DNA of 64,000 bases from Prochlorococcus sp. AG-409-L21 (GTDB lineage Bacteria > Cyanobacteriota > Cyanobacteriia > PCC-6307 > Cyanobiaceae), in contig QCKH01000002.1 in assembly GCA_003215475.1 (NCBI GenBank), positions 62,001 to 126,000 on the forward strand, in the 5' to 3' direction. The notes under the pieces are model-generated. The model was not told where the DNA came from. It saw nothing but the letters and a program-made list of their open reading frames with translations, and made no database searches. Of this stretch, positions 1 to 64,000 are shown piece after piece; the first letter of the stretch is position 1, and each line of letters starts with the position of its first letter. Made by a program: the position numbers and the translations under genes.

Positions 1-347
1 CCCAAACTCTCAATGGAGAAGAAGTGAAGTCTGGACCTCATAAAATACAAGGAATAGGAGCAGGGTTTATTCCGAAAAATCTGGATCTAGCTTTAGTGGA
101 TCAAGTTGAGCAAGTAACAAACGAAGAATCCATAAATATGGCATTAAGGCTTGCTAAAGAAGAGGGACTACTTGTTGGCATTTCTTGTGGGGCTGCAGCA
201 ACTGCCGCTATTCGATTGGCCAAACAAGATAAATTCGCCGGTAAAACAATTGTTGTTGTACTACCTGATCTTGCTGAGCGTTACCTTTCATCAGTTCTGT
301 TCTCAGAAGTTCCAACGGGGATTATTGAACAACCAAGTAGCAATTAA
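1..347 (+). CDS. cysK: Cysteine synthase (O-acetylserine sulfhydrylase), C-terminal part
   Basis: The reading frame is open from the left edge (first full codon at 3) to the stop at 345-347, so only about the last 115 residues are present. The visible part has the fold-type II PLP enzyme features of CysK: the [10 protein letters not shown] loop and the phosphate-side [12 protein letters not shown] stretch, followed by the usual short C-terminal helix. The enzyme makes cysteine from O-acetylserine and sulfide in the cytosol. It converges on queA and the two stops overlap by 4 bp. Cystathionine beta-synthase-like paralogs share these motifs, but the length and tail fit CysK. Confidence 0.9.
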
Positions 348-1456
348 AACCTCGCTGAAGTTAATACCGCTTCTGGTGAAATGTACATTGCATCACCATA
401 AGAAAAAAACCTATATTTAGCTTGTTTTGCTTCTTGATAGAAAGAAAGCAACTCTTTTCTACCAATAAGAGCACTTACAAGAAGCAACAAGGAACTTTTA
501 GGCAGATGGAAATTTGTCAATAAGCCATCAACTACTCCAAATTTATGTCCAGGTTTTATGACTAAATCAACCGGCCCTTGAAAAGGTTTCAAAGTACCTT
601 GACCAAAAATAAATGCTGATTCAAGAGATCGAACTGTTGTTGTTCCAATGGCAATAACGCGTCCCCCTCGAGATCGACAATCTTGAATAGCTAATACTAG
701 TTTCTCCGTAACTTCTACCCACTCCTTATGAAGGCGAAGATTACTCAAATTCTCATCTTCTAATGGCCGAAAGGTTCCCAGGCCCACATGCAGTGTCACC
801 GTCGCTTGCTCTATCCCTTTCTTTGAAAAGGCCTGTAGCAATTCATCACTCAAATGCAAGCCTGCTGTAGGAGCAGCAACAGCCCCTGGCTTAGATGCAT
901 ACCTGGTTTGATAACGTTCTATATCATCACAACCATGTCGATGAATATAAGGGGGAAGAGGCATTTCACCATACTTTTCAAGTAACCTCTCTATTTTCTC
1001 ACTGTCGGAAAAACATTCTGGAAACTGAATTATTCTACCTCCAGTTTTAGTATCTGTTTCTAAGACTTCTAAGGGAAGAAGTTCTTGACCCGGAGCTTCT
1101 ACAACCAAATTGTCTCCAGGACGCATTTTTTTTGCGGGTTTCCCAAGACATAACCATCTTCCACAACCTTTAGGTTCTAGCAATAAAAGCTCTGCAAAAG
1201 CTCCGGTTTTCAAACGAACCTTCAATCTGGCTCTTAACACACGCGTATCATTCATTACCAGCAAGTCTCCTTGCTTTAACTCATCCAACAAATCCCAAAC
1301 TCTTAAATGAGAAGATCTTAAGGTTTCCCCAGGTTTCTTAGCTAAAACCATCATTTTGGCATTATGTCTAGGCTCAATTGGCTCTTGAGCTATAAGTTTA
1401 GAGTCCAACTCATAGTCATAAGAACTCAGCCAAAAATCTCTTGGGTCAGCTACCAA
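344..1456 (-). CDS. queA: S-adenosylmethionine:tRNA ribosyltransferase-isomerase
   Basis: A 370-residue protein of normal QueA length. QueA transfers and isomerises the ribosyl part of SAM onto 7-aminomethyl-7-deazaguanine in tRNA, giving epoxyqueuosine at wobble position 34. Family signatures seen are the N-terminal [27 protein letters not shown] (about residues 65-80), the [14 protein letters not shown] block (about 190-205), [14 protein letters not shown] and the C-terminal [17 protein letters not shown] block. The ATG at 1456 gives the full N-terminus. It converges on cysK with a 4-bp overlap and lies about 60 bp downstream of the pyruvate dehydrogenase E2 gene on the same strand. Confidence 0.97.
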
Positions 1457-1516
1457 TTTATTTAGAATGAAAATCTAACCAAAATAATCAGAGTCCCAAA
1501 GAAGCGCAAAAATATT

Positions 1517-2893
1517 TTAATTTGCAAGGGTCTCAGGATTATTCTCAATCAAATTAGAAAGATCTTTTAAGAAAGCTGCCCCGTCGGCACCATAAACAAC
1601 TCTGTGATCAGCGGTAAGGTTAACTTGCATCTGACGCTTAACTGAGATAGATCCATCCTTACTAGCTACTACTGTTGGTCTGGAGGCAGCGACTGCCAAA
1701 ATAGCACCAGTTCCAGGTGGAAGAATCGCATCAAAACGGTCTACTCCATACATGCCCAAATTAGAAAGCGTAAAAGTCCCACTATTGTATTCATTTGGTT
1801 GGAGCTGCTTTGCTCTAGATCTTTTTACCAAATCAGACCATTGCCTAGACAATTCAAACAAATCGGTAATATTTGCATTCTGAAGTACAGGGGTAATCAG
1901 TCCTCCTTCTTCCATTGCAACAGCCACAGCGACATTTATTTGATCTGGATATGACATTCCTTGACTACTAAATGCAACATTAATCTGAGGATGGCGAGCT
2001 AAAGTTTTTCCAACAGCTTTCGCCAATAATGCAGTCATAGTTACACCTTTAGGCTTAACTTTTTTATAGAAAGAATCCAGTTTATCAGTAGAAATAGAAT
2101 ATCCCACTCTGAAGCATGGGATAGACAAACTGGACTCCATATTGCGATTTACTGCCTGTTGAAGAGTATTAAATGAAATGGTTTCACCAGGAGAACCAAA
2201 ACTTTTACCTTTAGGAATTTCAAAAGATTTGGAATCCTTTTGTGATAGAGCATCAAAAGTTGATGGGGTTGAAAAATTTTCTAAAGATACAGGAGCATTA
2301 CTTTCAGCAATCCATGGGACAGTAATAGGTTGTCCTTGAGTTCTTTGAACATCCTCTGCTTGAATCCTTCCATGAGGGCCAGTCCCTGAAACAAGAGATA
2401 AATCAACACCTAATTGAGTGGCAAGTTTCTTAGCCCTAGGCGTTGCAACAATTCGCCCTGAATTAACAACTATTTGAGAGGTTTCCAGCTGGGCCGGAGA
2501 TTCTGTTGGAATGGCTGGGGGAGGATTTTGTGATGCTTGCTTAGCAAAAGGTTCTTCCTTTTGAGAAGGAATTTCAACTGGTTCAGCAGGCTTCGTGATA
2601 GCGATATTGGTTTGGGCAGGATTATCTGCTTGCACTGAAGCAATTTCCTCTTCAGTTTCAACAATTAATCCGATCGTTTCTCCAACTGGCACTGTACTTC
2701 CTGATGGCATTAAGACCGCTGCCAAGTAACCATCCTGAAAAGACTCAACATCCATATCAGCCTTGTCAGATTCAACAACAAGTACTGATTCTCCTCGGGA
2801 AACTTTTTCTCCTGGCTTCTTTAGCCATTCAACAATCTTGCCCTCAGTCATAGTTGAACTGAGAGCAGGCATAAAAATGTCGTGACTTGCCAA
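1517..2893 (-). CDS. pdhC: Pyruvate dehydrogenase complex E2, dihydrolipoamide acetyltransferase
   Basis: A 458-residue E2 subunit that transfers acetyl groups from its lipoyl arm to CoA. It has one N-terminal lipoyl domain (residues 1-80) with the lipoylated lysine in VESDKADMDVES, a long Pro/Ala/Glu/Gln linker, an E1/E3-binding domain (about 150-185, ATPRAKKLATQLGVDL and GTGPHGRIQAEDV) and a C-terminal catalytic domain ending with the active-site histidine in LTADHRVVYGADGA. Its length fits the cyanobacterial/plastid single-lipoyl form. The C-terminus lacks the extra domains of proteobacterial E2. The 2-oxoglutarate E2 is unlikely because cyanobacteria usually lack that complex. Confidence 0.95.
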   Translation of the reverse strand: MASHDIFMPALSSTMTEGKIVEWLKKPGEKVSRGESVLVVESDKADMDVESFQDGYLAAVLMPSGSTVPVGETIGLIVETEEEIASVQADNPAQTNIAITKPAEPVEIPSQKEEPFAKQASQNPPPAIPTESPAQLETSQIVVNSGRIVATPRAKKLATQLGVDLSLVSGTGPHGRIQAEDVQRTQGQPITVPWIAESNAPVSLENFSTPSTFDALSQKDSKSFEIPKGKSFGSPGETISFNTLQQAVNRNMESSLSIPCFRVGYSISTDKLDSFYKKVKPKGVTMTALLAKAVGKTLARHPQINVAFSSQGMSYPDQINVAVAVAMEEGGLITPVLQNANITDLFELSRQWSDLVKRSRAKQLQPNEYNSGTFTLSNLGMYGVDRFDAILPPGTGAILAVAASRPTVVASKDGSISVKRQMQVNLTADHRVVYGADGAAFLKDLSNLIENNPETLAN

Positions 2894-2960
2894 TACTTTC
2901 TCCCTAGTATCCTTCTTCTACAATCTTAAAGACCTATTGGCAAAGAAAGCAAAAGAAAAT

Positions 2961-3404
2961 TTACTCTTGATCAATAGATTCAACAACTCCATCTCTAACA
3001 AGCAGTGAGACCTGCATCTTTTTAACCAAATTATCTCCAACATTTAAATCACAAAAGCTTTCTATCTGACCCTGTTCAACAATCTGTTCCATTTCTAATT
3101 CTCTTACTTGAGCTTGCTGCTGAAGCAAATTTCTTTTTTGTTCTTCCAACTCAGAACGTTTTGCTGACACTTGTTGTCGCACTTGAGAAAGTTGTTCTTG
3201 AATTCTTGGGTCTAAAGGATTTGCACTTTGCGTTCGTAATCCTTCGATTACTTGTTGACCTTCTTTCTCCAATTGAGCTAATTGCTGATCACTTGTTCCT
3301 ATAGCATTACTTATCTCCTTTTCTGCTTCTTCTTTCCAAGAAGGCGTAACAACAGCTCGGATTGTGATTGAGCGTTTAATTGAAATAGAAGTTACTTCAG
3401 ACAT
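2961..3404 (-). CDS. YlqD-like coiled-coil protein
   Basis: A small hydrophilic protein with an N-terminal beta strand segment (SISIKRSITIRAVVT), a long Gln/Glu-rich coiled coil (about residues 25-105) and a C-terminal segment ending LLVRDGVVESIDQE. This layout resembles the YlqD family of cyanobacteria and firmicutes, whose function is unknown. The frame is open upstream to 3467, but the ATG at 3404 (MSEVTSISIKR) puts the start just before the conserved strand, and the extra 21 residues look like untranslated leader. It lies between the E2 gene and the acyl-activating enzyme gene on the same strand. The family name is from memory of the pattern. Confidence 0.75.
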   Translation of the reverse strand: MSEVTSISIKRSITIRAVVTPSWKEEAEKEISNAIGTSDQQLAQLEKEGQQVIEGLRTQSANPLDPRIQEQLSQVRQQVSAKRSELEEQKRNLLQQQAQVRELEMEQIVEQGQIESFCDLNVGDNLVKKMQVSLLVRDGVVESIDQE

Positions 3405-3479
3405 GTGAAAACATTTATCAATGCCAAGGCTCTCAGTCAATGTGCAATAGGTCAACACAATATCCAAAATATTGTTTAA

Positions 3480-5507
3480 TTATCTAGCAAAAATTTTTTC
3501 TATTTCCACATAATCACGTTCAGAGATTTTATCTCTCCTTTGCTTAAGAGTCTGAGTCAACAAACCATTTTCTATAGAAAAAGGCTTCACTAAAGCAACG
3601 CCACAAATTCTTTCATCTGGGCGAGAGCCCTTCCTGCTAGCGAGCAATTGGTTTAATTCTCTTTGAAGAAGTTTTCTTAATTCTCTATCCCCCATAGGAG
3701 CTCCTAAATCTTCTTTCAAATACAGATCTCTCTTACTTGCCCAAAGCAAAATATTTTCCACATTGGGAACTAATAAAGCTCCTAATTGCCTTTCGTCTTG
3801 ACCCACCAGCATTACCTGATCGACAAGAGGGCTAGCCACCAGAACTTCTTCTAACGGCCCTGGTTCAATATTTTCGCCATTACTTAATACGATCGTATCT
3901 TTAGCACGGCCTGTTAAAACAATCGACCCATCTTTCAACAACATTCCTAGATCACCTGTATCAAACCAACCCTTACTATCAAGAACTTTTGAGGTTTCCT
4001 CAGGTTTTCTTAAGTAACCATTCATCACCTGAGGGCCACGAACTAATACTCTTCCTTGTTCTCCAAAATCCATAGGTTCCCTAGAGGTGGGATCCACAAT
4101 TCGAATCTCTGTTTCAGGTAAAGGTAATCCAGAGCTTCCGCGAATATTTCGCCAAGTTCTTCTACAACTTAAGACAGGACTTGTTTCTGTAAGTCCATAT
4201 CCAACTAATAATTCCACTCCTAAAGATTCAAAGAATTCATCTACATGTGGCGCTATTGCCCCACCTCCATTAATAGGGAAAAGCAACCTTCCACCAGAAA
4301 GCTGTTTTAAAACCTTTGGCCACAAAACTACAGATGAAAGAGCATGCAATGGCCAACGAAAAACCACTTCAAAAAAGGCAAGAATCCTTCTATAGGTTTT
4401 AACTTTTTTCAATAACAAATCTCGGGATTCTCTTAATGCTGCTTTAAATAGGCGACTGTTTTTAAGTGCGAATAAAATTAGTTTTCGACGTGAATCAGGC
4501 ATTTTCTTTAATGCATCGTCGAAACCAGTTTTAACTGATTCCCACAATCTAGGGACAGTTGCCATTAAGACAGGTTTTACCAGTTGAAGATCTTCCTTTA
4601 AATGCTTAATTGTTGTGTAATGCTGCGAACATGCGCATGAAAAAAAATAATATTCTGCACTTCTTTCATAGGAATGCCAAATCGGCAAAATACTTAGCAA
4701 GGGTGTCCCTGGAGGGGGGCTTGCAACACATCTCAAAGACCTTATTTGATGAAGAAAGTTTTGATGAGTAAGTGGAACGCCTTTAGGCCTACCAGTGGTG
4801 CCAGATGTATAGAGAATAGTTGCGATAGGTGAAGACAAAGAATTATTTCTATCTTCATTAAAAGCATTAATTGGATTCTCAGTTACACCTCCTTCTAAGA
4901 ATGACTCCCAACTAATTAGATCATCTATTGGATCTCCTTCTATTTGCAAAACAAACTTTAATTGCTTCTTTTGATCTTCACTTAAAGCCAGATCCTTCCA
5001 CAATTGACCAGACTGAACTATCAAACCAACAGAACGTGAATCATCAAGAATATATCGAAGCTCTTCAATTGGAGCTGATGCCCCACGAACTGCATTTGAA
5101 GCTCCAATCCGCATCAAGCCTTGATCAACTATTAACCATCTAGGACTATTTTCTGAAAATAAGGCGACAACGTCTCCTCGTAAAACACCTAAAGAATTAA
5201 AAGCTTTAGCTGCTATTGAGATCTTGTCTGCAAGTTGTTGATAGGTATAACTCTCTGGAGGGTTAGTGTGTGGGGCATTAACAGCTAGAACTTGGCCATG
5301 ATTTTCTTTCAACCATGGCCAAATTTGGTCAACACGATCGATTTGTTTTGCACAGTGATGAGAAGCTAATGCTTTTAACTCATTTTTCCTAGGACGCCAA
5401 AAAGCTCTTGCTTGATCTGAATCTCGACAACCTCTTGGATAGTTAATTCTCTTTAAGAAGTCCAAACTATTACTCCAGAATTTAATTAGTTGAAAACAAT
5501 TTATCAA
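3480..5507 (-). CDS. Long-chain acyl-ACP/acyl-CoA synthetase (AMP-forming)
   Basis: A 675-residue ANL-superfamily enzyme that activates fatty acids by adenylation. In cyanobacteria the single long-chain member (Aas type) recycles free fatty acids onto acyl carrier protein. Motifs seen are the P-loop-like TILYTSGTTGRPKGVPLTH (about residue 235), GYGLTETSP (about 435), the WFDTGDLG block and GRAKDTIVLSNGENIEP near the hinge. No transmembrane segment is obvious. The start is uncertain: ATG 5507 adds about 20 poorly conserved residues and there is no other early ATG, so a GTG or TTG further in is possible. The acceptor (ACP or CoA) is inferred from the lineage. Confidence 0.9.
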   Translation of the reverse strand: MINCFQLIKFWSNSLDFLKRINYPRGCRDSDQARAFWRPRKNELKALASHHCAKQIDRVDQIWPWLKENHGQVLAVNAPHTNPPESYTYQQLADKISIAAKAFNSLGVLRGDVVALFSENSPRWLIVDQGLMRIGASNAVRGASAPIEELRYILDDSRSVGLIVQSGQLWKDLALSEDQKKQLKFVLQIEGDPIDDLISWESFLEGGVTENPINAFNEDRNNSLSSPIATILYTSGTTGRPKGVPLTHQNFLHQIRSLRCVASPPPGTPLLSILPIWHSYERSAEYYFFSCACSQHYTTIKHLKEDLQLVKPVLMATVPRLWESVKTGFDDALKKMPDSRRKLILFALKNSRLFKAALRESRDLLLKKVKTYRRILAFFEVVFRWPLHALSSVVLWPKVLKQLSGGRLLFPINGGGAIAPHVDEFFESLGVELLVGYGLTETSPVLSCRRTWRNIRGSSGLPLPETEIRIVDPTSREPMDFGEQGRVLVRGPQVMNGYLRKPEETSKVLDSKGWFDTGDLGMLLKDGSIVLTGRAKDTIVLSNGENIEPGPLEEVLVASPLVDQVMLVGQDERQLGALLVPNVENILLWASKRDLYLKEDLGAPMGDRELRKLLQRELNQLLASRKGSRPDERICGVALVKPFSIENGLLTQTLKQRRDKISERDYVEIEKIFAR

Positions 5508-5540
5508 CTAATTAATTCTTATCAATTTCTGAAGTTGTTT

Positions 5541-6218
5541 TTAATAGGTCCATAACAATCCGAAACGCTTATTCAATCTTAACTTCAATAAACGGTGAAC
5601 TTCTTCCATCTTTAAATTAGGAAGCCAATTAACGAGTCTTCCTGTTTTAAAACCCTTCAGACCACAAGGGACAATCCGATTAAAGCCCAAAAGATCGCAA
5701 TCAACATTTAATGACATCCCATGTTGAGTTATCCACCTTCGACAACCAATGCCTATTGATGCGACTTTCAAATTATTGCACCAGACACCTGTCATGCCAT
5801 TAACACGATAACCATTAAGTCCTAAATCCTTTAACAAATCAATTAACACATTCTCTAGTTCTCTCATATACCAATCCAGGTCGGTTTTATAACGACGGAG
5901 ATTGAGAGTCAGATATACAACCAATTGTCCAGGCAAATGATGCGTTACTTCCCCTCCTCGATCAATTCGATAACAGTCAAGAGGGGGTTTATTGAAATTA
6001 AAAAGCAAATTATCTTCAGTAGCGCCTCTGCCAAGGGTATAACAAGGGAAGTGTTGAAGTATCCAAACGGCCTGTGGAGAAAACGGATCTAAGAATAATT
6101 TTTCTTGCCATTCTTTTTGCCAATTCCATGCAAGTTGAAAATCTATTAATTCAGATGGTTCAAAAAGAGTAGTAGGGGCACCTTCTTCTGTTAGATGATT
6201 TATAGCTACATTATGCAT
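5541..6218 (-). CDS. lipB: Octanoyl-[ACP]:protein octanoyltransferase
   Basis: A 225-residue LipB that moves octanoate from ACP to lipoyl domains, such as the E2 encoded at 1517-2893. Motifs are the RGGEVTHHLPGQLVVYLTLNL block (about residues 85-105), the catalytic lysine in NNLKVASIGIGCRRW and the catalytic cysteine in FNRIVPCGLKGF. It is divergent from hpf, with only 26 bp between the two start codons, so their promoters must overlap or lie inside the genes. A lipoate ligase is excluded by the Lys/Cys pair and the overall LipB layout. Confidence 0.95.
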   Translation of the reverse strand: MHNVAINHLTEEGAPTTLFEPSELIDFQLAWNWQKEWQEKLFLDPFSPQAVWILQHFPCYTLGRGATEDNLLFNFNKPPLDCYRIDRGGEVTHHLPGQLVVYLTLNLRRYKTDLDWYMRELENVLIDLLKDLGLNGYRVNGMTGVWCNNLKVASIGIGCRRWITQHGMSLNVDCDLLGFNRIVPCGLKGFKTGRLVNWLPNLKMEEVHRLLKLRLNKRFGLLWTY

Positions 6219-6244
6219 ATCTTGTTAGAGGAGGTTGAAAACAA

Positions 6245-6832
6245 ATGAAGTTGCTGATTCATGGCAGAAACCTTGAAGTAACTCCTGCATTACGTGAATA
6301 CACACAATCAAAACTTGAGAAAGCTATCCATCACTTTGGTGAAATGGTCAAAGAAGCTGATGTACATCTATCTGTAGCAAAAAACCCAAGGGTACCTCAT
6401 CAAACAGCAGAAGTTACAGTTTTTGCAAATGGTACTGTCATCCGAGCACAAGAACGAAGCCAAAACCTTTATGCAAGCATCGATCTAGTTGCCAACAAAT
6501 TGTCCAGACAATTAAGAAGATATAAAGAACGTCATAGTGATCATCATCACAGCCCTGGGCATAGCGCGTCAGCAACACCAGCCACAGAAGAAGTTTTAGA
6601 AGAAAAATCTATTGATGGATCACTCCTAGAAGGCAAAGAACCCAAAATTCCATCCCCTGGAATACGAAGGAAATATTTCAGCATGAATCCAATGAATATC
6701 GAAGAAGCTCGTCATCAGCTTGATCTAATAGATCATGACTTCTATGTTTTTAAAGATTCCATAAGCGAGCAATTGCAAGTTATATATAGACGCAAGCAAG
6801 GTGGGTATGGTGTCATTCAATCAAAAGAGTAA
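6245..6832 (+). CDS. hpf: Long-form ribosome hibernation promoting factor (LrtA type)
   Basis: A 195-residue protein. The N-terminal domain (about 1-100; KLLIHGRNLEVTPALREY) is the ribosome-binding HPF/YfiA fold, followed by a His/Ser-rich linker (DHHHSPGHSAS) and a C-terminal dimerisation domain (about 140-195) with KYFSMNPMNIEEARHQ and VIYRRKQGGYGVIQ. Long HPFs join 70S ribosomes into inactive 100S dimers. The cyanobacterial homolog LrtA is known as a light-repressed transcript. It overlaps deoC by one base (TAATG), so the two are translationally coupled. Confidence 0.95.
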   Translation: MKLLIHGRNLEVTPALREYTQSKLEKAIHHFGEMVKEADVHLSVAKNPRVPHQTAEVTVFANGTVIRAQERSQNLYASIDLVANKLSRQLRRYKERHSDHHHSPGHSASATPATEEVLEEKSIDGSLLEGKEPKIPSPGIRRKYFSMNPMNIEEARHQLDLIDHDFYVFKDSISEQLQVIYRRKQGGYGVIQSKE

Positions 6833-7521
6833 TGCCATACGATTCGTTGAATGATCCCAATTCTGACATTAGTTCATTTATTCATCAGGCAGCATTAGAC
6901 CCTTATCTTGATCTGAATTCTCTAAATATTCTTTGTGATGCCTGTAACCATTTTAATTTCTCAGGATTGTGCACAAACCTCATCAGGATACCAGCTGCAA
7001 GAAAACGTCTTGGTAAAAATAAAAGCACAAAGCTTATTGCAGTTATAGCTTTCCCTTTTGGAGATATCCCCGCTGAATTCAAGAAAGCAGAAGCTGAATG
7101 GGCTGCAGAGTATGGAGCAGATGAACTTGATGTAGTGCCAAACTTCTTAGACCTTCAAGAAGGAGCCATTGAAAGTTTTGCGGAAGAACTTGCAGAAATC
7201 TCATCCAAGGGTCTTCCTACAAGAGTCATTCTAAACACCATGAAACTTCCTAGAGATAAACTTCCCTTAGCAATCGAAGCATGCATAGATGCTGGAGCAA
7301 GAGGGATTCAAACAAGTAATGGTTTTGGCTCAGCAGTAACCCATTCTCATATTTACGAATTACTTTCGCTTACAAAAAACAGATGCTCAATTAAAGCCGC
7401 AGGAGGTATCAAAGCCTTGCCTCAAGCATTAGAACTTATCAATGCAGGAGCGTCTTCTATTGGCACAACATTTGGAATAGAAATTACCAAGCAATTCAAA
7501 AATCACATGCCATTAAAGTGA
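6832..7521 (+). CDS. deoC: Deoxyribose-phosphate aldolase
   Basis: A 229-residue TIM-barrel class I aldolase that splits 2-deoxyribose-5-phosphate to acetaldehyde and glyceraldehyde-3-phosphate. Seen are the ELDVVPNFLDLQEG strand, the VILNTMK strand and the Schiff-base lysine context SIKAAGGIKA near residue 190, followed by GASSIGTTFG for phosphate binding. It starts at the ATG in a TAATG overlap with hpf and ends overlapping the GTG of recO (GTGA), so hpf-deoC-recO reads as one operon. Confidence 0.95.
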   Translation: MPYDSLNDPNSDISSFIHQAALDPYLDLNSLNILCDACNHFNFSGLCTNLIRIPAARKRLGKNKSTKLIAVIAFPFGDIPAEFKKAEAEWAAEYGADELDVVPNFLDLQEGAIESFAEELAEISSKGLPTRVILNTMKLPRDKLPLAIEACIDAGARGIQTSNGFGSAVTHSHIYELLSLTKNRCSIKAAGGIKALPQALELINAGASSIGTTFGIEITKQFKNHMPLK

Positions 7522-8288
7522 GTATTGATAAAAAAGTCAAAGGACTTTCTTTAAAAGTTGGTCCCCTTGGAGAAAATGACAGGTTGCTGACCATTTTGAG
7601 CCATGAAAAAGGTATTATTCGAATTGCTATACCTGGCGCGAGGCGTCCAAAAAGTTCACTTGCTGCAACTTCAGCCCTTACTTTTCTTGAGCTACATATT
7701 AGGGATAAATCCAAACTTCCCAGAGCGCATCAAATCAAAATAGTTAAGAGTTTTAGCAAGTTAGGAGAAAAACTAGAAACACTTGCAGCTGCTCAAGCTT
7801 TAACCGAATTATCATTACTATTAGTTGGAACAAATGATCCTCAACCTGAAATATTGCAAACTATTCTGATTCATTTAGAGCGCCTTGAGAAGCCAGAAAT
7901 TGAGCCGTTAGAAGTTTTAGCTAATTGTGTTCAATCATTTGTTCATCTTCTTGCACTTGGAGGGTATGGATTACCTATTCAAAAATGCTGCAAATCTGAC
8001 AAAGATCTAATTCCTCCTATTGGAAACTGGGAATGGCGTTGCAGCCTTATTGCAAATGAAGGGTTTGCAATAGGTGAAGCAAACAATTCTGAATTGTCCT
8101 TAAACCCTTCTGAACTAGCACTATTACAACGTCTTACGAGGCCTCCACTCCCTTTAACAAAAGCGGGCACCATTCTCGGCCCATTAAATGTCTGGATGAA
8201 ATTACTACTGTTAATTGAATTGTGGATAGAAACTCATCTTGATCGAAAAATCAACTCACTTCAGATTTTGAAGAAAACTATTTGTTAA
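7518..8288 (+). CDS. recO: DNA repair protein RecO
   Basis: A 256-residue protein starting with GTG at 7518, overlapping the deoC stop by 4 bp. The N-terminal OB-fold region (KGLSLKVGPLGENDRLLTIL, then GIIRIAIPGARRPKS) is typical of RecO, followed by the helical C-terminal part. RecO works with RecR and RecF to load RecA on single-stranded DNA in recombinational repair. The four-cysteine zinc site of many RecO proteins is incomplete here: only CC in IQKCCKSDKD and C in WRCSL are seen, which is common in picocyanobacterial RecO. Confidence 0.88.
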   Translation: MSIDKKVKGLSLKVGPLGENDRLLTILSHEKGIIRIAIPGARRPKSSLAATSALTFLELHIRDKSKLPRAHQIKIVKSFSKLGEKLETLAAAQALTELSLLLVGTNDPQPEILQTILIHLERLEKPEIEPLEVLANCVQSFVHLLALGGYGLPIQKCCKSDKDLIPPIGNWEWRCSLIANEGFAIGEANNSELSLNPSELALLQRLTRPPLPLTKAGTILGPLNVWMKLLLLIELWIETHLDRKINSLQILKKTIC

Positions 8289-8382
8289 AGCAATAATTTT
8301 ATAAAGCGACAGGAAGTTAGTGCGAATTTATTTATACCAATACCACCTGCTAACTTTCAGTAAGTGTCTAAAAAAGTTCTAG

Positions 8383-9540
8383 GTGTCACATATAGCCTGG
8401 CTCGGCAAAAAGTCACCATTTTGTGGGAATGTCAGCTATGGATTAACTACCACAAAAACTTTAAGAGCAAGAGGTCATCAAGTAAGCTTTATCCACTTTG
8501 ACAACCCAACCAACTTAGATAATTCCCAAACATCACTTTTAGCTAACGATCCCGATGTAAGCCTTCCTTATTTAATCAAGTCTCAAGTTTATACAATTCC
8601 TTCACTTCGAGCTCAACGTGAACTTAGGGAGTCTCTGGAAAGACTAAAGCCTGATATTGTCCATGCAAGCCTTACTCTTTCTCCTCTTGATTTCAGACTG
8701 CCAGATCTCTGCCAACAAATTAAAGTTCCTCTAGTAGCGACATTCCATCCACCTTTCGATGCAAACATAAGAAGTCTTGCAGCCAGTACTCAACAACTTA
8801 CTTATCAATTATATGCACCTTCTCTATCTCGTTTTAACAAAGTCATTGTTTTTTCAGAGAAACAGGCTGAAGTCCTAACAAAACTAGGTGTAAAAGAAAC
8901 TCAAATTGCAATTATTCCAAATGGAGTAGATGCAGATTTATGGACACCTAATAATCAAAAAGAAAGTAATCCCAAGAAAGATGAGGTTTTAAAAAAACTT
9001 GGGAGGAAAAGAACATTCCTTTATATGGGAAGAATTGCTGCGGAAAAAAATGTAGAAGCTCTTTTAAAAGCTTGGAAAGCAACCGACACTTCGGGATGTC
9101 AGCTTGTAATTGTGGGTGATGGTCCTCTTAGACCAACATTAGAAAATAATTTCTTATCAAAAAATGATGATGGAATAGTTTGGTGGGGGTACGAAGCTGA
9201 CTTACAAACCAGAGTAGCTCTTCTCCAATGCACAGAAGTCTTTATCCTTCCTAGCTTAGTTGAAGGCCTATCCTTAGCATTGTTAGAAGCAATGTCTACA
9301 GGTACAGCTTGTATAGCTACTGATGCTGGAGCAGATGGAGAAGTACTTCAATCAGGCGCAGGAATTGTTATTAGCACAGAGGGTGTGTCATCACACTTGA
9401 AGACTCTCTTACCAGTTCTTAAAGAACACCCTTTCCTAACATCTGAGCTTGGAAGGCTTGCAAGAGAAAGAGTTCTAAAAAAATTCACCCTGAATGAAAA
9501 CATAAATTCATTAGAGAGTCTCTACAGGAAGTTGATTTAA
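8383..9540 (+). CDS. GT4-family glycosyltransferase, candidate digalactosyldiacylglycerol synthase
   Basis: A 385-residue protein starting with GTG (VSHIAWLGKKSPFCGNVSYG). The C-terminal GT-B half has the usual GT4 features: TFLYMGRIAAEKNVEALLKAW (about 205-225), VIVGDGPLR and the acidic ExxxxxxxE motif in PSLVEGLSLALLEAMSTG (about 290-308). It is probably a membrane lipid or cell-envelope glycosyltransferase using a nucleotide sugar. The opening WLGKKSPFCGNV resembles, from memory, the cyanobacterial DGDG synthase DgdA (slr1508 type), but the acceptor cannot be read from sequence. It stands alone downstream of recO and converges on proC with 3 bp between stops. Confidence 0.85.
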   Translation: MSHIAWLGKKSPFCGNVSYGLTTTKTLRARGHQVSFIHFDNPTNLDNSQTSLLANDPDVSLPYLIKSQVYTIPSLRAQRELRESLERLKPDIVHASLTLSPLDFRLPDLCQQIKVPLVATFHPPFDANIRSLAASTQQLTYQLYAPSLSRFNKVIVFSEKQAEVLTKLGVKETQIAIIPNGVDADLWTPNNQKESNPKKDEVLKKLGRKRTFLYMGRIAAEKNVEALLKAWKATDTSGCQLVIVGDGPLRPTLENNFLSKNDDGIVWWGYEADLQTRVALLQCTEVFILPSLVEGLSLALLEAMSTGTACIATDAGADGEVLQSGAGIVISTEGVSSHLKTLLPVLKEHPFLTSELGRLARERVLKKFTLNENINSLESLYRKLI

Positions 9541-9543
9541 AGT

Positions 9544-10371
9544 TCATGCCATTTCACGACTTTTCTGAGCAGCAAGAACAACTGCTTCAATCAATGCCGA
9601 ACGAACCCCTTCCTTCTCTAAATGTCGGATAGCTCTAATAGTTGTACCAGCAGGAGATGCAACCATATCTTTCAATTGTCCAGGATGTAGTTCCTTGCTC
9701 TTTAGTAATCGAGCTGTACCTTCAAGTGTTGAGTGTGTTAATTGAAGAGCTAAATCCCTAGGGAGACCTGCGGCTACAGCACCATCTGCTAATGCATCTG
9801 CAATTAATGCTACATAGGCAGGTCCAGAAGAAGTTAATGCTAAAAAAGCATCTAATTGATCTTCAGGCAATTCACATACCTGGCTAATTGGAAAAAAGAT
9901 TTCTCTTACCAAATCTTTCTGTTTTAAAGATAAATCATCTCCCCAAGCAAGACCTGTTAGCCCTGCTCGAACAAGCGCAGGAGTATTAGGAACTGCACGA
10001 ACACATGAATGAAAAGGGAACATGGATTGCAGCCTATCCAATTTCACGCCTGCAAGAATAGAAATCAATAATGGTTTTTGGCCTGACTCAAGTTTGATTG
10101 ATTTAGAAGACTCCTCTTGAATCTGCTCCAAGTGCTGAGGCTTAACTGCCAAAATCTTTACAGGAGCCTCCCAAACATCATGAGCTTTACCATCATTAGC
10201 ACTAACGACTAAAAGTTTATTAGAAAATTGATCTGAAACCTTTTTCACACTTCCAGGTTTCCCAACAACACCTAAAACCTCAGCTGGATTATATTTCTCA
10301 ATTTCGAATAGGCTATGAAGAATGACCTGAGCCATCCTTCCCAAGCCAATCACACCAAGAGAAAAAGACAC
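9544..10371 (-). CDS. proC: Pyrroline-5-carboxylate reductase
   Basis: A 275-residue enzyme for the last step of proline synthesis, reducing P5C with NAD(P)H. The N-terminal Rossmann motif is GVIGLGRMAQVIL. The C-terminal dimer domain carries AVPNTPALVRAGLTGL and the substrate-binding LTSSGPAYVALIADAL and SPAGTTIRAIRHLE. It sits 7 bp downstream of sepF on the same strand, so the two genes are probably cotranscribed. Confidence 0.96.
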   Translation of the reverse strand: MSFSLGVIGLGRMAQVILHSLFEIEKYNPAEVLGVVGKPGSVKKVSDQFSNKLLVVSANDGKAHDVWEAPVKILAVKPQHLEQIQEESSKSIKLESGQKPLLISILAGVKLDRLQSMFPFHSCVRAVPNTPALVRAGLTGLAWGDDLSLKQKDLVREIFFPISQVCELPEDQLDAFLALTSSGPAYVALIADALADGAVAAGLPRDLALQLTHSTLEGTARLLKSKELHPGQLKDMVASPAGTTIRAIRHLEKEGVRSALIEAVVLAAQKSREMA

Positions 10372-10378
10372 TTAAAAC

Positions 10379-10960
10379 TCAAAGAGCAGAAGCTATTGAT
10401 GATCCTGATGCCCCCCAAGCAGGTTCTGGTGCACTTACACTGTCATTTGTAATATTATTGCCTGAATCCTTGTTATTCATAACACTGGATGGGGATGGTT
10501 CTTCTTGAAAAGAATTTGTCACCGTTACGCAACTTGGTGCAAAAAGGAAAATACTCTCCCCAACTCGTTCTTGATGGCCATCGATTGCAAAGGTTCCTCC
10601 AGCTACAAAATCAACTGCTCTTTGAGCCTGGTCAGGATCCATCATAGTCAAATTCAAAATAACAGTTTTCCTCTCTCTTAATGCTTGAATTGCCTTAGGC
10701 ATTTCATCAAAACTTCTTGGCTCCATCAAGCTGACTTCTGATGCTGCTGTCGAAATACCAGGCATTCCTATAACCTTTGATGACCCCCTATTGTCAAAAG
10801 GATTCGAATTCGAAAGGGATGCTAATCCACTTGAATAATTTCTATCCATTTCATTCCCATCATCAAACCCACCATCTCTACGGTATTCCAACTCATCAAA
10901 ATCATCATCTAAATAATCATCCCCTGCGACAACGGCTCTAAGGCGTGAAATAAGCGACAC
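10379..10960 (-). CDS. sepF: Cell division protein SepF
   Basis: A 193-residue protein with an N-terminal membrane-binding amphipathic helix ([15 protein letters not shown]), an acidic/Asn linker and the SepF core (about 95-165) containing [20 protein letters not shown], the [16 protein letters not shown] helix and the SIFLFAP strand. SepF tethers FtsZ filaments to the membrane at the division site. Its pairing with proC is a common cyanobacterial arrangement. The last 30 residues are low complexity. Confidence 0.95.
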
Positions 10961-11099
10961 CAGTTAATCCTCTCTGAATGATTTTGAGCTGTTTCGGTTA
11001 GCACCGAACTTAAGGAAAATTCCCTTTGAAAAGGAAAAAGATACCCTTAATTAACTAAATAACGTTTTTAATAGGCAGGGGCAAGGTTTTCAATTGCAT

Positions 11100-11765
11100 T
11101 TATTGATATCTCTGAGTAACAAGGTCTCTATTGCCAAAGACAAGAGACCCTAAACGAATCCAGGTTGCTCCCTGTTCCACGGCTTCTTCCCAATCGCTAC
11201 TCATCCCCATAGAGCAATCTTTTAAATTTAATTTGTCTGCTAAAACTCGACATTCTCTAAAAAGCATCCTCCTTTGACTTAAATCGAGTTTTACAGGAGA
11301 AATAGTCATCAATCCAGCTAATTGAATATTGGGCAATTCAACAAACTCATCCCAAATCTTCAACAATTCTTTTTCTGTAAAACCAGACTTATTTGGATCT
11401 TCTCTTAATTTAACTTGTGCCAAAACAATAGGTTTCTTTATTTCTTCACCAGCAATCCTTGAAATCCTTTTAGCTAATTTCAAAGTATCAATTGAATGTA
11501 TTACCTGAAAAGCCTTTACCACTTGTCTAACTTTGTTTGCTTGGAGAGTTCCAATAAAATGCCATCGAATATCCTTAAAATCTTTTAATGCCTCTACTTT
11601 TGGTAAAGCCTCTTGGACTCTACTCTCTCCAAAATCAACTTGTCCTTGAGAGGCCAAAGCACGAATTCTGCTAATAGGTTGACCTTTGCTAACTGCTAGT
11701 AAACTCACTTCATTTGGAAGAGAGTTGGAAAATTCTCTAAAGTTCATTTTGTTTTTAACTTGCAC
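11100..11765 (-). CDS. pipY: PLP homeostasis protein, YggS/PROSC family (PipY)
   Basis: A 221-residue single-domain PLP-binding protein of the alanine racemase-like barrel fold. The PLP lysine is in LLAVSKGQP, followed by DFGESRVQE, WHFIGTLQANKVR and the C-terminal GMSSDWEEAVEQGATWIRLGS phosphate-binding block. The family controls vitamin B6 and amino-acid balance. It lies 6 bp behind pipX, the arrangement that gave it the name PipY in cyanobacteria. The start may be ATG 11765 or the internal ATG of MNFREFSN at 11747. Confidence 0.93.
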   Translation of the reverse strand: MQVKNKMNFREFSNSLPNEVSLLAVSKGQPISRIRALASQGQVDFGESRVQEALPKVEALKDFKDIRWHFIGTLQANKVRQVVKAFQVIHSIDTLKLAKRISRIAGEEIKKPIVLAQVKLREDPNKSGFTEKELLKIWDEFVELPNIQLAGLMTISPVKLDLSQRRMLFRECRVLADKLNLKDCSMGMSSDWEEAVEQGATWIRLGSLVFGNRDLVTQRYQ

Positions 11766-11771
11766 TAAAAC

Positions 11772-12044
11772 CTAAATAAAAGTCTGCTTAAACAATTCCA
11801 GCCAAATCTCTAAATCTGCTGATCTATTCTTTTTACAACGTGAAATGTTTATGTCTGCATAATGTCGTGCATCCAAATAAGGAATGACTTCAAACTCTGC
11901 CCCTCTGGGCTGAAGAGTAACGAGGAAAAACATTTTCTGAGCATAGAGGGTCGCATAAATATCACGACCTTCCCCTGCAGGAGCAACTAAATACAGCATC
12001 CCAAAAGTAGGATGATTAAGATATTTTTCTGAAAGTGAACTCAA
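11772..12044 (-). CDS. pipX: NtcA coactivator / PII-interacting protein PipX
   Basis: A 90-residue protein matching PipX: N-terminal YLNHPTFGMLYLV, then TLYAQKMFFLV forming the Tudor-like domain that binds PII and NtcA, and a C-terminal helical tail. PipX activates the nitrogen regulator NtcA when 2-oxoglutarate is high and is sequestered by PII when ADP/2-oxoglutarate conditions favour that complex. It is the first gene of pipX-pipY and points directly to a cyanobacterium. Confidence 0.95.
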   Translation of the reverse strand: MSSLSEKYLNHPTFGMLYLVAPAGEGRDIYATLYAQKMFFLVTLQPRGAEFEVIPYLDARHYADINISRCKKNRSADLEIWLELFKQTFI

Positions 12045-12172
12045 TTTACAATCAATGAATTTTTAAAAATAGGATACTTGCATATTAACCAAAACTTTTT
12101 TGTTTATATTTGAATGAAAAGGGTTGTTAAATTGTTCCTTAAAAAATCAAAAAGAAATAGACACAGAACAGA

Positions 12173-13090
12173 TCAAAGAGAGCCAAATTTAACTCTAAGA
12201 ATGAACATCATAAAAAGGGCTGTTGCTGCTAAAAAGTTTAATAAAAGAATTTTTGAATTAATAAGACGTTTAGGCTTAAACAATTCTGGTGATAATATAA
12301 ATCCACCATTTCTAATTAAAAGTGAATCTGCTCCTTGTTCTGCTCTTAACAGAATATTTGTAAGTAATCTCTCCCCAACTGTTAATGCAATACCTATCGT
12401 TTTCTTAAAGCCAAGCTGCTTAAAATTAATAGATCTAATGATAACCGACCTTATCAGATTTTGTAATTCTTCTTGAACTAAAGGTATAAAACGCAATGTT
12501 AAAAGAAGTTGAAAACTAAACCTATCTAATGGCAAGCCAAAGACAGCCAGTGGATTAAGGTACCATCTTAAGGTCCACATTAAGTCCTCTGGAGAAGTTG
12601 TTATAAGCATCAAATTAATACTATGAACAACTGTAAAAATCAAAGTTGAGGTTTTAATAGCCAATTCAGCCGAGCGTCTATCAATAACCAATGGGCTTAA
12701 GGAAACTGGTCCCAAATTCAATGGATTAATTCTTATCAGCTCCCAAGAACCTTCTAAGGTAATAGCATTAGGGATTTCCTGAGGGAAGCGAACTGTCAAT
12801 TCAGAAGAAGTTTCACTTGTTGGAAGAAAAATAGCCAACAAACCAAAAACGCAAGAAAGAGTAATTAAAAACGCAAGAGGACGCCAAATAATTCTTATAG
12901 GTAAAGAACCTAAGAAAGTAATAATTAAAAGTAATATCACGAGTCCTATTCTCCAGGGAAGTCCTGCTAATACAGGAGAGATTAAAAACATCAATGCCCA
13001 TGCAAATTTTAATCTTGGGTCAAGACTGCGTAGCCAACCAGATTCACCGGAAACATACTGACCAATAGGGACATTTCTTAAAAACTCCAT
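12173..13090 (-). CDS. Energy-coupling factor transporter transmembrane subunit (EcfT/CbiQ family)
   Basis: A 305-residue polytopic membrane protein. It opens GQYVSGESGWLRSLDPRLK, the usual EcfT N-terminus, has several hydrophobic helices (about 25-100 and 165-200) and the coupling-helix region with ARG-like motifs near LLRAEQGADSLLIRNGG. EcfT joins the ATPases to a vitamin- or metal-binding S component. The substrate is not evident because no S component or ATPase is adjacent. It starts on the base directly after the der stop, so der-ecfT is a unit. Confidence 0.9.
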   Translation of the reverse strand: MEFLRNVPIGQYVSGESGWLRSLDPRLKFAWALMFLISPVLAGLPWRIGLVILLLIITFLGSLPIRIIWRPLAFLITLSCVFGLLAIFLPTSETSSELTVRFPQEIPNAITLEGSWELIRINPLNLGPVSLSPLVIDRRSAELAIKTSTLIFTVVHSINLMLITTSPEDLMWTLRWYLNPLAVFGLPLDRFSFQLLLTLRFIPLVQEELQNLIRSVIIRSINFKQLGFKKTIGIALTVGERLLTNILLRAEQGADSLLIRNGGFILSPELFKPKRLINSKILLLNFLAATALFMMFILRVKFGSL

Positions 13091-14464
13091 TTATGAATTA
13101 TTAGATTTGCTTTGTTGTCGCTTTAAGTCTTTTTCTAAATCTCGTTGCTGTTTCCCTCGCCAAAAAAGCTTCAAAGGAGTTCCTTCAAATCCAAGGCCTT
13201 CTCTTAATTGTCTTTCTAAGTACCTTCTATATGAATCTCCAAATAACTTAGGGTCATTAACAAATAACGTAAAACTAGGAGGGGAACTTGCTACTTGAGT
13301 TGCGTAATAAACACGGCCTTGTCGCCCTCCCCGACTTGTGGGTGGGCTCCTCCAACTTAAAGCTTCAGAAACAACTTCATTAACTACAGAGGTTGAGACT
13401 CTCCTTTTGTGTTGTTCAACAGCTAAAGAAGCGTATTTAAAAATAGGCTCTATTCTTTGCCCCTTAAGAGCGGAAGTAAATAGCATTTGAGCCCAATTCA
13501 AAAAATAGAGCTTCGAACGAAGCTCCTTTTCCATCAATGGCATTGTATAAGTATCTTTTTCAACTGCATCCCATTTATTGACAACCACCAAACAAGCTCG
13601 TCCTGCCTGCTCAATTCTGCCAGCCAAGCGTTGATCTTGTTCTGTAACTCCATCTAAAGCATCTATCACCAAAACACATATATCACTTCTTTCAATGGCT
13701 TTAAAACTCCGATTGATTCCAAAGAATTCGGGTCCATAATTAACACTCTTACGTCTCCTAATACCTGCCGTATCAATTAGTTTCCAGGTTTTACCTTCTC
13801 TCAATAGAGAAGTGTCAATAGTGTCTCGAGTAGTGCCTCGAATAGAGCTAACTATCGCCCGATTTTCACCGCATATTGCATTTAAGAGGCTTGACTTCCC
13901 TACATTTGGTCGACCTACTATTGCAAGCTGAATAGGGTCGTCTTCGTCCTCTTCGTCCTCTTGAACAGGAAGCAATGAAATTAGTTGATCAAGCAAATCT
14001 CCTGTCCCAGCCCCATGAATAGCCGAAACAGGATACGGCTCACCAAGACCCAATCCCCAAAACTCTCCTGCTAATGAAAGGCCAAGCTCAGGAGACTCAC
14101 ATTTATTCACAGCTAATAAAGTCTTGCATTGATACTTTCTCAACCACTCAGCTATAGCTTCATCAGCAGCAGTAATACCTTGCTGTCCATCAACTATAAG
14201 CAAAGCTATTGAAGCTTCTAAAAGAGCTGCATCAGCTTGTTGACGTATTTCTGGAAGAAACTCTGTATCATCATCAAAAACAAGGCCTCCAGTATCAACA
14301 ACTTTAAACTCTCTATTTGACCAAAAACCATTTTGATAACTACGATCTCTAGTTACTCCAGGTTCATCATGAACAATCGCCTCCCTACTCTTGCAAATTC
14401 TGTTAATAAGGGTTGACTTTCCAACATTTGGACGTCCAATGATGGCGACGATCGGACGCGCCAT
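13091..14464 (-). CDS. der: Ribosome biogenesis GTPase Der (EngA)
   Basis: A 457-residue protein with the tandem GTPase domains unique to Der: [14 protein letters not shown] (about residue 10) with DTGG and NKCE, and [14 protein letters not shown] (about 183) with DTAGIRRR and NKWD. An acidic stretch ([10 protein letters not shown]) joins the two domains. A C-terminal KH-like domain (about 355-445) binds rRNA. Der is needed for 50S subunit assembly. Downstream ecfT abuts it. Confidence 0.97.
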
Positions 14465-14615
14465 TTTCTAATCATCTCCTTAAAAGATTGTTTACTGACA
14501 ATACTTAGTGAAAGGGAGATAAAACAACTTTTGTTTGCATACTCTTCAATCAACGCAATTTATATTTGCAATATTTAATTGAAAATTTAATTCCACAAGA
14601 AATCATTTAAAAAGC

Positions 14616-15089
14616 CTACTCAACAGGAAGATCACCAGGGTGACCTAATAATGGATTAATAGGTTCAACAAGCAAAGGAGGCAAAGGACCGCTTTGAGGT
14701 AATTGTTCTTTTCTATTTAAAGTCCATGCTACAAGCCAATTAACGGCTGTAGCTCGACGGGTTCTCCTTGGATATAGCTCACCAATAGCGTAACCTTTGA
14801 AATCCAAATATTTTTTTAGTGCTTGTTTATATTCAGCTGGAATTGACCTAGTTAAATGAACTGATGCGGATCGTTGAGCAATAAACTCAGGGGCTTTAGG
14901 GAACTTCTTTTGCCAGTAAACAGGGGTATCAATGCCAGCAGAGTAACTGTTTAAATCATGCTGATCATTCTGATACCCTAATCTTTCCCAAATAAGTTTG
15001 CAGACAAAACTATCACTAACATGGTCAGAGAGAATCTCAAAGAAAAGATCTTTACTAAGTGGCCAAAAATCAACCTGAGAATTTTTCAT
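14616..15089 (-). CDS. Cyanobacterial conserved protein (DUF1823-like)
   Basis: A 157-residue soluble protein of unknown function. Recognisable parts are LICKLIWERLGYQ-like helices near the N-terminus, the Arg-rich ELYPRRTRRATAVNWLVAW block (about 105-123) and a proline-rich tail (SGPLPPLLVEPINPLLGHPG). The pattern fits the DUF1823 family as I remember it. The gene stands alone on the strand with 150 bp upstream of it from cobI and 150 bp down to der. Confidence 0.75.
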   Translation of the reverse strand: MKNSQVDFWPLSKDLFFEILSDHVSDSFVCKLIWERLGYQNDQHDLNSYSAGIDTPVYWQKKFPKAPEFIAQRSASVHLTRSIPAEYKQALKKYLDFKGYAIGELYPRRTRRATAVNWLVAWTLNRKEQLPQSGPLPPLLVEPINPLLGHPGDLPVE

Positions 15090-15168
15090 ATATTTATATC
15101 TTATATCGCATTATGCAAGAATAATTAAAGAGCATAAAAGAGTTGTGAAAGAAAAGTATTTTATAAAT

Positions 15169-15957
15169 TCAAAGGTTCGGTTCTTCTCTTATAATTAGCA
15201 AAGAAAAATATGGAATGTGATCAGTATCAATTTCACTAGCTTTAACAATTAACTCATCATCAGAACCAATATTTTTAGCCAGAGTAGTTTTTTTAAGAAG
15301 ATCTTTTTTGTATAACAAGTCTCTTACCCATGGCCACCTTTTTCCTAATTTCATCAATACGATAACTCTTCCTGGATAAACTAAATTGTTGTCCAGTAAA
15401 TCCTCAAGCTCATCAAAAGTATTGGGTACTGGGCTTACTAAAAGATCTTCTTTTTGTAGAGATAGAGGCAATTGTGCAGCAGCTGCTGCTGCAGAAAAAG
15501 AAGTTACTCCAGGTATAACTTTTACAGGGAATAAGGGATCATTTAATTTTATTTGAATAAGAATATAAGCACTAGTTGCATATATAGATGGATCCCCTTG
15601 ACAAAGCAGAACAACCTCTTCTCCTTTGGAAATAGCTTCTATTAATTGAATACTTGCTAATCTCCATGCACTCCTAAGTTGATTATAATCTTTAACCATA
15701 GGGAAGTAAATTGGTAAACATCGCTTATCTCGTAAAAATCTCTTAGTTATTTCTGCTGCTATACTTTTACCTCCTTTTTTAGCTACTGGGTAAGCGACTA
15801 AGGTTGCCCTATTAATTGCATTTACTGCCGCAATCGTTAAAAGGTCAGGGTCACCTGGTCCTATTCCTACAAAAGTTAAGCCTGCCTTAGAAAAAAAACT
15901 CTTTTTGTCAATGCGAAATATAAATTTAAATAACCTATAAAGATTAAATAATAACAT
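15169..15957 (-). CDS. cobI: Precorrin-2 C(20)-methyltransferase
   Basis: A 262-residue SAM-dependent tetrapyrrole methylase. Seen are the N-terminal LTFVGIGPGDPDLLT glycine loop, VVLLCQGDPSIYATS (about 120-135) and VIPGVTSFSAAAAAAQLPL (about 155-175). It methylates C20 of precorrin-2 in cobalamin synthesis, a pathway Prochlorococcus keeps. The first 27 residues are hydrophobic and basic and may be a mis-set start, since the conserved domain begins at about residue 28. It begins 2 bp after the miaE stop. Confidence 0.92.
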   Translation of the reverse strand: MLLFNLYRLFKFIFRIDKKSFFSKAGLTFVGIGPGDPDLLTIAAVNAINRATLVAYPVAKKGGKSIAAEITKRFLRDKRCLPIYFPMVKDYNQLRSAWRLASIQLIEAISKGEEVVLLCQGDPSIYATSAYILIQIKLNDPLFPVKVIPGVTSFSAAAAAAQLPLSLQKEDLLVSPVPNTFDELEDLLDNNLVYPGRVIVLMKLGKRWPWVRDLLYKKDLLKKTTLAKNIGSDDELIVKASEIDTDHIPYFSLLIIREEPNL

Positions 15958-15959
15958 CG

Positions 15960-16580
15960 TTAACTATGCATTCTTGGGGCTGAATGGAGATTGGATAAGA
16001 TTGCAGTCTCAATCACTGCCAATTCTTTTAATCTAGAATTAATTATTTTTTTCTCAAAACGTTCTTCAGCTAAATGCCAGTAAAGATGAGCATGACGAGC
16101 CTCACTTCTCAATAAATCACTATATAAATCTCTAAGTTCTTCCTCAGGACTATGTAATGCAAGCAAGGTCATTCTTTCATGACTTCTTGCCTCAATCAAT
16201 CCCGCAACAAGAAAACTATCAAGCATCCTAGACGGCTCTTCTTTCCTAACATTTTTAACTAACAGCCCTCCATAAGGTGGTGCTGGTAATTGCTTAAGAC
16301 AACTTCCCCTTGCATGAAGAAGAAAAAGTACTTTCTCAAAATGCTCTAATTCTTCACGCGCAAGAGGACTTAAAACTTCCGCTAATCCTGGCTCAGCTAA
16401 ATATCTGAACATCAACTGAATAGCCACCCCTGCAGCCTTCCTTTCACAATTCGCATGATCAATAAGAATTTCTATAGGATTATCAATAGCTTGCTTTAAC
16501 CATTTAGAGGAGGTTGAACTCAAAAGCCATTTATTTTTGGAAGAAGGCTTTGATTTTTTACTACCAAGCTCCATAGTCAA
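15960..16580 (-). CDS. miaE: tRNA-(ms2io6A)-hydroxylase-like diiron protein
   Basis: A 206-residue ferritin-like diiron protein. Iron ligands are expected in [12 protein letters not shown] (about 77-88), IEARSHERM (about 128-136) and [16 protein letters not shown] (about 155-170). MiaE hydroxylates the isopentenyl group of 2-methylthio-isopentenyladenosine at tRNA position 37. It overlaps aroQ by 4 bp and is followed by cobI after 2 bp, so aroQ-miaE-cobI forms an operon with no metabolic link among the three. Confidence 0.92.
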
Positions 16581-17020
16581 GTTTTTTGACTTTTTAAGAA
16601 AGCCAGCATCCCATCCAAAGCTAGTTCATAACTCTTTGGACCAAAGCCACTGACAACACCAATAGCAAGATCTGCAAGTAAAGATTTTTGTCGGAAAGAT
16701 TCTCTTGCGTATGTATTACTCAGGTGTAATTCCACGTAAGGGATTTTGGTGCCTAACAATGCATCTCTAATGGCTACAGAAGTATGCGTATATGCCCCTG
16801 CATTAATCAAGATTGCATTTACTTGGCCTTTCGCCTGTTGAATGCAATCAACAATTGCTCCTTCAGAATTGCTTTGAAAGCTTTCAAGCTGAACTCCTTC
16901 TTGTAAAGCTTTCTGTTTTAGATTTGATTCAATCTTTTCTAGAGAAATCAAACCATATATTGAAGGCTCTCTATCTCCAAGCAAATTAAGGTTGGGTCCA
17001 TTAATCAGCAAAAAATTCAT
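16577..17020 (-). CDS. aroQ: 3-dehydroquinate dehydratase, type II
   Basis: A 147-residue protein. It opens with [22 protein letters not shown], carrying the catalytic tyrosine, and has [34 protein letters not shown] and [16 protein letters not shown]. The type II enzyme dehydrates 3-dehydroquinate in the shikimate pathway as a dodecamer. It is the first gene of aroQ-miaE-cobI and lies just before the divergently read tRNA pair. Confidence 0.97.
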
Positions 17021-17128
17021 TAAGGCTTATCTAGCTGTTACTACAAAGATCGTATCCATATCTCAACAAAACGCCCAACATATTTGAGAAATTGAGTCGC
17101 TTTAACTGTTAATGTCCATGAGTGGTTA

Positions 17129-17195
17129 GGGTCGGTGCCCGAGTGGTTAATGGGGGCGGACTGTAAATCCGCTGGCTATGCCTACGTTGGTTCAA

Positions 17196-17210
<15 letters not shown>
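17129..17210 (+). tRNA. tRNA-Tyr (GTA)
   Basis: An 82-nt class II tRNA with a long variable arm. The acceptor stem GGGTCGG/CCGGCCC pairs fully with one G-T, the anticodon stem-loop carries GTA (CTGTAAATC), and the T arm is GTTGG-TTCAAAT-CCAAC with discriminator A. It is 10 bp upstream of tRNA-Thr and probably cotranscribed with it. CCA is not encoded. Confidence 0.97.
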
Positions 17211-17273
<63 letters not shown>

Positions 17274-17292
<19 letters not shown>

Positions 17293-17318
17293 CTAGCCCA
17301 GACCTCTTCTAAGAGAAA
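17274..17318 (+). repeat. Left attachment repeat (45 bp), outer att copy
   Basis: These 45 bases (last 19 nt of tRNA-Thr plus 26 nt of downstream terminator region) recur exactly at 35800-35844. After this the two flanks are still similar but diverged. This is the signature of a site-specific insertion at a tRNA 3' end and marks the outer limits of the island. Confidence 0.9.
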
Positions 17319-17345
17319 TACTCTGAGGCACCAGAGGTTGTTTAT
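17302..17345 (+). terminator. Terminator-like hairpin after tRNA-Thr
   Basis: Stem ACCTCT (17302-17307) with AGAGGT (17333-17338) followed by TGTTTAT. A diverged version with the same stem (35828-35833 and 35859-35864) follows the right attachment site, so the element carries a replacement for the native tRNA terminator. Confidence 0.55.
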
Positions 17346-17350
17346 ATCTG

Positions 17351-17381
17351 AAAGTGGACGTCCACTTTTTAGTCCACTTTT
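17351..17381. promoter_or_regulatory. Cluster of three GTCCACTTT repeats, candidate recombinase arm sites
   Basis: AAAGTGGAC (17351-17359) is followed directly by its inverse GTCCACTTTTT (17360-17370) and a third direct copy GTCCACTTTT (17372-17381), 12 bp apart. A further inverted copy lies at 25565-25574 near the other end of unit 1. Their placement 60-90 bp inside the attachment site fits arm-type binding sites of a lambda-like integrase, or an operator for the integrase gene starting at 17433. Confidence 0.5.
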
Positions 17382-17432
17382 GCTCTCCCGATCATTCTTG
17401 CTTGATGCATCTGACCTGATGCAATTCAAGAC

Positions 17433-18416
17433 ATGGCAACCATTCGCAGAAGCGGCAAAGGCTGGCAAGCACTCATTAGAAAGAAGCAATATCAAGGACA
17501 AAAAGCCAAAACGTTTAGATCAAAAAGCCAAGCTTTGTTATGGGCAAATGCTGTTGAAAGTTCTCTCCAAAAACCAGCCCAATTAGATCAACCGCCGCCG
17601 CAAACTCTCAAAGAAGCCATCGATCTGTATATCGATGGGCCACTGCAAGAGCACCGCAGTGGTCATAACGAGCAATATCCCTTAAAGGCAATGGCTAATA
17701 GTTGGATCGGTGGAGTTTATCTCAGTGAACTTTCGATCAGGCATTTTGCACTCTGGCGTGATGAGCGCCTGCTCAAAGTGAAGCCCAACACGATCATGAG
17801 AGAACTCAGGATCTTACGAGTTCTATTGGATTGGGCTAAAGATGAACAAGGATGCCTTCTCAAGTCCAACCCTGCACGAGAGCTCAAAGTCAGAGGGACC
17901 AATGACGCCAGAATTCCTCACCTCACTAAGACACAAGAACAAGACTTGCTGGAGCAATTAGCTCAAGCCAAAAATCCCAACCATCTGCGCTTAACGCAGC
18001 TTGCTCTAGCTACTGGAATGCGCCGCTCTGAACTGCTTTCAATGCAATGGAACAATTTGGACCTAGATCGAAGACTTGTTCGCCTCTCAAGGAAAGATTG
18101 TGCTGCACAAGGACTCCAACGCAGCGAACGCTTAGTTCCACTCTCACCGAAAGCAGTTGAGCTCCTTGGTCAATATCCAAAAGAGCAACAACACATCATT
18201 GGCCTGAGCTCTGGTTCTGCACGAAACGGATTTAATCGAGCGAGAAAAGCTGCTGGATTGAATCAACTGCGATTCCATGACCTACGCCATATCGCCATCA
18301 GCAAAATGTGGGCAGAGGGAATGAACGCTCTACAAATATCAGCAGTTAGTGGGCACAAAGATATAAGAATGTTGATGCGCTATAGCCATTACGGCCTGGG
18401 GTATAGGGGGACCTAA
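17433..18416 (+). CDS. Tyrosine recombinase (integrase) of unit 1
   Basis: A 327-residue phage-type integrase. The N-terminus (1-45, GKGWQALIRKKQYQGQKAKTF) looks like a small arm-binding domain, then a SAM-like core-binding domain (about 55-150) and the catalytic domain. Catalytic residues seen are R197 or R198 (ATGMRRSELL), H282-x2-R285 (HDLRH), H308 (SGHKD) and Y317 (MRYSHY). Only 10 residues follow the nucleophile, shorter than usual, so the C-terminal helix may be lost. The gene begins 140 bp from tRNA-Thr and reads away from it, as in tRNA-borne elements. It probably acts on the tRNA 3' end. Confidence 0.93.
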   Translation: MATIRRSGKGWQALIRKKQYQGQKAKTFRSKSQALLWANAVESSLQKPAQLDQPPPQTLKEAIDLYIDGPLQEHRSGHNEQYPLKAMANSWIGGVYLSELSIRHFALWRDERLLKVKPNTIMRELRILRVLLDWAKDEQGCLLKSNPARELKVRGTNDARIPHLTKTQEQDLLEQLAQAKNPNHLRLTQLALATGMRRSELLSMQWNNLDLDRRLVRLSRKDCAAQGLQRSERLVPLSPKAVELLGQYPKEQQHIIGLSSGSARNGFNRARKAAGLNQLRFHDLRHIAISKMWAEGMNALQISAVSGHKDIRMLMRYSHYGLGYRGT

Positions 18417-18441
18417 TTGAACATATTCAAAGTGTAATCTA

Positions 18442-19596
18442 TCAAGAAATTTGTTCCAATTTATCTAACCCTTGAGTTGATTTCTTTTCTTCTTTTTCAG
18501 TTATTTCAATACTATCAGCCTTATTTTTCTCACTAATTAAGAATTCAATAAAACGGGCTTTAAATTGAGCAATTCCTTTGACAAGTTCTTCACTAGAGTC
18601 ACTCTTTTTAATACCATCATTCATTTGTTTGGCAATAGAAGCTCCCTTTTTTTTTGATTGCATTTGCCTAACAGTTGGAAATTTAAAACTAGTAGGGTCT
18701 TGGCCTGGAATTAGGAAACCAGAGTCCTCCATAAACTCTCTAGTATCATGAAGGAAACGTTCTAAATCAGATTTTTGATACACGCTTAATGTTTTAGAGT
18801 GATCACTTTTTAAAGTTAGAATTTGACTCTTTAAGCTAATTAACTGCTCCCAAAGAGCTCTCCATACAATGGCTCCTTTAACTTTTGGCTCAGTTTTATC
18901 TTTATCTACAATCTTTTTACACTGAAAATAATGATCCTTAAATACTTGTTCTACATATTTAAAATGCTTATCTGTTAATTCTATTTCTTCACCAATAAGT
19001 GGAGCATGCTTAATTGAAATATTAATTCCTTTCTCCTTGAATTCTTTATCATCATTTAAGGTATTTACCAAGAGCATCTTTGTATATAATTCATAAATTT
19101 CATAAGATCTAGGACCACTTTTGTGAGGATCTTGCATCACTTTAAAAATAGAATCACTTTCAAAGTCAAACTCTACATTTGCTTCAACGCCTTTATCATC
19201 CCAATTAATCTTTCTACCAGCAGCTGCTAAACCATCCTTGCAAAATTCATCTTCTATATCTTTTGAATAGATATTTAAATAATCTCGCACATGAAAAGGA
19301 ATGACTATAGGAGTTTCTGGCGAAAGATTCTTCACTAAGAACTCAAGTCCTGGCTTAGAGTCACAAGATTTCAACACAGTACTTAGAAAAACATCAAAAC
19401 CGAAGAGCTGCTCAACAAGGCCGATCAATGAAGTCAAGCTTGCTCTATTTACTTCTATTCCTTGCTTCCTGCTTGATACTTCGACAAGGTTCAACTTAAT
19501 CGCATCTAGATGTTTACCAATCTGTTTCAAGGATTCAATAGCATTTATCAACTCACCCTGATCCAAAAGATGAAGCTTAGTTAGCTCATAGCTCAT
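18442..19596 (-). CDS. Unrecognised 384-residue protein
   Basis: I do not recognise this protein. It is soluble and rich in Lys/Glu/Asp, with a helical N-terminus (LHLLDQGELINAIESLKQIGKHLD), a middle part with LSPETPIVIPFHVRDYL and a Lys/Glu-rich C-terminus. No enzyme motif, signal peptide or membrane segment is visible. It is convergent with the integrase gene, 25 bp away, and divergent from the small-gene run starting at 19913. Its length and position make it a main cargo gene of unit 1. Confidence 0.7.
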   Translation of the reverse strand: MSYELTKLHLLDQGELINAIESLKQIGKHLDAIKLNLVEVSSRKQGIEVNRASLTSLIGLVEQLFGFDVFLSTVLKSCDSKPGLEFLVKNLSPETPIVIPFHVRDYLNIYSKDIEDEFCKDGLAAAGRKINWDDKGVEANVEFDFESDSIFKVMQDPHKSGPRSYEIYELYTKMLLVNTLNDDKEFKEKGINISIKHAPLIGEEIELTDKHFKYVEQVFKDHYFQCKKIVDKDKTEPKVKGAIVWRALWEQLISLKSQILTLKSDHSKTLSVYQKSDLERFLHDTREFMEDSGFLIPGQDPTSFKFPTVRQMQSKKKGASIAKQMNDGIKKSDSSEELVKGIAQFKARFIEFLISEKNKADSIEITEKEEKKSTQGLDKLEQIS

Positions 19597-19854
19597 AACT
19601 AAAAGAGTAGAGGAAGAAACCTCAATGCCAGCAATTCGATTCTAATCATAAAATATACAAATATCAGCATTATTTAGAAGTTTTAATGCTAATAAGTTTC
19701 TACAGAAATAATAAGAGCAAGTCCCTCTGAGAGGGGACAAAGAACAAGAAGATTTCTCAAAATCAGCAAGTATTTAACTTTCTTAATATTTGCTTAAAGC
19801 TAATAATAGCAATGCTTTATAGCGGATTATCCCGCCTTTGAAATGTTGTTTTTA

Positions 19855-19880
19855 ATTTTGTTCAATTTACTCGACAAAAT
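19855..19880. promoter_or_regulatory. Inverted repeat upstream of 19913 gene, candidate operator
   Basis: ATTTTGT (19855-19861) and ACAAAAT (19874-19880) form a perfect 7-bp inverted repeat with a 12-bp spacer, about 35 bp before the start of the first gene of the rightward cargo run. The size and symmetry suit a dimeric repressor, but no repressor is identified. Confidence 0.3.
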
Positions 19881-19912
19881 CGTGTTAGCGTGATCGGAGT
19901 CAATAAAACAAA

Positions 19913-20131
19913 ATGAAAGCTTTAAACGAAAATGATGCCGAAAGCATCACCAAGCATGGAGAGCAGAAGAAATCTGCAGATAACCATGCCTATCAAAGTT
20001 GTAAGAAAGCAATTGGTTCCGTGAAATCTCATTATCAGAAAGGTTTCTTTAGTTCCAATGAAATAAAGAGAGATTTGTATTTTTCAAAAACTGTTCATTC
20101 CCCTTACAACTCATTTTCCTGTGATGTTTAA
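19913..20131 (+). CDS. Small unrecognised protein (72 aa)
   Basis: A basic, hydrophilic 72-residue reading frame (MKALNENDAESITKHGEQKK start) with no known motif. It starts about 50 bp after a likely promoter/inverted repeat region and its end overlaps the start of the next gene by about 8 bp, which suggests coupling. It may encode a DNA-binding or regulatory protein, but nothing in it proves this. Confidence 0.5.
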   Translation: MKALNENDAESITKHGEQKKSADNHAYQSCKKAIGSVKSHYQKGFFSSNEIKRDLYFSKTVHSPYNSFSCDV

Positions 20132-20669
20132 AAATCATGCACAACTAGAGATGAATACAGGAGGGATAGCAATCCCATCTGATTCCTGTAGAAAATTTCT
20201 ATTAGTTGACTCAGGCTTCTGCCAAAAAATCCTAAATGAAGTAAGGGTTTCACCTAAAGGTACTGAATATCAAATTGGCTTCTTTGAAGACCAAAAAGGA
20301 CAGATAGGTAAATTTCTAATTTGCCAAGAGAAATGGCCAGATTTAAGTCACACCAAGTATTTAGAAGGCCAACGAGTGACATTTACTGTTACCGAAAACG
20401 GTTTAAAACTAAAACCATTTGATTTACAGCCACTTCCCACAAAAGAGTACATTCAAAATTCACTTCAAGAAAGCAACACGAGCCTAAAAGAACAGTCACA
20501 AGGCTCAGTAGAAACTAAGGGATTAAAAAAAGACGGTATGTCTACTGCAATTGAGGCAATAGAGAGAGTCGCTTCTGTTCTAACAAAAAAAGTTGCAGAA
20601 GAAGGAATACCTATGGCTCTTGGGGTGTTTATACCTCCGATCATGTCATCAGAAAAGACAACAAATTAA
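20124..20669 (+). CDS. Unrecognised 181-residue cargo protein
   Basis: Start taken at ATG 20124; a GTG at 20121 gives one more residue. The N-terminal 110 residues look like a beta-rich small domain (IAIPSDSCRKFLLVDSG, EYQIGFFEDQKGQIGKFLI, RVTFTVTENGLKLKPF), followed by a Gln/Ser-rich linker and a helical tail (MSTAIEAIERVASVLTKKVA). The beta-domain plus disordered tail is reminiscent of small single-strand DNA-binding or OB-fold proteins, but this is only a shape argument. It is directly upstream of the nuclease gene (20 bp gap). Confidence 0.65.
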   Translation: MFKNHAQLEMNTGGIAIPSDSCRKFLLVDSGFCQKILNEVRVSPKGTEYQIGFFEDQKGQIGKFLICQEKWPDLSHTKYLEGQRVTFTVTENGLKLKPFDLQPLPTKEYIQNSLQESNTSLKEQSQGSVETKGLKKDGMSTAIEAIERVASVLTKKVAEEGIPMALGVFIPPIMSSEKTTN

Positions 20670-20689
20670 TTCAACCATTACTAAAAATC

Positions 20690-21388
20690 ATGGGAACAAT
20701 CTCAACTAAAGGTCTCAAGGCAAAAAATAAATCCTTTTATTGCCTTGGTGCCACAGGTGTGGCAAAAGCTGCTACCGACACAAATAATTGTGCACTGTCT
20801 CACTACTACTCGTATGAATTCAAGCAGGAAGCAGATCCAAGCTTTGATAGTGAACAATGGAGGAATGACCACGACAAAGTATTATCTAAAACAATTCCTC
20901 AAATCAAAAAGCGACTTCCTAATACAAAATTTTTAGAGCCAGAAAGTCAATTCTTGAAAATGAGAATTGAAAATAAAACTGTTTTTGGGGTTCCCGATAT
21001 AGTTGGAATTAAAGAAAATAAAATCTTTATAATTGATGCTAAATCTGGTAAGAAAAGGAAAGAGCATTCATATCAAGTAAGTTTATATGCATTGATGGGC
21101 ATAGCTAATAAATTAGCCACAGAAATTGGTGGCATTTTCTTATCGTATCCTTCGAAAGGTAATGACTCAGAAAAGGTTGAACTTATAGATTTAGGTGATC
21201 AGGAAGCTGTTGATAAATTATGGACTAAAGAGAAACGAACTAAGGTGAAGAGTCTTATGAAGAAAATGGGAGAAGGGCATGAACCAGATGCCAATCCTTC
21301 TATTAGCAATTGTATGTATTGTTCCTGGAAAAACAGGTGTTCATTAGCAGTTAAAAAGGAAGAAAAAGAACTCATAGATATTTTTTAA
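20690..21388 (+). CDS. PD-(D/E)XK nuclease with Fe-S cluster motif (Cas4/AddB-like)
   Basis: A 232-residue protein. The nuclease core is VFGVPDIVGI (D103), IFIIDAKSG (D116, K118) and the QxxxY motif HSYQVSLYAL (Q129, Y133). Near the C-terminus C208-x2-C211-x5-C217 (NCMYCSWKNRC), with an N-terminal cysteine at 18 or 34, reproduces the four-cysteine iron-sulfur pattern of Cas4 and AddB nucleases. Such enzymes trim 5' or 3' DNA ends. No CRISPR array, Cas1 or helicase is nearby, so a role in element recombination or replication, or in defence, is more likely than adaptation. Substrate unknown. Confidence 0.85.
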   Translation: MGTISTKGLKAKNKSFYCLGATGVAKAATDTNNCALSHYYSYEFKQEADPSFDSEQWRNDHDKVLSKTIPQIKKRLPNTKFLEPESQFLKMRIENKTVFGVPDIVGIKENKIFIIDAKSGKKRKEHSYQVSLYALMGIANKLATEIGGIFLSYPSKGNDSEKVELIDLGDQEAVDKLWTKEKRTKVKSLMKKMGEGHEPDANPSISNCMYCSWKNRCSLAVKKEEKELIDIF

Positions 21389-21422
21389 ACCTTATTTAAT
21401 ACAAAACTTCTCACATTTAATC

Positions 21423-21758
21423 ATGCAAATTCGTTCAGGTGTTTTAACCCAAGTCCTATGCAGATCTCGAGATGCATATGGAGAATTTTTAATGGTCGCA
21501 ATCCTTGACTCAGCTTTAGGTGAAACACACCTAAGGGCAAGAGCTCAAGATCTCGCCCTAGAGACTGTTCCAAAGTTGATTGGTGCAGAGGTCGACTGGA
21601 TCCAATCAGAGTTTGAACCTGGTTTGTTACTAGGTTTTAATCAACAATCAATGAAAATGTTTGCCTTTGTCTTTAATGAATTTCTTAAGGCCAATAAAGA
21701 CGGCCTAAAAGAAATCCCATTCATACAAGATCCTTGGGCAAAAGAAACAAATAAATAA
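21423..21758 (+). CDS. Unrecognised 111-residue protein
   Basis: A compact alpha/beta-looking protein (VLTQVLCRSRDAYGEFLMVA; LRARAQDLALETVPKLIGAE) with an even hydrophobic pattern. No motif is recognised. It follows the Fe-S nuclease by 34 bp on the same strand and is probably in the same transcript. Confidence 0.6.
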   Translation: MQIRSGVLTQVLCRSRDAYGEFLMVAILDSALGETHLRARAQDLALETVPKLIGAEVDWIQSEFEPGLLLGFNQQSMKMFAFVFNEFLKANKDGLKEIPFIQDPWAKETNK

Positions 21759-21802
21759 TATAGCCAAATTATATTTAAATAAAACATTATTGGTATTAAA
21801 GT

Positions 21803-22162
21803 ATGACTAACTTAAATGATTTTAAAGCATTACATGAATTCAGAGTAGCAGTTTTCCAAAGACTTCGTTCACTTGAAGCAGAACTGTATAAAATGAAAGA
21901 TATTTTCATTTTAATGGATGCTAAAAATAGACTTAGATCACTTGAAGAAGATCTGAGTAGAATGAAAGATATTATCATGTTAATTGATGCTAAAAATGAA
22001 CATAGCGTAGATAAATTAGAAAAGAAAATCTTATATATTAATGATCAGTTAACAAGGAATATTGCATGTGATCAATTTCTAAAGTCAGCTGATGTGAATG
22101 AAGATAGAGAGATTATATCTGAAGATGAAAAAAATAAGGAAAACCCATTATTTGACTTTTAA
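21803..22162 (+). CDS. Coiled-coil protein with internal duplication
   Basis: A 119-residue helical protein. A segment of about 23 residues is repeated in tandem: RLRSLEAELYKMKDIFILMD at about 20 and RLRSLEEDLSRMKDIIMLID at about 43, each followed by AKN. The heptad pattern suggests a coiled coil. The acidic tail ends NPLFDF, reminiscent of the acidic-aromatic tails that single-strand DNA-binding proteins use to contact partners. No enzyme motif is present. Function unknown. Confidence 0.65.
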   Translation: MTNLNDFKALHEFRVAVFQRLRSLEAELYKMKDIFILMDAKNRLRSLEEDLSRMKDIIMLIDAKNEHSVDKLEKKILYINDQLTRNIACDQFLKSADVNEDREIISEDEKNKENPLFDF

Positions 22163-22180
22163 AAAATTATTTTTGAAAAA

Positions 22181-22540
22181 ATGATTGATTTACCTAAAGA
22201 TGATCAAGCCTGTAAAAATACACAATCAAATCATTATCTTGCTTTAAAATTCTTACAGGCCAAAGTTAGAACTAAAGCAAGAGTTCAAAAAGTTCCCAAT
22301 CAAAACAAAGCTCTTAAAAAAGCGAAGCCTTGTATTTCTAAAAAAGAAATTGTTGGAAGAACTTTTGGGAACTGGATTTGTTTCTCGCAAGAAATGATTC
22401 ATTCAGGCAAGTGTCGGTATGGGTTCCGGTGCAAGAAATGTGGCTTTTCATTCTATGGGCTCTCTAAAAGTAGCCATATGAAGGTCTTACATACGTGTAA
22501 AGGGAACAAAAGTCATTTTCATAGGACGCAAGCGTCATGA
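22181..22540 (+). CDS. C2H2/BED-like zinc finger protein
   Basis: A 119-residue, strongly basic protein. The C-terminal third has C-x2-C-x11-H-x4-H (CKKCGFSFYGLSKSSHMKVL, then H), with extra cysteines before and after (GKCRYGFRC; HTC). This spacing matches a C2H2 or BED-type finger, which is unusual in bacteria. The N-terminal half is Lys/Gln rich. It probably binds nucleic acid. Its stop overlaps the start of the next small gene (ATGA). Confidence 0.65.
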   Translation: MIDLPKDDQACKNTQSNHYLALKFLQAKVRTKARVQKVPNQNKALKKAKPCISKKEIVGRTFGNWICFSQEMIHSGKCRYGFRCKKCGFSFYGLSKSSHMKVLHTCKGNKSHFHRTQAS

Positions 22541-22713
22541 AAACTACATCTCCTATTTTTATTTTTGCCATGGTATTCATCAGCCTGATGGCAGGGAAAT
22601 CTGTTGCTCATATTGCTTACTTCAATATCTGCAACATTCCTGAAACACGTAACTATGCCTGCTTGTCTTATTTCAGATTCCCTAAATCCCCCCTGAAATT
22701 TTTAGCTCAATAA
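22537..22713 (+). CDS. Small membrane or secreted protein (58 aa)
   Basis: A 58-residue frame starting at an ATGA overlap with the finger protein gene. The N-terminal hydrophobic stretch SPIFIFAMVFISLMAG is a membrane helix or signal anchor, followed by two cysteines (FNICNIPETRNYAC) and a short basic tail. The coupling and the clean hydrophobic segment make it likely to be translated. No family recognised. Confidence 0.5.
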   Translation: MKTTSPIFIFAMVFISLMAGKSVAHIAYFNICNIPETRNYACLSYFRFPKSPLKFLAQ

Positions 22714-22898
22714 AAAAACTCTCTTGCTCTTGTCTGGCAAACAAGGCAACATGAGCAACCGTCCTAAAGATTGGCACACTAACGACGTACCGCAGAAGTC
22801 AACAGGATTGCTTGGTCGTTAGGGGTAGACATTAAGACCAGTCAAACCTCCATTTCTTTCACGTTCAAATTCCTCCTCACAACTTCAATACAGTTTCC

Positions 22899-23690
22899 AT
22901 GAAACCTTTCTATTTTTTAAAAACCGTCTCAAACAATTCTGTTCAACTCATTCGCAAGACTCCTCCTCTTGTTTTTGCAATGGCAGTTCTTTCTTTCGGA
23001 GGCTTTATTGGCGCATCTACTGTCCTAGTAACAGGTCTTAGAACTGTAGAAAATTCAATCACAGTTACTGGGGCAAGTACTGAGTCCATCGAAAGTGATA
23101 TGGCGAAATGGAAAGTCAGAGTTAAAACCAATGGCTCATCACAAATTGACTCTTATAACAAGCATCAGAAATCAATGGACAAAGTCCTGAAATTCCTTAC
23201 AGCTAATGGGATTGGAATAATTAAAGATAAAAATGAATCAATGGAAATCGGCCCTGCCTATACATCCAAAAAAGAAGTTAGGAACCCTAAAACAGGTGTC
23301 TTAATTTCTACAAATTGGGTTACAAGTCAATGGATAGAAATACAAAGTAATGATGTTTCCAAAATCGATAAAACACATCGAAAAAGCAGTGAATTGCTAG
23401 GGCAAGGTGTTCTAATTTCGTCTCATGACCCAAAATTCACCTTTACCAAGCTTGCGGAGAAGCGAGTGGACATGCTCGCGAAAGCAACTAAAGATGCTCG
23501 CATAAGGGCCCAAGCTATCGCAAGAGAAGCAGGTTCAAGTATTGGAGCTGTGAAAAGAGTTAATACAGGTGTTTTTCAAATCACAGTTCCCAACTCAACA
23601 AAAGTAAGTAGCTGGGGTTCTTATGACACAAGCACAATCCGCAAAGATATTACGGCGGTGATGTCTGTGGTATTCGGCGTTGAAAAATAA
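22899..23690 (+). CDS. SIMPL (DUF541) domain protein
   Basis: A 263-residue protein with an N-terminal membrane anchor (PPLVFAMAVLSFGGFIGAST, about 25-45) and a periplasm-facing SIMPL domain: NSITVTGASTESIESDMAKW strand, and the signature KATKDARIRAQAIAREAGSSIGAVKRV helix-strand (about 195-222), ending with a C-terminal beta strand. SIMPL proteins occur in bacterial periplasm and envelopes with poorly known roles. The start region includes a basic stretch before the helix. It lies in unit 1 after a 185-bp gap with no supported gene. Confidence 0.85.
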   Translation: MKPFYFLKTVSNNSVQLIRKTPPLVFAMAVLSFGGFIGASTVLVTGLRTVENSITVTGASTESIESDMAKWKVRVKTNGSSQIDSYNKHQKSMDKVLKFLTANGIGIIKDKNESMEIGPAYTSKKEVRNPKTGVLISTNWVTSQWIEIQSNDVSKIDKTHRKSSELLGQGVLISSHDPKFTFTKLAEKRVDMLAKATKDARIRAQAIAREAGSSIGAVKRVNTGVFQITVPNSTKVSSWGSYDTSTIRKDITAVMSVVFGVEK

Positions 23691-23721
23691 TTAACTTTCA
23701 AGACCACTTATCAAAGTCATC

Positions 23722-24060
23722 ATGTGCCTAGAACCTGAACACTGTGAAAAATTCTTTACTGAGATGAAAACACTCAGCTATGAAGGGCTAAAAAACTTGG
23801 ATCGTTTTCAGCAAGAAAACACTACTACCTCAATGGATGAGCAACTCCACCACTTGATAAAAGTTGCTCTCAAGTTAAGAGAAGGTCAAGTCATCCAACT
23901 GGAGAAGTGCTTCGCTTTAAAAAAAACTAAAGGAAACCTGCTTAGTCAAATACTCAAAAGAGTCAAAAACCTTGGTTGGTTTCTTCATGCAGCCAATGCC
24001 TATCAAAGATTCAAAAAGAAACAGCAGAAATTAGATGAAACTTACTTTTTACTTGACTGA
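23722..24060 (+). CDS. Unrecognised 112-residue helical protein
   Basis: A Lys/Glu/Leu-rich, probably all-helical protein (LHHLIKVALKLREGQVIQLE; RFKKKQQKLDETYFLLD). No motif. It follows the SIMPL gene by 31 bp on the same strand. Confidence 0.5.
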   Translation: MCLEPEHCEKFFTEMKTLSYEGLKNLDRFQQENTTTSMDEQLHHLIKVALKLREGQVIQLEKCFALKKTKGNLLSQILKRVKNLGWFLHAANAYQRFKKKQQKLDETYFLLD

Positions 24061-24352
24061 TTAAGAATTGCACTTCAAGGGAGTTGATTTACGAAGTTAC
24101 GACTAAAGGTCATTCATCAAACTAGAGAGGCCTCCTAAGGTCGTTTTTTGCAAATCACACCTTCAGATGCCTCTATCCATAAGCCCATATTTTGATTGAT
24201 TTCGGGAAGCCCCAGAACAACAAAAAATGTTCATGCTATATTTCTAATTAAGGAACCGCTCATCCTCTGAAATAGGAAAACACGAGCTTTCAAGGCAAAA
24301 CAACGCAACGCACTCGTTTGTCGGTTTAACGATTAAAGACCGAATTTAAACA

Positions 24353-24682
24353 TTGTTGTTTTACTTAGTTCCAATGTCTTTTGAAAAAGAATCATCCATC
24401 GTTGATCGCTGGATTTTTAATGGGAAAGTTTCCCGCAAAAACCTTGCTTTCCTAGAGCAAGAGTTCCAACAGGGGCTGGATGTTATACCAGAAGCTATCA
24501 GTCTAAATATTGCTGATGGTAATACTTGCGAAGAGCTTGATCTTCCAAGAGGTAGTTACTGGATTCAAGTAATAGCTTCACTTTTAGATTTGAAAGCTCC
24601 ACTAACTGAAGAAATGCCTCGCCTAGCTGAATTAAATAAGCAACTTATTTTTTTCGGCCATTTAAAAGAAGAGTTCCATTAA
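24353..24682 (+). CDS. Unrecognised 109-residue protein
   Basis: A small acidic protein; the internal ATG at 24374 (MSFEKESSIVDRW) is the more probable start because the first seven residues look like leader. It has a mixed alpha/beta pattern (ISLNIADGNTCEELDLPRGS) with no recognised motif. A perfect hairpin follows it at 24693-24714. About 290 bp before it (24061-24352) contain no supported gene. Confidence 0.5.
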   Translation: MLFYLVPMSFEKESSIVDRWIFNGKVSRKNLAFLEQEFQQGLDVIPEAISLNIADGNTCEELDLPRGSYWIQVIASLLDLKAPLTEEMPRLAELNKQLIFFGHLKEEFH

Positions 24683-24692
24683 ATTTTTCATT

Positions 24693-24714
24693 GATGGGGT
24701 GTTTTCACCCCATC
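24693..24714. terminator. Perfect 9-bp hairpin after 24353 gene
   Basis: GATGGGGTG-TTTT-CACCCCATC lies 10 bp after the stop. It has no U-run on either strand, so it may be a weak or factor-dependent terminator or a processing/stability hairpin. Confidence 0.5.
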
Positions 24715-24733
24715 GCTACTCCGCTAAAAAATC

Positions 24734-24922
24734 TTAGTTGAATGAATTTCTCATAGCAGCTAAGCATTTCATATCATTCAATTCTCTGATCGAAATCCTT
24801 TCTGAATGAGCTTGAATATGACGTTCAACAGCTTCCCGTTCTCTCTTGATCAATGTCTTCCCAGAATTAAGTAATTCGTTGATAGATCTCATAGTGAATA
24901 TGTGATGGTGGTTTCTGCCCAT
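24734..24922 (-). CDS. Small basic protein (52-62 aa)
   Basis: The frame starts at 24922 or, more plausibly, at the internal ATG 24892 (MRSINELLNSGKTLIKRERE). It is helical and charged, with no motif. A minus-strand terminator-like hairpin lies directly upstream of it (24927-24950). It is a plausible but unproven gene. Confidence 0.4.
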   Translation of the reverse strand: MGRNHHHIFTMRSINELLNSGKTLIKREREAVERHIQAHSERISIRELNDMKCLAAMRNSFN

Positions 24923-24925
24923 AAA

Positions 24926-24950
24926 AAAAGAGACCCATTCCTGGCTCTCC
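24926..24950 (-). terminator. Minus-strand intrinsic terminator
   Basis: Read on the minus strand, GAGAGCC-AGGAAT-GGGTCTC (one mismatch) is followed by a run of seven T. It would stop leftward transcription coming from about 24970-25540, where no sizeable gene remains. The 14-bp sequence AATATGTGATGGTG flanks it at 24897-24910 and 24956-24969. Confidence 0.5.
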
Positions 24951-24969
24951 CTTTAAATATGTGATGGTG

Positions 24970-25681
24970 TTCTCTCAGCTTTTAACGTCTTCAGTGAGGT
25001 TGGATGTCTCAACCCATTGGATCTGTTGATTTAGATCTGCCTCAACAATGTCCTAGAGAGCTCAGTTATTCAGACAATCAATGACTTTGAACTGAGTGTT
25101 AAAGACGGTATTCACCAGCCGGTTTGGAATAAGAAAGGTAAAAAAGTCCCCTATAAAACATTCCTGTTTTAAGTGCTTTTGATTTATCAAAGAGATGCGG
25201 CCATGTAGGCTTCACCGAGCTCGGATACGCAAAAGAAATAGGGAGTCCCCAACCCTGAAAGAAAGCAAAGTCTTTGACCTGTCAAAGGGACAGCATCTCG
25301 TTTACTTCGATCACCAGTACCCATGACTGGCAGCATGAATCCGTTGCTATCTCGGATTAGCGGTCTACGTCAATGACTTGACTATGTTCTCTGCGTTTAA
25401 CGTCCAGCTCAACCAACAAGGGACCTGACTGACTCAATCTCCTATCGTCCTAGGCGCCTTGATCAGTTCTCCCCCTGTATAATAGCGTGGTTACCGAGAA
25501 GCACTGCAATCAAAGCGATCTCAGCAACAAAAACCACACTCAATCCAGTGGCCTAAAACTACAGAAAAGTGGACTAAGAACAGATCCCAGCACTCCCTAA
25601 AAAAGATTTGGTCTTCCTCAATAGTTGGTCTAAATTATTTGAGCATTAAGCAATTGACTGCCTTGCAAGGCTCTTTAGGTG
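24970..25681. other. Gene-poor, probably decayed stretch at right end of unit 1
   Basis: About 710 bp without a supported gene. Six-frame reading shows only fragments shorter than 35 codons. The one candidate is a 26-residue TTG-initiated hydrophobic peptide on the minus strand at 25463-25543 (SVVFVAEIALIAVLLGN core). A recombinase-like repeat lies at 25565-25574. The sequence is less AT-rich than the cargo genes and reads like eroded coding DNA. Confidence 0.5.
25565..25574. promoter_or_regulatory. Distal GTCCACTTTT copy (inverted), candidate arm site of unit 1
   Basis: AAAAGTGGAC is the reverse complement of the repeats at 17360-17381 next to the integrase. It lies about 140 bp from the second tRNA-Thr copy, so the same motif occurs near both ends of unit 1. 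Confidence 0.45.
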
Positions 25682-25778
<97 letters not shown>

Positions 25779-25817
25779 TCGTCGGAGGGACATATAACTG
25801 AATCAACCGCATTTAGG

Positions 25818-25840
25818 AGACACCATTAGGTGTCTTTTTT
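25818..25840 (+). terminator. Intrinsic terminator after tRNA-Thr copy 2
   Basis: Stem AGACACC (25818-25824), loop ATTA, stem GGTGTCT (25829-25835), then six T. It is a strong classical terminator about 40 bp after the tRNA. Confidence 0.8.
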
Positions 25841-25925
25841 AATGCTGATTAGTTGCAAATACTGGGGAGTTGCAAAAAATAAGGCAACAGGAAACTTCAG
25901 CATAAATCAGAAAAGCAAAATAAAT

Positions 25926-25965
25926 GTTCCCGTTTTGTTCCCGTTTTTAATTTCTAATGTTCCCA
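25926..25965. promoter_or_regulatory. Three GTTCCC(G/A) repeats, candidate recombinase arm sites (left end of unit 2)
   Basis: GTTCCCG at 25926-25932 and 25937-25943 and GTTCCCA at 25959-25965, spaced 11 and 22 bp, so on one face of the helix. The same pair with 11-bp spacing occurs at 35717-35734 next to the other end. Confidence 0.6.
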
Positions 25966-26019
25966 TTCGGTAGACATAAAAAAATCTCTCAAGAACAATT
26001 TTCAAGAATCTGATCTCTA

Positions 26020-26145
26020 CTATTTCTTCCCTGCATAAATCGAATCAATAAGGTCTCCCAAATAGTTCTCAATATTCTTCTTACTACCTTTTGCTAATTC
26101 GGTCAGCATTTGAAATCTGACTGGATTTACTTTGACTTGTCTCAT
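26020..26145 (-). CDS. Ribbon-helix-helix-like small protein (41 aa)
   Basis: RQVKVNPVRFQMLTELAKGS then a second helix (NIENYLGDLIDSIYAGKK) follows the strand-helix-helix layout of RHH DNA-binding proteins. The start at ATG 26145 is preferred because it follows the stop of the upstream 59-residue frame by 7 bp; the frame is open to an ATG at 26223, which would give 67 residues. It may regulate the element or be part of an Xis-type set. Confidence 0.55.
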   Translation of the reverse strand: MRQVKVNPVRFQMLTELAKGSKKNIENYLGDLIDSIYAGKK

Positions 26146-26152
26146 GGTTCGA

Positions 26153-26332
26153 TCACACCAATTGAAGTTGCTTTTCTTGTCTTGAGTTCCAAAGGCGTTT
26201 AATTGCATTCTTATGAAGATCACTTCTTGTAAGTCCCATCTCCTTACATAACTGTTGTTCTATTGGAATCAAGATAGGAACCTCACGCTTTTTATAAGTG
26301 ATATGGAATTGATTGGATACTGGATTAAACAT
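26153..26332 (-). pseudogene. 59-residue frame, likely remnant of a longer gene
   Basis: From ATG 26332 the product has the basic strand ITYKKREVPILIPIEQQLCK and two helices (GLTRSDLHKNAIKRLWNSRQ), again RHH-like. The same frame is open upstream to about 26409 without a start codon (WIAVYKDQLIQDPDQYNAIK), which looks like real protein and suggests the 5' part of the gene was cut off. Confidence 0.4.
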
Positions 26333-26653
26333 TGGTCGTAAACATGTCTTAATTGCGTTGTATTGATCTGGATCTTGAATTAATTGGTCTTTATAAACTG
26401 CTATCCAAGATCACGAGAAAGAAAGAACTCAATGTTATTTATTTAATGCTTTTAAATCCATTCCCTTCGGGAATGATTCGCTTCGCTCATGGTTATTAGT
26501 TGTTTAAGTTATAAGTCTTTAGAACAACCCTTGAAACCCAACATGATTATTTATACAAATTCAGTATTTCAAACCTACTAATGTGTTAACTTTTCCTAAC
26601 AATTATATACTCTAACCCTTATCTAAGAATTTTTCTAATCGAGATTTTTTTTC
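26333..26653. other. Intergenic stretch with a perfect hairpin
   Basis: About 320 bp with no supported gene. It includes the open upstream extension of the 26153 frame (to 26409) and a perfect hairpin CATTCCC-TTC-GGGAATG at 26459-26475, followed by a second small TTCGCTTCGCTC motif. The rest is AT-rich. Confidence 0.5.
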
Positions 26654-26800
26654 ATGCAGACTGGAACACTTTATAGATTACATTTGGGCAAAAGATATAA
26701 TAAAGAATTTACCGAGAAAAACACTATATTATTAAAAGCAAATGAGCGAGTTGTAATCATTGCAAATACTAGCAATCCCAATGTTAAGCATGAACTGTAA
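26654..26800 (+). CDS. Small protein (48 aa)
   Basis: ATG-initiated, ends TAA. Sequence MQTGTLYRLHLGKRYNKEFT then strand-like ILLKANERVVIIANTSNP. The alternation of charged and beta-branched residues looks like real protein, but there is no clear ribosome binding site and no family. Confidence 0.35.
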   Translation: MQTGTLYRLHLGKRYNKEFTEKNTILLKANERVVIIANTSNPNVKHEL

Positions 26801-26825
26801 AAAGGCAAAATAACTGATTTTTATG

Positions 26826-26873
26826 GTATAATAGTATCATAGCAAAAGAGCGAATTACTTCCTCACTGCTATG
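26826..26873 (+). promoter_or_regulatory. TATAAT box followed by 7-bp inverted repeat
   Basis: GGTATAATAG at 26826-26835 gives a consensus -10 element. CATAGCA (26838-26844) and TGCTATG (26867-26873) form a perfect inverted repeat just downstream, in the likely 5' end of a transcript running toward the gene at 27046. Confidence 0.4.
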
Positions 26874-27045
26874 CAGTCAAAGACCTTTTTAGTTGCAAGA
26901 ATCTTCTAAAAAATGAGGGCACTCGTTTCAGATTTAAAAAGCAAATAAGGGTTTAGAACTGATCAATACTTTTACGTATTAAACGACGAGCAGACCGTCG
27001 TAATAACCCTCTGCACTTTTACTTAAACACTATCTACTTTTTACA

Positions 27046-27192
27046 ATGAAAAACTCTCAACCAACCTTCGCAGACGTATTCGGGGATTTCACTATCCGAA
27101 AATGGGATCACGAAAATGGGTTTAGCAAAGGGTACAAAATCGAAACTATTGAAGACCTAGATTTCTTTGAAAAAGAAGAATTTCCGAACTAA
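27046..27192 (+). CDS. Small acidic protein (48 aa)
   Basis: MKNSQPTFADVFGDFTIRKW start, acidic C-terminus EDLDFFEKEEFPN. A hairpin ACGACG-AGCAGAC-CGTCGT lies at 26983-27001 upstream. It overlaps the end of the opposing gene at 27189 by 4 bp. Function unknown. The size and acidity recall phage-type inhibitor proteins, but that is a guess. Confidence 0.45.
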   Translation: MKNSQPTFADVFGDFTIRKWDHENGFSKGYKIETIEDLDFFEKEEFPN

Positions 27193-27338
27193 CGAATCCA
27201 ATCAACGATTGCTTTGCCTACAAACAGAACAAACAATCCTTCTGTGAAAAGGATCCATCCAATCGTGGAATTATTCATGCCCAACTTTCTATACCGATCA
27301 ATGGTGGAGTCGTGAACTCGTCTGATGGTGGCAAGCAT
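27189..27338 (-). CDS. Small single-pass membrane protein (49 aa)
   Basis: Starts on the base after the stop of the upstream gene (TAAATG junction). A basic N-terminal part (TIRRVHDSTIDRYRKLG) precedes a hydrophobic helix (IGWILFTEGLFVLFVGKAIV). Last gene of the leftward run led by the serine recombinase gene. Confidence 0.55.
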   Translation of the reverse strand: MLATIRRVHDSTIDRYRKLGMNNSTIGWILFTEGLFVLFVGKAIVDWIR

Positions 27339-27671
27339 TTAGTTTGTCACCATTACTTTGATTTGATTTCCAGCATCGCTTAATTTCATCCACTTCTTTT
27401 CTTCCTCATCAGTAAAAGTCTCTACCCTTCTTGCATACACGGCATCTGCATTTAAGTCTTCGATCATTTCATAACCAAAGAAGTCCAATAATTCTTCCTG
27501 ACTTTTAAAGCATCGATCACTCCACTCATAATTTTTATTCCCCTTCGCATTTTCATACTCATAACACTCATAAAAATAATCAGTTCTATATCGCTCTACC
27601 AATGCAAACTCCTTTTGCTCTTCCTCTGGGAGTTTGTCATAAACGCTCCAACCAATTATCAAAACTGGCAT
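27339..27671 (-). CDS. Unrecognised 110-residue acidic protein
   Basis: A soluble acidic protein rich in Tyr and Glu (VERYRTDYFYECYEYENAKG). No motif. Its ATG overlaps the stop of the 30-residue membrane protein gene (TAATG) and its stop abuts the next gene, so it sits inside a tightly packed operon. Confidence 0.6.
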   Translation of the reverse strand: MPVLIIGWSVYDKLPEEEQKEFALVERYRTDYFYECYEYENAKGNKNYEWSDRCFKSQEELLDFFGYEMIEDLNADAVYARRVETFTDEEEKKWMKLSDAGNQIKVMVTN

Positions 27672-27763
27672 TACTTCTTACTTCTGCTCTTGTACACAAG
27701 GAATCCCACAACACCAGTAATCAAAACTGCATCAAATACTAAATGCCAAGCAAAGAAGTTCAT
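27671..27763 (-). CDS. Tiny membrane protein (30 aa)
   Basis: MNFFAWHLVFDAVLITGVVG then FLVYKSRSKK: one transmembrane helix with a basic C-terminal anchor. Its stop overlaps the start of the 110-residue protein gene by one base (TAATG). The packing and the clean membrane topology support translation despite the size. Confidence 0.5.
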   Translation of the reverse strand: MNFFAWHLVFDAVLITGVVGFLVYKSRSKK

Positions 27764-27806
27764 ACCTGCACCTCTTTGAGAAGGGGACAAACGCTGTCTC
27801 TATGCA

Positions 27807-28010
27807 TCACGCTTTCTCCCCATACTTCTTGAACTCATCCAAGTCACTCACAACTATGCTCTTGTAGTCCTCTGGAAATCTTGCCTTCATGATTGCTGGA
27901 ATCTCCAAGCAATCTGGATAGGGATTATGCAAATAAAAAATAACTTCCTTCTCTTCCTTCAAAACAATGTAATTAGATAATCCACCTGCATAATTATTTT
28001 TTTTATTCAT
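27807..28010 (-). CDS. Unrecognised 67-residue protein
   Basis: Starts at an ATGA overlap with the end of the serine recombinase gene. It has a beta-rich N-terminal half (YIVLKEEKEVIFYLHNPYPD) and acidic C-terminus (IVVSDLDEFKKYGEKA). No family recognised. Coupled translation suggests it works with or is dosed with the recombinase. Confidence 0.6.
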   Translation of the reverse strand: MNKKNNYAGGLSNYIVLKEEKEVIFYLHNPYPDCLEIPAIMKARFPEDYKSIVVSDLDEFKKYGEKA

Positions 28011-28588
28011 GCTGCCACCTCCCTTTGAACAATCATCTGTACTGTAGATTTCTTCATGCCCAATGACTTGGCAATAGAACCATACCCAAGTCCTTGTTTT
28101 CGCTTATCCATAATTTCTGCAATCTGGAATTTGTCGTATTGACGCTTTCTTCCAAACTTCACTCCTCTGCTTTTTGCAACTGCTCTTCCTTCTGAAGTTC
28201 TATGTTTGATATTTCTTAGTTCGCACTCTGCGGCATATCCCATCACTCCAACGATCAGTCTCACAATCTCATCATTCATCAATGAGGTATCAAGACGACC
28301 ATCAAGAGTTTTTATATAAACGCCTCTCTCAATCAAGTTATTCACCTCAACCAACATCGTGACCATTGTTCTCCCAAGACGGGTCATATCTTCCAGAATC
28401 AATAGATCATTGACTTGGAGTAGATCTAGGCATTTGGAAAGTTCTTCTCTATCTCCGTAGTTACTTGTGCCTGTGATCTTGTCTCCAAAAATATTTTTCT
28501 CAGGAACACCCTCTTCTTTAAGAGCAATCACCTGACGCTCTTGATCTTGAAGATTGGTTGAGCATCTCCAATATCCATACAACGCCAT
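28007..28588 (-). CDS. Serine recombinase (resolvase/invertase family)
   Basis: A 193-residue small serine recombinase. The catalytic serine is S10 in GYWRCSTNLQDQERQV. DLLILEDMTRLGRTM carries the conserved Asp and Arg, the long E helix follows, and the C-terminal helix-turn-helix is IAEIMDKRKQGLGYGSIAKS then LGMKKSTVQMIV. Such enzymes resolve dimers or invert segments at short res/hix sites. Repeated TATACC motifs in the divergent region right upstream are candidate sites. It leads a leftward run of four small genes. Confidence 0.9.
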   Translation of the reverse strand: MALYGYWRCSTNLQDQERQVIALKEEGVPEKNIFGDKITGTSNYGDREELSKCLDLLQVNDLLILEDMTRLGRTMVTMLVEVNNLIERGVYIKTLDGRLDTSLMNDEIVRLIVGVMGYAAECELRNIKHRTSEGRAVAKSRGVKFGRKRQYDKFQIAEIMDKRKQGLGYGSIAKSLGMKKSTVQMIVQREVAA

Positions 28589-28629
28589 TGATTCGCCTCC
28601 AAATCCATGACCGTATAATAATAGATTTT

Positions 28630-28709
28630 TATACCATATTTCTATACCTTAAGACACCAGTTATATCGGTCCATCTGCTTAGGTATAAAATATTTTGCTT
28701 TTATATACC
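28630..28709. promoter_or_regulatory. Four TATACC repeats in divergent region, candidate res site or operator
   Basis: TATACC at 28630-28635, 28643-28648 and 28704-28709 and inverted GGTATA at 28682-28687, between the serine recombinase start (28588) and the TPR operon start (28810). The longer inverted pair TTTTTATACC (28626) and AGGTATAAAA (28681) extends the symmetry. Confidence 0.4.
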
Positions 28710-28809
28710 CCCCTTACTTGTCAATCAAAGTCAAAGACTGATGTTTAGTTTAGAAAAATCCTTTATCTTAGAGAAACGGAAAAGTATTCAATGAATTCAA
28801 TTATCAATT

Positions 28810-30492
28810 ATGGATAATCGTTCTTATACTCTTCCGAAAGGTGATTACTATTTTGGTGATCTAAGTCATGTGATATCAGACAGGGAGGAATGGGGAATTA
28901 TTGCTGATAACTTAGAAAAAGAAATTGGTGAATATAAAGATCAAAAATATATCATCATTGCAATTTATGGCAATGGATATTTCTCTAATCATTGCGGGAA
29001 GAAAGAAAGCGTTGGAGTCGATTCAGGAACTTTAGGTTTAATCCCAGTCAATGTTCTTAATAAGTCGCACCTAAAACAGATTCTTGATAGAGGTGATCTT
29101 GGATATATTTACAGTTCTAATTATGATTTAAAAATAGATATTCAAGGTGGTAAAGGAGATAATTATGGTTTTCATATATATCCTAAAAAAGAAACATATC
29201 TAACGCAGGATGCGATTTTTATTGTAATAGATCAAGATGAAATAGATGAATCAGCGTTCATTGATAGATGTCCTCCTTTTGATGAAGATGAATGCGGCGA
29301 AGGAATTATTTTATATGGTGATGATGAAGATGAAGAAGAAAATAATTTACTTACGGACATTGAAAAGAATAAACTTGAGAAAGAAATTAATAAATATACA
29401 AGAGAAATTGAATCTAATAGATTAAGTTATCGTGCTTATTACTATAGAGGTCTTGCAAAAAAGAAGTTATATTCTTATGGATCCGATGATTTAGAAATAG
29501 TACTTCAAATCATAGAACCTCTTTCTTTTAATGCAAATGAGCAGATTTTTCGTGGACTCTCAATTCTTGAGTTAGATGATTCTTTTGATGGTAAAGAAAA
29601 AGCAATAGAATGTTTTTCTGAAGCACTTAATATTGATCCAAGTAGAACATCTGCTTATCTTCATAGAGGTCGCACCAAAGAACAAATAGAGGATATCAAA
29701 GGTGCATGTGAAGACTGGAAGAAGGCAGCAGAATTAGGTGATGAAGATGCTGCAAAATTACTTCAATTGGCATTAAAAAAAATATCTACAAATAAAAGTG
29801 TAGAAAAGTTTTTCGATGATGCTAAGACAAAGTTAGAGAGTGGGGAATACCAAGGAGCATTTGATGATTACACAAAAGCAATAGATATTGATCCTGATAA
29901 TTCAATTGCTTATTACAAACGCGGAAAATTAAGGAAGGGACAACTCAACGATTTAGAAGGTGCTATTAATGACTTGAGTATATCAATAAAATTAGATCCA
30001 AAACCAATAAGTGCATATCTTGATCGTGCTCACACAAAAGACAAATTAGGTGATCATCTAGGAGCAATTATTGATAATACTAAAGCAATAAAACTTTACC
30101 CTAATTCTACTATTGCATTGTATTGCCGTGGGATGTCAAAAGTAAGACTGAATAATATCAAAGGTGCCTGCGAAGACTTTAGAAGAATGATTGAATTAGG
30201 CGATGAAGATGGATACGAACTTTTAGAGGAATATTCCAATTCAAATTATAAATCTGCGAACTATTATATGAAAAAAGGACAAGAGGAGTTTGAAGAAGAT
30301 AACTATTATCATTCAATTTCTTTTTATACTAAGGGAATTAAGATAGAACAAAACAACCCAAAACTATACTTTTACCGTGGGCAAGCAAAACAAATGGATG
30401 AAGACCTAAAAGGTGCTTGTGAAGATTGGAAGAAAGCAGCAGAATTAGGAGATGAAGAGGCAGCAGAACTATTGAAGGAGCATTGCGAATGA
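28810..30492 (+). CDS. TPR protein with a novel N-terminal domain (560 aa)
   Basis: The first 150 residues form a beta-rich domain (YYFGDLSHVISDREEW; KYIIIAIYGNGYFSNHCG; DAIFIVIDQDEIDES) that recalls phage-associated proteins with a Y-x-I-G-D-P-x-Y-V-I motif. I cannot name it. An acidic linker (DDEDEEENN) leads to several TPR units (about 190-555; EYQGAFDDYTKAIDIDPDN and similar) interleaved with Sel1-like ends (GACEDWKKAAELGDEEAAEL). First gene of a four-gene coupled operon; its stop overlaps the next start (ATGA). Likely a protein-interaction scaffold. Confidence 0.75.
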   Translation: MDNRSYTLPKGDYYFGDLSHVISDREEWGIIADNLEKEIGEYKDQKYIIIAIYGNGYFSNHCGKKESVGVDSGTLGLIPVNVLNKSHLKQILDRGDLGYIYSSNYDLKIDIQGGKGDNYGFHIYPKKETYLTQDAIFIVIDQDEIDESAFIDRCPPFDEDECGEGIILYGDDEDEEENNLLTDIEKNKLEKEINKYTREIESNRLSYRAYYYRGLAKKKLYSYGSDDLEIVLQIIEPLSFNANEQIFRGLSILELDDSFDGKEKAIECFSEALNIDPSRTSAYLHRGRTKEQIEDIKGACEDWKKAAELGDEDAAKLLQLALKKISTNKSVEKFFDDAKTKLESGEYQGAFDDYTKAIDIDPDNSIAYYKRGKLRKGQLNDLEGAINDLSISIKLDPKPISAYLDRAHTKDKLGDHLGAIIDNTKAIKLYPNSTIALYCRGMSKVRLNNIKGACEDFRRMIELGDEDGYELLEEYSNSNYKSANYYMKKGQEEFEEDNYYHSISFYTKGIKIEQNNPKLYFYRGQAKQMDEDLKGACEDWKKAAELGDEEAAELLKEHCE

Positions 30493-31703
30493 CTAATCCA
30501 ACGGATAAACCTCTTGTTGGTCAAAAGTTACTAGACAAAATCAAAGAACTTGGCGATTCAAATTACTCAGATATTGTGCGTGCCTGCGGATATGTTTCAA
30601 CTTTTCAAGATGGTACTGAGCGACTAGATCTTGTTGACTTCCGTGTCGCAATGTTAAAAGCAAAAGGAGTAAAAAGTGCCAATATTAATCTTCTTGAGAT
30701 TGATGCAGGCGATGAACGATATTGGGAATTAGGGCGTGCTAAAGAAATAACTGGTGACTATAAAGGTGCTGTTGAGGACTACAACAAGGCGATAGAGATA
30801 AACCCCGAAAATACACATGCTTTAAATAGTCGTGGTTATTTGAAATCAACTCTTGGTGACTATAAAGGTGCTGTTGAGGACTACAACAAGGCGATAAATG
30901 TTGATCCAAATGACACTGTCCCTTACAGAAACTGTGCTAATGCAAAGTATGATATGGGTGATCCTTCAGGTGCAATAACTACCTACAATAAATTAATAGA
31001 GTTAGATCCAATTTGTTATTTTTATTATATTCAAAGAGGTGCAATTAAAATCGAATTAGAAGATAATAAAGGAGCACTATATGATTATGACAAGGCAATA
31101 GAGATTATTAGTAATCACAAAGACAAAGCAAGATATGATTGGTTAGATGATCCTAGAATAGACACTATGTATCATTACCGTGCGACCATTAAATTTAAAT
31201 TAAAGGATTTTGAAGGTGCAGTATCTGATCATAAAAAGGCAATAGATTTAAACCCTAATTATCATGAGACATACTATGCAAGTGGTCGTGCTAAGAGTGA
31301 GTTAGGTGATCGTCAAGGAGCAATAGAGGATTACAGTAAGTCAATAGAAATCAATCCTAATTATGCTTTTGCTTATTTAAATCGAGGTATCGAGAAAGAT
31401 TCTTTAGGTGATCATCAAGGAGCAATATCTGATTACAGCAAGGCAATAGAAATTAATCCTAATCATGCTTTTACTTACTATGAGCGCGCCAGAGTAAAAG
31501 GGAATACAGGTGATATTAAAGGAGCAATTGATGATTTGACTAAAAAAATAGAACTTGATCCGCAGGGCAAGAGCATCTATGCAATTCGCGGTGCTTTAAA
31601 GAAAGAGCAGGGCGACCTAAAAGGTGCATGTGAAGATTGGAAAGTAGCAGCAGAGTCAGGCAACAAACGTGCTGCCGAATGGTTGCAGGAACATTGCCAA
31701 TGA
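30489..31703 (+). CDS. TPR protein (404 aa)
   Basis: Start taken at ATG 30489, in an ATGA overlap with the upstream stop; a TTG at 30483 would add two residues. Residues 1-70 form a small helical domain (DKIKELGDSNYSDIVRACGY), then about nine TPR units with the consensus GAxxDYxKAIEINPNYAxAY and a terminal Sel1-like unit (GACEDWKVAAESGNKRAAEW). Two neighbouring repeats share a 43-bp identical DNA block 102 bp apart (30752 and 30854), exactly one 34-residue TPR, which shows recent repeat duplication or gene conversion. It overlaps the next gene by ATGA. Confidence 0.8.
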   Translation: MTNPTDKPLVGQKLLDKIKELGDSNYSDIVRACGYVSTFQDGTERLDLVDFRVAMLKAKGVKSANINLLEIDAGDERYWELGRAKEITGDYKGAVEDYNKAIEINPENTHALNSRGYLKSTLGDYKGAVEDYNKAINVDPNDTVPYRNCANAKYDMGDPSGAITTYNKLIELDPICYFYYIQRGAIKIELEDNKGALYDYDKAIEIISNHKDKARYDWLDDPRIDTMYHYRATIKFKLKDFEGAVSDHKKAIDLNPNYHETYYASGRAKSELGDRQGAIEDYSKSIEINPNYAFAYLNRGIEKDSLGDHQGAISDYSKAIEINPNHAFTYYERARVKGNTGDIKGAIDDLTKKIELDPQGKSIYAIRGALKKEQGDLKGACEDWKVAAESGNKRAAEWLQEHCQ

Positions 31704-32788
31704 CTGAACCAAAAACTGCTGCTGAATACCTTGATCGTGGATGCGATAAGGACGATCAAAAAGACTCCAAAGGAGCAATAGAGGACTACAACAAAGCAAT
31801 TGAACTTAATCCCAACTATGCAGAGGCATATGCAAATCGTGGATGTGCAAAGGAAGAGTTAGGCGATAAAGAAGGTGCACTTGCTGACTGGCAAAAGGCA
31901 GCAGATTTAGGAGACGAAGAAGCAGCAAAGTGGATTAAAGAAATAAAAAATGATCCGAAAGTGTCCCTAGAACCTGAATTTAATGATAATAAGAAATTAG
32001 AATTTTATAATTACAACAAGAAATTCTTTCTTAATTACTATGACGAAGATGTCTTTAACAGAATTGTTGAAACTGCAACTAAATTACCAATAGATGATTC
32101 AAAGGAATATCCAGATATAGCAAAAATTGCATTAATTGATGACTGTATAAATCTGATTGCAAAAAAAACGAATCAACAACCAAAAACACTTTTAGAAATT
32201 CTAAAGCTTGACCCACTAAACGAAGATTTAGATACAGACTCACTATCCCAAGAGGGTATTAACTATGTATTTGATGATCCAAACCGTGTTTGCAAAGGCG
32301 AGCAGCTCAAAGAAGTAATGGGGGATCTCAAAGAAACATATGAGAAAGATCCAGAGACAGTTGCAATCGCACTTGGTTATAAAAACTCTGAAGACGAACC
32401 CTTATTAGACGTATTTAAGAAAGCAGTAGAAGAAGCGGGAATTGGTAATCCAACTTGGGAAAAATATGAAATATGGGAAGGTCGACTTATCAAGGAAGAT
32501 GGAAATCATGGCGGAACAGTCTTCATCCCCAAGAGGTGTGTTGATGAAGATCCAGATTATTACGCAAAAGCAAACTTAGAACTAATGGATGAAGAGGAAT
32601 TGGAAGATTATGTATTTACTGAACCAATGATGCGTACAGAAGTATCAATGCATCACTATTTGAACCCTGCCACTCTTGATGATGATGAAGATGCTTGGGA
32701 TAGTTGGTTTTCGGATAGCGAGACTGCTGAGTATTACGGCATTCATACATTGGATGCTCATGAATGTTCCAACTGGCACGACGGTTGA
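31700..32788 (+). CDS. TPR-containing protein with unknown C-terminal region (362 aa)
   Basis: Start ATG 31700 overlaps the upstream stop (ATGA); the longer frame from 31637 runs through the previous gene and is not used. Two TPR/Sel1 units (about 5-90; GAIEDYNKAIELNPNYAEAY) are followed by about 270 residues of acidic sequence with no family I know (KTLLEILKLDPLNEDLDTDS; WEKYEIWEGRLIKEDGNHGG; a C-terminal His/Asp/Trp-rich end TLDAHECSNWHDG). The C-terminal part may be an enzymatic or effector domain. It ends 3 bp before the nuclease gene. Confidence 0.75.
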   Translation: MTEPKTAAEYLDRGCDKDDQKDSKGAIEDYNKAIELNPNYAEAYANRGCAKEELGDKEGALADWQKAADLGDEEAAKWIKEIKNDPKVSLEPEFNDNKKLEFYNYNKKFFLNYYDEDVFNRIVETATKLPIDDSKEYPDIAKIALIDDCINLIAKKTNQQPKTLLEILKLDPLNEDLDTDSLSQEGINYVFDDPNRVCKGEQLKEVMGDLKETYEKDPETVAIALGYKNSEDEPLLDVFKKAVEEAGIGNPTWEKYEIWEGRLIKEDGNHGGTVFIPKRCVDEDPDYYAKANLELMDEEELEDYVFTEPMMRTEVSMHHYLNPATLDDDEDAWDSWFSDSETAEYYGIHTLDAHECSNWHDG

Positions 32789-32791
32789 GCA

Positions 32792-33643
32792 ATGATTGAC
32801 CTCAAAAGAAACGGCAAAAAAGAACCTGTAAAAGCAACTGGAGTACGTAGTAGAGAATCATCGTCTTATACCCCTAATCAAAAAGAAGATTTCAAGATCA
32901 GTAGAGGTCGTTTTTCTAATTTCCTTACTTGTAAAAGATGCTTCTATCTAGATCGAGTGATGGGTCTTGATCCGCCTGGAACGCCAGGTTGGACGCTCAA
33001 TGAAACCACTGACCTTCTACTGAAAAAAGAGTTTGATGAGTGCAGAGAATCGCAGACACCGCATCGTTTATTTGCTCCTAACGGATTAGGTCATGTCGTG
33101 CCTTTTGATCATCCAGAAATGGACAACTGGAGGAACTCACTGCACCGTGGATTGATGCTCAGACACAAAGACACCAGCATCATTTTGACGGGTGGTGTAG
33201 ACGATATTTGGCAGGACACAAGAACTAAACAATTGATTGTCGTCGACTACAAATCTCAAGCAAAGAATGGACTAGTGAGCAAACAGGAATATCTAGATGA
33301 TCCATATCATGACGGATACAAAATCCAAATGAACTTCTATGCCTATCTATTGAAAGGAATGGGATTTGATGTTCATCCAACTTCTTACTTCTTGGTCTGC
33401 AATGCCAAAAGAGATGATGATGGATTCCATAAGACGATGAACTTTGATGAGTATCTCGTTCCCTATAACTGGACTATTGATGGACTGGAAGAACAACTGG
33501 ATGAGATGGTTGCTTTGATGAACCAGCACCAGATTCCTGAACCTAATGAGTGCTGCAAGAACTGTGCTTATTCAGAGCAGTATGCAAAGGCAATTCATCA
33601 AGTAGGTGGTAATGGGACTCAAAGACAAGGATCACTTTTCTAA
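32792..33643 (+). CDS. PD-(D/E)XK nuclease with cysteine pairs
   Basis: A 283-residue protein. Nuclease core: ILTGGVDDIWQD (D137), LIVVDYKSQ (D152, K154) and the QxxxY motif YKIQMNFYAYLL (Q179, Y183). Cysteine pair C47-x2-C50 (LTCKRCFYLD) near the N-terminus and a C-terminal ECCKNCAYSEQY could hold an iron-sulfur cluster, as in Cas4-like enzymes. It is the fourth gene of the TPR operon with only 3 bp between stop and start. Related in kind to the unit 1 nuclease at 20690, but clearly a different protein. No CRISPR or helicase partner. Confidence 0.85.
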   Translation: MIDLKRNGKKEPVKATGVRSRESSSYTPNQKEDFKISRGRFSNFLTCKRCFYLDRVMGLDPPGTPGWTLNETTDLLLKKEFDECRESQTPHRLFAPNGLGHVVPFDHPEMDNWRNSLHRGLMLRHKDTSIILTGGVDDIWQDTRTKQLIVVDYKSQAKNGLVSKQEYLDDPYHDGYKIQMNFYAYLLKGMGFDVHPTSYFLVCNAKRDDDGFHKTMNFDEYLVPYNWTIDGLEEQLDEMVALMNQHQIPEPNECCKNCAYSEQYAKAIHQVGGNGTQRQGSLF

Positions 33644-33645
33644 TC

Positions 33646-34053
33646 ATGAACCTCAAAACTATTAAAAGTGTTTGTCTTAGTTGTTTCGCACTTCTAATTA
33701 TTTTTTATCCGCTAAAAACAGATGCTTTGTCGCATGATTGGGTTGCAGTCCCAAAGAGTCAGTATGGAGAACAGTTATGGGATAAGAGCAGTATTCAAAA
33801 AAACCAAGATGGATCTATAAGAGTGTTCAGCAAATTCCTTCCTAATAGCACTACTGAGATTACGACAGATATCCTCTACACAATGGATATTGATTGCTCG
33901 AAAAATTACTTCAGAGATGTTGCAGTCGGAGCAAAAGAATTCAATGAGTTCAAAAACAAGGATTCAGAATGGAAAGATCCCAATGGCGACAAACTGATTC
34001 TTGGTGTAATAGATCAAGTTTGCACCTTTGGGAATACTCTCGACGCTTCTTAG
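33646..34053 (+). CDS. Secreted protein, surface-adhesin E-like
   Basis: A 135-residue protein with a clear signal peptide (SVCLSCFALLIIFYPLKTDA) and a mature part typical of small periplasmic proteins: HDWVAVPKSQYGEQLWDKSS, strand TTEITTDILYTMDIDC and a Cys near the end (IDQVCTF) that may pair with it. The WV-x-YD-type layout resembles the adhesin E domain. It starts 2 bp after the nuclease stop, so it is in the same transcript, and its end overlaps the opposing integrase gene by 4 bp. Confidence 0.65.
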   Translation: MNLKTIKSVCLSCFALLIIFYPLKTDALSHDWVAVPKSQYGEQLWDKSSIQKNQDGSIRVFSKFLPNSTTEITTDILYTMDIDCSKNYFRDVAVGAKEFNEFKNKDSEWKDPNGDKLILGVIDQVCTFGNTLDAS

Positions 34054-35333
34054 ATCCTCAATCCTTCCTTAATCAGAAGTTGATTCCAGTATTCGTGAAT
34101 CTCTCTTCTTTGTTGAATCCGTTCAGCAAAGTCATAATGACCAATCGCACCATCATTGTGGAGATGCCCTAAACAGCGAGAGACCATCTTTTCATCAAAC
34201 CCTCCTTCATCAACCAAAGTGTTAGTCGCAAGATGCCTAAATCCGTGAGCGTCTTGCTTACCTCTAATGCCGTTCTTTCCATACCCAAGATTCTTTAGGT
34301 GGTCGTTAGGAGTTTGTTTAGAGAGATATGGATTCTTGCCTTTATAAGGACTGAAGAAAATATATTTTTGCTTTCCATTGATTGCATATAAGGCATTCAT
34401 CAATGTCTCCAACTGTGGAGTGTGGGGAATGCAATGGTCGTTAGTCGTATCTCCAAAACTTCTTTTTACCCCTGTTGTGTCTGCGGGTATTACCCAACAC
34501 TTTTTATCAGCATCCAACCAACTCCATTCCATACTTACAACCGCAGAGACCCTTGTAGGCATTAACAAAACTGCTTTAGTTGCCAAATCAACCAAACGGT
34601 CAGCATTGCAATGATTCTGATTGAGGTCTGGAATTAACTTGCTTCTACACTCATCCCAAGAAAGGTGAGGATGAGGTTCCTCTTTAGGTAAATTCGCCTC
34701 AAAAGGAAAAGGTTTATTTAATTGGAAAGGGATTCTGTCGGGATGGATTAAACGGTCAGCAACCGCATAATCAAAAATATTGTTTAGGAATCGCCTATGC
34801 CTCATTGCTTGTTTTGGATGACCTTTTGCAATGCTTGGATTGAGAACTATTTCCTTGATTAGTTGCGTTCCTTCGTATCCAGCAAGTTCATCAACCAACA
34901 TTCCATCAGGCAAGTAATTAAGAATCTGATTAAGACGATTTCTATAAGTTCCATCTGAATCTTTTATATGTTGCTTCTTCCATTCATAGAACTTGTTGAA
35001 GACCTCCTCCAATGTCGTTTCAGATTTGTTGAGGTTGAGTCGCTCACTATATTTTCTTAGATCACAATTATTTTCTTTACCCCATCTCTTCATCTCCTCC
35101 CACTTCTGTAAAACTTCACCAGGTTTCTTGAAATCAATTCCCCAGAAACCAAGCGGAACTTTGTAAGGTCTCTTACCTTTAGGCAAACCAAACCGAGACA
35201 TCCCAACAAACCTTTTCCTTGCCATCGGTGATTTAGATACAACCAAATAGCAACCAGAACCATCAGCAACAGGAATCCACTGTTCTTTTTCCTTTGCTGG
35301 TTGTCTATCAATCCACTTCGCAGTCAGAGGCAT
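34050..35333 (-). CDS. Tyrosine recombinase (integrase) of unit 2
   Basis: A 427-residue integrase. The N-terminal 70 residues (GSGCYLVVSKSPMARKRFVG; KVPLGFWG) form an arm-binding domain, then a core-binding domain (about 105-200) and the catalytic domain with R261 (LLMPTRVSAVVSMEW), H363-x2-R366 (AHGFRHLA), H390 (CLGHLH) and nucleophile Y400 (IGHYDFAER). All five key positions are present and the C-terminal tail is of normal length, so it looks intact. It sits at the right end of unit 2, reads inward and overlaps the Xis-like gene start by one base. Unrelated in detail to the unit 1 integrase. Confidence 0.95.
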   Translation of the reverse strand: MPLTAKWIDRQPAKEKEQWIPVADGSGCYLVVSKSPMARKRFVGMSRFGLPKGKRPYKVPLGFWGIDFKKPGEVLQKWEEMKRWGKENNCDLRKYSERLNLNKSETTLEEVFNKFYEWKKQHIKDSDGTYRNRLNQILNYLPDGMLVDELAGYEGTQLIKEIVLNPSIAKGHPKQAMRHRRFLNNIFDYAVADRLIHPDRIPFQLNKPFPFEANLPKEEPHPHLSWDECRSKLIPDLNQNHCNADRLVDLATKAVLLMPTRVSAVVSMEWSWLDADKKCWVIPADTTGVKRSFGDTTNDHCIPHTPQLETLMNALYAINGKQKYIFFSPYKGKNPYLSKQTPNDHLKNLGYGKNGIRGKQDAHGFRHLATNTLVDEGGFDEKMVSRCLGHLHNDGAIGHYDFAERIQQRREIHEYWNQLLIKEGLRI

Positions 35334-35560
35334 TACTCACCTCCTTCAGGACTCCACCTCCCCTCACACCAGAGGTAGATGTCTGCTCTTCTGAATCCAA
35401 CTCTTCCTTTATTCCCAAACATTGGAACAGGTGCTGGGAATTGCTTCCTTTTAATTGCTCTACGGATAGTTGCCTCTGATGAATCGGTAAGAGTTTTCAC
35501 ATCATCCCAAAACAGAAAATAATTCCGCAAATCATCAGCATCAGTTAGTGTTGCCGTCAT
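35333..35560 (-). CDS. AlpA/excisionase-like DNA-binding protein
   Basis: A 75-residue protein with a MerR-type winged helix layout: FLFWDDVKTLTDSSEATIRR (helix-turn-helix), then RKQFPAPVPMFGNKGRVGFR and the end helix RRADIYLWCEGRW. This is the AlpA/Xis pattern. Its stop shares one base with the integrase start, so the two are coupled, as usual for int-xis modules. It probably controls integrase expression or excision direction. Confidence 0.85.
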   Translation of the reverse strand: MTATLTDADDLRNYFLFWDDVKTLTDSSEATIRRAIKRKQFPAPVPMFGNKGRVGFRRADIYLWCEGRWSPEGGE

Positions 35561-35716
35561 AATAAAATTACTTTTTAAGTTAAAAGTTATAGATTCTAAT
35601 TACATTTAAGGGGATCATTTCCCTGCCTGTAATAGTATTATTATACCACAGAACCAAGTCTGCGTCTACCTTCTGGAGTGATAATTGCATATACTTAAGG
35701 GGGGTCTGGAAAAAAT

Positions 35717-35734
35717 GTTCCCGCTTTGTTCCCG
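35717..35734. promoter_or_regulatory. Two GTTCCCG repeats, candidate arm sites (right end of unit 2)
   Basis: GTTCCCG at 35717-35723 and 35728-35734, 11 bp apart, in the context ATGTTCCCG-C/T-TTTGTTCCCGTT that also occurs at 25924-25946. They lie about 65-85 bp from the right attachment repeat. Confidence 0.6.
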
Positions 35735-35799
35735 TTATTCCCTATAAAATGCAGATACCTCCCTCAAGGGGAGTCGCCAACTAATCAGATACAATCAGG

Positions 35800-35844
35800 T
35801 CAAGTCCCGACGAGGGCACTAGCCCAGACCTCTTCTAAGAGAAA
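35800..35844 (+). repeat. Right attachment repeat (45 bp), outer att copy
   Basis: Exact copy of 17274-17318: the last 19 nt of tRNA-Thr and 26 nt of its downstream region. The upstream part of the tRNA is absent. The similar but diverged terminator continues to about 35870. This is the chromosomal right junction of the island. Confidence 0.9.
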
Positions 35845-36010
35845 CTATCTCAGGGAATAGAGGTTATTTATAGATGCCTTAGATATTCCGCTCTGAAACG
35901 TCATTGCCTTTGTAAGGACAGATATCTTTTAAATGGTTTGTCGTTAGATCAGGATGAATGAGAAGAATTAAACCTGGTCTAAAGAGGGGGATTTACATTA
36001 GATTAAAAAA

Positions 36011-36127
36011 ATAGGTTCCGATGGATATCACCCATTGGAGGCAACAGGGAAAATGTGGTGAGAATCCACTGCTGTCCCGCAACTGTGAACTATCGAGACT
36101 ATCGGTAGCAGTCAGAACGCCTGCCTA
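36011..36127 (+). ncRNA. Cobalamin riboswitch
   Basis: GGTTCCGATGGATATC-type start, the conserved AGAATCCACTGCTGTCCCGC AACTGTGA core (36061-36088) and the B12 box GCAGTCAGAACGCCTGCC ending about 36125 match the AdoCbl riboswitch pattern. It lies 28 bp upstream of hupE and is expected to lower hupE expression when cobalamin is abundant. Confidence 0.93.
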
Positions 36128-36154
36128 ATTAAACAATTCGACGAGGATCGACTT

Positions 36155-36784
36155 ATGTGGCTTTCTGTTTGGAAGAATAAATTGCTTGCGTCAACCAAAA
36201 TATTCCCTTTGCTTATATTGCTTAATTTCACTAAACCAGTATTAGCTCATCATCCATTTGGGGAGGTTAGCAGCACTGAATTGTCAGCATTGGAAGGCTT
36301 TGTAAGTGGAATTGGGCATCCATTACTTGGGCCTGATCACTTACTATTTATTTTAGCTATAGCCCTGGTGGGTTTAAGAAGGCCTAAAAAATGGGTTCTT
36401 CCTCTTGTTGCTATTGGGATAAGTGGTAGTGCCTTCGTACAGTTCCAACCATTGCCTGAGTTTCTGATTCCTTGGACAGAAGCACTTGTTTCTTTATCGT
36501 TAGCAATAGAAGGGTTAATTATTCTCAAACTTTTAAATCCTAAATGGCTCTTACCAATGTTTGCATTGCATGGCTACTTACTAGGAAACACAATTGCTGG
36601 AGTTGAGCCTACACCGCTAATAGGTTATTTCCTAGGACTTCTTATTGCTCAAGCAACTTTACTGCTAATAGTCACAACAGCCTCCAAAAGAATCATGAAC
36701 TGGCTAGGAGTGAATGGGCAAAAAATAACTGCTGGAATTTGGGTTGGTATAGGTCTAGCATTTTCATGGTTTGTACTAACTTGA
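36155..36784 (+). CDS. hupE: HupE/UreJ-family metal (cobalt) transporter
   Basis: A 209-residue membrane protein with an N-terminal signal-like helix (about 10-30) ending LAHH, the HupE signature GIGHPLLGPDHLLFILAIAL (about 50-70) and further hydrophobic helices to the C-terminus. HupE/UreJ proteins carry nickel or cobalt. A cobalamin riboswitch directly upstream makes cobalt the likely substrate, serving B12 synthesis (cobI is also in this window). The start ATG follows a GAGGA ribosome binding site by 8 bp. First chromosomal gene to the right of the island. Confidence 0.92.
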   Translation: MWLSVWKNKLLASTKIFPLLILLNFTKPVLAHHPFGEVSSTELSALEGFVSGIGHPLLGPDHLLFILAIALVGLRRPKKWVLPLVAIGISGSAFVQFQPLPEFLIPWTEALVSLSLAIEGLIILKLLNPKWLLPMFALHGYLLGNTIAGVEPTPLIGYFLGLLIAQATLLLIVTTASKRIMNWLGVNGQKITAGIWVGIGLAFSWFVLT

Positions 36785-36947
36785 TGAGAAAAAACAAGTA
36801 TAAAAATCAACTTCAATGACAATTTAATAGGCTTTGGAGATTTCTAGCGTTGAAGATTGATGCCTAAAGTGAAAAGTTAGACAAATCCCTTTTTACTTTC
36901 ATATCGGCCATCAAGCCTAGACCCCTCACTTCTCTGCGCAAATCCTT

Positions 36948-37202
36948 TCAAGTAAGTCCCATTACTTTGACTCCATAGATAATTAGCCCACACCCAACTA
37001 AACAAATATTGACCAAGCCCATCCCCACAAGACCTACGGAAACAATTCCCATTGAAACACCTCCAATAGCAACAAGCCCCATTGGGACTAATCCAATTGC
37101 AATAATTCCACGAGGAGCAATACCAATAGCTACAAATTTGCTTATCGCATTAAAATTTGAATTGGTTTTCAACTGGCTTGTTGGTTCTGAATTAGAGGTC
37201 AA
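36948..37202 (-). CDS. Gly-every-fifth-residue repeat protein (84 aa)
   Basis: After a polar 22-residue start the rest is a regular hydrophobic repeat with Gly (or Met-Gly) every fifth residue: GIIAIGLVPMGLVAIGGVSM and so on to the C-terminus. It shares the repeat with the gene at 37231 just upstream on the same strand. The period could form a beta-helix-like or glycine-zipper membrane structure. No function known. Confidence 0.65.
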   Translation of the reverse strand: MTSNSEPTSQLKTNSNFNAISKFVAIGIAPRGIIAIGLVPMGLVAIGGVSMGIVSVGLVGMGLVNICLVGCGLIIYGVKVMGLT

Positions 37203-37230
37203 ATTACTTTAGGCAGTGCTAATAAATCAT

Positions 37231-37683
37231 TTAGTTAAAGGTATGGCTAGAGCATGGCATCCAAAAATCACCCATTTTATGTACACCGAAACATCCAAGT
37301 TTTTTTGCTTCTTTTTCTGCCTTGGCTTTGGAAGAATAAGAAAAAATATTCTTTTGAGGCGGAGAACCTTCATTATTTCTTACTTCAACAATATCTGATT
37401 CAATAGGATTCCAAACTTTTAGACCCATAGTTGTAATCCCAGCTGAGAAGATTCCCATACCAACTATTGAGGCATTGACAACTCCCATAGCTACTACTCC
37501 AAAAGAGATCACCCCCATGGGAACTATTCCAATAGTCACAATACCCATTGGAACTACGCCAATAGATATGAATCCAAGTGGTGCTATTCCAAAGGCAATT
37601 GTTTTAGGTCGCCCCCCACAATGTGAAGGGGTATTTATTAGCTGTTGATCTGATTTACTTGAGTTTGTCATTACGAGATTCAA
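37231..37683 (-). CDS. Gly-repeat protein fused to a DUF3721-like domain (150 aa)
   Basis: Residues 25-95 are the same Gly-every-five repeat (GVVPMGIVTIGIVPMGVISF). After a linker, residues about 115-150 (KAEKEAKKLGCFGVHKMGDF, then WMPCSSH) form a small Cys/His-containing domain resembling DUF3721. It overlaps the next gene upstream by 4 bp (37680-37683), whose product carries the same domain, so this is a fusion of repeat and domain. The CFGVHKMGD and MPC residues could bind metal. Confidence 0.7.
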   Translation of the reverse strand: MNLVMTNSSKSDQQLINTPSHCGGRPKTIAFGIAPLGFISIGVVPMGIVTIGIVPMGVISFGVVAMGVVNASIVGMGIFSAGITTMGLKVWNPIESDIVEVRNNEGSPPQKNIFSYSSKAKAEKEAKKLGCFGVHKMGDFWMPCSSHTFN

Positions 37684-37931
37684 TGGTTGTGGTGATTATG
37701 TCCATAGCCACTTTCTTTCTTATCCTTTTCATGAACTTTATGAATTTTGCAAGGCATCCATTTATCTCCCATTTTATGAGCACCAGTACAATTGAAATGG
37801 ACAGATGCTTTTTCAGCTTCTGATTGAGAGTTGTAAAGCATAGGAATTCTGTTTTCTTTAGAACCCTTCGCACAGGAAATCAAGCTCACAGAAGCAAGCA
37901 TGATTAACAAAATACTGTTCAAAGTAACCAA
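37680..37931 (-). CDS. DUF3721-like lipoprotein (83 aa)
   Basis: An N-terminal lipoprotein-type signal (ILLIMLASVSLISCAKG, lipobox LISC) is followed by a 35-residue domain (EAEKASVHFNCTGAHKMGDK, then WMPCKIH) and a His-rich tail (GYGHNHHNH). The two cysteines, the GAHKMGD histidine and the His-rich end suggest metal binding in the envelope. First gene of the leftward trio. Confidence 0.75.
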   Translation of the reverse strand: MVTLNSILLIMLASVSLISCAKGSKENRIPMLYNSQSEAEKASVHFNCTGAHKMGDKWMPCKIHKVHEKDKKESGYGHNHHNH

Positions 37932-38210
37932 ATCATCTTTATATTATGTTAACCAGGGTCTAGAGATTGTCACCATAAACATAAAAAAAATGCAATTATT
38001 TTTAAATAAAATTGGAACCATCTCAAATTGAATATTCTAAATCTATAGATAAAATTTTAAATATAATTTGAAAAAATTGAATATGGTTAATATTCTCAAA
38101 CAGATCTACTGCAACAATTTTAGGCAAGTTAGTTCACTGCGACCTATACATGGTTTCCAAATGATAAATAACTCAGCTTAATCTTTTACAATCAAACCAT
38201 TGTGCTATAT

Positions 38211-38402
38211 CTATCCAATTCCTGGGAGATCAAAAGATAGCTTGTCTTCTAAAGCAACTAAGTATTTCTGAACTGCTGGAATACGCAACAAAGCTAGAGG
38301 AGCAACAATATTGATAAATATCCATGCCCCACCTAATATTGGGGCCCATTTACCAAATCTCTTAAGAAAGCCTTTTTCTTTTTTTTCTTCTGACATTGCC
38401 AA
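38211..38402 (-). CDS. Small single-pass membrane protein (63 aa)
   Basis: A charged N-terminus (SEEKKEKGFLKRFGKWA) then a hydrophobic helix (PILGGAWIFINIVAPLALL) and an amphipathic end. It looks like a small picocyanobacterial thylakoid or plasma membrane protein. Start ATG 38402 or the second ATG at 38396. About 280 bp of AT-rich sequence before it (37932-38210) holds no gene I can support. Confidence 0.65.
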   Translation of the reverse strand: MAMSEEKKEKGFLKRFGKWAPILGGAWIFINIVAPLALLRIPAVQKYLVALEDKLSFDLPGIG

Positions 38403-38446
38403 AGCCCATAAAACTTGCCAATTTTAAATTAGGTTAGTTTTCGAGC

Positions 38447-38629
38447 ATGGCATCAACTTTTACTAAACAAAAATATCGTTGCAAAGATTGCATATATTCT
38501 TACGACCCTGCAAAAGGAGACAAGTCTCAAGGAATCCCTCCAGGAGTTCCCTTTGAAGACCTGCCTGCAAGCTGGGTATGTCCATTATGTAAGGCAAATA
38601 AGAAAAGGTTCGTGCCTCGTAAAAGCTAA
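38447..38629 (+). CDS. Rubredoxin, atypical
   Basis: A 60-residue soluble rubredoxin fold: [16 protein letters not shown] and [12 protein letters not shown] with four cysteines for one iron, and the usual [16 protein letters not shown] middle. The glycine normally following the second cysteine of each CxxCG knuckle is replaced by Ile and Lys, so the iron environment or partner may differ. No membrane anchor, unlike the photosystem-linked cyanobacterial rubredoxin. Probably an electron carrier. Confidence 0.9.
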
Positions 38630-38697
38630 TAACCCTCATTATTAATTTTGTTTGATAGTAATTATATTTATATTGCAATAGATCCAGGAGATAAGAT

Positions 38698-39423
38698 TTA
38701 AATATCTCTAGATCTTTTAGTAACAAGTAAATTAAGAACACCTAAAATAAATATCGTTAAAATAGAAAGTATAAATATACTTAAGTAAGGGCCTTGTAAT
38801 GCACTTACATCTCCCTTTAAAACTTCTCCAAAACTAGCAGATCCAAGTTCTTTTATAGTGAATCCACCAGCAACAAAAGGAGCATCAGAAATCAATATGC
38901 TTATAATTAGTGCTGGCATAAACTTTCTCCAGGATATCTTTGTCAATCCAATTGCATAACAAACAAAATCAAAGAATTGTGTCATCAAAAAAGCAGTCAT
39001 TAAAAAGAAATTATGCTCAATATATTGCTTGCCAATCTTTTCTATTCTTTTCATCTGTCTATTCCCTAAAAATTTCTCAACAAAACTTTTACCCAATCTT
39101 CTTGATAGAAAGAAAGAAGAAGAGCATGAAGAGAAATCAGCCAGAAAAATAATTATCATGCCAGCCTCAATTCCAAATAGATAACCGGCAATAACTGAAC
39201 AATATGTTCCTGGAATCGCAGGAATAATAATGCTTATAAACCTCAAAGTAAAAATTAATAATAAAGCAAATATATTTAAATTTTTGATCTCACTTTGACC
39301 GGTCTCAAGTAACCTATTGATTTGGTTAATATCAAATAATTTATAGCTAAGAATCATAGCCATAATGATAAAAATTAAGATTATGTATTTACACAAAAAT
39401 TTTTTTTGGTTCCCATCAATCAT
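38698..39423 (-). CDS. TVP38/TMEM64-family (VTT domain) membrane protein
   Basis: A 241-residue polytopic protein with about six hydrophobic segments. The VTT/SNARE-associated signature is seen as AIPGTYCSVIAGYLFGIEAG (about 77-96) and FFLMTAFLMTQFFDFVCYAIGLTKISW (about 150-175). The family includes putative lipid scramblases and transporters; substrate unknown. It is divergent from the flavoprotein gene across a short region holding a perfect inverted repeat. Confidence 0.85.
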   Translation of the reverse strand: MIDGNQKKFLCKYIILIFIIMAMILSYKLFDINQINRLLETGQSEIKNLNIFALLLIFTLRFISIIIPAIPGTYCSVIAGYLFGIEAGMIIIFLADFSSCSSSFFLSRRLGKSFVEKFLGNRQMKRIEKIGKQYIEHNFFLMTAFLMTQFFDFVCYAIGLTKISWRKFMPALIISILISDAPFVAGGFTIKELGSASFGEVLKGDVSALQGPYLSIFILSILTIFILGVLNLLVTKRSRDI

Positions 39424-39449
39424 AAAATCTCTATAAGAGTTTAATTATC

Positions 39450-39486
39450 ATCTGCTAATTAAAGGCGTATCCTTTAATTAGCAGAT
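39450..39486. repeat. Perfect 16-bp inverted repeat with 5-nt loop
   Basis: ATCTGCTAATTAAAGG (39450-39465), loop CGTAT, CCTTTAATTAGCAGAT (39471-39486). Both arms match without mismatch. It lies between the divergent TVP38 and flavoprotein genes and reaches into the only possible start region of the latter. It could be an operator, a translation-blocking hairpin or a scar of a mobile hairpin. Confidence 0.85.
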
Positions 39487-39495
39487 AGATTAAAA

Positions 39496-40737
39496 ATCAC
39501 TTTACCGGAGCCCATCGATCTAATAGTAATTGGAGGGGGGGCTGCAGGTTTCATGGGAGCCATTACCGCAGCAGAAGAGGGTCTTAATTCTGTAGCTATT
39601 TTTGAATCAACTTCAAAAACACTCGAAAAAGTAAGAATTAGTGGAGGAGGGCGCTGCAATGTCACTAATGCATGCTGGGAATCTAAAGATCTAGCAAGGA
39701 ATTACCCTCGAGGGGAAAAAGCATTATTAGGGGCGTTTAGCAGATTCTCTACTGGTGATGCCGTCGAATGGTTTAAAGAGAAAGGGTTGCACTTAACTAT
39801 TGAAAAAGATGGGCGTATGTTTCCTCGGTCAAACTCTTCTATAGAAGTAATACGATGCCTTCAAGATGCTGCTCAAAAAGCTGGAATCAAGTGCTTAACT
39901 GGCTTAGATATTCAGAAAGTTGAGTCCCTAGGAATTAATAAAGGTTTTCGCATAAAATCAAGAACCAAAGGCTTCTTCTATGCAAAAAGAATTCTTCTGG
40001 CTACTGGTGGAAGCCCTACTGGAAAAAAAATTGCTAGTGAACTTGGTCACAAAGTAATTCAAGCAGTACCATCACTTTTTACATTTAAGATTGCTTCTTC
40101 TTGGCTTAAGACTTGTGCAGGTATTGCAGTTGATGATGTCAAAATTAAGTTAAAAGTAAAGGACAAGATGTTTGAGCAATATGGAAGAATATTAATTACT
40201 CATTGGGGCTTAAGTGGCCCTGCTATTTTAAAGTTATCTGCATTTGCAGCAAGAGATCTAAACTTGGAAAAATATAACGCTAAATTATTTATTAATTGGT
40301 CAAGTCAAAATATTAAAGATGCACAAGATTTATTAAATCTTTGCAGGAAGGACCTATCAAATAAAAAAATTAAAAATCATCATCCATTTAGAAATATTCC
40401 CAAGAGACTTTGGTTATCTATACTTAAAAGTATACAGCTTAACCCAGACATAAACTGGTCAAATCTCTCCAAGTCACATGGAAACTCTCTTTACAAAGCC
40501 TTAACAAATAACGACCATATTATTTCAGGGAAGGGTCCTTTTGGAGAAGAGTTTGTGACTGCAGGAGGAATTAATTTAAATGAAATTAAACCAAATACTA
40601 TGGAAAGTCGTATATGTAGGAATCTATATTTTGCAGGTGAGATTTTGAATGTAGATGGTGTAACTGGAGGTTTTAATTTCCAACATTGTTGGACAAGTGG
40701 GTGGATTGCAGGGCAATCAATTGCAGCAAATACTTAG
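39496..40737 (+). CDS. NAD(P)/FAD-dependent oxidoreductase, YhiN/HI0933 family
   Basis: Starts with a dinucleotide-binding motif DLIVIGGGAAGFMGAITAAE and has VRISGGGRCNVTNACWES and the C-terminal FAGEILNVDGVTGGFNFQHC then WTSG, all typical of the HI0933-like flavoproteins of unknown reaction. The first ATG (39553) lies inside the Rossmann motif and cannot be the true start. Upstream, the frame is open only to the stop at 39475-39477 and contains no ATG, GTG or TTG. I place the start tentatively at ATC 39496, which gives the usual N-terminus; ATC 39514 is the other option. Confidence 0.85.
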   Translation: MTLPEPIDLIVIGGGAAGFMGAITAAEEGLNSVAIFESTSKTLEKVRISGGGRCNVTNACWESKDLARNYPRGEKALLGAFSRFSTGDAVEWFKEKGLHLTIEKDGRMFPRSNSSIEVIRCLQDAAQKAGIKCLTGLDIQKVESLGINKGFRIKSRTKGFFYAKRILLATGGSPTGKKIASELGHKVIQAVPSLFTFKIASSWLKTCAGIAVDDVKIKLKVKDKMFEQYGRILITHWGLSGPAILKLSAFAARDLNLEKYNAKLFINWSSQNIKDAQDLLNLCRKDLSNKKIKNHHPFRNIPKRLWLSILKSIQLNPDINWSNLSKSHGNSLYKALTNNDHIISGKGPFGEEFVTAGGINLNEIKPNTMESRICRNLYFAGEILNVDGVTGGFNFQHCWTSGWIAGQSIAANT

Positions 40738-40809
40738 AAAGATAATGTTATATCTATAAAAAATGGTGTAAATCAAAATAAAACCTATACTAAATAAAAA
40801 AATCATTTC

Positions 40810-41196
40810 ATGATTGGAAATCCATACTTAATTGCTCTTGCTCTTATTGAGCAAGATGGGAAAAGAGCATTACCACTCGGGGGTAAGTCTTTGGGTAAGA
40901 GCATCGATTCCAATTCGAATCCCGAGAAAGCTGGTTCAGATCTCATTCAACAATTACTTTTAAGAATATTCCAAAAAAGTGATCAATCTCCCTTGAAAAG
41001 ATCTTTTCAAAATAATAGTCTTCTTTTAATTCAAATACCTATGGAATTAATGCAAGAGAGAGTCCCTAAAATCAAATCTGAATGGATCAGGTCTGGCAAC
41101 AATGAAAAACTTATCAGCGAGCTTAAAAACATCTGTGAAAATGTATGGAGCATTACCTTTACTAAGGCTCAAGGAGTCCAATCAAAAAAACTCTAA
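40810..41196 (+). CDS. Unrecognised 128-residue protein
   Basis: A soluble protein with a plausible core helix set (IGNPYLIALALIEQDGKRAL; GSDLIQQLLLRIFQKS; LLLIQIPMELMQERVPKIKS). No motif recognised. It is probably a picocyanobacterial conserved protein. It sits between the flavoprotein and rpsU genes on the same strand. Confidence 0.65.
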   Translation: MIGNPYLIALALIEQDGKRALPLGGKSLGKSIDSNSNPEKAGSDLIQQLLLRIFQKSDQSPLKRSFQNNSLLLIQIPMELMQERVPKIKSEWIRSGNNEKLISELKNICENVWSITFTKAQGVQSKKL

Positions 41197-41280
41197 TAAA
41201 ACCTCAACTTATTTGCAGATCTCAAAGGGTGATACAAGCATCCTGATAGAATATTAGTCTTTAGTTTTAAAATCTTTCTT

Positions 41281-41457
41281 TTGACTCAAGTAACTGTTGG
41301 CGAAAACGAAGGTATTGAATCAGCTTTAAGACGTTTTAAACGTCAAGTTTCAAAAGCTGGTATTTTTGGAGAACTAAAGCGTTTGCGTCATCATGAAACC
41401 CCTGTCGAGAAATATAAGAGAAAGCTCCAACAAAGGCGAAGAAGTCGCCGTCGCTAA
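41281..41457 (+). CDS. rpsU: 30S ribosomal protein S21
   Basis: A 58-residue S21 starting with TTG ([20 protein letters not shown]) and ending in the Arg-rich tail QQRRRSRRR. Length and sequence are typical. S21 is a late-assembling small-subunit protein that affects translation initiation. The TTG start may keep its level low. Confidence 0.95.
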
Positions 41458-41608
41458 ATAATTGAACTTAGGCTCAAAGCAAATCAAAACAGAAAGGAAA
41501 AAATCGAAACACTTTTTTTCATTAATTCATTTTTGAATGCATTCAAAACTTCCAAGAGAGAGATAAAATTTTTATGATAAATCTATGGTTTTAACAAACC
41601 AATAAGTC

Positions 41609-42985
41609 TTGCAATTACAAAATTTTCAAATAGAAGGCCTCAGAAGCAAAGTAATCAAAGGGGAAACCAAGCCTGAAAGCTGGAGAAGGCTACAACTAAA
41701 ACGTTTAAAGTCTCTTATTGATGAAAATGAGTCTTCGATACTAAAGGCATTATTTGAAGACCTTCAAAAACCTTCTACGGAAGCATTCTTCGAAATTATC
41801 GCCCTTCGTCAAGAGCTTAAACTCACAGAGAGAGAGCTCTCCTCTTGGATCAAACCTAAAGAAATAAATGTCCCTCTTTGGCTTAAACCTGGTGAAGCCA
41901 AAGTCATTCCGGAACCTTTAGGTTGTGTCCTAATTATCGGAGCATGGAATTACCCATTCATGCTTGCTTTACACCCACTCATATCAGCATTGGCAGCTGG
42001 CAATACAGTGGTTCTTAAGCCTTCTGAATTTTCGCCAGCAACGGCGGACTTAATAGAAAAACTTTTTGCAAAATATTTCCCAAAGGACATAGTAAAAGTT
42101 TTTCAAGGCGATGGGTTATTTACTCAAGAATTACTAAAAGAAAAGTTTGACCATATTTTCTTTACAGGTGGCAGCAAAATTGGGCAGAAAGTTATGAGTG
42201 CTGCTGCAAAGTACTTAACACCAGTTACCCTGGAACTTGGCGGTAAAAATCCTGCATTAATCCTAAAAGATGCAAATCTAGAAGTTACAGCCAAAAGGCT
42301 TATATGGGGTAAGTGTTTAAATTCTGGTCAAACATGCTTAGCACCTAACCATCTGTTAATAGATAAAAATATAAAGAATCAATTAGTAAAAAAAATGACA
42401 AGTTATATAACTGAATTCTATGGAGAAGATCCTTCACAATCAAGTGATATTGGAAGTATTAATAAGAGACAATTTCAAAAAGTTGTTAGCTTAATTGAAA
42501 ATGCAAATAAAGAGAGTAAAATTCTTTTTGGTGGTCAAATCAACCTTTCAGAAAGGAAAATAGCACCAACATTAATTGAAGTAGAAGACATCAACGAATC
42601 AATTATGATTGAAGAGATTTTTGCCCCTATTCTTCCTATATTAGCTATATCTAGTCTAGAAAATGGTCTGGACATTATTAGAAAGCAACCTAAACCACTT
42701 GCTATTTATTTGTTTGGTGGAAATAACCAGGATCATCAAGAGGTTTTAAATCAAACAAGTTCAGGAGGAGTCTGTATTAATGATGTTGTGATTCAAGCTG
42801 GTATACCAGATCTTCCTTTTGGAGGCATAGGGTTAAGTGGAATCGGTCAATATCACGGTAAAGCAGGTTTTTTAACTTTTTCGCATCAAAGGTCGATCTT
42901 GCAAAGACCTTTCTGGTTAGATCTCAATTTTCGTTATCCACCTTATAAACTTGACATCTCTTTTTTAAGCAAGCTAATGAAATAA
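41609..42985 (+). CDS. Aldehyde dehydrogenase, fatty aldehyde type
   Basis: A 458-residue ALDH starting with TTG. Key parts are the NAD-binding CVLIIGAWNYPFMLALHPLI (about 113-132), FFTGGSKIGQKVMSAAAK, the general base glutamate in TLELGGKNPALI and the catalytic cysteine in NSGQTCLAPN (about 243). The length and the AWNYP motif put it with the class 3-like enzymes of cyanobacteria (AldE type) that oxidise long-chain or apocarotenoid aldehydes. A C-terminal hydrophobic end (LDISFLSKLMK) may bind the membrane. Confidence 0.92.
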   Translation: MQLQNFQIEGLRSKVIKGETKPESWRRLQLKRLKSLIDENESSILKALFEDLQKPSTEAFFEIIALRQELKLTERELSSWIKPKEINVPLWLKPGEAKVIPEPLGCVLIIGAWNYPFMLALHPLISALAAGNTVVLKPSEFSPATADLIEKLFAKYFPKDIVKVFQGDGLFTQELLKEKFDHIFFTGGSKIGQKVMSAAAKYLTPVTLELGGKNPALILKDANLEVTAKRLIWGKCLNSGQTCLAPNHLLIDKNIKNQLVKKMTSYITEFYGEDPSQSSDIGSINKRQFQKVVSLIENANKESKILFGGQINLSERKIAPTLIEVEDINESIMIEEIFAPILPILAISSLENGLDIIRKQPKPLAIYLFGGNNQDHQEVLNQTSSGGVCINDVVIQAGIPDLPFGGIGLSGIGQYHGKAGFLTFSHQRSILQRPFWLDLNFRYPPYKLDISFLSKLMK

Positions 42986-43057
42986 TAAAATATTCAATTA
43001 TTTATTAAATCTCTTAAGTAAGCTGGCAAATTTATTTAAATAGAACTATCTTTTCTA

Positions 43058-43966
43058 ATGAATTTAAAAAATAATATGAAAAGAACGATCCTAAGCCTTC
43101 TCTTTGTTTTATCAATAGCTCAATCTCCTTCTAAAGCAGAAGAGATCATAATACAACCTGGGGACACCTTGTCTGAAATAGCAAACAATTATGGCATTAG
43201 TGTCCGTAAGATAATGGATCTAAATAAGTTATACAATGCTGATAATCTAGAAATCGGTCAAAAGATTATTCTCCCTACTAATGCAAGAAGATATAACTCG
43301 GAAGGCAAGGTTAAGCATACTGTTCTACCAGGAGAGAATATAGGGAAAATCGCTAAAATGTATAGGATACAAAAAAAAGATATTCTTAATATAAATAATA
43401 TATATGATCCAGATATTCTTTACCCAGGCCAGATTTTAATACTTCCTAAAGAGGCAATGCAAATCAATAAAGCTCAAGCGAATAAGAAAAGTTTTCATAT
43501 AATTTCAAAAGGTGAAACTTTATACAAAGTTGCTGATTATTATAACAAGAAAGTTGAAGATCTTATTGCAATAAATAGAATATCAAACCCAAATTCTATT
43601 AAGCCAGGTGATAAAATATTTTTAGGCAAACACAACCAAAAAACATCTTCTAATGTTGGGGATAGTTCAAATATCCTGAAGAAAAATAAAAGTAATAATC
43701 TTGCATTGTCCTTTAAAAGGAATTCAATTGATGAATGGAGAAAATATGGTCCCTTGGAAATTAACTGGACAAAGTGGAAAGTCTTTGAAGGAAGTCTCGT
43801 TGCCCCAGCTATTAATAACAATGGTAAGCCTCTTCTTTTAGCTGTAAATTGTACTTCAAGTAAATTAACTTGGAGAGCCTCAAAAGATAACTGGAAGAAG
43901 TGGTTTTTACCTAAAAAAGACTTTGAATTCAACTTAATAGATGATCTATGTATAAATTCAAACTAA
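43058..43966 (+). CDS. Secreted protein with three LysM domains
   Basis: A 302-residue protein with a signal peptide (TILSLLFVLSIAQSPSKAEE) and three LysM modules: about 30-75 (IQPGDTLSEIANNYGISVRK), 80-125 (VLPGENIGKIAKMYRIQKKD) and 143-190 (ISKGETLYKVADYYNKKVED). It should bind peptidoglycan in the periplasm. The last 90 residues form a beta-rich domain with a WRKYGPLEINWTKWK-type pattern and two cysteines. No peptidase motif is visible. Start ATG 43058; a second ATG at 43076 is also possible. Confidence 0.88.
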   Translation: MNLKNNMKRTILSLLFVLSIAQSPSKAEEIIIQPGDTLSEIANNYGISVRKIMDLNKLYNADNLEIGQKIILPTNARRYNSEGKVKHTVLPGENIGKIAKMYRIQKKDILNINNIYDPDILYPGQILILPKEAMQINKAQANKKSFHIISKGETLYKVADYYNKKVEDLIAINRISNPNSIKPGDKIFLGKHNQKTSSNVGDSSNILKKNKSNNLALSFKRNSIDEWRKYGPLEINWTKWKVFEGSLVAPAINNNGKPLLLAVNCTSSKLTWRASKDNWKKWFLPKKDFEFNLIDDLCINSN

Positions 43967-43999
43967 ACGTAGTTGATGATCTAAAGCTGAATGAAATAT

Positions 44000-45037
44000 T
44001 TATATTGTAGGAGGTTCCAATTGATCTGCTTGTTCTTCTACTATTTGCAACCTGATTTTTTTACCCCCAAAAAGATTGCCTAGAGATACTCTCATAGTTG
44101 CTCCGCTAAGAGTCTGCAGCGTGTTCAAAACCTCTCTTAAATAGGGAGTGCTACTTCCACTCTCTAACCATAACTTTTCATGTAAATCTCCTAGTTTACG
44201 CCAAGAAGAATGAAGTCTTAAGACCGAAGCTTCGATAGTTTTCGCTTGAGTCAAAGCATCTACTAACAAGCCCAAAGATTCAATCCTTTGAGCTTCTTTA
44301 GTTGCTTTTTCTAAATCTATACCTTCACACTGCAAAACCCTTAAAGATAATGAAGCATCATTTGACTTTCCAATCCATTTTGCCGCAGTAGTTACTTCTT
44401 TAACAGCTTCTACATTTGGTGTTTCTCTCAAAACCTTCCTCAAATCCTCTTGAAGAGTTTCAGGAAGTTTTGATAACTCTCTTGCTAAAGGAGCCACAAT
44501 TTTGGGAGGGAGAAGATTCTCTTGGGTTCTTTTACGAACTTCTTCAGGTAAGAAAGGGCTTGTAGCAGACGTAAATTCATCAGAAAGTCTACGAACTTCC
44601 TTCCTAGTAATTTCAGTACCTTTATTAGCAGCCTCAGCAACCATTTGCTGCACTTCAGGAGATGACTGAGCAGTCTCTATAAAAGACCGTCGGGAAAAAT
44701 TATTCACACTTTCTTCGTCAAGCATTCCCCCCACGACCAACTCATCAGCAGAGTCTGCTAATTGAATCAGAGCATATGCTCGTGTTTTGCTTATATCCAT
44801 TTCTCTAAGCCATTGTAAAAAACCAGCTCCTCTCCCTTCTCCACCTCGCTTTTCTTTATCTCTAACTACTCGTAAAATCTTACCTCTCCAAATATCTGTA
44901 TGAAGATCAAATCTTTCACATACTGACCAAGCTTTTTGAAGTCGGTCCAAAAACTCAAAATTATTTAGATCATCCTTTTCTGGATCAGGCAAATCCAATT
45001 GAAGAATTGAAGGGTCAGGATTAATTATTGTTTCCAC
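44000..45037 (-). CDS. Unrecognised picocyanobacterial protein (345 aa)
   Basis: A soluble, helix-rich protein (KTRAYALIQLADSADELVVG; EITRKEVRRLSDEFTSATSP) with no enzyme motif. The GRGAGFLQWLREMDISKTRA segment and the following helices read like a DNA-binding or partition-type helix-turn-helix (SKTRAYALIQLA), which would suit a nucleoid-associated or regulatory role, but this is weak. Divergent from psaE with about 120 bp between. Confidence 0.7.
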   Translation of the reverse strand: METIINPDPSILQLDLPDPEKDDLNNFEFLDRLQKAWSVCERFDLHTDIWRGKILRVVRDKEKRGGEGRGAGFLQWLREMDISKTRAYALIQLADSADELVVGGMLDEESVNNFSRRSFIETAQSSPEVQQMVAEAANKGTEITRKEVRRLSDEFTSATSPFLPEEVRKRTQENLLPPKIVAPLARELSKLPETLQEDLRKVLRETPNVEAVKEVTTAAKWIGKSNDASLSLRVLQCEGIDLEKATKEAQRIESLGLLVDALTQAKTIEASVLRLHSSWRKLGDLHEKLWLESGSSTPYLREVLNTLQTLSGATMRVSLGNLFGGKKIRLQIVEEQADQLEPPTI

Positions 45038-45159
45038 AAAACAAAAGGAATAAACTCATTGCTACTAAAAAAACAAAAAGCGACGACATTCTGTGACGCT
45101 AGAGAGAAATTGTACTTCTCTCACGATAATCTTATTATTGAAATAACAGATTAAAAAAA

Positions 45160-45369
45160 ATGGCTATTTCAAGAGGAGACATGGTTAGGGTCAAGAGACC
45201 TGAATCTTATTGGTTCAACGAAGTTGGGAAAGTGGCTTCTGTAGACACTTCTGGTATCAAATATCCTGTTGTGGTTCGATTTGATAAAGTAAACTATGCT
45301 GCTTTTAGTGGTGTGGATGGAGGCAACAATACAAACAACTTTGCAGAAAATGAATTAGAGGCTGTTTAG
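45160..45369 (+). CDS. psaE: Photosystem I reaction centre subunit IV (PsaE)
   Basis: A 69-residue SH3-like protein: [36 protein letters not shown] and the [13 protein letters not shown] tail. It binds the stromal side of photosystem I and helps ferredoxin docking and cyclic electron flow. Only 4 bp separate its stop from the TTG start of mutM. Confidence 0.97.
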
Positions 45370-45373
45370 ATTT

Positions 45374-46225
45374 TTGCCAGAACTTCCTGAAGTAGAGACT
45401 GTTCGCAAAGGATTAGAAAAGCGTTTAAAGGGTTTTTTAATATCACAAGTACAAGTAATAACAGAAAGATCTATCTCTAGTGAGGGTGGTTCTATAGCCT
45501 TTTGCAAAAATATGCAAGGTTCTCTAGTTGGAGGGTGGACTAGAAGAGGCAAGTATTTAATTTGTCGACTAAAGGGAACAAGACAAGAAAAACAAATCGG
45601 ATGGTGGGTAATTCATTTAAGAATGACGGGTCAATTTCAATGGTGCGACAATAATGATAAAGCTTGTCCACATACAAGAGTTCGTATATGGAACAAGAGT
45701 AATTCTGAGATTCGTTTTGTTGATACTCGAAACTTTGGACAAATGTGGTGGGTCTCGGCCAGTTATTTACCAGAAGAAAAGATTAATGGATTAAGAAGGT
45801 TAGGTCCCGAGCCTTTTTCTAAAGAGTTCAATCCAGAATATCTTCAGCACTCATTACAGAAACGAAAAAGATCAATCAAAGCATCCTTACTGGACCAATC
45901 TGTGATTGCTGGAGTAGGGAATATTTATGCAGATGAAAGCCTTTTCGATGCAAAGATTTTGCCCACAAAAGAATCACAAGAACTAACCCCAAAAGAGATT
46001 GCAAAACTATGCAAATCTTTAATTAAAATTTTAAAGCTCAGTATTGGCAAAGGGGGGACTACATTTAGAGACTTTAGAGATCTAGAAGGACTTAATGGAA
46101 ATTATGGAGGTCAAGCTTCGGTTTATAAAAGAGAAAGAAAGCCATGTAAGGAATGTGGCTCAATCATTTTAAAAGCAAAAGTAGCTGGCAGAGGAACTCA
46201 TTGGTGTCCCAATTGCCAAAAATAA
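45374..46225 (+). CDS. mutM: Formamidopyrimidine-DNA glycosylase
   Basis: A 283-residue MutM/Fpg starting with TTG so that the mature protein begins PELPEVETVRKGL (P1 nucleophile, E2). It has the helix-two-turn-helix with SVIAGVGNIYADESLFDAKI (about 175-195) and the C-terminal zinc finger CKECGSII and CPNCQK. It removes oxidised purines such as 8-oxoguanine. It follows psaE by 4 bp, which ties an oxidative damage repair gene to a photosystem gene. Confidence 0.97.
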   Translation: MPELPEVETVRKGLEKRLKGFLISQVQVITERSISSEGGSIAFCKNMQGSLVGGWTRRGKYLICRLKGTRQEKQIGWWVIHLRMTGQFQWCDNNDKACPHTRVRIWNKSNSEIRFVDTRNFGQMWWVSASYLPEEKINGLRRLGPEPFSKEFNPEYLQHSLQKRKRSIKASLLDQSVIAGVGNIYADESLFDAKILPTKESQELTPKEIAKLCKSLIKILKLSIGKGGTTFRDFRDLEGLNGNYGGQASVYKRERKPCKECGSIILKAKVAGRGTHWCPNCQK

Positions 46226-46292
46226 ATCCCCCTATGAGGAGGATGGGAAAATATTTTGGAAAATCTTTCGAAAAATTGTTGAAAAATGTTTT

Positions 46293-46410
46293 ACCTGGCA
46301 TTGAGCTATTTTCTCAGGGGGCTGCCCCCCAAATATCGTCGCCGCTTATGCGTTTCACAACCGAGTTCGGGATGGATCGGAGTGGGTCCACATCGCGATG
46401 AACACCAGGA
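46293..46410 (-). rRNA. rrf: 5S ribosomal RNA
   Basis: About 118 nt, starting TCCTGGTGTTCATCGCGATG on the minus strand with the internal CCCGAACTCGG loop region and closing AGCTCAATGCCAGG that pairs with the start. Last gene of the ribosomal operon. Confidence 0.95.
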
Positions 46411-46521
46411 AAACATTTTCATGTTCAAGGTATGAGCCTTGAGAACTGCATAGGGATATTTTTATGATTCATAAAAATGTCTAGATAGAAAAAGAATCTC
46501 TCTTTTGTTAGATGAAGAAGT

Positions 46522-49393
<2,872 letters not shown>

Positions 49394-49723
49394 CAATAAA
49401 AAATCTATTGACTTAATTAAGTCAAAGATTATTTGCTCTAACTCAAGAATTTTAAATAGAAAACTAATTAATTTAGTAAAGCTAAATTTACTAGGTTTCT
49501 ATACATCTATGAGATGCTTTATTCTTTCCAGACTTTTCCTATGCAGTTGTCAAGGTTCTACTGAATCAAACTGATAGATTTTCAAATATCAGTGAGCCCA
49601 GCGTCTTATCAGCCTGATATTAATCAAGGAGTGACAGGAAGCTAGGTTCTTTCAGATGAACAATATCTAAGTCACTATAAACAAATGACAATCTCCAAAT
49701 TGAGTTATCAGGTAGTTGATCAG
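49394..49723 (-). other. Spacer between tRNA-Ala and 23S rRNA
   Basis: About 330 bp of AT-rich internal transcribed spacer. No gene; short reading frames here are not supported. Confidence 0.8.
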
Positions 49724-49796
49724 TGGAGGTAAGCGGACTCGAACCGCTGACATCCTGCTTGCAAAGCAGGCGCTCTACCAACTGAGCTATACCCCC
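49724..49796 (-). tRNA. tRNA-Ala (TGC)
   Basis: A 73-nt tRNA in the rRNA spacer: acceptor GGGGGTA/TACCTCC, anticodon loop TTTGCAA (TGC), T arm with GTTCGAGTC. Discriminator A, CCA not encoded. Confidence 0.97.
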
Positions 49797-49805
49797 AACA
49801 ACGAA

Positions 49806-49879
<74 letters not shown>

Positions 49880-50049
49880 AGGAGAAAGTTTGTTGGGTGT
49901 GACCTAGACAAGTTTAGGAACTAAAATCAAAAAACAGCAAATTGATTGTTACTTGTTTTTTAATCTGAGGTACCGATCGACCTAAGGTGACAGGATTATG
50001 GCCTGAATTTTAAGTATCAGACATCAATAATCAGTTTTTTTGTCTCCCT

Positions 50050-51537
<1,488 letters not shown>

Positions 51538-52220
51538 ATCAGGCCCTATTGAAGAAAACTTAAAAAGTTCTCAACTCAGTCTGACTTGCTTAATCCACTA
51601 AATTTCAAGCACTGGCGCACTTAAATAGTAGTTTTAGCCTCCTTAAAGAATTTAAGGGTTCAAAGAGTGCACTAAGAAAATATATTCTCGTGACTTTCCG
51701 AGATCTCAGATCCGGTCATTGCCAAAAGCTGTAAAAAAATCTTAACAAGACAGAGCGTGAATCTCAGATCTCATTAATTCATTGAACAAGCTTGAGCAAT
51801 TAAATTTTTGACGGGACCTCACACTCTTATCGCATTTACATTCAAATCCCTTAAATGGAAATGAACGCGATAAAAGCATCAGTTCCTAAACTTTTTAGTT
51901 GTCCAGGTTCTGCTTTGACTCCTAAAAAAGAGCCTCAGCTGTGCGATCAAAGATCACCCTAGAAACCTACATCAGATCTTGGATGACTCCTTGATTGATA
52001 TAAGTGCCGCCTAAAAAACCTAGGTAAACCTAGTTTCCTTAGAAAGCGTTGAAACAGGTTTTACCCTGATTCACATCCAGTCCTCAATTTTAGACTACAA
52101 ACCTATTTATGCGCAACAGATAATTCCAGAAAAGACCTCTAGATGATCTTGATTTTCTTACCTATTATAGAAATAGCTTGTCAACACAAGCTTTTGAGAA
52201 TTGCATCAAAACACACATAA
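51538..52220. other. rRNA leader and promoter region, also upstream of invA
   Basis: About 680 bp without a gene, between the rRNA operon (leftward) and the invertase gene (rightward). It must hold the rRNA promoter and leader. Sequence is AT-rich and no open frame of note is found. I could not fix -10/-35 boxes by eye. Confidence 0.7.
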
Positions 52221-53675
52221 ATGCCTGAACGCTTCAGCCAACAACGCCAAAGAGTGCGTCCTAATTCAAACGAGGAAGCAGTTATCAAGCGAGCAAAAGA
52301 ACATTTTGAACGTTCATTAATCAAAATCAATGGACAAATAGCTGGAAGTGTTGCCGCTCTAGAACACCCGGCAAATAATGATGCCCTTAATTATGGGGAA
52401 ATTTTCTTGCGAGATAATGTGCCCGTAATGATTTACCTCTTGACTCAAAAGAGATATGACATTGTCAAAAAATTCTTAACCGTATGCCTTGATCTTCAAA
52501 GCACTAGTTACCAAACAAGAGGTGTTTTCCCAACAAGCTTTGTTGAGGAAGAAAAAGAACTTATTGCTGATTATGGCCAAAGGTCTATTGGCAGAATAAC
52601 TTCTGCTGATGCAAGCTTATGGTGGCCAATATTATGCTGGCTTTACGTAAAAAAGAGTAAAGATACAACATTTGGAATTAGCCAAAAAGTACAGAGAGGG
52701 ATTCAACTTCTCTTAGATCTTGTTTTACACCCAACTTTTGAAGGAACACCAGTACTTTTCGTACCAGACTGCTCCTTTATGATTGATCGTCCTATGGATG
52801 TCTGGGGAGCACCTTTAGAAGTTGAAGTGCTGCTTTATGCATCATTAAGCAGTTGTATAGAACTAATGGATTTAAGTAGCAAACATCAAGTTAGTCGTTT
52901 ACTGGATCAAAGACTTCTTCTTACAAGGCAATGGGTTCATGACCTACGTCAATTTCTTCTAAAGCATTACTGGGTAACAAGCAAAACCATGCAAGTTCTT
53001 AGACGCAGACCCACAGAACAATATGGAGAAGATCAACATCAAAATGAATTTAACGTTCAACCACAGATAGTGCCTCCATGGCTTCAAGACTGGCTTGAAA
53101 ATAGAGGAGGTTATCTTATAGGAAATATTAGGACTGGGAGACCAGACTTTCGTTTTTACAGCCTAGGAAACTCTCTTGCATGCATGTTTGGAGTTTTAAC
53201 AGCACCGCAACAAAGAGCTTTATTTAGATTAGTTCTTCATAACCGAGAGCATTTGATGGCTCAAATGCCAATGAGAATTTGTCACCCTCCAATGGAAATA
53301 GAAGAATGGCAAAACAAAACAGGTTCTGACCCCAAAAACTGGCCATGGAGTTATCACAATGGTGGACACTGGCCAAGTATTCTTTGGTTCTTTGGTGCTT
53401 CGATTCTTCTTCACGAACAAAGGTATCCCAAAGCAGATGTCTTGCTAATGGGCCAAATGAGATCCTTATTAGAAGAATGCTACTGGAGCCAGCTTAATCA
53501 GTTACCAAAACAAAAATGGGCTGAGTATTTTGATGGACCTACAGGAACCTGGGTAGGACAACAATCAAGGACATATCAAACATGGACCATTGTTGGCTTC
53601 TTACTAATGCATCACTACTTAAAAGTAAGCCCTAAAGATGTATCGATGCTGGATTTAAATCAACAAAAAGATTAG
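52221..53675 (+). CDS. invA: Alkaline/neutral invertase (GH100)
   Basis: A 484-residue (alpha/alpha)6-type glycoside hydrolase that splits sucrose to glucose and fructose in the cytosol. Motifs are [13 protein letters not shown] (about 62-74, catalytic Asp), the [20 protein letters not shown] stretch, [20 protein letters not shown] (about 190-210) and [16 protein letters not shown] (about 374). Sucrose is a compatible solute precursor in marine picocyanobacteria, so it probably sets sucrose turnover. Converges on petD, stops overlapping by 4 bp. Confidence 0.95.
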
Positions 53676-54154
53676 AAAAGCCCCAAAGTCAATGACTTAT
53701 CAATCGGCAAACAAGCTCCTATACCTAAATAAATTGTCAACAAAGTTCCAAACAAGAAAAAGCCCATAGCTACTGGTCTTCTGAAAGGATTTGAAAACTT
53801 ATTTACATTCTCAATAAACGGTATCAGAATCAATCCAAGAGGGATAAGTGTCTGCAAAGCAATCCCTAACAACTTATTTGGAACAACTCTAAGGATTTGG
53901 AAAACAGGATAGAGGTACCATTCAGGAAGAATTTCTAAAGGAGTAGCAAAAGGATTAGCTTTGTCTCCAAGAAATGCAGGGTCTAAAACTGCCAGTCCTA
54001 CTACACATGCAATTGTTCCAAGGATTACAACCGGAAAGATATAAAGCAGATCATTAGGCCATGCTGGCTCTCCGTAATAATTATGACCCATTCCTTTTGC
54101 AAGCTTTGCCCGAAGCTTTGGGTCAGATAAGTCAGGTTTTTTAAGAGTGGACAT
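53672..54154 (-). CDS. petD: Cytochrome b6-f complex subunit IV
   Basis: A 160-residue membrane protein with three transmembrane helices. The ATG at 54154 gives [20 protein letters not shown]; the frame runs upstream to 54196 but the extra 14 residues are not part of the family. [20 protein letters not shown] and the PEWY motif ([12 protein letters not shown]) of the Qo site are present. Lies 70 bp downstream of petB. Confidence 0.97.
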
Positions 54155-54224
54155 AACTAAAAAAATGTTTTGAAAAGGAAAAATAATTTTCAGCAAATAT
54201 ATTGGGAGCTTATCTAAGCAACCA

Positions 54225-54881
54225 TCATAAAGGTCCTGATATGCCCTGCTTTCTAATCATAAGGAAATGCATGAGCATAAATATTGCCAATGTCCAGGGC
54301 AATACAAAAGTATGAAGACTATAAAAGCGTGTGAGAGTCGACTGCCCAACACTCTCTCCACCCCTTAGTAGTTCCACCATAAAGTCACCTACAACGGGAA
54401 TAGCAGCAGGAACCCCTGAGACAATCTTTACGGCCCAATATCCAACTTGGTCCCAAGGCAACGAATAACCAGTTACCCCAAAAGCAACAGTGATTACTGC
54501 CATCACAACACCCGTAACCCAAGTAAGTTCTCTTGGTCTTTTGAAACCACCGGTCAAATAAACTCGAAAAACGTGCAAGATAAGCATTAAAACCATCATT
54601 GAGGCACTCCAACGATGGACTGATCTGATAAGCCAACCAAAACTCACGTCTGTCATTAAGTAACTGACAGAGTTATAAGCTTCTGTAACTGTGGGTTTGT
54701 AATAAAAAGTCATTGCAAACCCAGTTGCAAATTGAATTAAGAAGCACACAAGTGTGATGCCTCCAAGACAATAAAAGATGTTTACATGAGGAGGTACGTA
54801 TTTTGAAGTGACATCGTCTGCGATGTCTTGTATTTCAAGTCGTTCCTGGAACCAGTCGTAGACAGGTGAGGAGTTCGCCAT
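54225..54881 (-). CDS. petB: Cytochrome b6
   Basis: A 218-residue protein of four transmembrane helices with heme-ligand histidines in [20 protein letters not shown] and [11 protein letters not shown] then MLMHFLM. It begins [20 protein letters not shown]. With PetD it forms the core of the cytochrome b6-f complex, linking photosystem II and I. Divergent from the protease gene. Confidence 0.98.
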
Positions 54882-54957
54882 TTATTCAGATGAGCTTAAT
54901 AATTAATAAGAACAGTCTACTGAATGTGCCTCATGGTTCGCGCAATTGATTAATCCA

Positions 54958-56295
54958 ATGCCTTCAACTGTAAAAACTTGTTCAAAAACTTTGAGGCAAA
55001 TTTTTGCCTTCTTAAGTAGTTTTCTACTTATTTTTTCTTTAGGTACAGAGCCTTTACTCGCATTAAACGATGGTCAGCAACTCGTTTTAGAGACGTGGAA
55101 CATCGTAAACGAAGGGTTTCTAAATCCTGACAAATTCAATGAAGTCCAATGGCGACGATTAAGACAAGAAGCTCTTGAGAAACCAATTACAACTTCTGAT
55201 GAAGCTTACCAAGCTATTGAAACGATGCTTCTTCCTTTAGGTGACCCTTATACAAGGCTTTTAAGACCTAATGATTTTCAAGAATTAAAAGAAAGCAATA
55301 TTGGAAGCGAAATCAATGGAGTAGGAATGCAATTAGGAGCAAGAAGCGATGATGGGAAAATTGTTGTTATATCTCCTTTAGATGGTTCTCCTGCAGAAGC
55401 TGCAGGAATTATTAGCGGATCAATTCTTCTTGAAGTTGACGGAGATTCACCTCAGAGACTTGGTTTAGAAGCTACAGCATCTAAATTACGTGGCGAAACA
55501 GGTTCAAAAGTACCCGTAATAATCCAAGACCCAAATAATGAAATCAAAGAAATAATTCTTGAAAGAAGAAGTGTAGATCTGCGACCAGTTCGAACCAGAA
55601 GAATAAGAAATGAAAACCACACACTTGGATACCTTCGAATAACGCAATTCAGCGAGGGAGTCCCTGAGCAAGTCAAAGAAGCATTGAAGGAGTTATCAGA
55701 AAAAGAGGTTGAAGGTATTGTTTTGGATTTAAGAAATAATTCTGGAGGTCTTGTTAGCTCTGGACTTGCAGTTGCTGATGCCTTCTTAAATCAAAAGCCA
55801 ATAGTTGAAACAAGAAATCGCGATGGGATAAATGATCCAATCCCTTCAAGCGAAGAAACACTTTACGAGGGTCCTTTAGTAACACTTGTCAATGGAGGGA
55901 CTGCAAGTGCTAGTGAAATTCTTGCTGGTGCACTTCAAGACAATCAAAGATCTCTTCTATTGGGCAAGAGAACTTTTGGGAAAGGCCTAATTCAAACTCT
56001 TACAAATCTTAGCGATGGAAGTGGCCTTGCAGTAACAGTAGCAAGCTATCTCACTCCTTCTGGGAGAGACATTCAAAACTTAGGTATAGAGCCTGATCGT
56101 ATTTTAGAAAACCCTGAGCCGCTCAATCCAGGGGGAAGTGAGGATAGATGGCTGCAAGACGCCGAACTTTTTATGGAAGCAAACCTTGATCTTCAAAATA
56201 TCAAGGAAGAAAATTCTAGTGAAGACATTCTTAATAATGAAACTTCTAATCAACTTGGAAGTTCTTTGGATTCAAATGATATAAATAGTGACTAA
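54958..56295 (+). CDS. Carboxyl-terminal processing protease (CtpA family)
   Basis: A 445-residue S41 peptidase with an N-terminal signal peptide (FAFLSSFLLIFSLGTEPLLA), a PDZ domain (about 110-190, GVGMQLGARSDDGKIVVISP) and the catalytic part with the serine in GGTASASEILAGALQ and lysine in LGKRTFGKGLIQ. Cyanobacterial members include CtpA, which trims the D1 precursor C-terminus in the lumen; which paralog this is cannot be told. Start ATG 54958 chosen over the in-frame TTG at 54946. The tail is acidic and Asn/Ser-rich. It overlaps the HD gene (TAATG). Confidence 0.92.
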   Translation: MPSTVKTCSKTLRQIFAFLSSFLLIFSLGTEPLLALNDGQQLVLETWNIVNEGFLNPDKFNEVQWRRLRQEALEKPITTSDEAYQAIETMLLPLGDPYTRLLRPNDFQELKESNIGSEINGVGMQLGARSDDGKIVVISPLDGSPAEAAGIISGSILLEVDGDSPQRLGLEATASKLRGETGSKVPVIIQDPNNEIKEIILERRSVDLRPVRTRRIRNENHTLGYLRITQFSEGVPEQVKEALKELSEKEVEGIVLDLRNNSGGLVSSGLAVADAFLNQKPIVETRNRDGINDPIPSSEETLYEGPLVTLVNGGTASASEILAGALQDNQRSLLLGKRTFGKGLIQTLTNLSDGSGLAVTVASYLTPSGRDIQNLGIEPDRILENPEPLNPGGSEDRWLQDAELFMEANLDLQNIKEENSSEDILNNETSNQLGSSLDSNDINSD

Positions 56296-57557
56296 TGACA
56301 GAAAGAACTTATTACGACCCACTTCATCAAGGGATAACACTTGATGACAAAATCCCTGAAGAAGAGATGATCATAAATTTAATAGATACATCTTCATTTC
56401 AACGACTTCGAAGGATTAAACAGCTTGGGCCAGCATCACTAACTTTTCATGGGGCAGAGTCAAATCGTTTTAGCCATTCACTAGGTGTTTTTTTTATTGC
56501 AAGGAAAGCTTTTAAAAAATTTTTAGAAATAAACCCTGAATTAATTCAATTCCGTGCTCTCTTATATGCATCAGCTCTATTACATGATATTGGTCATGGT
56601 CCACTAAGCCATACAAGTGAAGGGATGTTTGGTCTTAAGCATGAGGAATGGTCATCAAAAATAATCAGACAAGATCAAGAAATCAATAAGCAATTAAAAA
56701 AAATAGACCCCTTACTTAATAACAAAGTAGCTGAAGTTATAGAAGGTAAAGAAACTAATTGCAAGTTAATAAAAAATTTAGTAAGCAGTCAACTCGATTG
56801 CGATCGTCTAGATTATCTAATGCGTGATAGTCAAAGCAGTGGAACATATTATGGTCAAATTGATTTAGAACGCATTCTATCAGCATTAACACTTGCTCCT
56901 GACGGAGATCTTGCGATAGATCCAAAAGGTCTCTTAGCAGTAGAGCACTATCTGGTAGTTCGTAATTTGATGTATAGAAGTATATATAACCATAGGTTAA
57001 ATGAAGTTTCCAACTGGATACTAGAAAAAATTATTGAAACCGCTAGGCAATTTGAACCTAAGAAAATATGGGCAGATAGTTGCTTATCAAAATGGTTATG
57101 GGAACCAAATAAATTAGATCTAAAAACATATTTAGCAAATGATGATGTGCGTACTCTCTATCATCTATCAAGATGGGGGGAAGTTTCACCAACTCCTCTA
57201 AAAAAATTATGCCAAAGCTTCTTAAATCGAAAATTATTAAAAGCTATAAATATTGAAGAGTTTGAAGCTGAATTTCAATTAGAAGCTCTTGCAATATCCA
57301 GGAAGCTTGCCGAAGCTAATGGAATAGATCCCAATGTATCTTGCGGTCTTAGGCACAATAAATTTTTTGGTTATCACCCCTATAAAAGTGGTTTAAGAAT
57401 ATGGAATGGTAAAGAGTTGAAGGCACTTGAAAAAGAGTCATTGTTAATAGAAAGATTAATTAGTCCATCGGAAACTACATGGTTAATTTACCCTAAAGAG
57501 ATACATAACTCTCTTCACCTACAATTATTAGAGTTAAAAAAAATAGTACTCAGGTAG
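56295..57557 (+). CDS. HD-domain phosphohydrolase (dNTPase-like)
   Basis: A 420-residue protein with the HD motif: RFSHSLGVFFIARKAFK, LLHDIGHGPLSHTSEGMF (about 92-110) and SSQLDCDRLDYLMRDS (about 168-183). This is the SAMHD1/dGTPase-like subgroup that hydrolyses (d)NTPs, though the substrate is not established here. Starts in a TAATG overlap with the protease gene and ends 6 bp before minC, so it may share the transcript. Confidence 0.92.
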   Translation: MTERTYYDPLHQGITLDDKIPEEEMIINLIDTSSFQRLRRIKQLGPASLTFHGAESNRFSHSLGVFFIARKAFKKFLEINPELIQFRALLYASALLHDIGHGPLSHTSEGMFGLKHEEWSSKIIRQDQEINKQLKKIDPLLNNKVAEVIEGKETNCKLIKNLVSSQLDCDRLDYLMRDSQSSGTYYGQIDLERILSALTLAPDGDLAIDPKGLLAVEHYLVVRNLMYRSIYNHRLNEVSNWILEKIIETARQFEPKKIWADSCLSKWLWEPNKLDLKTYLANDDVRTLYHLSRWGEVSPTPLKKLCQSFLNRKLLKAINIEEFEAEFQLEALAISRKLAEANGIDPNVSCGLRHNKFFGYHPYKSGLRIWNGKELKALEKESLLIERLISPSETTWLIYPKEIHNSLHLQLLELKKIVLR

Positions 57558-57563
57558 AATATT

Positions 57564-58223
57564 ATGAGCAATTCTACTAGAAAAATTAAACTTACATTAT
57601 CTGAGTCACATGGAAAAAACTGGCTTAATGAATTAAGCTTAAATATTAAAAGTATAAATAGTGACTCTATACATCTTAATTGTAAAGGATTGAAGCTAAC
57701 ATGCAAAGATATTAAATATATAAAGAGTCTTTTTTTAAAAGAAAAAATTAATCTATTGTCAATAGAATCTACAAATGCAGAAAGTATTGTTAGTGCCTCT
57801 GCCCTAGGAATACAGACTTTTCTAAAGCTTAAAGAAGAGGCTGATAACTATGCAGAAGAGTCGGCAACAATTTCTGAAAGGGAGCAAATTAAATCAAAAA
57901 TCTTTTTTCATCAAGGCACTTTACGATCAGGCGAGATTCTAGAAGTTGATCATGACGTATTAATTTTAGGGGATGTCAATCCAGGTGCGATAGTTATAGC
58001 TGGCGGCAATGTCAAAATATGGGGAAGACTATTAGGTATTGCCCATGCAGGGAAAGATGGCGATAGTCACGCAAAAATTACGGCTCTTCAGTTAAGGCCA
58101 GTGCAACTGAGGATTTCCGACAAAATAGCGAGAGGTCCCAGCGAAAAGCCTGATGAAGGTTTTGCAGAAGAGGCAAAGATTGAGAAAGGCATAATTGTTA
58201 TAAAACCAGCAAGAACGAACTAA
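57564..58223 (+). CDS. minC: Septum site-determining protein MinC
   Basis: A 219-residue MinC. The N-terminal domain is less conserved; the C-terminal beta-helix (about 110-190) has GTLRSGEILEVDHDVLILGD, VNPGAIVIAGGNVKIWGRLL and the RPVQLRISD end. It blocks FtsZ assembly away from midcell together with MinD. Leads minC-minD-minE, with 133 bp before minD. Confidence 0.93.
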   Translation: MSNSTRKIKLTLSESHGKNWLNELSLNIKSINSDSIHLNCKGLKLTCKDIKYIKSLFLKEKINLLSIESTNAESIVSASALGIQTFLKLKEEADNYAEESATISEREQIKSKIFFHQGTLRSGEILEVDHDVLILGDVNPGAIVIAGGNVKIWGRLLGIAHAGKDGDSHAKITALQLRPVQLRISDKIARGPSEKPDEGFAEEAKIEKGIIVIKPARTN

Positions 58224-58356
58224 TTACTGGCCATTAATTTGATGCGAAAATGATGTTATAGCAAGGAAAAGCAATGGTATTGTCAAAAATAAGTTGAAGT
58301 TTTTAACTTTTTGAGATTGTTATTAGGAGAAATCCAATTAAGATTATTCAGTTCCT

Positions 58357-59181
58357 ATGAAGTCCGTGACGTCAGATACACGAGTTATTCTTATCTGCTC
58401 TGGCAAGGGAGGCGTTGGCAAAACCACCCTCACTGCAAATTTAGGCATTTCTTTAGCCAGCAAAGGTTCCCCAACTGCTGTACTAGATGCTGATTTTGGC
58501 CTACGAAATTTAGATTTGTTATTAGGACTTGAAAATAGAATTGTCTATACAGCCCAAGAGGTTTTAGAAGAGAAATGTAGGCTGGATCAAGCCTTGGTGA
58601 AACATAAACAAGAGCCAAATCTTTCTCTTCTTCCTGCTGGAAATCCAAGAATGCTTGAGTGGCTCAAGCCAGAAGACATGAAGCGAATAGTTGAGATGCT
58701 TAGTAATGAATTTGAATATGTATTGATTGATTGCCCTGCAGGCGTTGAAGATGGATTTAAAAATGCAGTTGCAGCATCAAAAGAGGCCATAATTGTCACC
58801 AATCCAGAAATATCTGCTGTAAGAGATGCTGACAGAGTTATTGGCCTATTAAATTCTAATGGAGTGAAACCTATTCAATTAGTTTTAAATAGAGTTCGCC
58901 CCAAAATGATGGAAAGCCAAGAAATGCTATCCATTGAGGATGTCACAGATATCCTTGCTTTGCCTTTATTAGGACTTGTACTAGAAGATGAGCAAGTCAT
59001 AGTCAGCACCAATAGAGGAGAGCCTCTCACTTTAATTGGCAGCCAATCCCCAGCAGCCAGATGCTATTCAAATATTGCTTCACGTCTTCAAGGTGAAGAA
59101 ATACCTTTAATTGATCCCTCTAAAGAAGGTTCTGGACTTAGAGATAAATTACGTCGATTGATGCAAACAAAGATTTTCTAA
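58357..59181 (+). CDS. minD: Septum site-determining ATPase MinD
   Basis: A 274-residue MinD with the deviant Walker A SGKGGVGKTTLTANLG (about 15-30), AVLDADFGLRNLDLLLGLEN, LIDCPAGVEDGF and the C-terminal amphipathic membrane helix (LRDKLRRLMQTKIF). It recruits MinC to the membrane and is set oscillating or patterned by MinE. Confidence 0.97.
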   Translation: MKSVTSDTRVILICSGKGGVGKTTLTANLGISLASKGSPTAVLDADFGLRNLDLLLGLENRIVYTAQEVLEEKCRLDQALVKHKQEPNLSLLPAGNPRMLEWLKPEDMKRIVEMLSNEFEYVLIDCPAGVEDGFKNAVAASKEAIIVTNPEISAVRDADRVIGLLNSNGVKPIQLVLNRVRPKMMESQEMLSIEDVTDILALPLLGLVLEDEQVIVSTNRGEPLTLIGSQSPAARCYSNIASRLQGEEIPLIDPSKEGSGLRDKLRRLMQTKIF

Positions 59182-59187
59182 ACTCAA

Positions 59188-59493
59188 ATGACACTAAGAG
59201 ACATTTTAAACAAATTATTAGGTCGGCAACCTGCAAGTGCTGCCAAGGCAAGAGAGAGACTTCAACTGGTTCTTGCTCATGATAGAACTGATTTAAGTCC
59301 AGACCTTTTAGACCAAATGAGAGAAGAAATCTTAGGAGTTGTTGCTAAATATGTGGAAATTGATGTCGATGGTGGTGAGGTAAGCCTAGAAACTGAGGAC
59401 AGGATGACAGCTTTAGTTGCCAATCTCCCAATCAAAAGAACTCTTTCTGGAGCACTTAAACTAAAAGAGCAAGATACTGAAAACTCCAACTGA
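59188..59493 (+). CDS. minE: Cell division topological specificity factor MinE
   Basis: A 101-residue MinE: anti-MinCD helix at the start ([16 protein letters not shown]), [13 protein letters not shown]-type conserved stretch and the beta-rich dimer domain ([20 protein letters not shown]). It stimulates MinD ATP hydrolysis. Six bp after minD. Confidence 0.97.
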
Positions 59494-59638
59494 TAGAAAA
59501 GTCCTCTACAACTTGATCATGAAGTAAATCCCAATAAAGCTTTTAAGCTTTAAAAGCTCACAAAAGGCAAATTATTTATTCTAATGCTTTATTTAATTGG
59601 AAAAAATTCAGTCTTCAACTAATCTATATGAGATAAAT

Positions 59639-59710
59639 GCCGGCTTAGCTCAGCGGTAGAGCAGCGCTTTTGTAAAGCGAAGGCCATCAGTTCAAATCTG
59701 TTAGCCGGCA
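59639..59710 (+). tRNA. tRNA-Thr (TGT)
   Basis: A 72-nt tRNA with acceptor GCCGGCT/AGCCGGC, anticodon loop TTTGTAA (TGT) and T arm CAGTTCAAATCTG. A different isoacceptor from the GGT copies in the island; no repeat of it was found in the window. Confidence 0.95.
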
Positions 59711-59728
59711 TAAGTATTTTAGGCAAAA

Positions 59729-59905
59729 TCATTCTTTAATTTTCTGAATTCTTTCACCACCTGAAAAGATCCATAAAATTAAAAATAAAATTAATAGCGG
59801 CAAGTTACTTAACTCAAAAACTTTTGTAAAAGCAACTATTAATGGGTTAAGAATCCAATGAAAACTAGCCTGAAGAATTAAAACCAATACAAAAAGCCAA
59901 GTCAT
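59729..59905 (-). CDS. Small membrane protein (58 aa)
   Basis: Two hydrophobic segments (TWLFVLVLILQASFHWIL and LSNLPLLILFLILWIFSGG) and a short basic tail. Its ATG overlaps the tsaC stop by one base (TAATG), which supports translation. Probably a conserved picocyanobacterial membrane protein of unknown role. Confidence 0.6.
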   Translation of the reverse strand: MTWLFVLVLILQASFHWILNPLIVAFTKVFELSNLPLLILFLILWIFSGGERIQKIKE

Positions 59906-60489
59906 TATTTTTCAATACCTGATGGTATAACAGCACCTCTTCTTATTAAATGCCACTGCCCTATACCTTTCCATTGAATAACAGTGCTTGCCAAGCCAGA
60001 TGGCTTAGGCCAAGGAATAGGAGCTAGCAATGGTACCTCAGGAAAATATTTGGAAGCATCCTCTGGATAAATTGCAGGCTGAAAACCAGACAAATTTGCA
60101 CTTGTAGAAGCTAATGGCCCACTCTTTTTAAGAAAATTTAGCGCCATATCGCATGCTGGAACGCGTAGACCAATTGAGGAATCTTTTAGATTTAGAAACC
60201 TAACTATTTGTCCAGTTGCTGGTAGGACAATAGTAATAGCTCCAGGCCAAAATGAAGAACCTATTTCCCTTGCATCATCTAATGCTTCAGCTAAAACATA
60301 TGGAAACAATTGTTCTGCTGATGACCCCATAAGAATTAAAGGTTTATTTTTTGGCCTGTTCTTTAACTTCCATAAATTAGTTGCATGCTGAGGCAAAGCA
60401 GCTAAAGCAGGAAGTGTATCTGTAGGAAATAATATTGATGAACCTTTTTTAAGGAAGTCGATTAAATCTTCAGTTTCAAATACTTTCAT
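59905..60489 (-). CDS. tsaC: Threonylcarbamoyl-AMP synthase (TsaC/Sua5 family)
   Basis: A 194-residue YrdC-fold enzyme: ILFPTDTLPALAALPQ, WKLKNRPKNKPLILMG, FWPGAITIVLPAT and GPLASTSANLSGFQPA. It makes threonylcarbamoyl-AMP from threonine, bicarbonate and ATP for the t6A37 tRNA modification. It lacks the C-terminal Sua5 domain, so the short TsaC form. Overlaps the 58-residue membrane protein gene and lies 18 bp after prmC. Confidence 0.93.
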   Translation of the reverse strand: MKVFETEDLIDFLKKGSSILFPTDTLPALAALPQHATNLWKLKNRPKNKPLILMGSSAEQLFPYVLAEALDDAREIGSSFWPGAITIVLPATGQIVRFLNLKDSSIGLRVPACDMALNFLKKSGPLASTSANLSGFQPAIYPEDASKYFPEVPLLAPIPWPKPSGLASTVIQWKGIGQWHLIRRGAVIPSGIEK

Positions 60490-60507
60490 TTGAATGCATT
60501 AGAGAAA

Positions 60508-61389
60508 TTAAGGTTTGCGTGCCAATGCAAATCGTTTTATCCCTTCAAGATCCTTAGCAAAATCAATTTCCTTAAACCCATAGTGCATTAAAACAGATAA
60601 TGCTCTTTCACTTTGATCAAAATTATGTTCAAAAATGAGCCACCCTCCTGATCTAAGACCATTGACTGCACCTTTAACAATTTCTCTGCAACAATTCATT
60701 CCATCATCACCTCCACACAAGGCTAAATGAGGCTCATGATCTCGAACTGCTGGATCAAGTGTTTGCAGATTGGACTTTGGTATATAAGGAGGGTTGGCAA
60801 CTACTAAATCAATTCTCCCCCACCAAGGCTGCAATGGCTCCCACCAATGTCCTAAATGCAAAAGCACTTTTGAATTAGGTGCCAAAGTTTCAATATTATT
60901 TTCTGCTACGAAAAGTGCTTCTGGACTGCAGTCAACTGCATGCCCAACCCAATAAGGAAACAATCTAGCCAAGCCAATAGATAAAGCGCCTGAACCAGTT
61001 CCCAAATCAGCCCATATTCCTATTTCCTTTTCTGAAGGGTTAAATTTATTTAAAGCCAAGTCAATCACTAACTCAGTTTCTTGACGAGGAATCAATACAG
61101 AAGGGTTTACTTTCAATTCAAAATCTCTCCATGGGCATTTTCCTACAAGATGCTGGAGTGGGGTTTGATCTTTTAAGTGCCTAGCCCATAGCAAAGAGAG
61201 TTCATCTAGTGATAAATCCAAAAAATAGTCATTTTTCTGAAAAACTTTTAACTTTTGAAGTTCCTGCCACCCCAGTCCTCCTCCAATATCTAATAGCCAA
61301 TCCAGGTCTACAATTCGTCCTCCCTTAGATAGTTGACTCTTTCTCCAATTTAAAATTTCATTGGCTGAAAAAGGTTTCCCAAAAGACAT
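60508..61389 (-). CDS. prmC: Release factor glutamine methyltransferase
   Basis: A 293-residue SAM methyltransferase with an N-terminal helical domain, LIPRQETELVIDLAL (about 98-112), the SAM loop ADLGTGSGALSIGLARLF (about 128-145) and the catalytic NPPY in LVVANPPYIPKS (about 200). PrmC methylates the GGQ glutamine of release factors RF1 and RF2. Confidence 0.96.
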   Translation of the reverse strand: MSFGKPFSANEILNWRKSQLSKGGRIVDLDWLLDIGGGLGWQELQKLKVFQKNDYFLDLSLDELSLLWARHLKDQTPLQHLVGKCPWRDFELKVNPSVLIPRQETELVIDLALNKFNPSEKEIGIWADLGTGSGALSIGLARLFPYWVGHAVDCSPEALFVAENNIETLAPNSKVLLHLGHWWEPLQPWWGRIDLVVANPPYIPKSNLQTLDPAVRDHEPHLALCGGDDGMNCCREIVKGAVNGLRSGGWLIFEHNFDQSERALSVLMHYGFKEIDFAKDLEGIKRFALARKP

Positions 61390-61397
61390 TTACTTAA

Positions 61398-61841
61398 TTA
61401 AGTTGGTCCTTTTTGTAAATCAAGAAGTGCTTTTTGAATATAAACAGGTCCATTCCTCAGTAAACGCTTTTCTGAAAAATCTTTTTTTATTAAAACCAAG
61501 TCAACATTCGCTATTGCCGACAAGTAATTATGCCCTTTATAAAAATTTGTCCTCCATCTCCATCTAGGCCCCTTGCCTGGAGTGACCCAGCTTTTTAAAG
61601 AGACCCTATCACCATGAAAGAGTGGGATCTTATATTTAATCTGCAATTCAATTACTGGCAATTCATACCCTTTTCTAGAGAGTTCTTCGTAAGCTAATCC
61701 AACATTTAAAAGAGCATTAATTCTAGCTTCCTCAAGCAATCTTACATAAGAACCATGCCACATAACCCCAGCATGATCTGTGTGTTGAGGTAAAACAATT
61801 TTTTCAAGAGACCAAGGCTTTAACTCCAGAATTCCTGACAT
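61398..61841 (-). CDS. Acyl-CoA thioesterase, 4HBT family
   Basis: A 147-residue hotdog-fold protein with the catalytic TDHAGVMWHGSYVRLLEEAR block (about 21-40) in which the aspartate acts. In cyanobacteria this subgroup includes the 1,4-dihydroxy-2-naphthoyl-CoA hydrolase of phylloquinone synthesis, a likely role here because photosystem I needs phylloquinone. Other thioesterase roles remain open. It lies 8 bp before prmC. Confidence 0.85.
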   Translation of the reverse strand: MSGILELKPWSLEKIVLPQHTDHAGVMWHGSYVRLLEEARINALLNVGLAYEELSRKGYELPVIELQIKYKIPLFHGDRVSLKSWVTPGKGPRWRWRTNFYKGHNYLSAIANVDLVLIKKDFSEKRLLRNGPVYIQKALLDLQKGPT

Positions 61842-61977
61842 ACCAAAAAGATAAAATTGAGTTATTGAATTTATTCAGTTTGAAAGAAAAAATTAAAATG
61901 CAAAATCTACTGAAGTTCTCAATTAGAGAACCTCGATTAATCAAATCTCTGAGAATGTGACTCTTTGGGAAACTTTC

Positions 61978-62130
61978 TTATCCCTTGGGACCAAGCTTTC
62001 CTTTACCAGAATCAGAGAAAAAGCTTGATTTCTCTCCGTCACTTGTGGAGATATATAGACCTACAAGGAAAATCGTTGGGACTCCAACGAAGAGCAAGCT
62101 GATAATAAAACCGAAATTGGTGGTTTCCAT
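61978..62130 (-). CDS. psbM: Photosystem II protein PsbM
   Basis: A 50-residue single-helix protein: METTNFGFIISLLFVGVPTI then FLVGLYISTSDGEKSSFFSD. This is the PsbM helix at the photosystem II dimer interface with the longer C-terminal tail seen in picocyanobacteria. Not far from psbB, another photosystem II gene. Confidence 0.93.
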   Translation of the reverse strand: METTNFGFIISLLFVGVPTIFLVGLYISTSDGEKSSFFSDSGKGKLGPKG

Positions 62131-62274
62131 GAACTCAAAAAAACCCTAAATAAAGTTAGGAAGTAATCGAACTATAAATGGAGAACAGCCAACTCAAATA
62201 GAAAGAGCTTGAAGAATTAGATGTTGTAACGAGAAAAAATCAAAATCTTCTTGGCCATAACCAGAAAGAATCCA

Positions 62275-62637
62275 TCATCTTGGCAAGTCATTCGATAATG
62301 CTTCTTTAATCAAAGAGTTAGCATTACTAGGTGGGGACTGAGGTTTAGTCAAAACAATCAAAGAAGATTTGACAATGGCTTGGCAAGCTAATCGCCAATT
62401 TTTGGGTCGATTTTTTAGTTTCTGCTTCTCAAGATTAGTCATGGGAGAAAGAGAACCTCCTTTACCCCCCTCAATAGAAACTAAGCACGTAATACACTGA
62501 CCAGATCCTCCACAATTACCAATAATTCCTTTAAATCCATAAAGTTCCATCCCCTCTCTTAAGGCAACTTCTCGAAGATTTTCTCCTGAGAGACACTTCA
62601 CATCTCTTCCTTCTCTAACAAAACGAACAATTGGCAT
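62275..62637 (-). CDS. 2Fe-2S ferredoxin
   Basis: Plant-type ferredoxin of 120 residues from ATG 62637 (MPIVRFVREGRDVKCLSGEN); the frame runs up to 62667 but the extra 10 residues are unlikely. Cluster cysteines are in GNCGGSGQCITC (C-x5-C-x2-C) and the fourth in WRLACQAI. The C-terminal extension (about 90-120) is Pro/Asn-rich. It is divergent from psbB and lies between psbM and psbB. Probably an electron carrier. Confidence 0.92.
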   Translation of the reverse strand: MPIVRFVREGRDVKCLSGENLREVALREGMELYGFKGIIGNCGGSGQCITCLVSIEGGKGGSLSPMTNLEKQKLKNRPKNWRLACQAIVKSSLIVLTKPQSPPSNANSLIKEALSNDLPR

Positions 62638-62879
62638 AGTTCTAAAAGTTACAATTTTGCACTTCAAGTTTGACTTGTCACACTCCCAAATGTCCTGAAA
62701 TAACTGGCAAAAAGAACATTTTGACTGAATTTTGAAAGGTTCATAAACCTATTTTCCGACTTTCTGGAATATCAACAGTCGTTGCATCTATCCACAACCT
62801 TCCCCGTCTTCGATCGAAGAACCTCTACGATCATCGGGTCTAGCTGCATCAAGCAGCTTCGTTATTCGAAATCTTACCC

Positions 62880-64000
62880 ATGGGATTGCCCTGGTATCGG
62901 GTGCACTCAGTCGTAATTAACGACCCTGGCCGACTTCTGGCCGTGCACCTCATGCACACAGCTTTACTAGCCGGCTGGGCCGGCTCCATGGCCCTATATG
63001 AATTGGCCATATTCGATCCTAGCGATCCAGTCTTGAACCCTATGTGGCGCCAAGGCATGTATGTCATGCCTTTCATGGCCCGCTTAGGTGTAACAAGTAG
63101 TTGGAATGGTTGGGACCTGACTGGTGGTGTCGGCTCATTCGACTTTGATTCATTAGGGTTCTGGGGAAAAGCTCTTCCTTATTCAACTTTTGAAGGTGTC
63201 GCAGCAGGTCATATCATCTTCAGTGGTCTTTTAATGCTGGCAGCTATCTGGCATTGGACTTACTGGGATCTTGAACTCTGGGAAGACTCACGCACTGGGG
63301 AACCAGCTTTAGATCTTCCAAGAATTTTTGGAATCCACTTATTACTTGCAGGACTTGCTTGTTTCGGTTTTGGGGTATCACTTTCTTCAGTAGGAATGTG
63401 GGTCTCTGATCCATATGGACTGACCGGACATGTAGAAAAAGTAACACCAGTTTGGGGTGCAGCAGGATTTAATCCTTTTAGCGCTGGCGGAATAGTCGCC
63501 AACCATATTGGAGCAGGCCTGATAGGAATTATTGGTGGAGTATTCCATATCACCAATAGACCTGGTGAAAGGCTCTACAGAAACCTCAGGATGGGAAGTC
63601 TTGAAGGAGTTCTTGCTAGTGCATTAGCTGCCGTTCTATTTGTATCTTTTGTAGTTTCAGGAACAATGTGGTATGGATCTGCTACAACTCCAATTGAGTT
63701 GTTTGGACCTACTAGATATCAATGGGACTCAAATTATTTCAAAACTGAAATCAACAGAAGAGTTCAAGAATCTATTAATGATGGTGCAACAAAGGAAGAA
63801 GCTTATTCAGCTATTCCTGAGAAACTTGCTTTCTACGACTATGTAGGAAATAGTCCTGCAAAAGGAGGATTATTTAGAGCCGGTGCATTAGTTAATGGAG
63901 ACGGTGTCCCTACTGGATGGCAAGGCCATGTTTCCTTCAAAGACAAAGAAGGGAATGAACTTGAAGTTAGAAGAATGCCGAACTTCTTTGAGAACTTCCC
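62880..64000 (+). CDS. psbB: Photosystem II CP47 protein, partial
   Basis: Starts at ATG 62880 ([20 protein letters not shown]) and stays open to the right edge, covering about 373 of the usual 500 or so residues. Chlorophyll-binding histidines in [20 protein letters not shown] and further helices ([20 protein letters not shown]) are as expected for CP47. Start of a photosystem II gene group. About 240 bp upstream are gene-free and hold its promoter and leader. Confidence 0.97.

Follow-up and report, generated by a model that had tools for sequence, protein, structure and literature searches.

How would translation begin on a gene whose protein is intact but that has no standard start codon? 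The question is raised by a flavoprotein gene in the window, by which we mean the whole 64-kb stretch of DNA that was analysed. The frame of the gene opens after a TAA codon (39475-39477), stays open to 40734, and closes with a TAG codon (40735-40737). The inferred product can be assigned to the TIGR00275/HI0933-like family (aminoacetone oxidase family FAD-binding enzyme), as judged by a match to the entire TIGR00275 profile (positions 1-401 of 401) at 418 bits, as compared to a curated cut-off of 183.8 (E 3.5e-125), and by the presence of the GGGxxG motif. It also matches PF03486 (HI0933_like) at 236 bits against 50 and the solved structures 2i0z, 4cnj, and 2gqf in the PDB. The N-terminal FAD-binding motif itself (DLIVIGGGAAGFM, encoded by 39517-39555) is in frame and begins upstream of the first ATG. 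The gene is present in a single copy in the source genome, and its closest named homologues are Prochlorococcus records from single-cell assemblies, so that the source genome is probably Prochlorococcus-like.

Nothing in the protein points to decay. None of the 92 positions that are conserved at 95% among 95 other homologues is changed in the window copy, and in its 419 codons we found neither a disruption of the frame nor a loss of conserved residues, such as would be expected of a pseudogene; the start codon alone is affected. Under the explanation that we favour (see below), it would have been strongly constrained up to very recent times, if not to the present. Indeed, the window copy resembles other TIGR00275/HI0933-like flavoproteins in its full-length match and in retaining every highly conserved residue, and differs from them in lacking a standard start codon. 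The features of the locus are collected in Table 1.

Table 1. Features of the flavoprotein locus, in window coordinates
Feature	Position	Strand	Remarks
VTT-domain (DedA/TVP38-like) membrane protein gene, divergent	38698..39423	-	neighbour in 10/10 relatives
Perfect inverted repeat, 16-nt arms, 5-nt loop	39450..39486		spans the -10-like box; absent in ten relatives
TATCCT, -10-like box	39468..39473	+	34 nt upstream of the start column; TA invariant in all 11 genomes; putative promoter
Flavoprotein open frame, TIGR00275/PF03486 HI0933-like	39478..40737	+	419 codons plus stop; residues from 39505 onward align to relatives
ATC, candidate near-cognate start	39496..39498	+	initiation here would lengthen the ancestral frame by 2 codons
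TTA at the ancestral TTG start column	39502..39504	+	base 39504 is A here, G in relatives
ATC, candidate near-cognate start	39514..39516	+	GGAG at 39507-39510 ahead; 3-nt spacing too short

A sequence-only reading of this locus had reported that no ATG, GTG, or TTG lies between the stop codon at 39475 and the Rossmann motif and that only ATC, ATT, and ATA are to be had there, and so we found it. On the plus strand from 39424 to 39555 there is a single ATG, at 39553, which is the first standard start codon in frame and lies inside the glycine-rich motif; there is a single TTG, at 39530, which is out of frame; and there is no GTG. The near-cognate codons in frame are ATC at 39496, ATC at 39514, ATA at 39523, and ATT at 39529, and no well-spaced Shine-Dalgarno sequence was found ahead of either ATC. 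We considered the internal ATG as the true start and rejected it, as initiation there would cut away the conserved FAD-binding glycine motif. We also rejected an upstream start in another frame followed by frameshifting: from the divergent gene to 39553 there is no ATG or GTG in any plus-strand frame, and the one TTG is misplaced.

The comparison that proved informative was with the start column in relatives. Homologues were taken from 60 relatives and from a collection of species representatives, and their codons between the upstream stop and the GGG motif were read. An ATG, GTG, or TTG stands ahead of the Rossmann motif in all 90 distinct homologues, with TTG being used by many lineages. In every one of the ten homologues from the same genus, which are about 60% identical to the window in the flavoprotein, a TTG is found exactly ten codons before the GGG; the same column in the window is TTA. 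In the two genomes of the genus that we counted, TTG makes up 15-17% of leucine codons, and its invariance in this column despite that low share marks the column as the start. The sequence-only reading had not recognized this start column. At the start codon the window gene thus differs from its relatives by one base, A in place of G. The setting of the gene is likewise shared: the order rubredoxin, dedA, flavoprotein, hypothetical, aldehyde dehydrogenase is kept in most relatives. No further copy of the region was found in viral contigs or phages.

The explanation that we favour, with a probability of roughly 0.55, is that the TTG underwent a real and recent substitution to TTA and that translation was lost or was reduced to near-cognate initiation. 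According to this explanation, the ancestral start would have been the TTG at 39502-39504, a single G-to-A substitution at its third base would have created TTA and left the remainder of the gene intact, and the gene would now be either a very young pseudogene or weakly translated from near-cognate codons, the likeliest of which would be the ATC at 39496 or the ATC at 39514. We infer that the base is real and that translation is reduced; the absence of decay in the protein indicates that the loss of the start, if real, was recent. Start columns are seen to drift within the genus, as in a peptidase gene (see below) whose ATG column has become GTG, ATA, or ATT in some genomes, and such non-standard columns make a real change in the flavoprotein gene plausible. 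Published reconstructions count against it. Among 2,468 ancestral UUG starts, reported switches numbered 43 to AUG, 35 to GUG, 1 to CUG, and none to UUA (PMC5622118). The window gene is like those cases in that a UUG start is altered by one base and unlike them in that UUA is not among the reported outcomes, although UUG-to-UUA cases would be hard to spot in annotation.

Also counting against a real substitution, and in favour of a mistake in the consensus, is the fragmentary state of the assembly (27 contigs, 1.34 Mb, 70% complete). If the A at 39504 is a product of whole-genome amplification, sequencing, or assembly and the cell in fact carries TTG, then the gene is an ordinary one; a single base would suffice, and, the protein being free of decay, there would be nothing else to explain. 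The assembly is probably a single-cell one, as are those that hold the nearest named homologues. To judge its quality, we compared 934 of its 1341 kb with a complete relative (G002, 1.75 Mb), which yielded 660 reciprocal best pairs. Frameshift-like breaks were as rare in the source assembly (four) as in the complete relative (three). Thus, the assembly is not visibly error-ridden, although the frameshift count says little about single-base errors. An error would, moreover, have had to strike one of only a few thousand start-codon bases, and another gene of the source genome has ATA at its start column, with ATT in two further genomes. On balance we regard a consensus error, which the sequence-only reading had also proposed, as unlikely, if far from negligible. 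Outside the window, at C7:12031-14933 of the source genome, a 970-codon frame of the complete relative matches two different frames, which join near C7:13390-13401; this is a frameshift, whether real or an assembly error.

A second conspicuous feature of the locus is the inverted repeat just upstream of the gene. It was described in the sequence-only reading as a perfect 16-bp hairpin ending 10 bp before the best ATC, and both statements hold: the arms (39450-39465 and 39471-39486) show no mismatch over a feature of 37 bp overall, and the distance is correct for the ATC at 39496. No other inverted repeat of such length occurs in the window, and dinucleotide simulations produced none with arms of at least 13 nt. 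Nevertheless, repeats of this kind are found elsewhere. The 934 kb of the source genome that were scanned contain 22 perfect inverted repeats whose arms reach at least 12 nt, and in 8 of these the arms reach at least 16 nt; the corresponding counts for arms of at least 12 nt are 53 in the complete relative and none in simulation. Many of these repeats are terminator-like. The repeat at the flavoprotein locus is not a dispersed element: a search of the genome returned its own locus alone, and no second intact pair of its arms was found in the 934 kb.

Could the repeat have caused the loss of the start? The sequence-only reading had proposed that insertion of the hairpin removed the normal start or that the hairpin controls initiation at an ATC. 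Several observations are in keeping with these proposals. The repeat is absent from this region in the ten relatives and lies close to the ATC at 39496, and as RNA it would form a very stable fold if transcribed in its entirety; in addition, the spacer between the dedA-like gene and the flavoprotein gene (39424-39501) is about 78 bp here as compared to roughly 170-300 bp in the four relatives measured. Against insertion stands the position of the start column, which begins at 39502, is separated from the right arm by 15 bp, and differs from the column in the relatives by a plain TTG-to-TTA change, such that one base explains the loss. Against control stands the -10-like box. In the alignment of upstream regions just two columns before the start codon are invariant, the TA of a TATCTT-like box, and in the window this box straddles the loop and the start of the right arm. 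On the basis of this conservation we infer that the box marks the position of the promoter; a generic sigma-70 scan found no promoter. With the box so placed, transcription would begin in or after the right arm and the left arm would lie outside the mRNA, and the leader that is left without the left arm has no notable structure. The hairpin thus probably cannot act in the mRNA, to judge from the alignment, and is probably unrelated to the missing start. We consider either form of hairpin involvement highly improbable, and so the sequence-only reading is upheld in its description of the gene and the repeat and not in the causal role that it gave to the hairpin.

The repeat sits between divergent genes and may represent an operator-like dyad or else have arisen by template switching. 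As its right arm falls in a stretch that aligns with the relatives, the left arm would seem to be the younger of the two. Under the favoured explanation of a one-base substitution, the repeat would be a lineage-specific feature in its own right, placed over the promoter, and would not account for the missing start. Two other identities were tried and rejected. The repeat is not an intrinsic terminator, as no site of that type (a G+C-rich stem followed by a run of T at the end of a gene) was found in 39350-39600. Nor is it a known RNA element: the one Rfam match, to the T-box, reached 13.9 bits where the gathering score is 93, lies on the other strand, and is attributable to chance.

We also looked for missing starts elsewhere in the genome by listing them from the 660 reciprocal best pairs between 934 kb of the source genome and the complete relative and judging the list by eye. 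Few were credible. Those of the source genome are the flavoprotein gene and a prolyl-oligopeptidase-like gene (named from its sequence by eye; C1:119417-121393, outside the window). Most relatives have ATG at the start column of the latter, the complete relative has GTG, the source genome has ATA, and two others (G005 and G010) have ATT; in these last two a later ATG is also present and could serve as the start. Two further genes have no canonical start in either the source genome or the complete relative, and both lie outside the window. The first is a coaE-like gene (named from a sequence motif only; C1:97466-98128, minus strand), which in both genomes has no standard start before its conserved RRIAITGGIASGK motif. 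The second is a TIGR03960-like B12-binding radical-SAM gene (C1:19689-21335), whose conserved part is preceded by no ATG, GTG, or TTG. Of 15 marine picocyanobacterial genomes, 14 have CTG at its start column and one has TTG; the column is set in the context CTGAAxxAxGAA, in some genomes about 2 nt past the stop codon of the upstream gene. In the two genomes whose leucine codons were counted, CTG makes up less than 5% of them, and the conserved column makes it likely that this gene starts with CTG.

An apparently start-less gene can thus be explained by comparing start columns across relatives. The lesson of the flavoprotein gene itself is likely to be modest, as it comes down to one base, real or erroneous. 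The CTG column of the radical-SAM gene is the more interesting by-product. Several marine picocyanobacterial genes have CTG, ATA, or ATT at the start column, and annotation pipelines would truncate or miss their proteins; these genes are possible test cases for the stringency of start-codon selection.

Finally, we consider whether the change in the flavoprotein gene could be both real and functional, with useful translation from the ATC at 39496, the ATC at 39514, or the TTA, and with low expression being tolerated or even selected. The intact, fully conserved protein and the non-canonical columns of the radical-SAM and peptidase genes would fit such a reading. The TTA, however, mismatches the initiator anticodon at two positions, neither ATC has a suitably placed ribosome-binding sequence, and the non-canonical codon is not itself conserved, the relatives having TTG. 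We think functional initiation quite unlikely, and more doubtful still that the gene is translated from an ATC or even the TTA as part of a wider tolerance within the genus of near-cognate starts (CTG, ATA, and ATT). Work in a reconstituted system bears on the choice of codon: at positions one and two of the codon IF3 tolerated nothing but Watson-Crick pairs, and it rejected weak pairing at position three, and yet AUU, a third-base mismatch with the anticodon CAU, still yielded some product in vitro (PMC10158994). By these pairing rules the ATC at 39496 or 39514 would be a better candidate than the TTA. The gene for IF3, infC, is present in the complete relative and was not found in the portion of the source genome that was read. 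A known system for comparison is sigR of Streptomyces, which starts with GTC (PMC5472188). The two genes differ in that the window column is TTA and in that translation of the window frame is putative. They are alike in having no ATG, GTG, or TTG at a conserved start position, and for sigR that study describes IF3-mediated repression of translation from the GTC.
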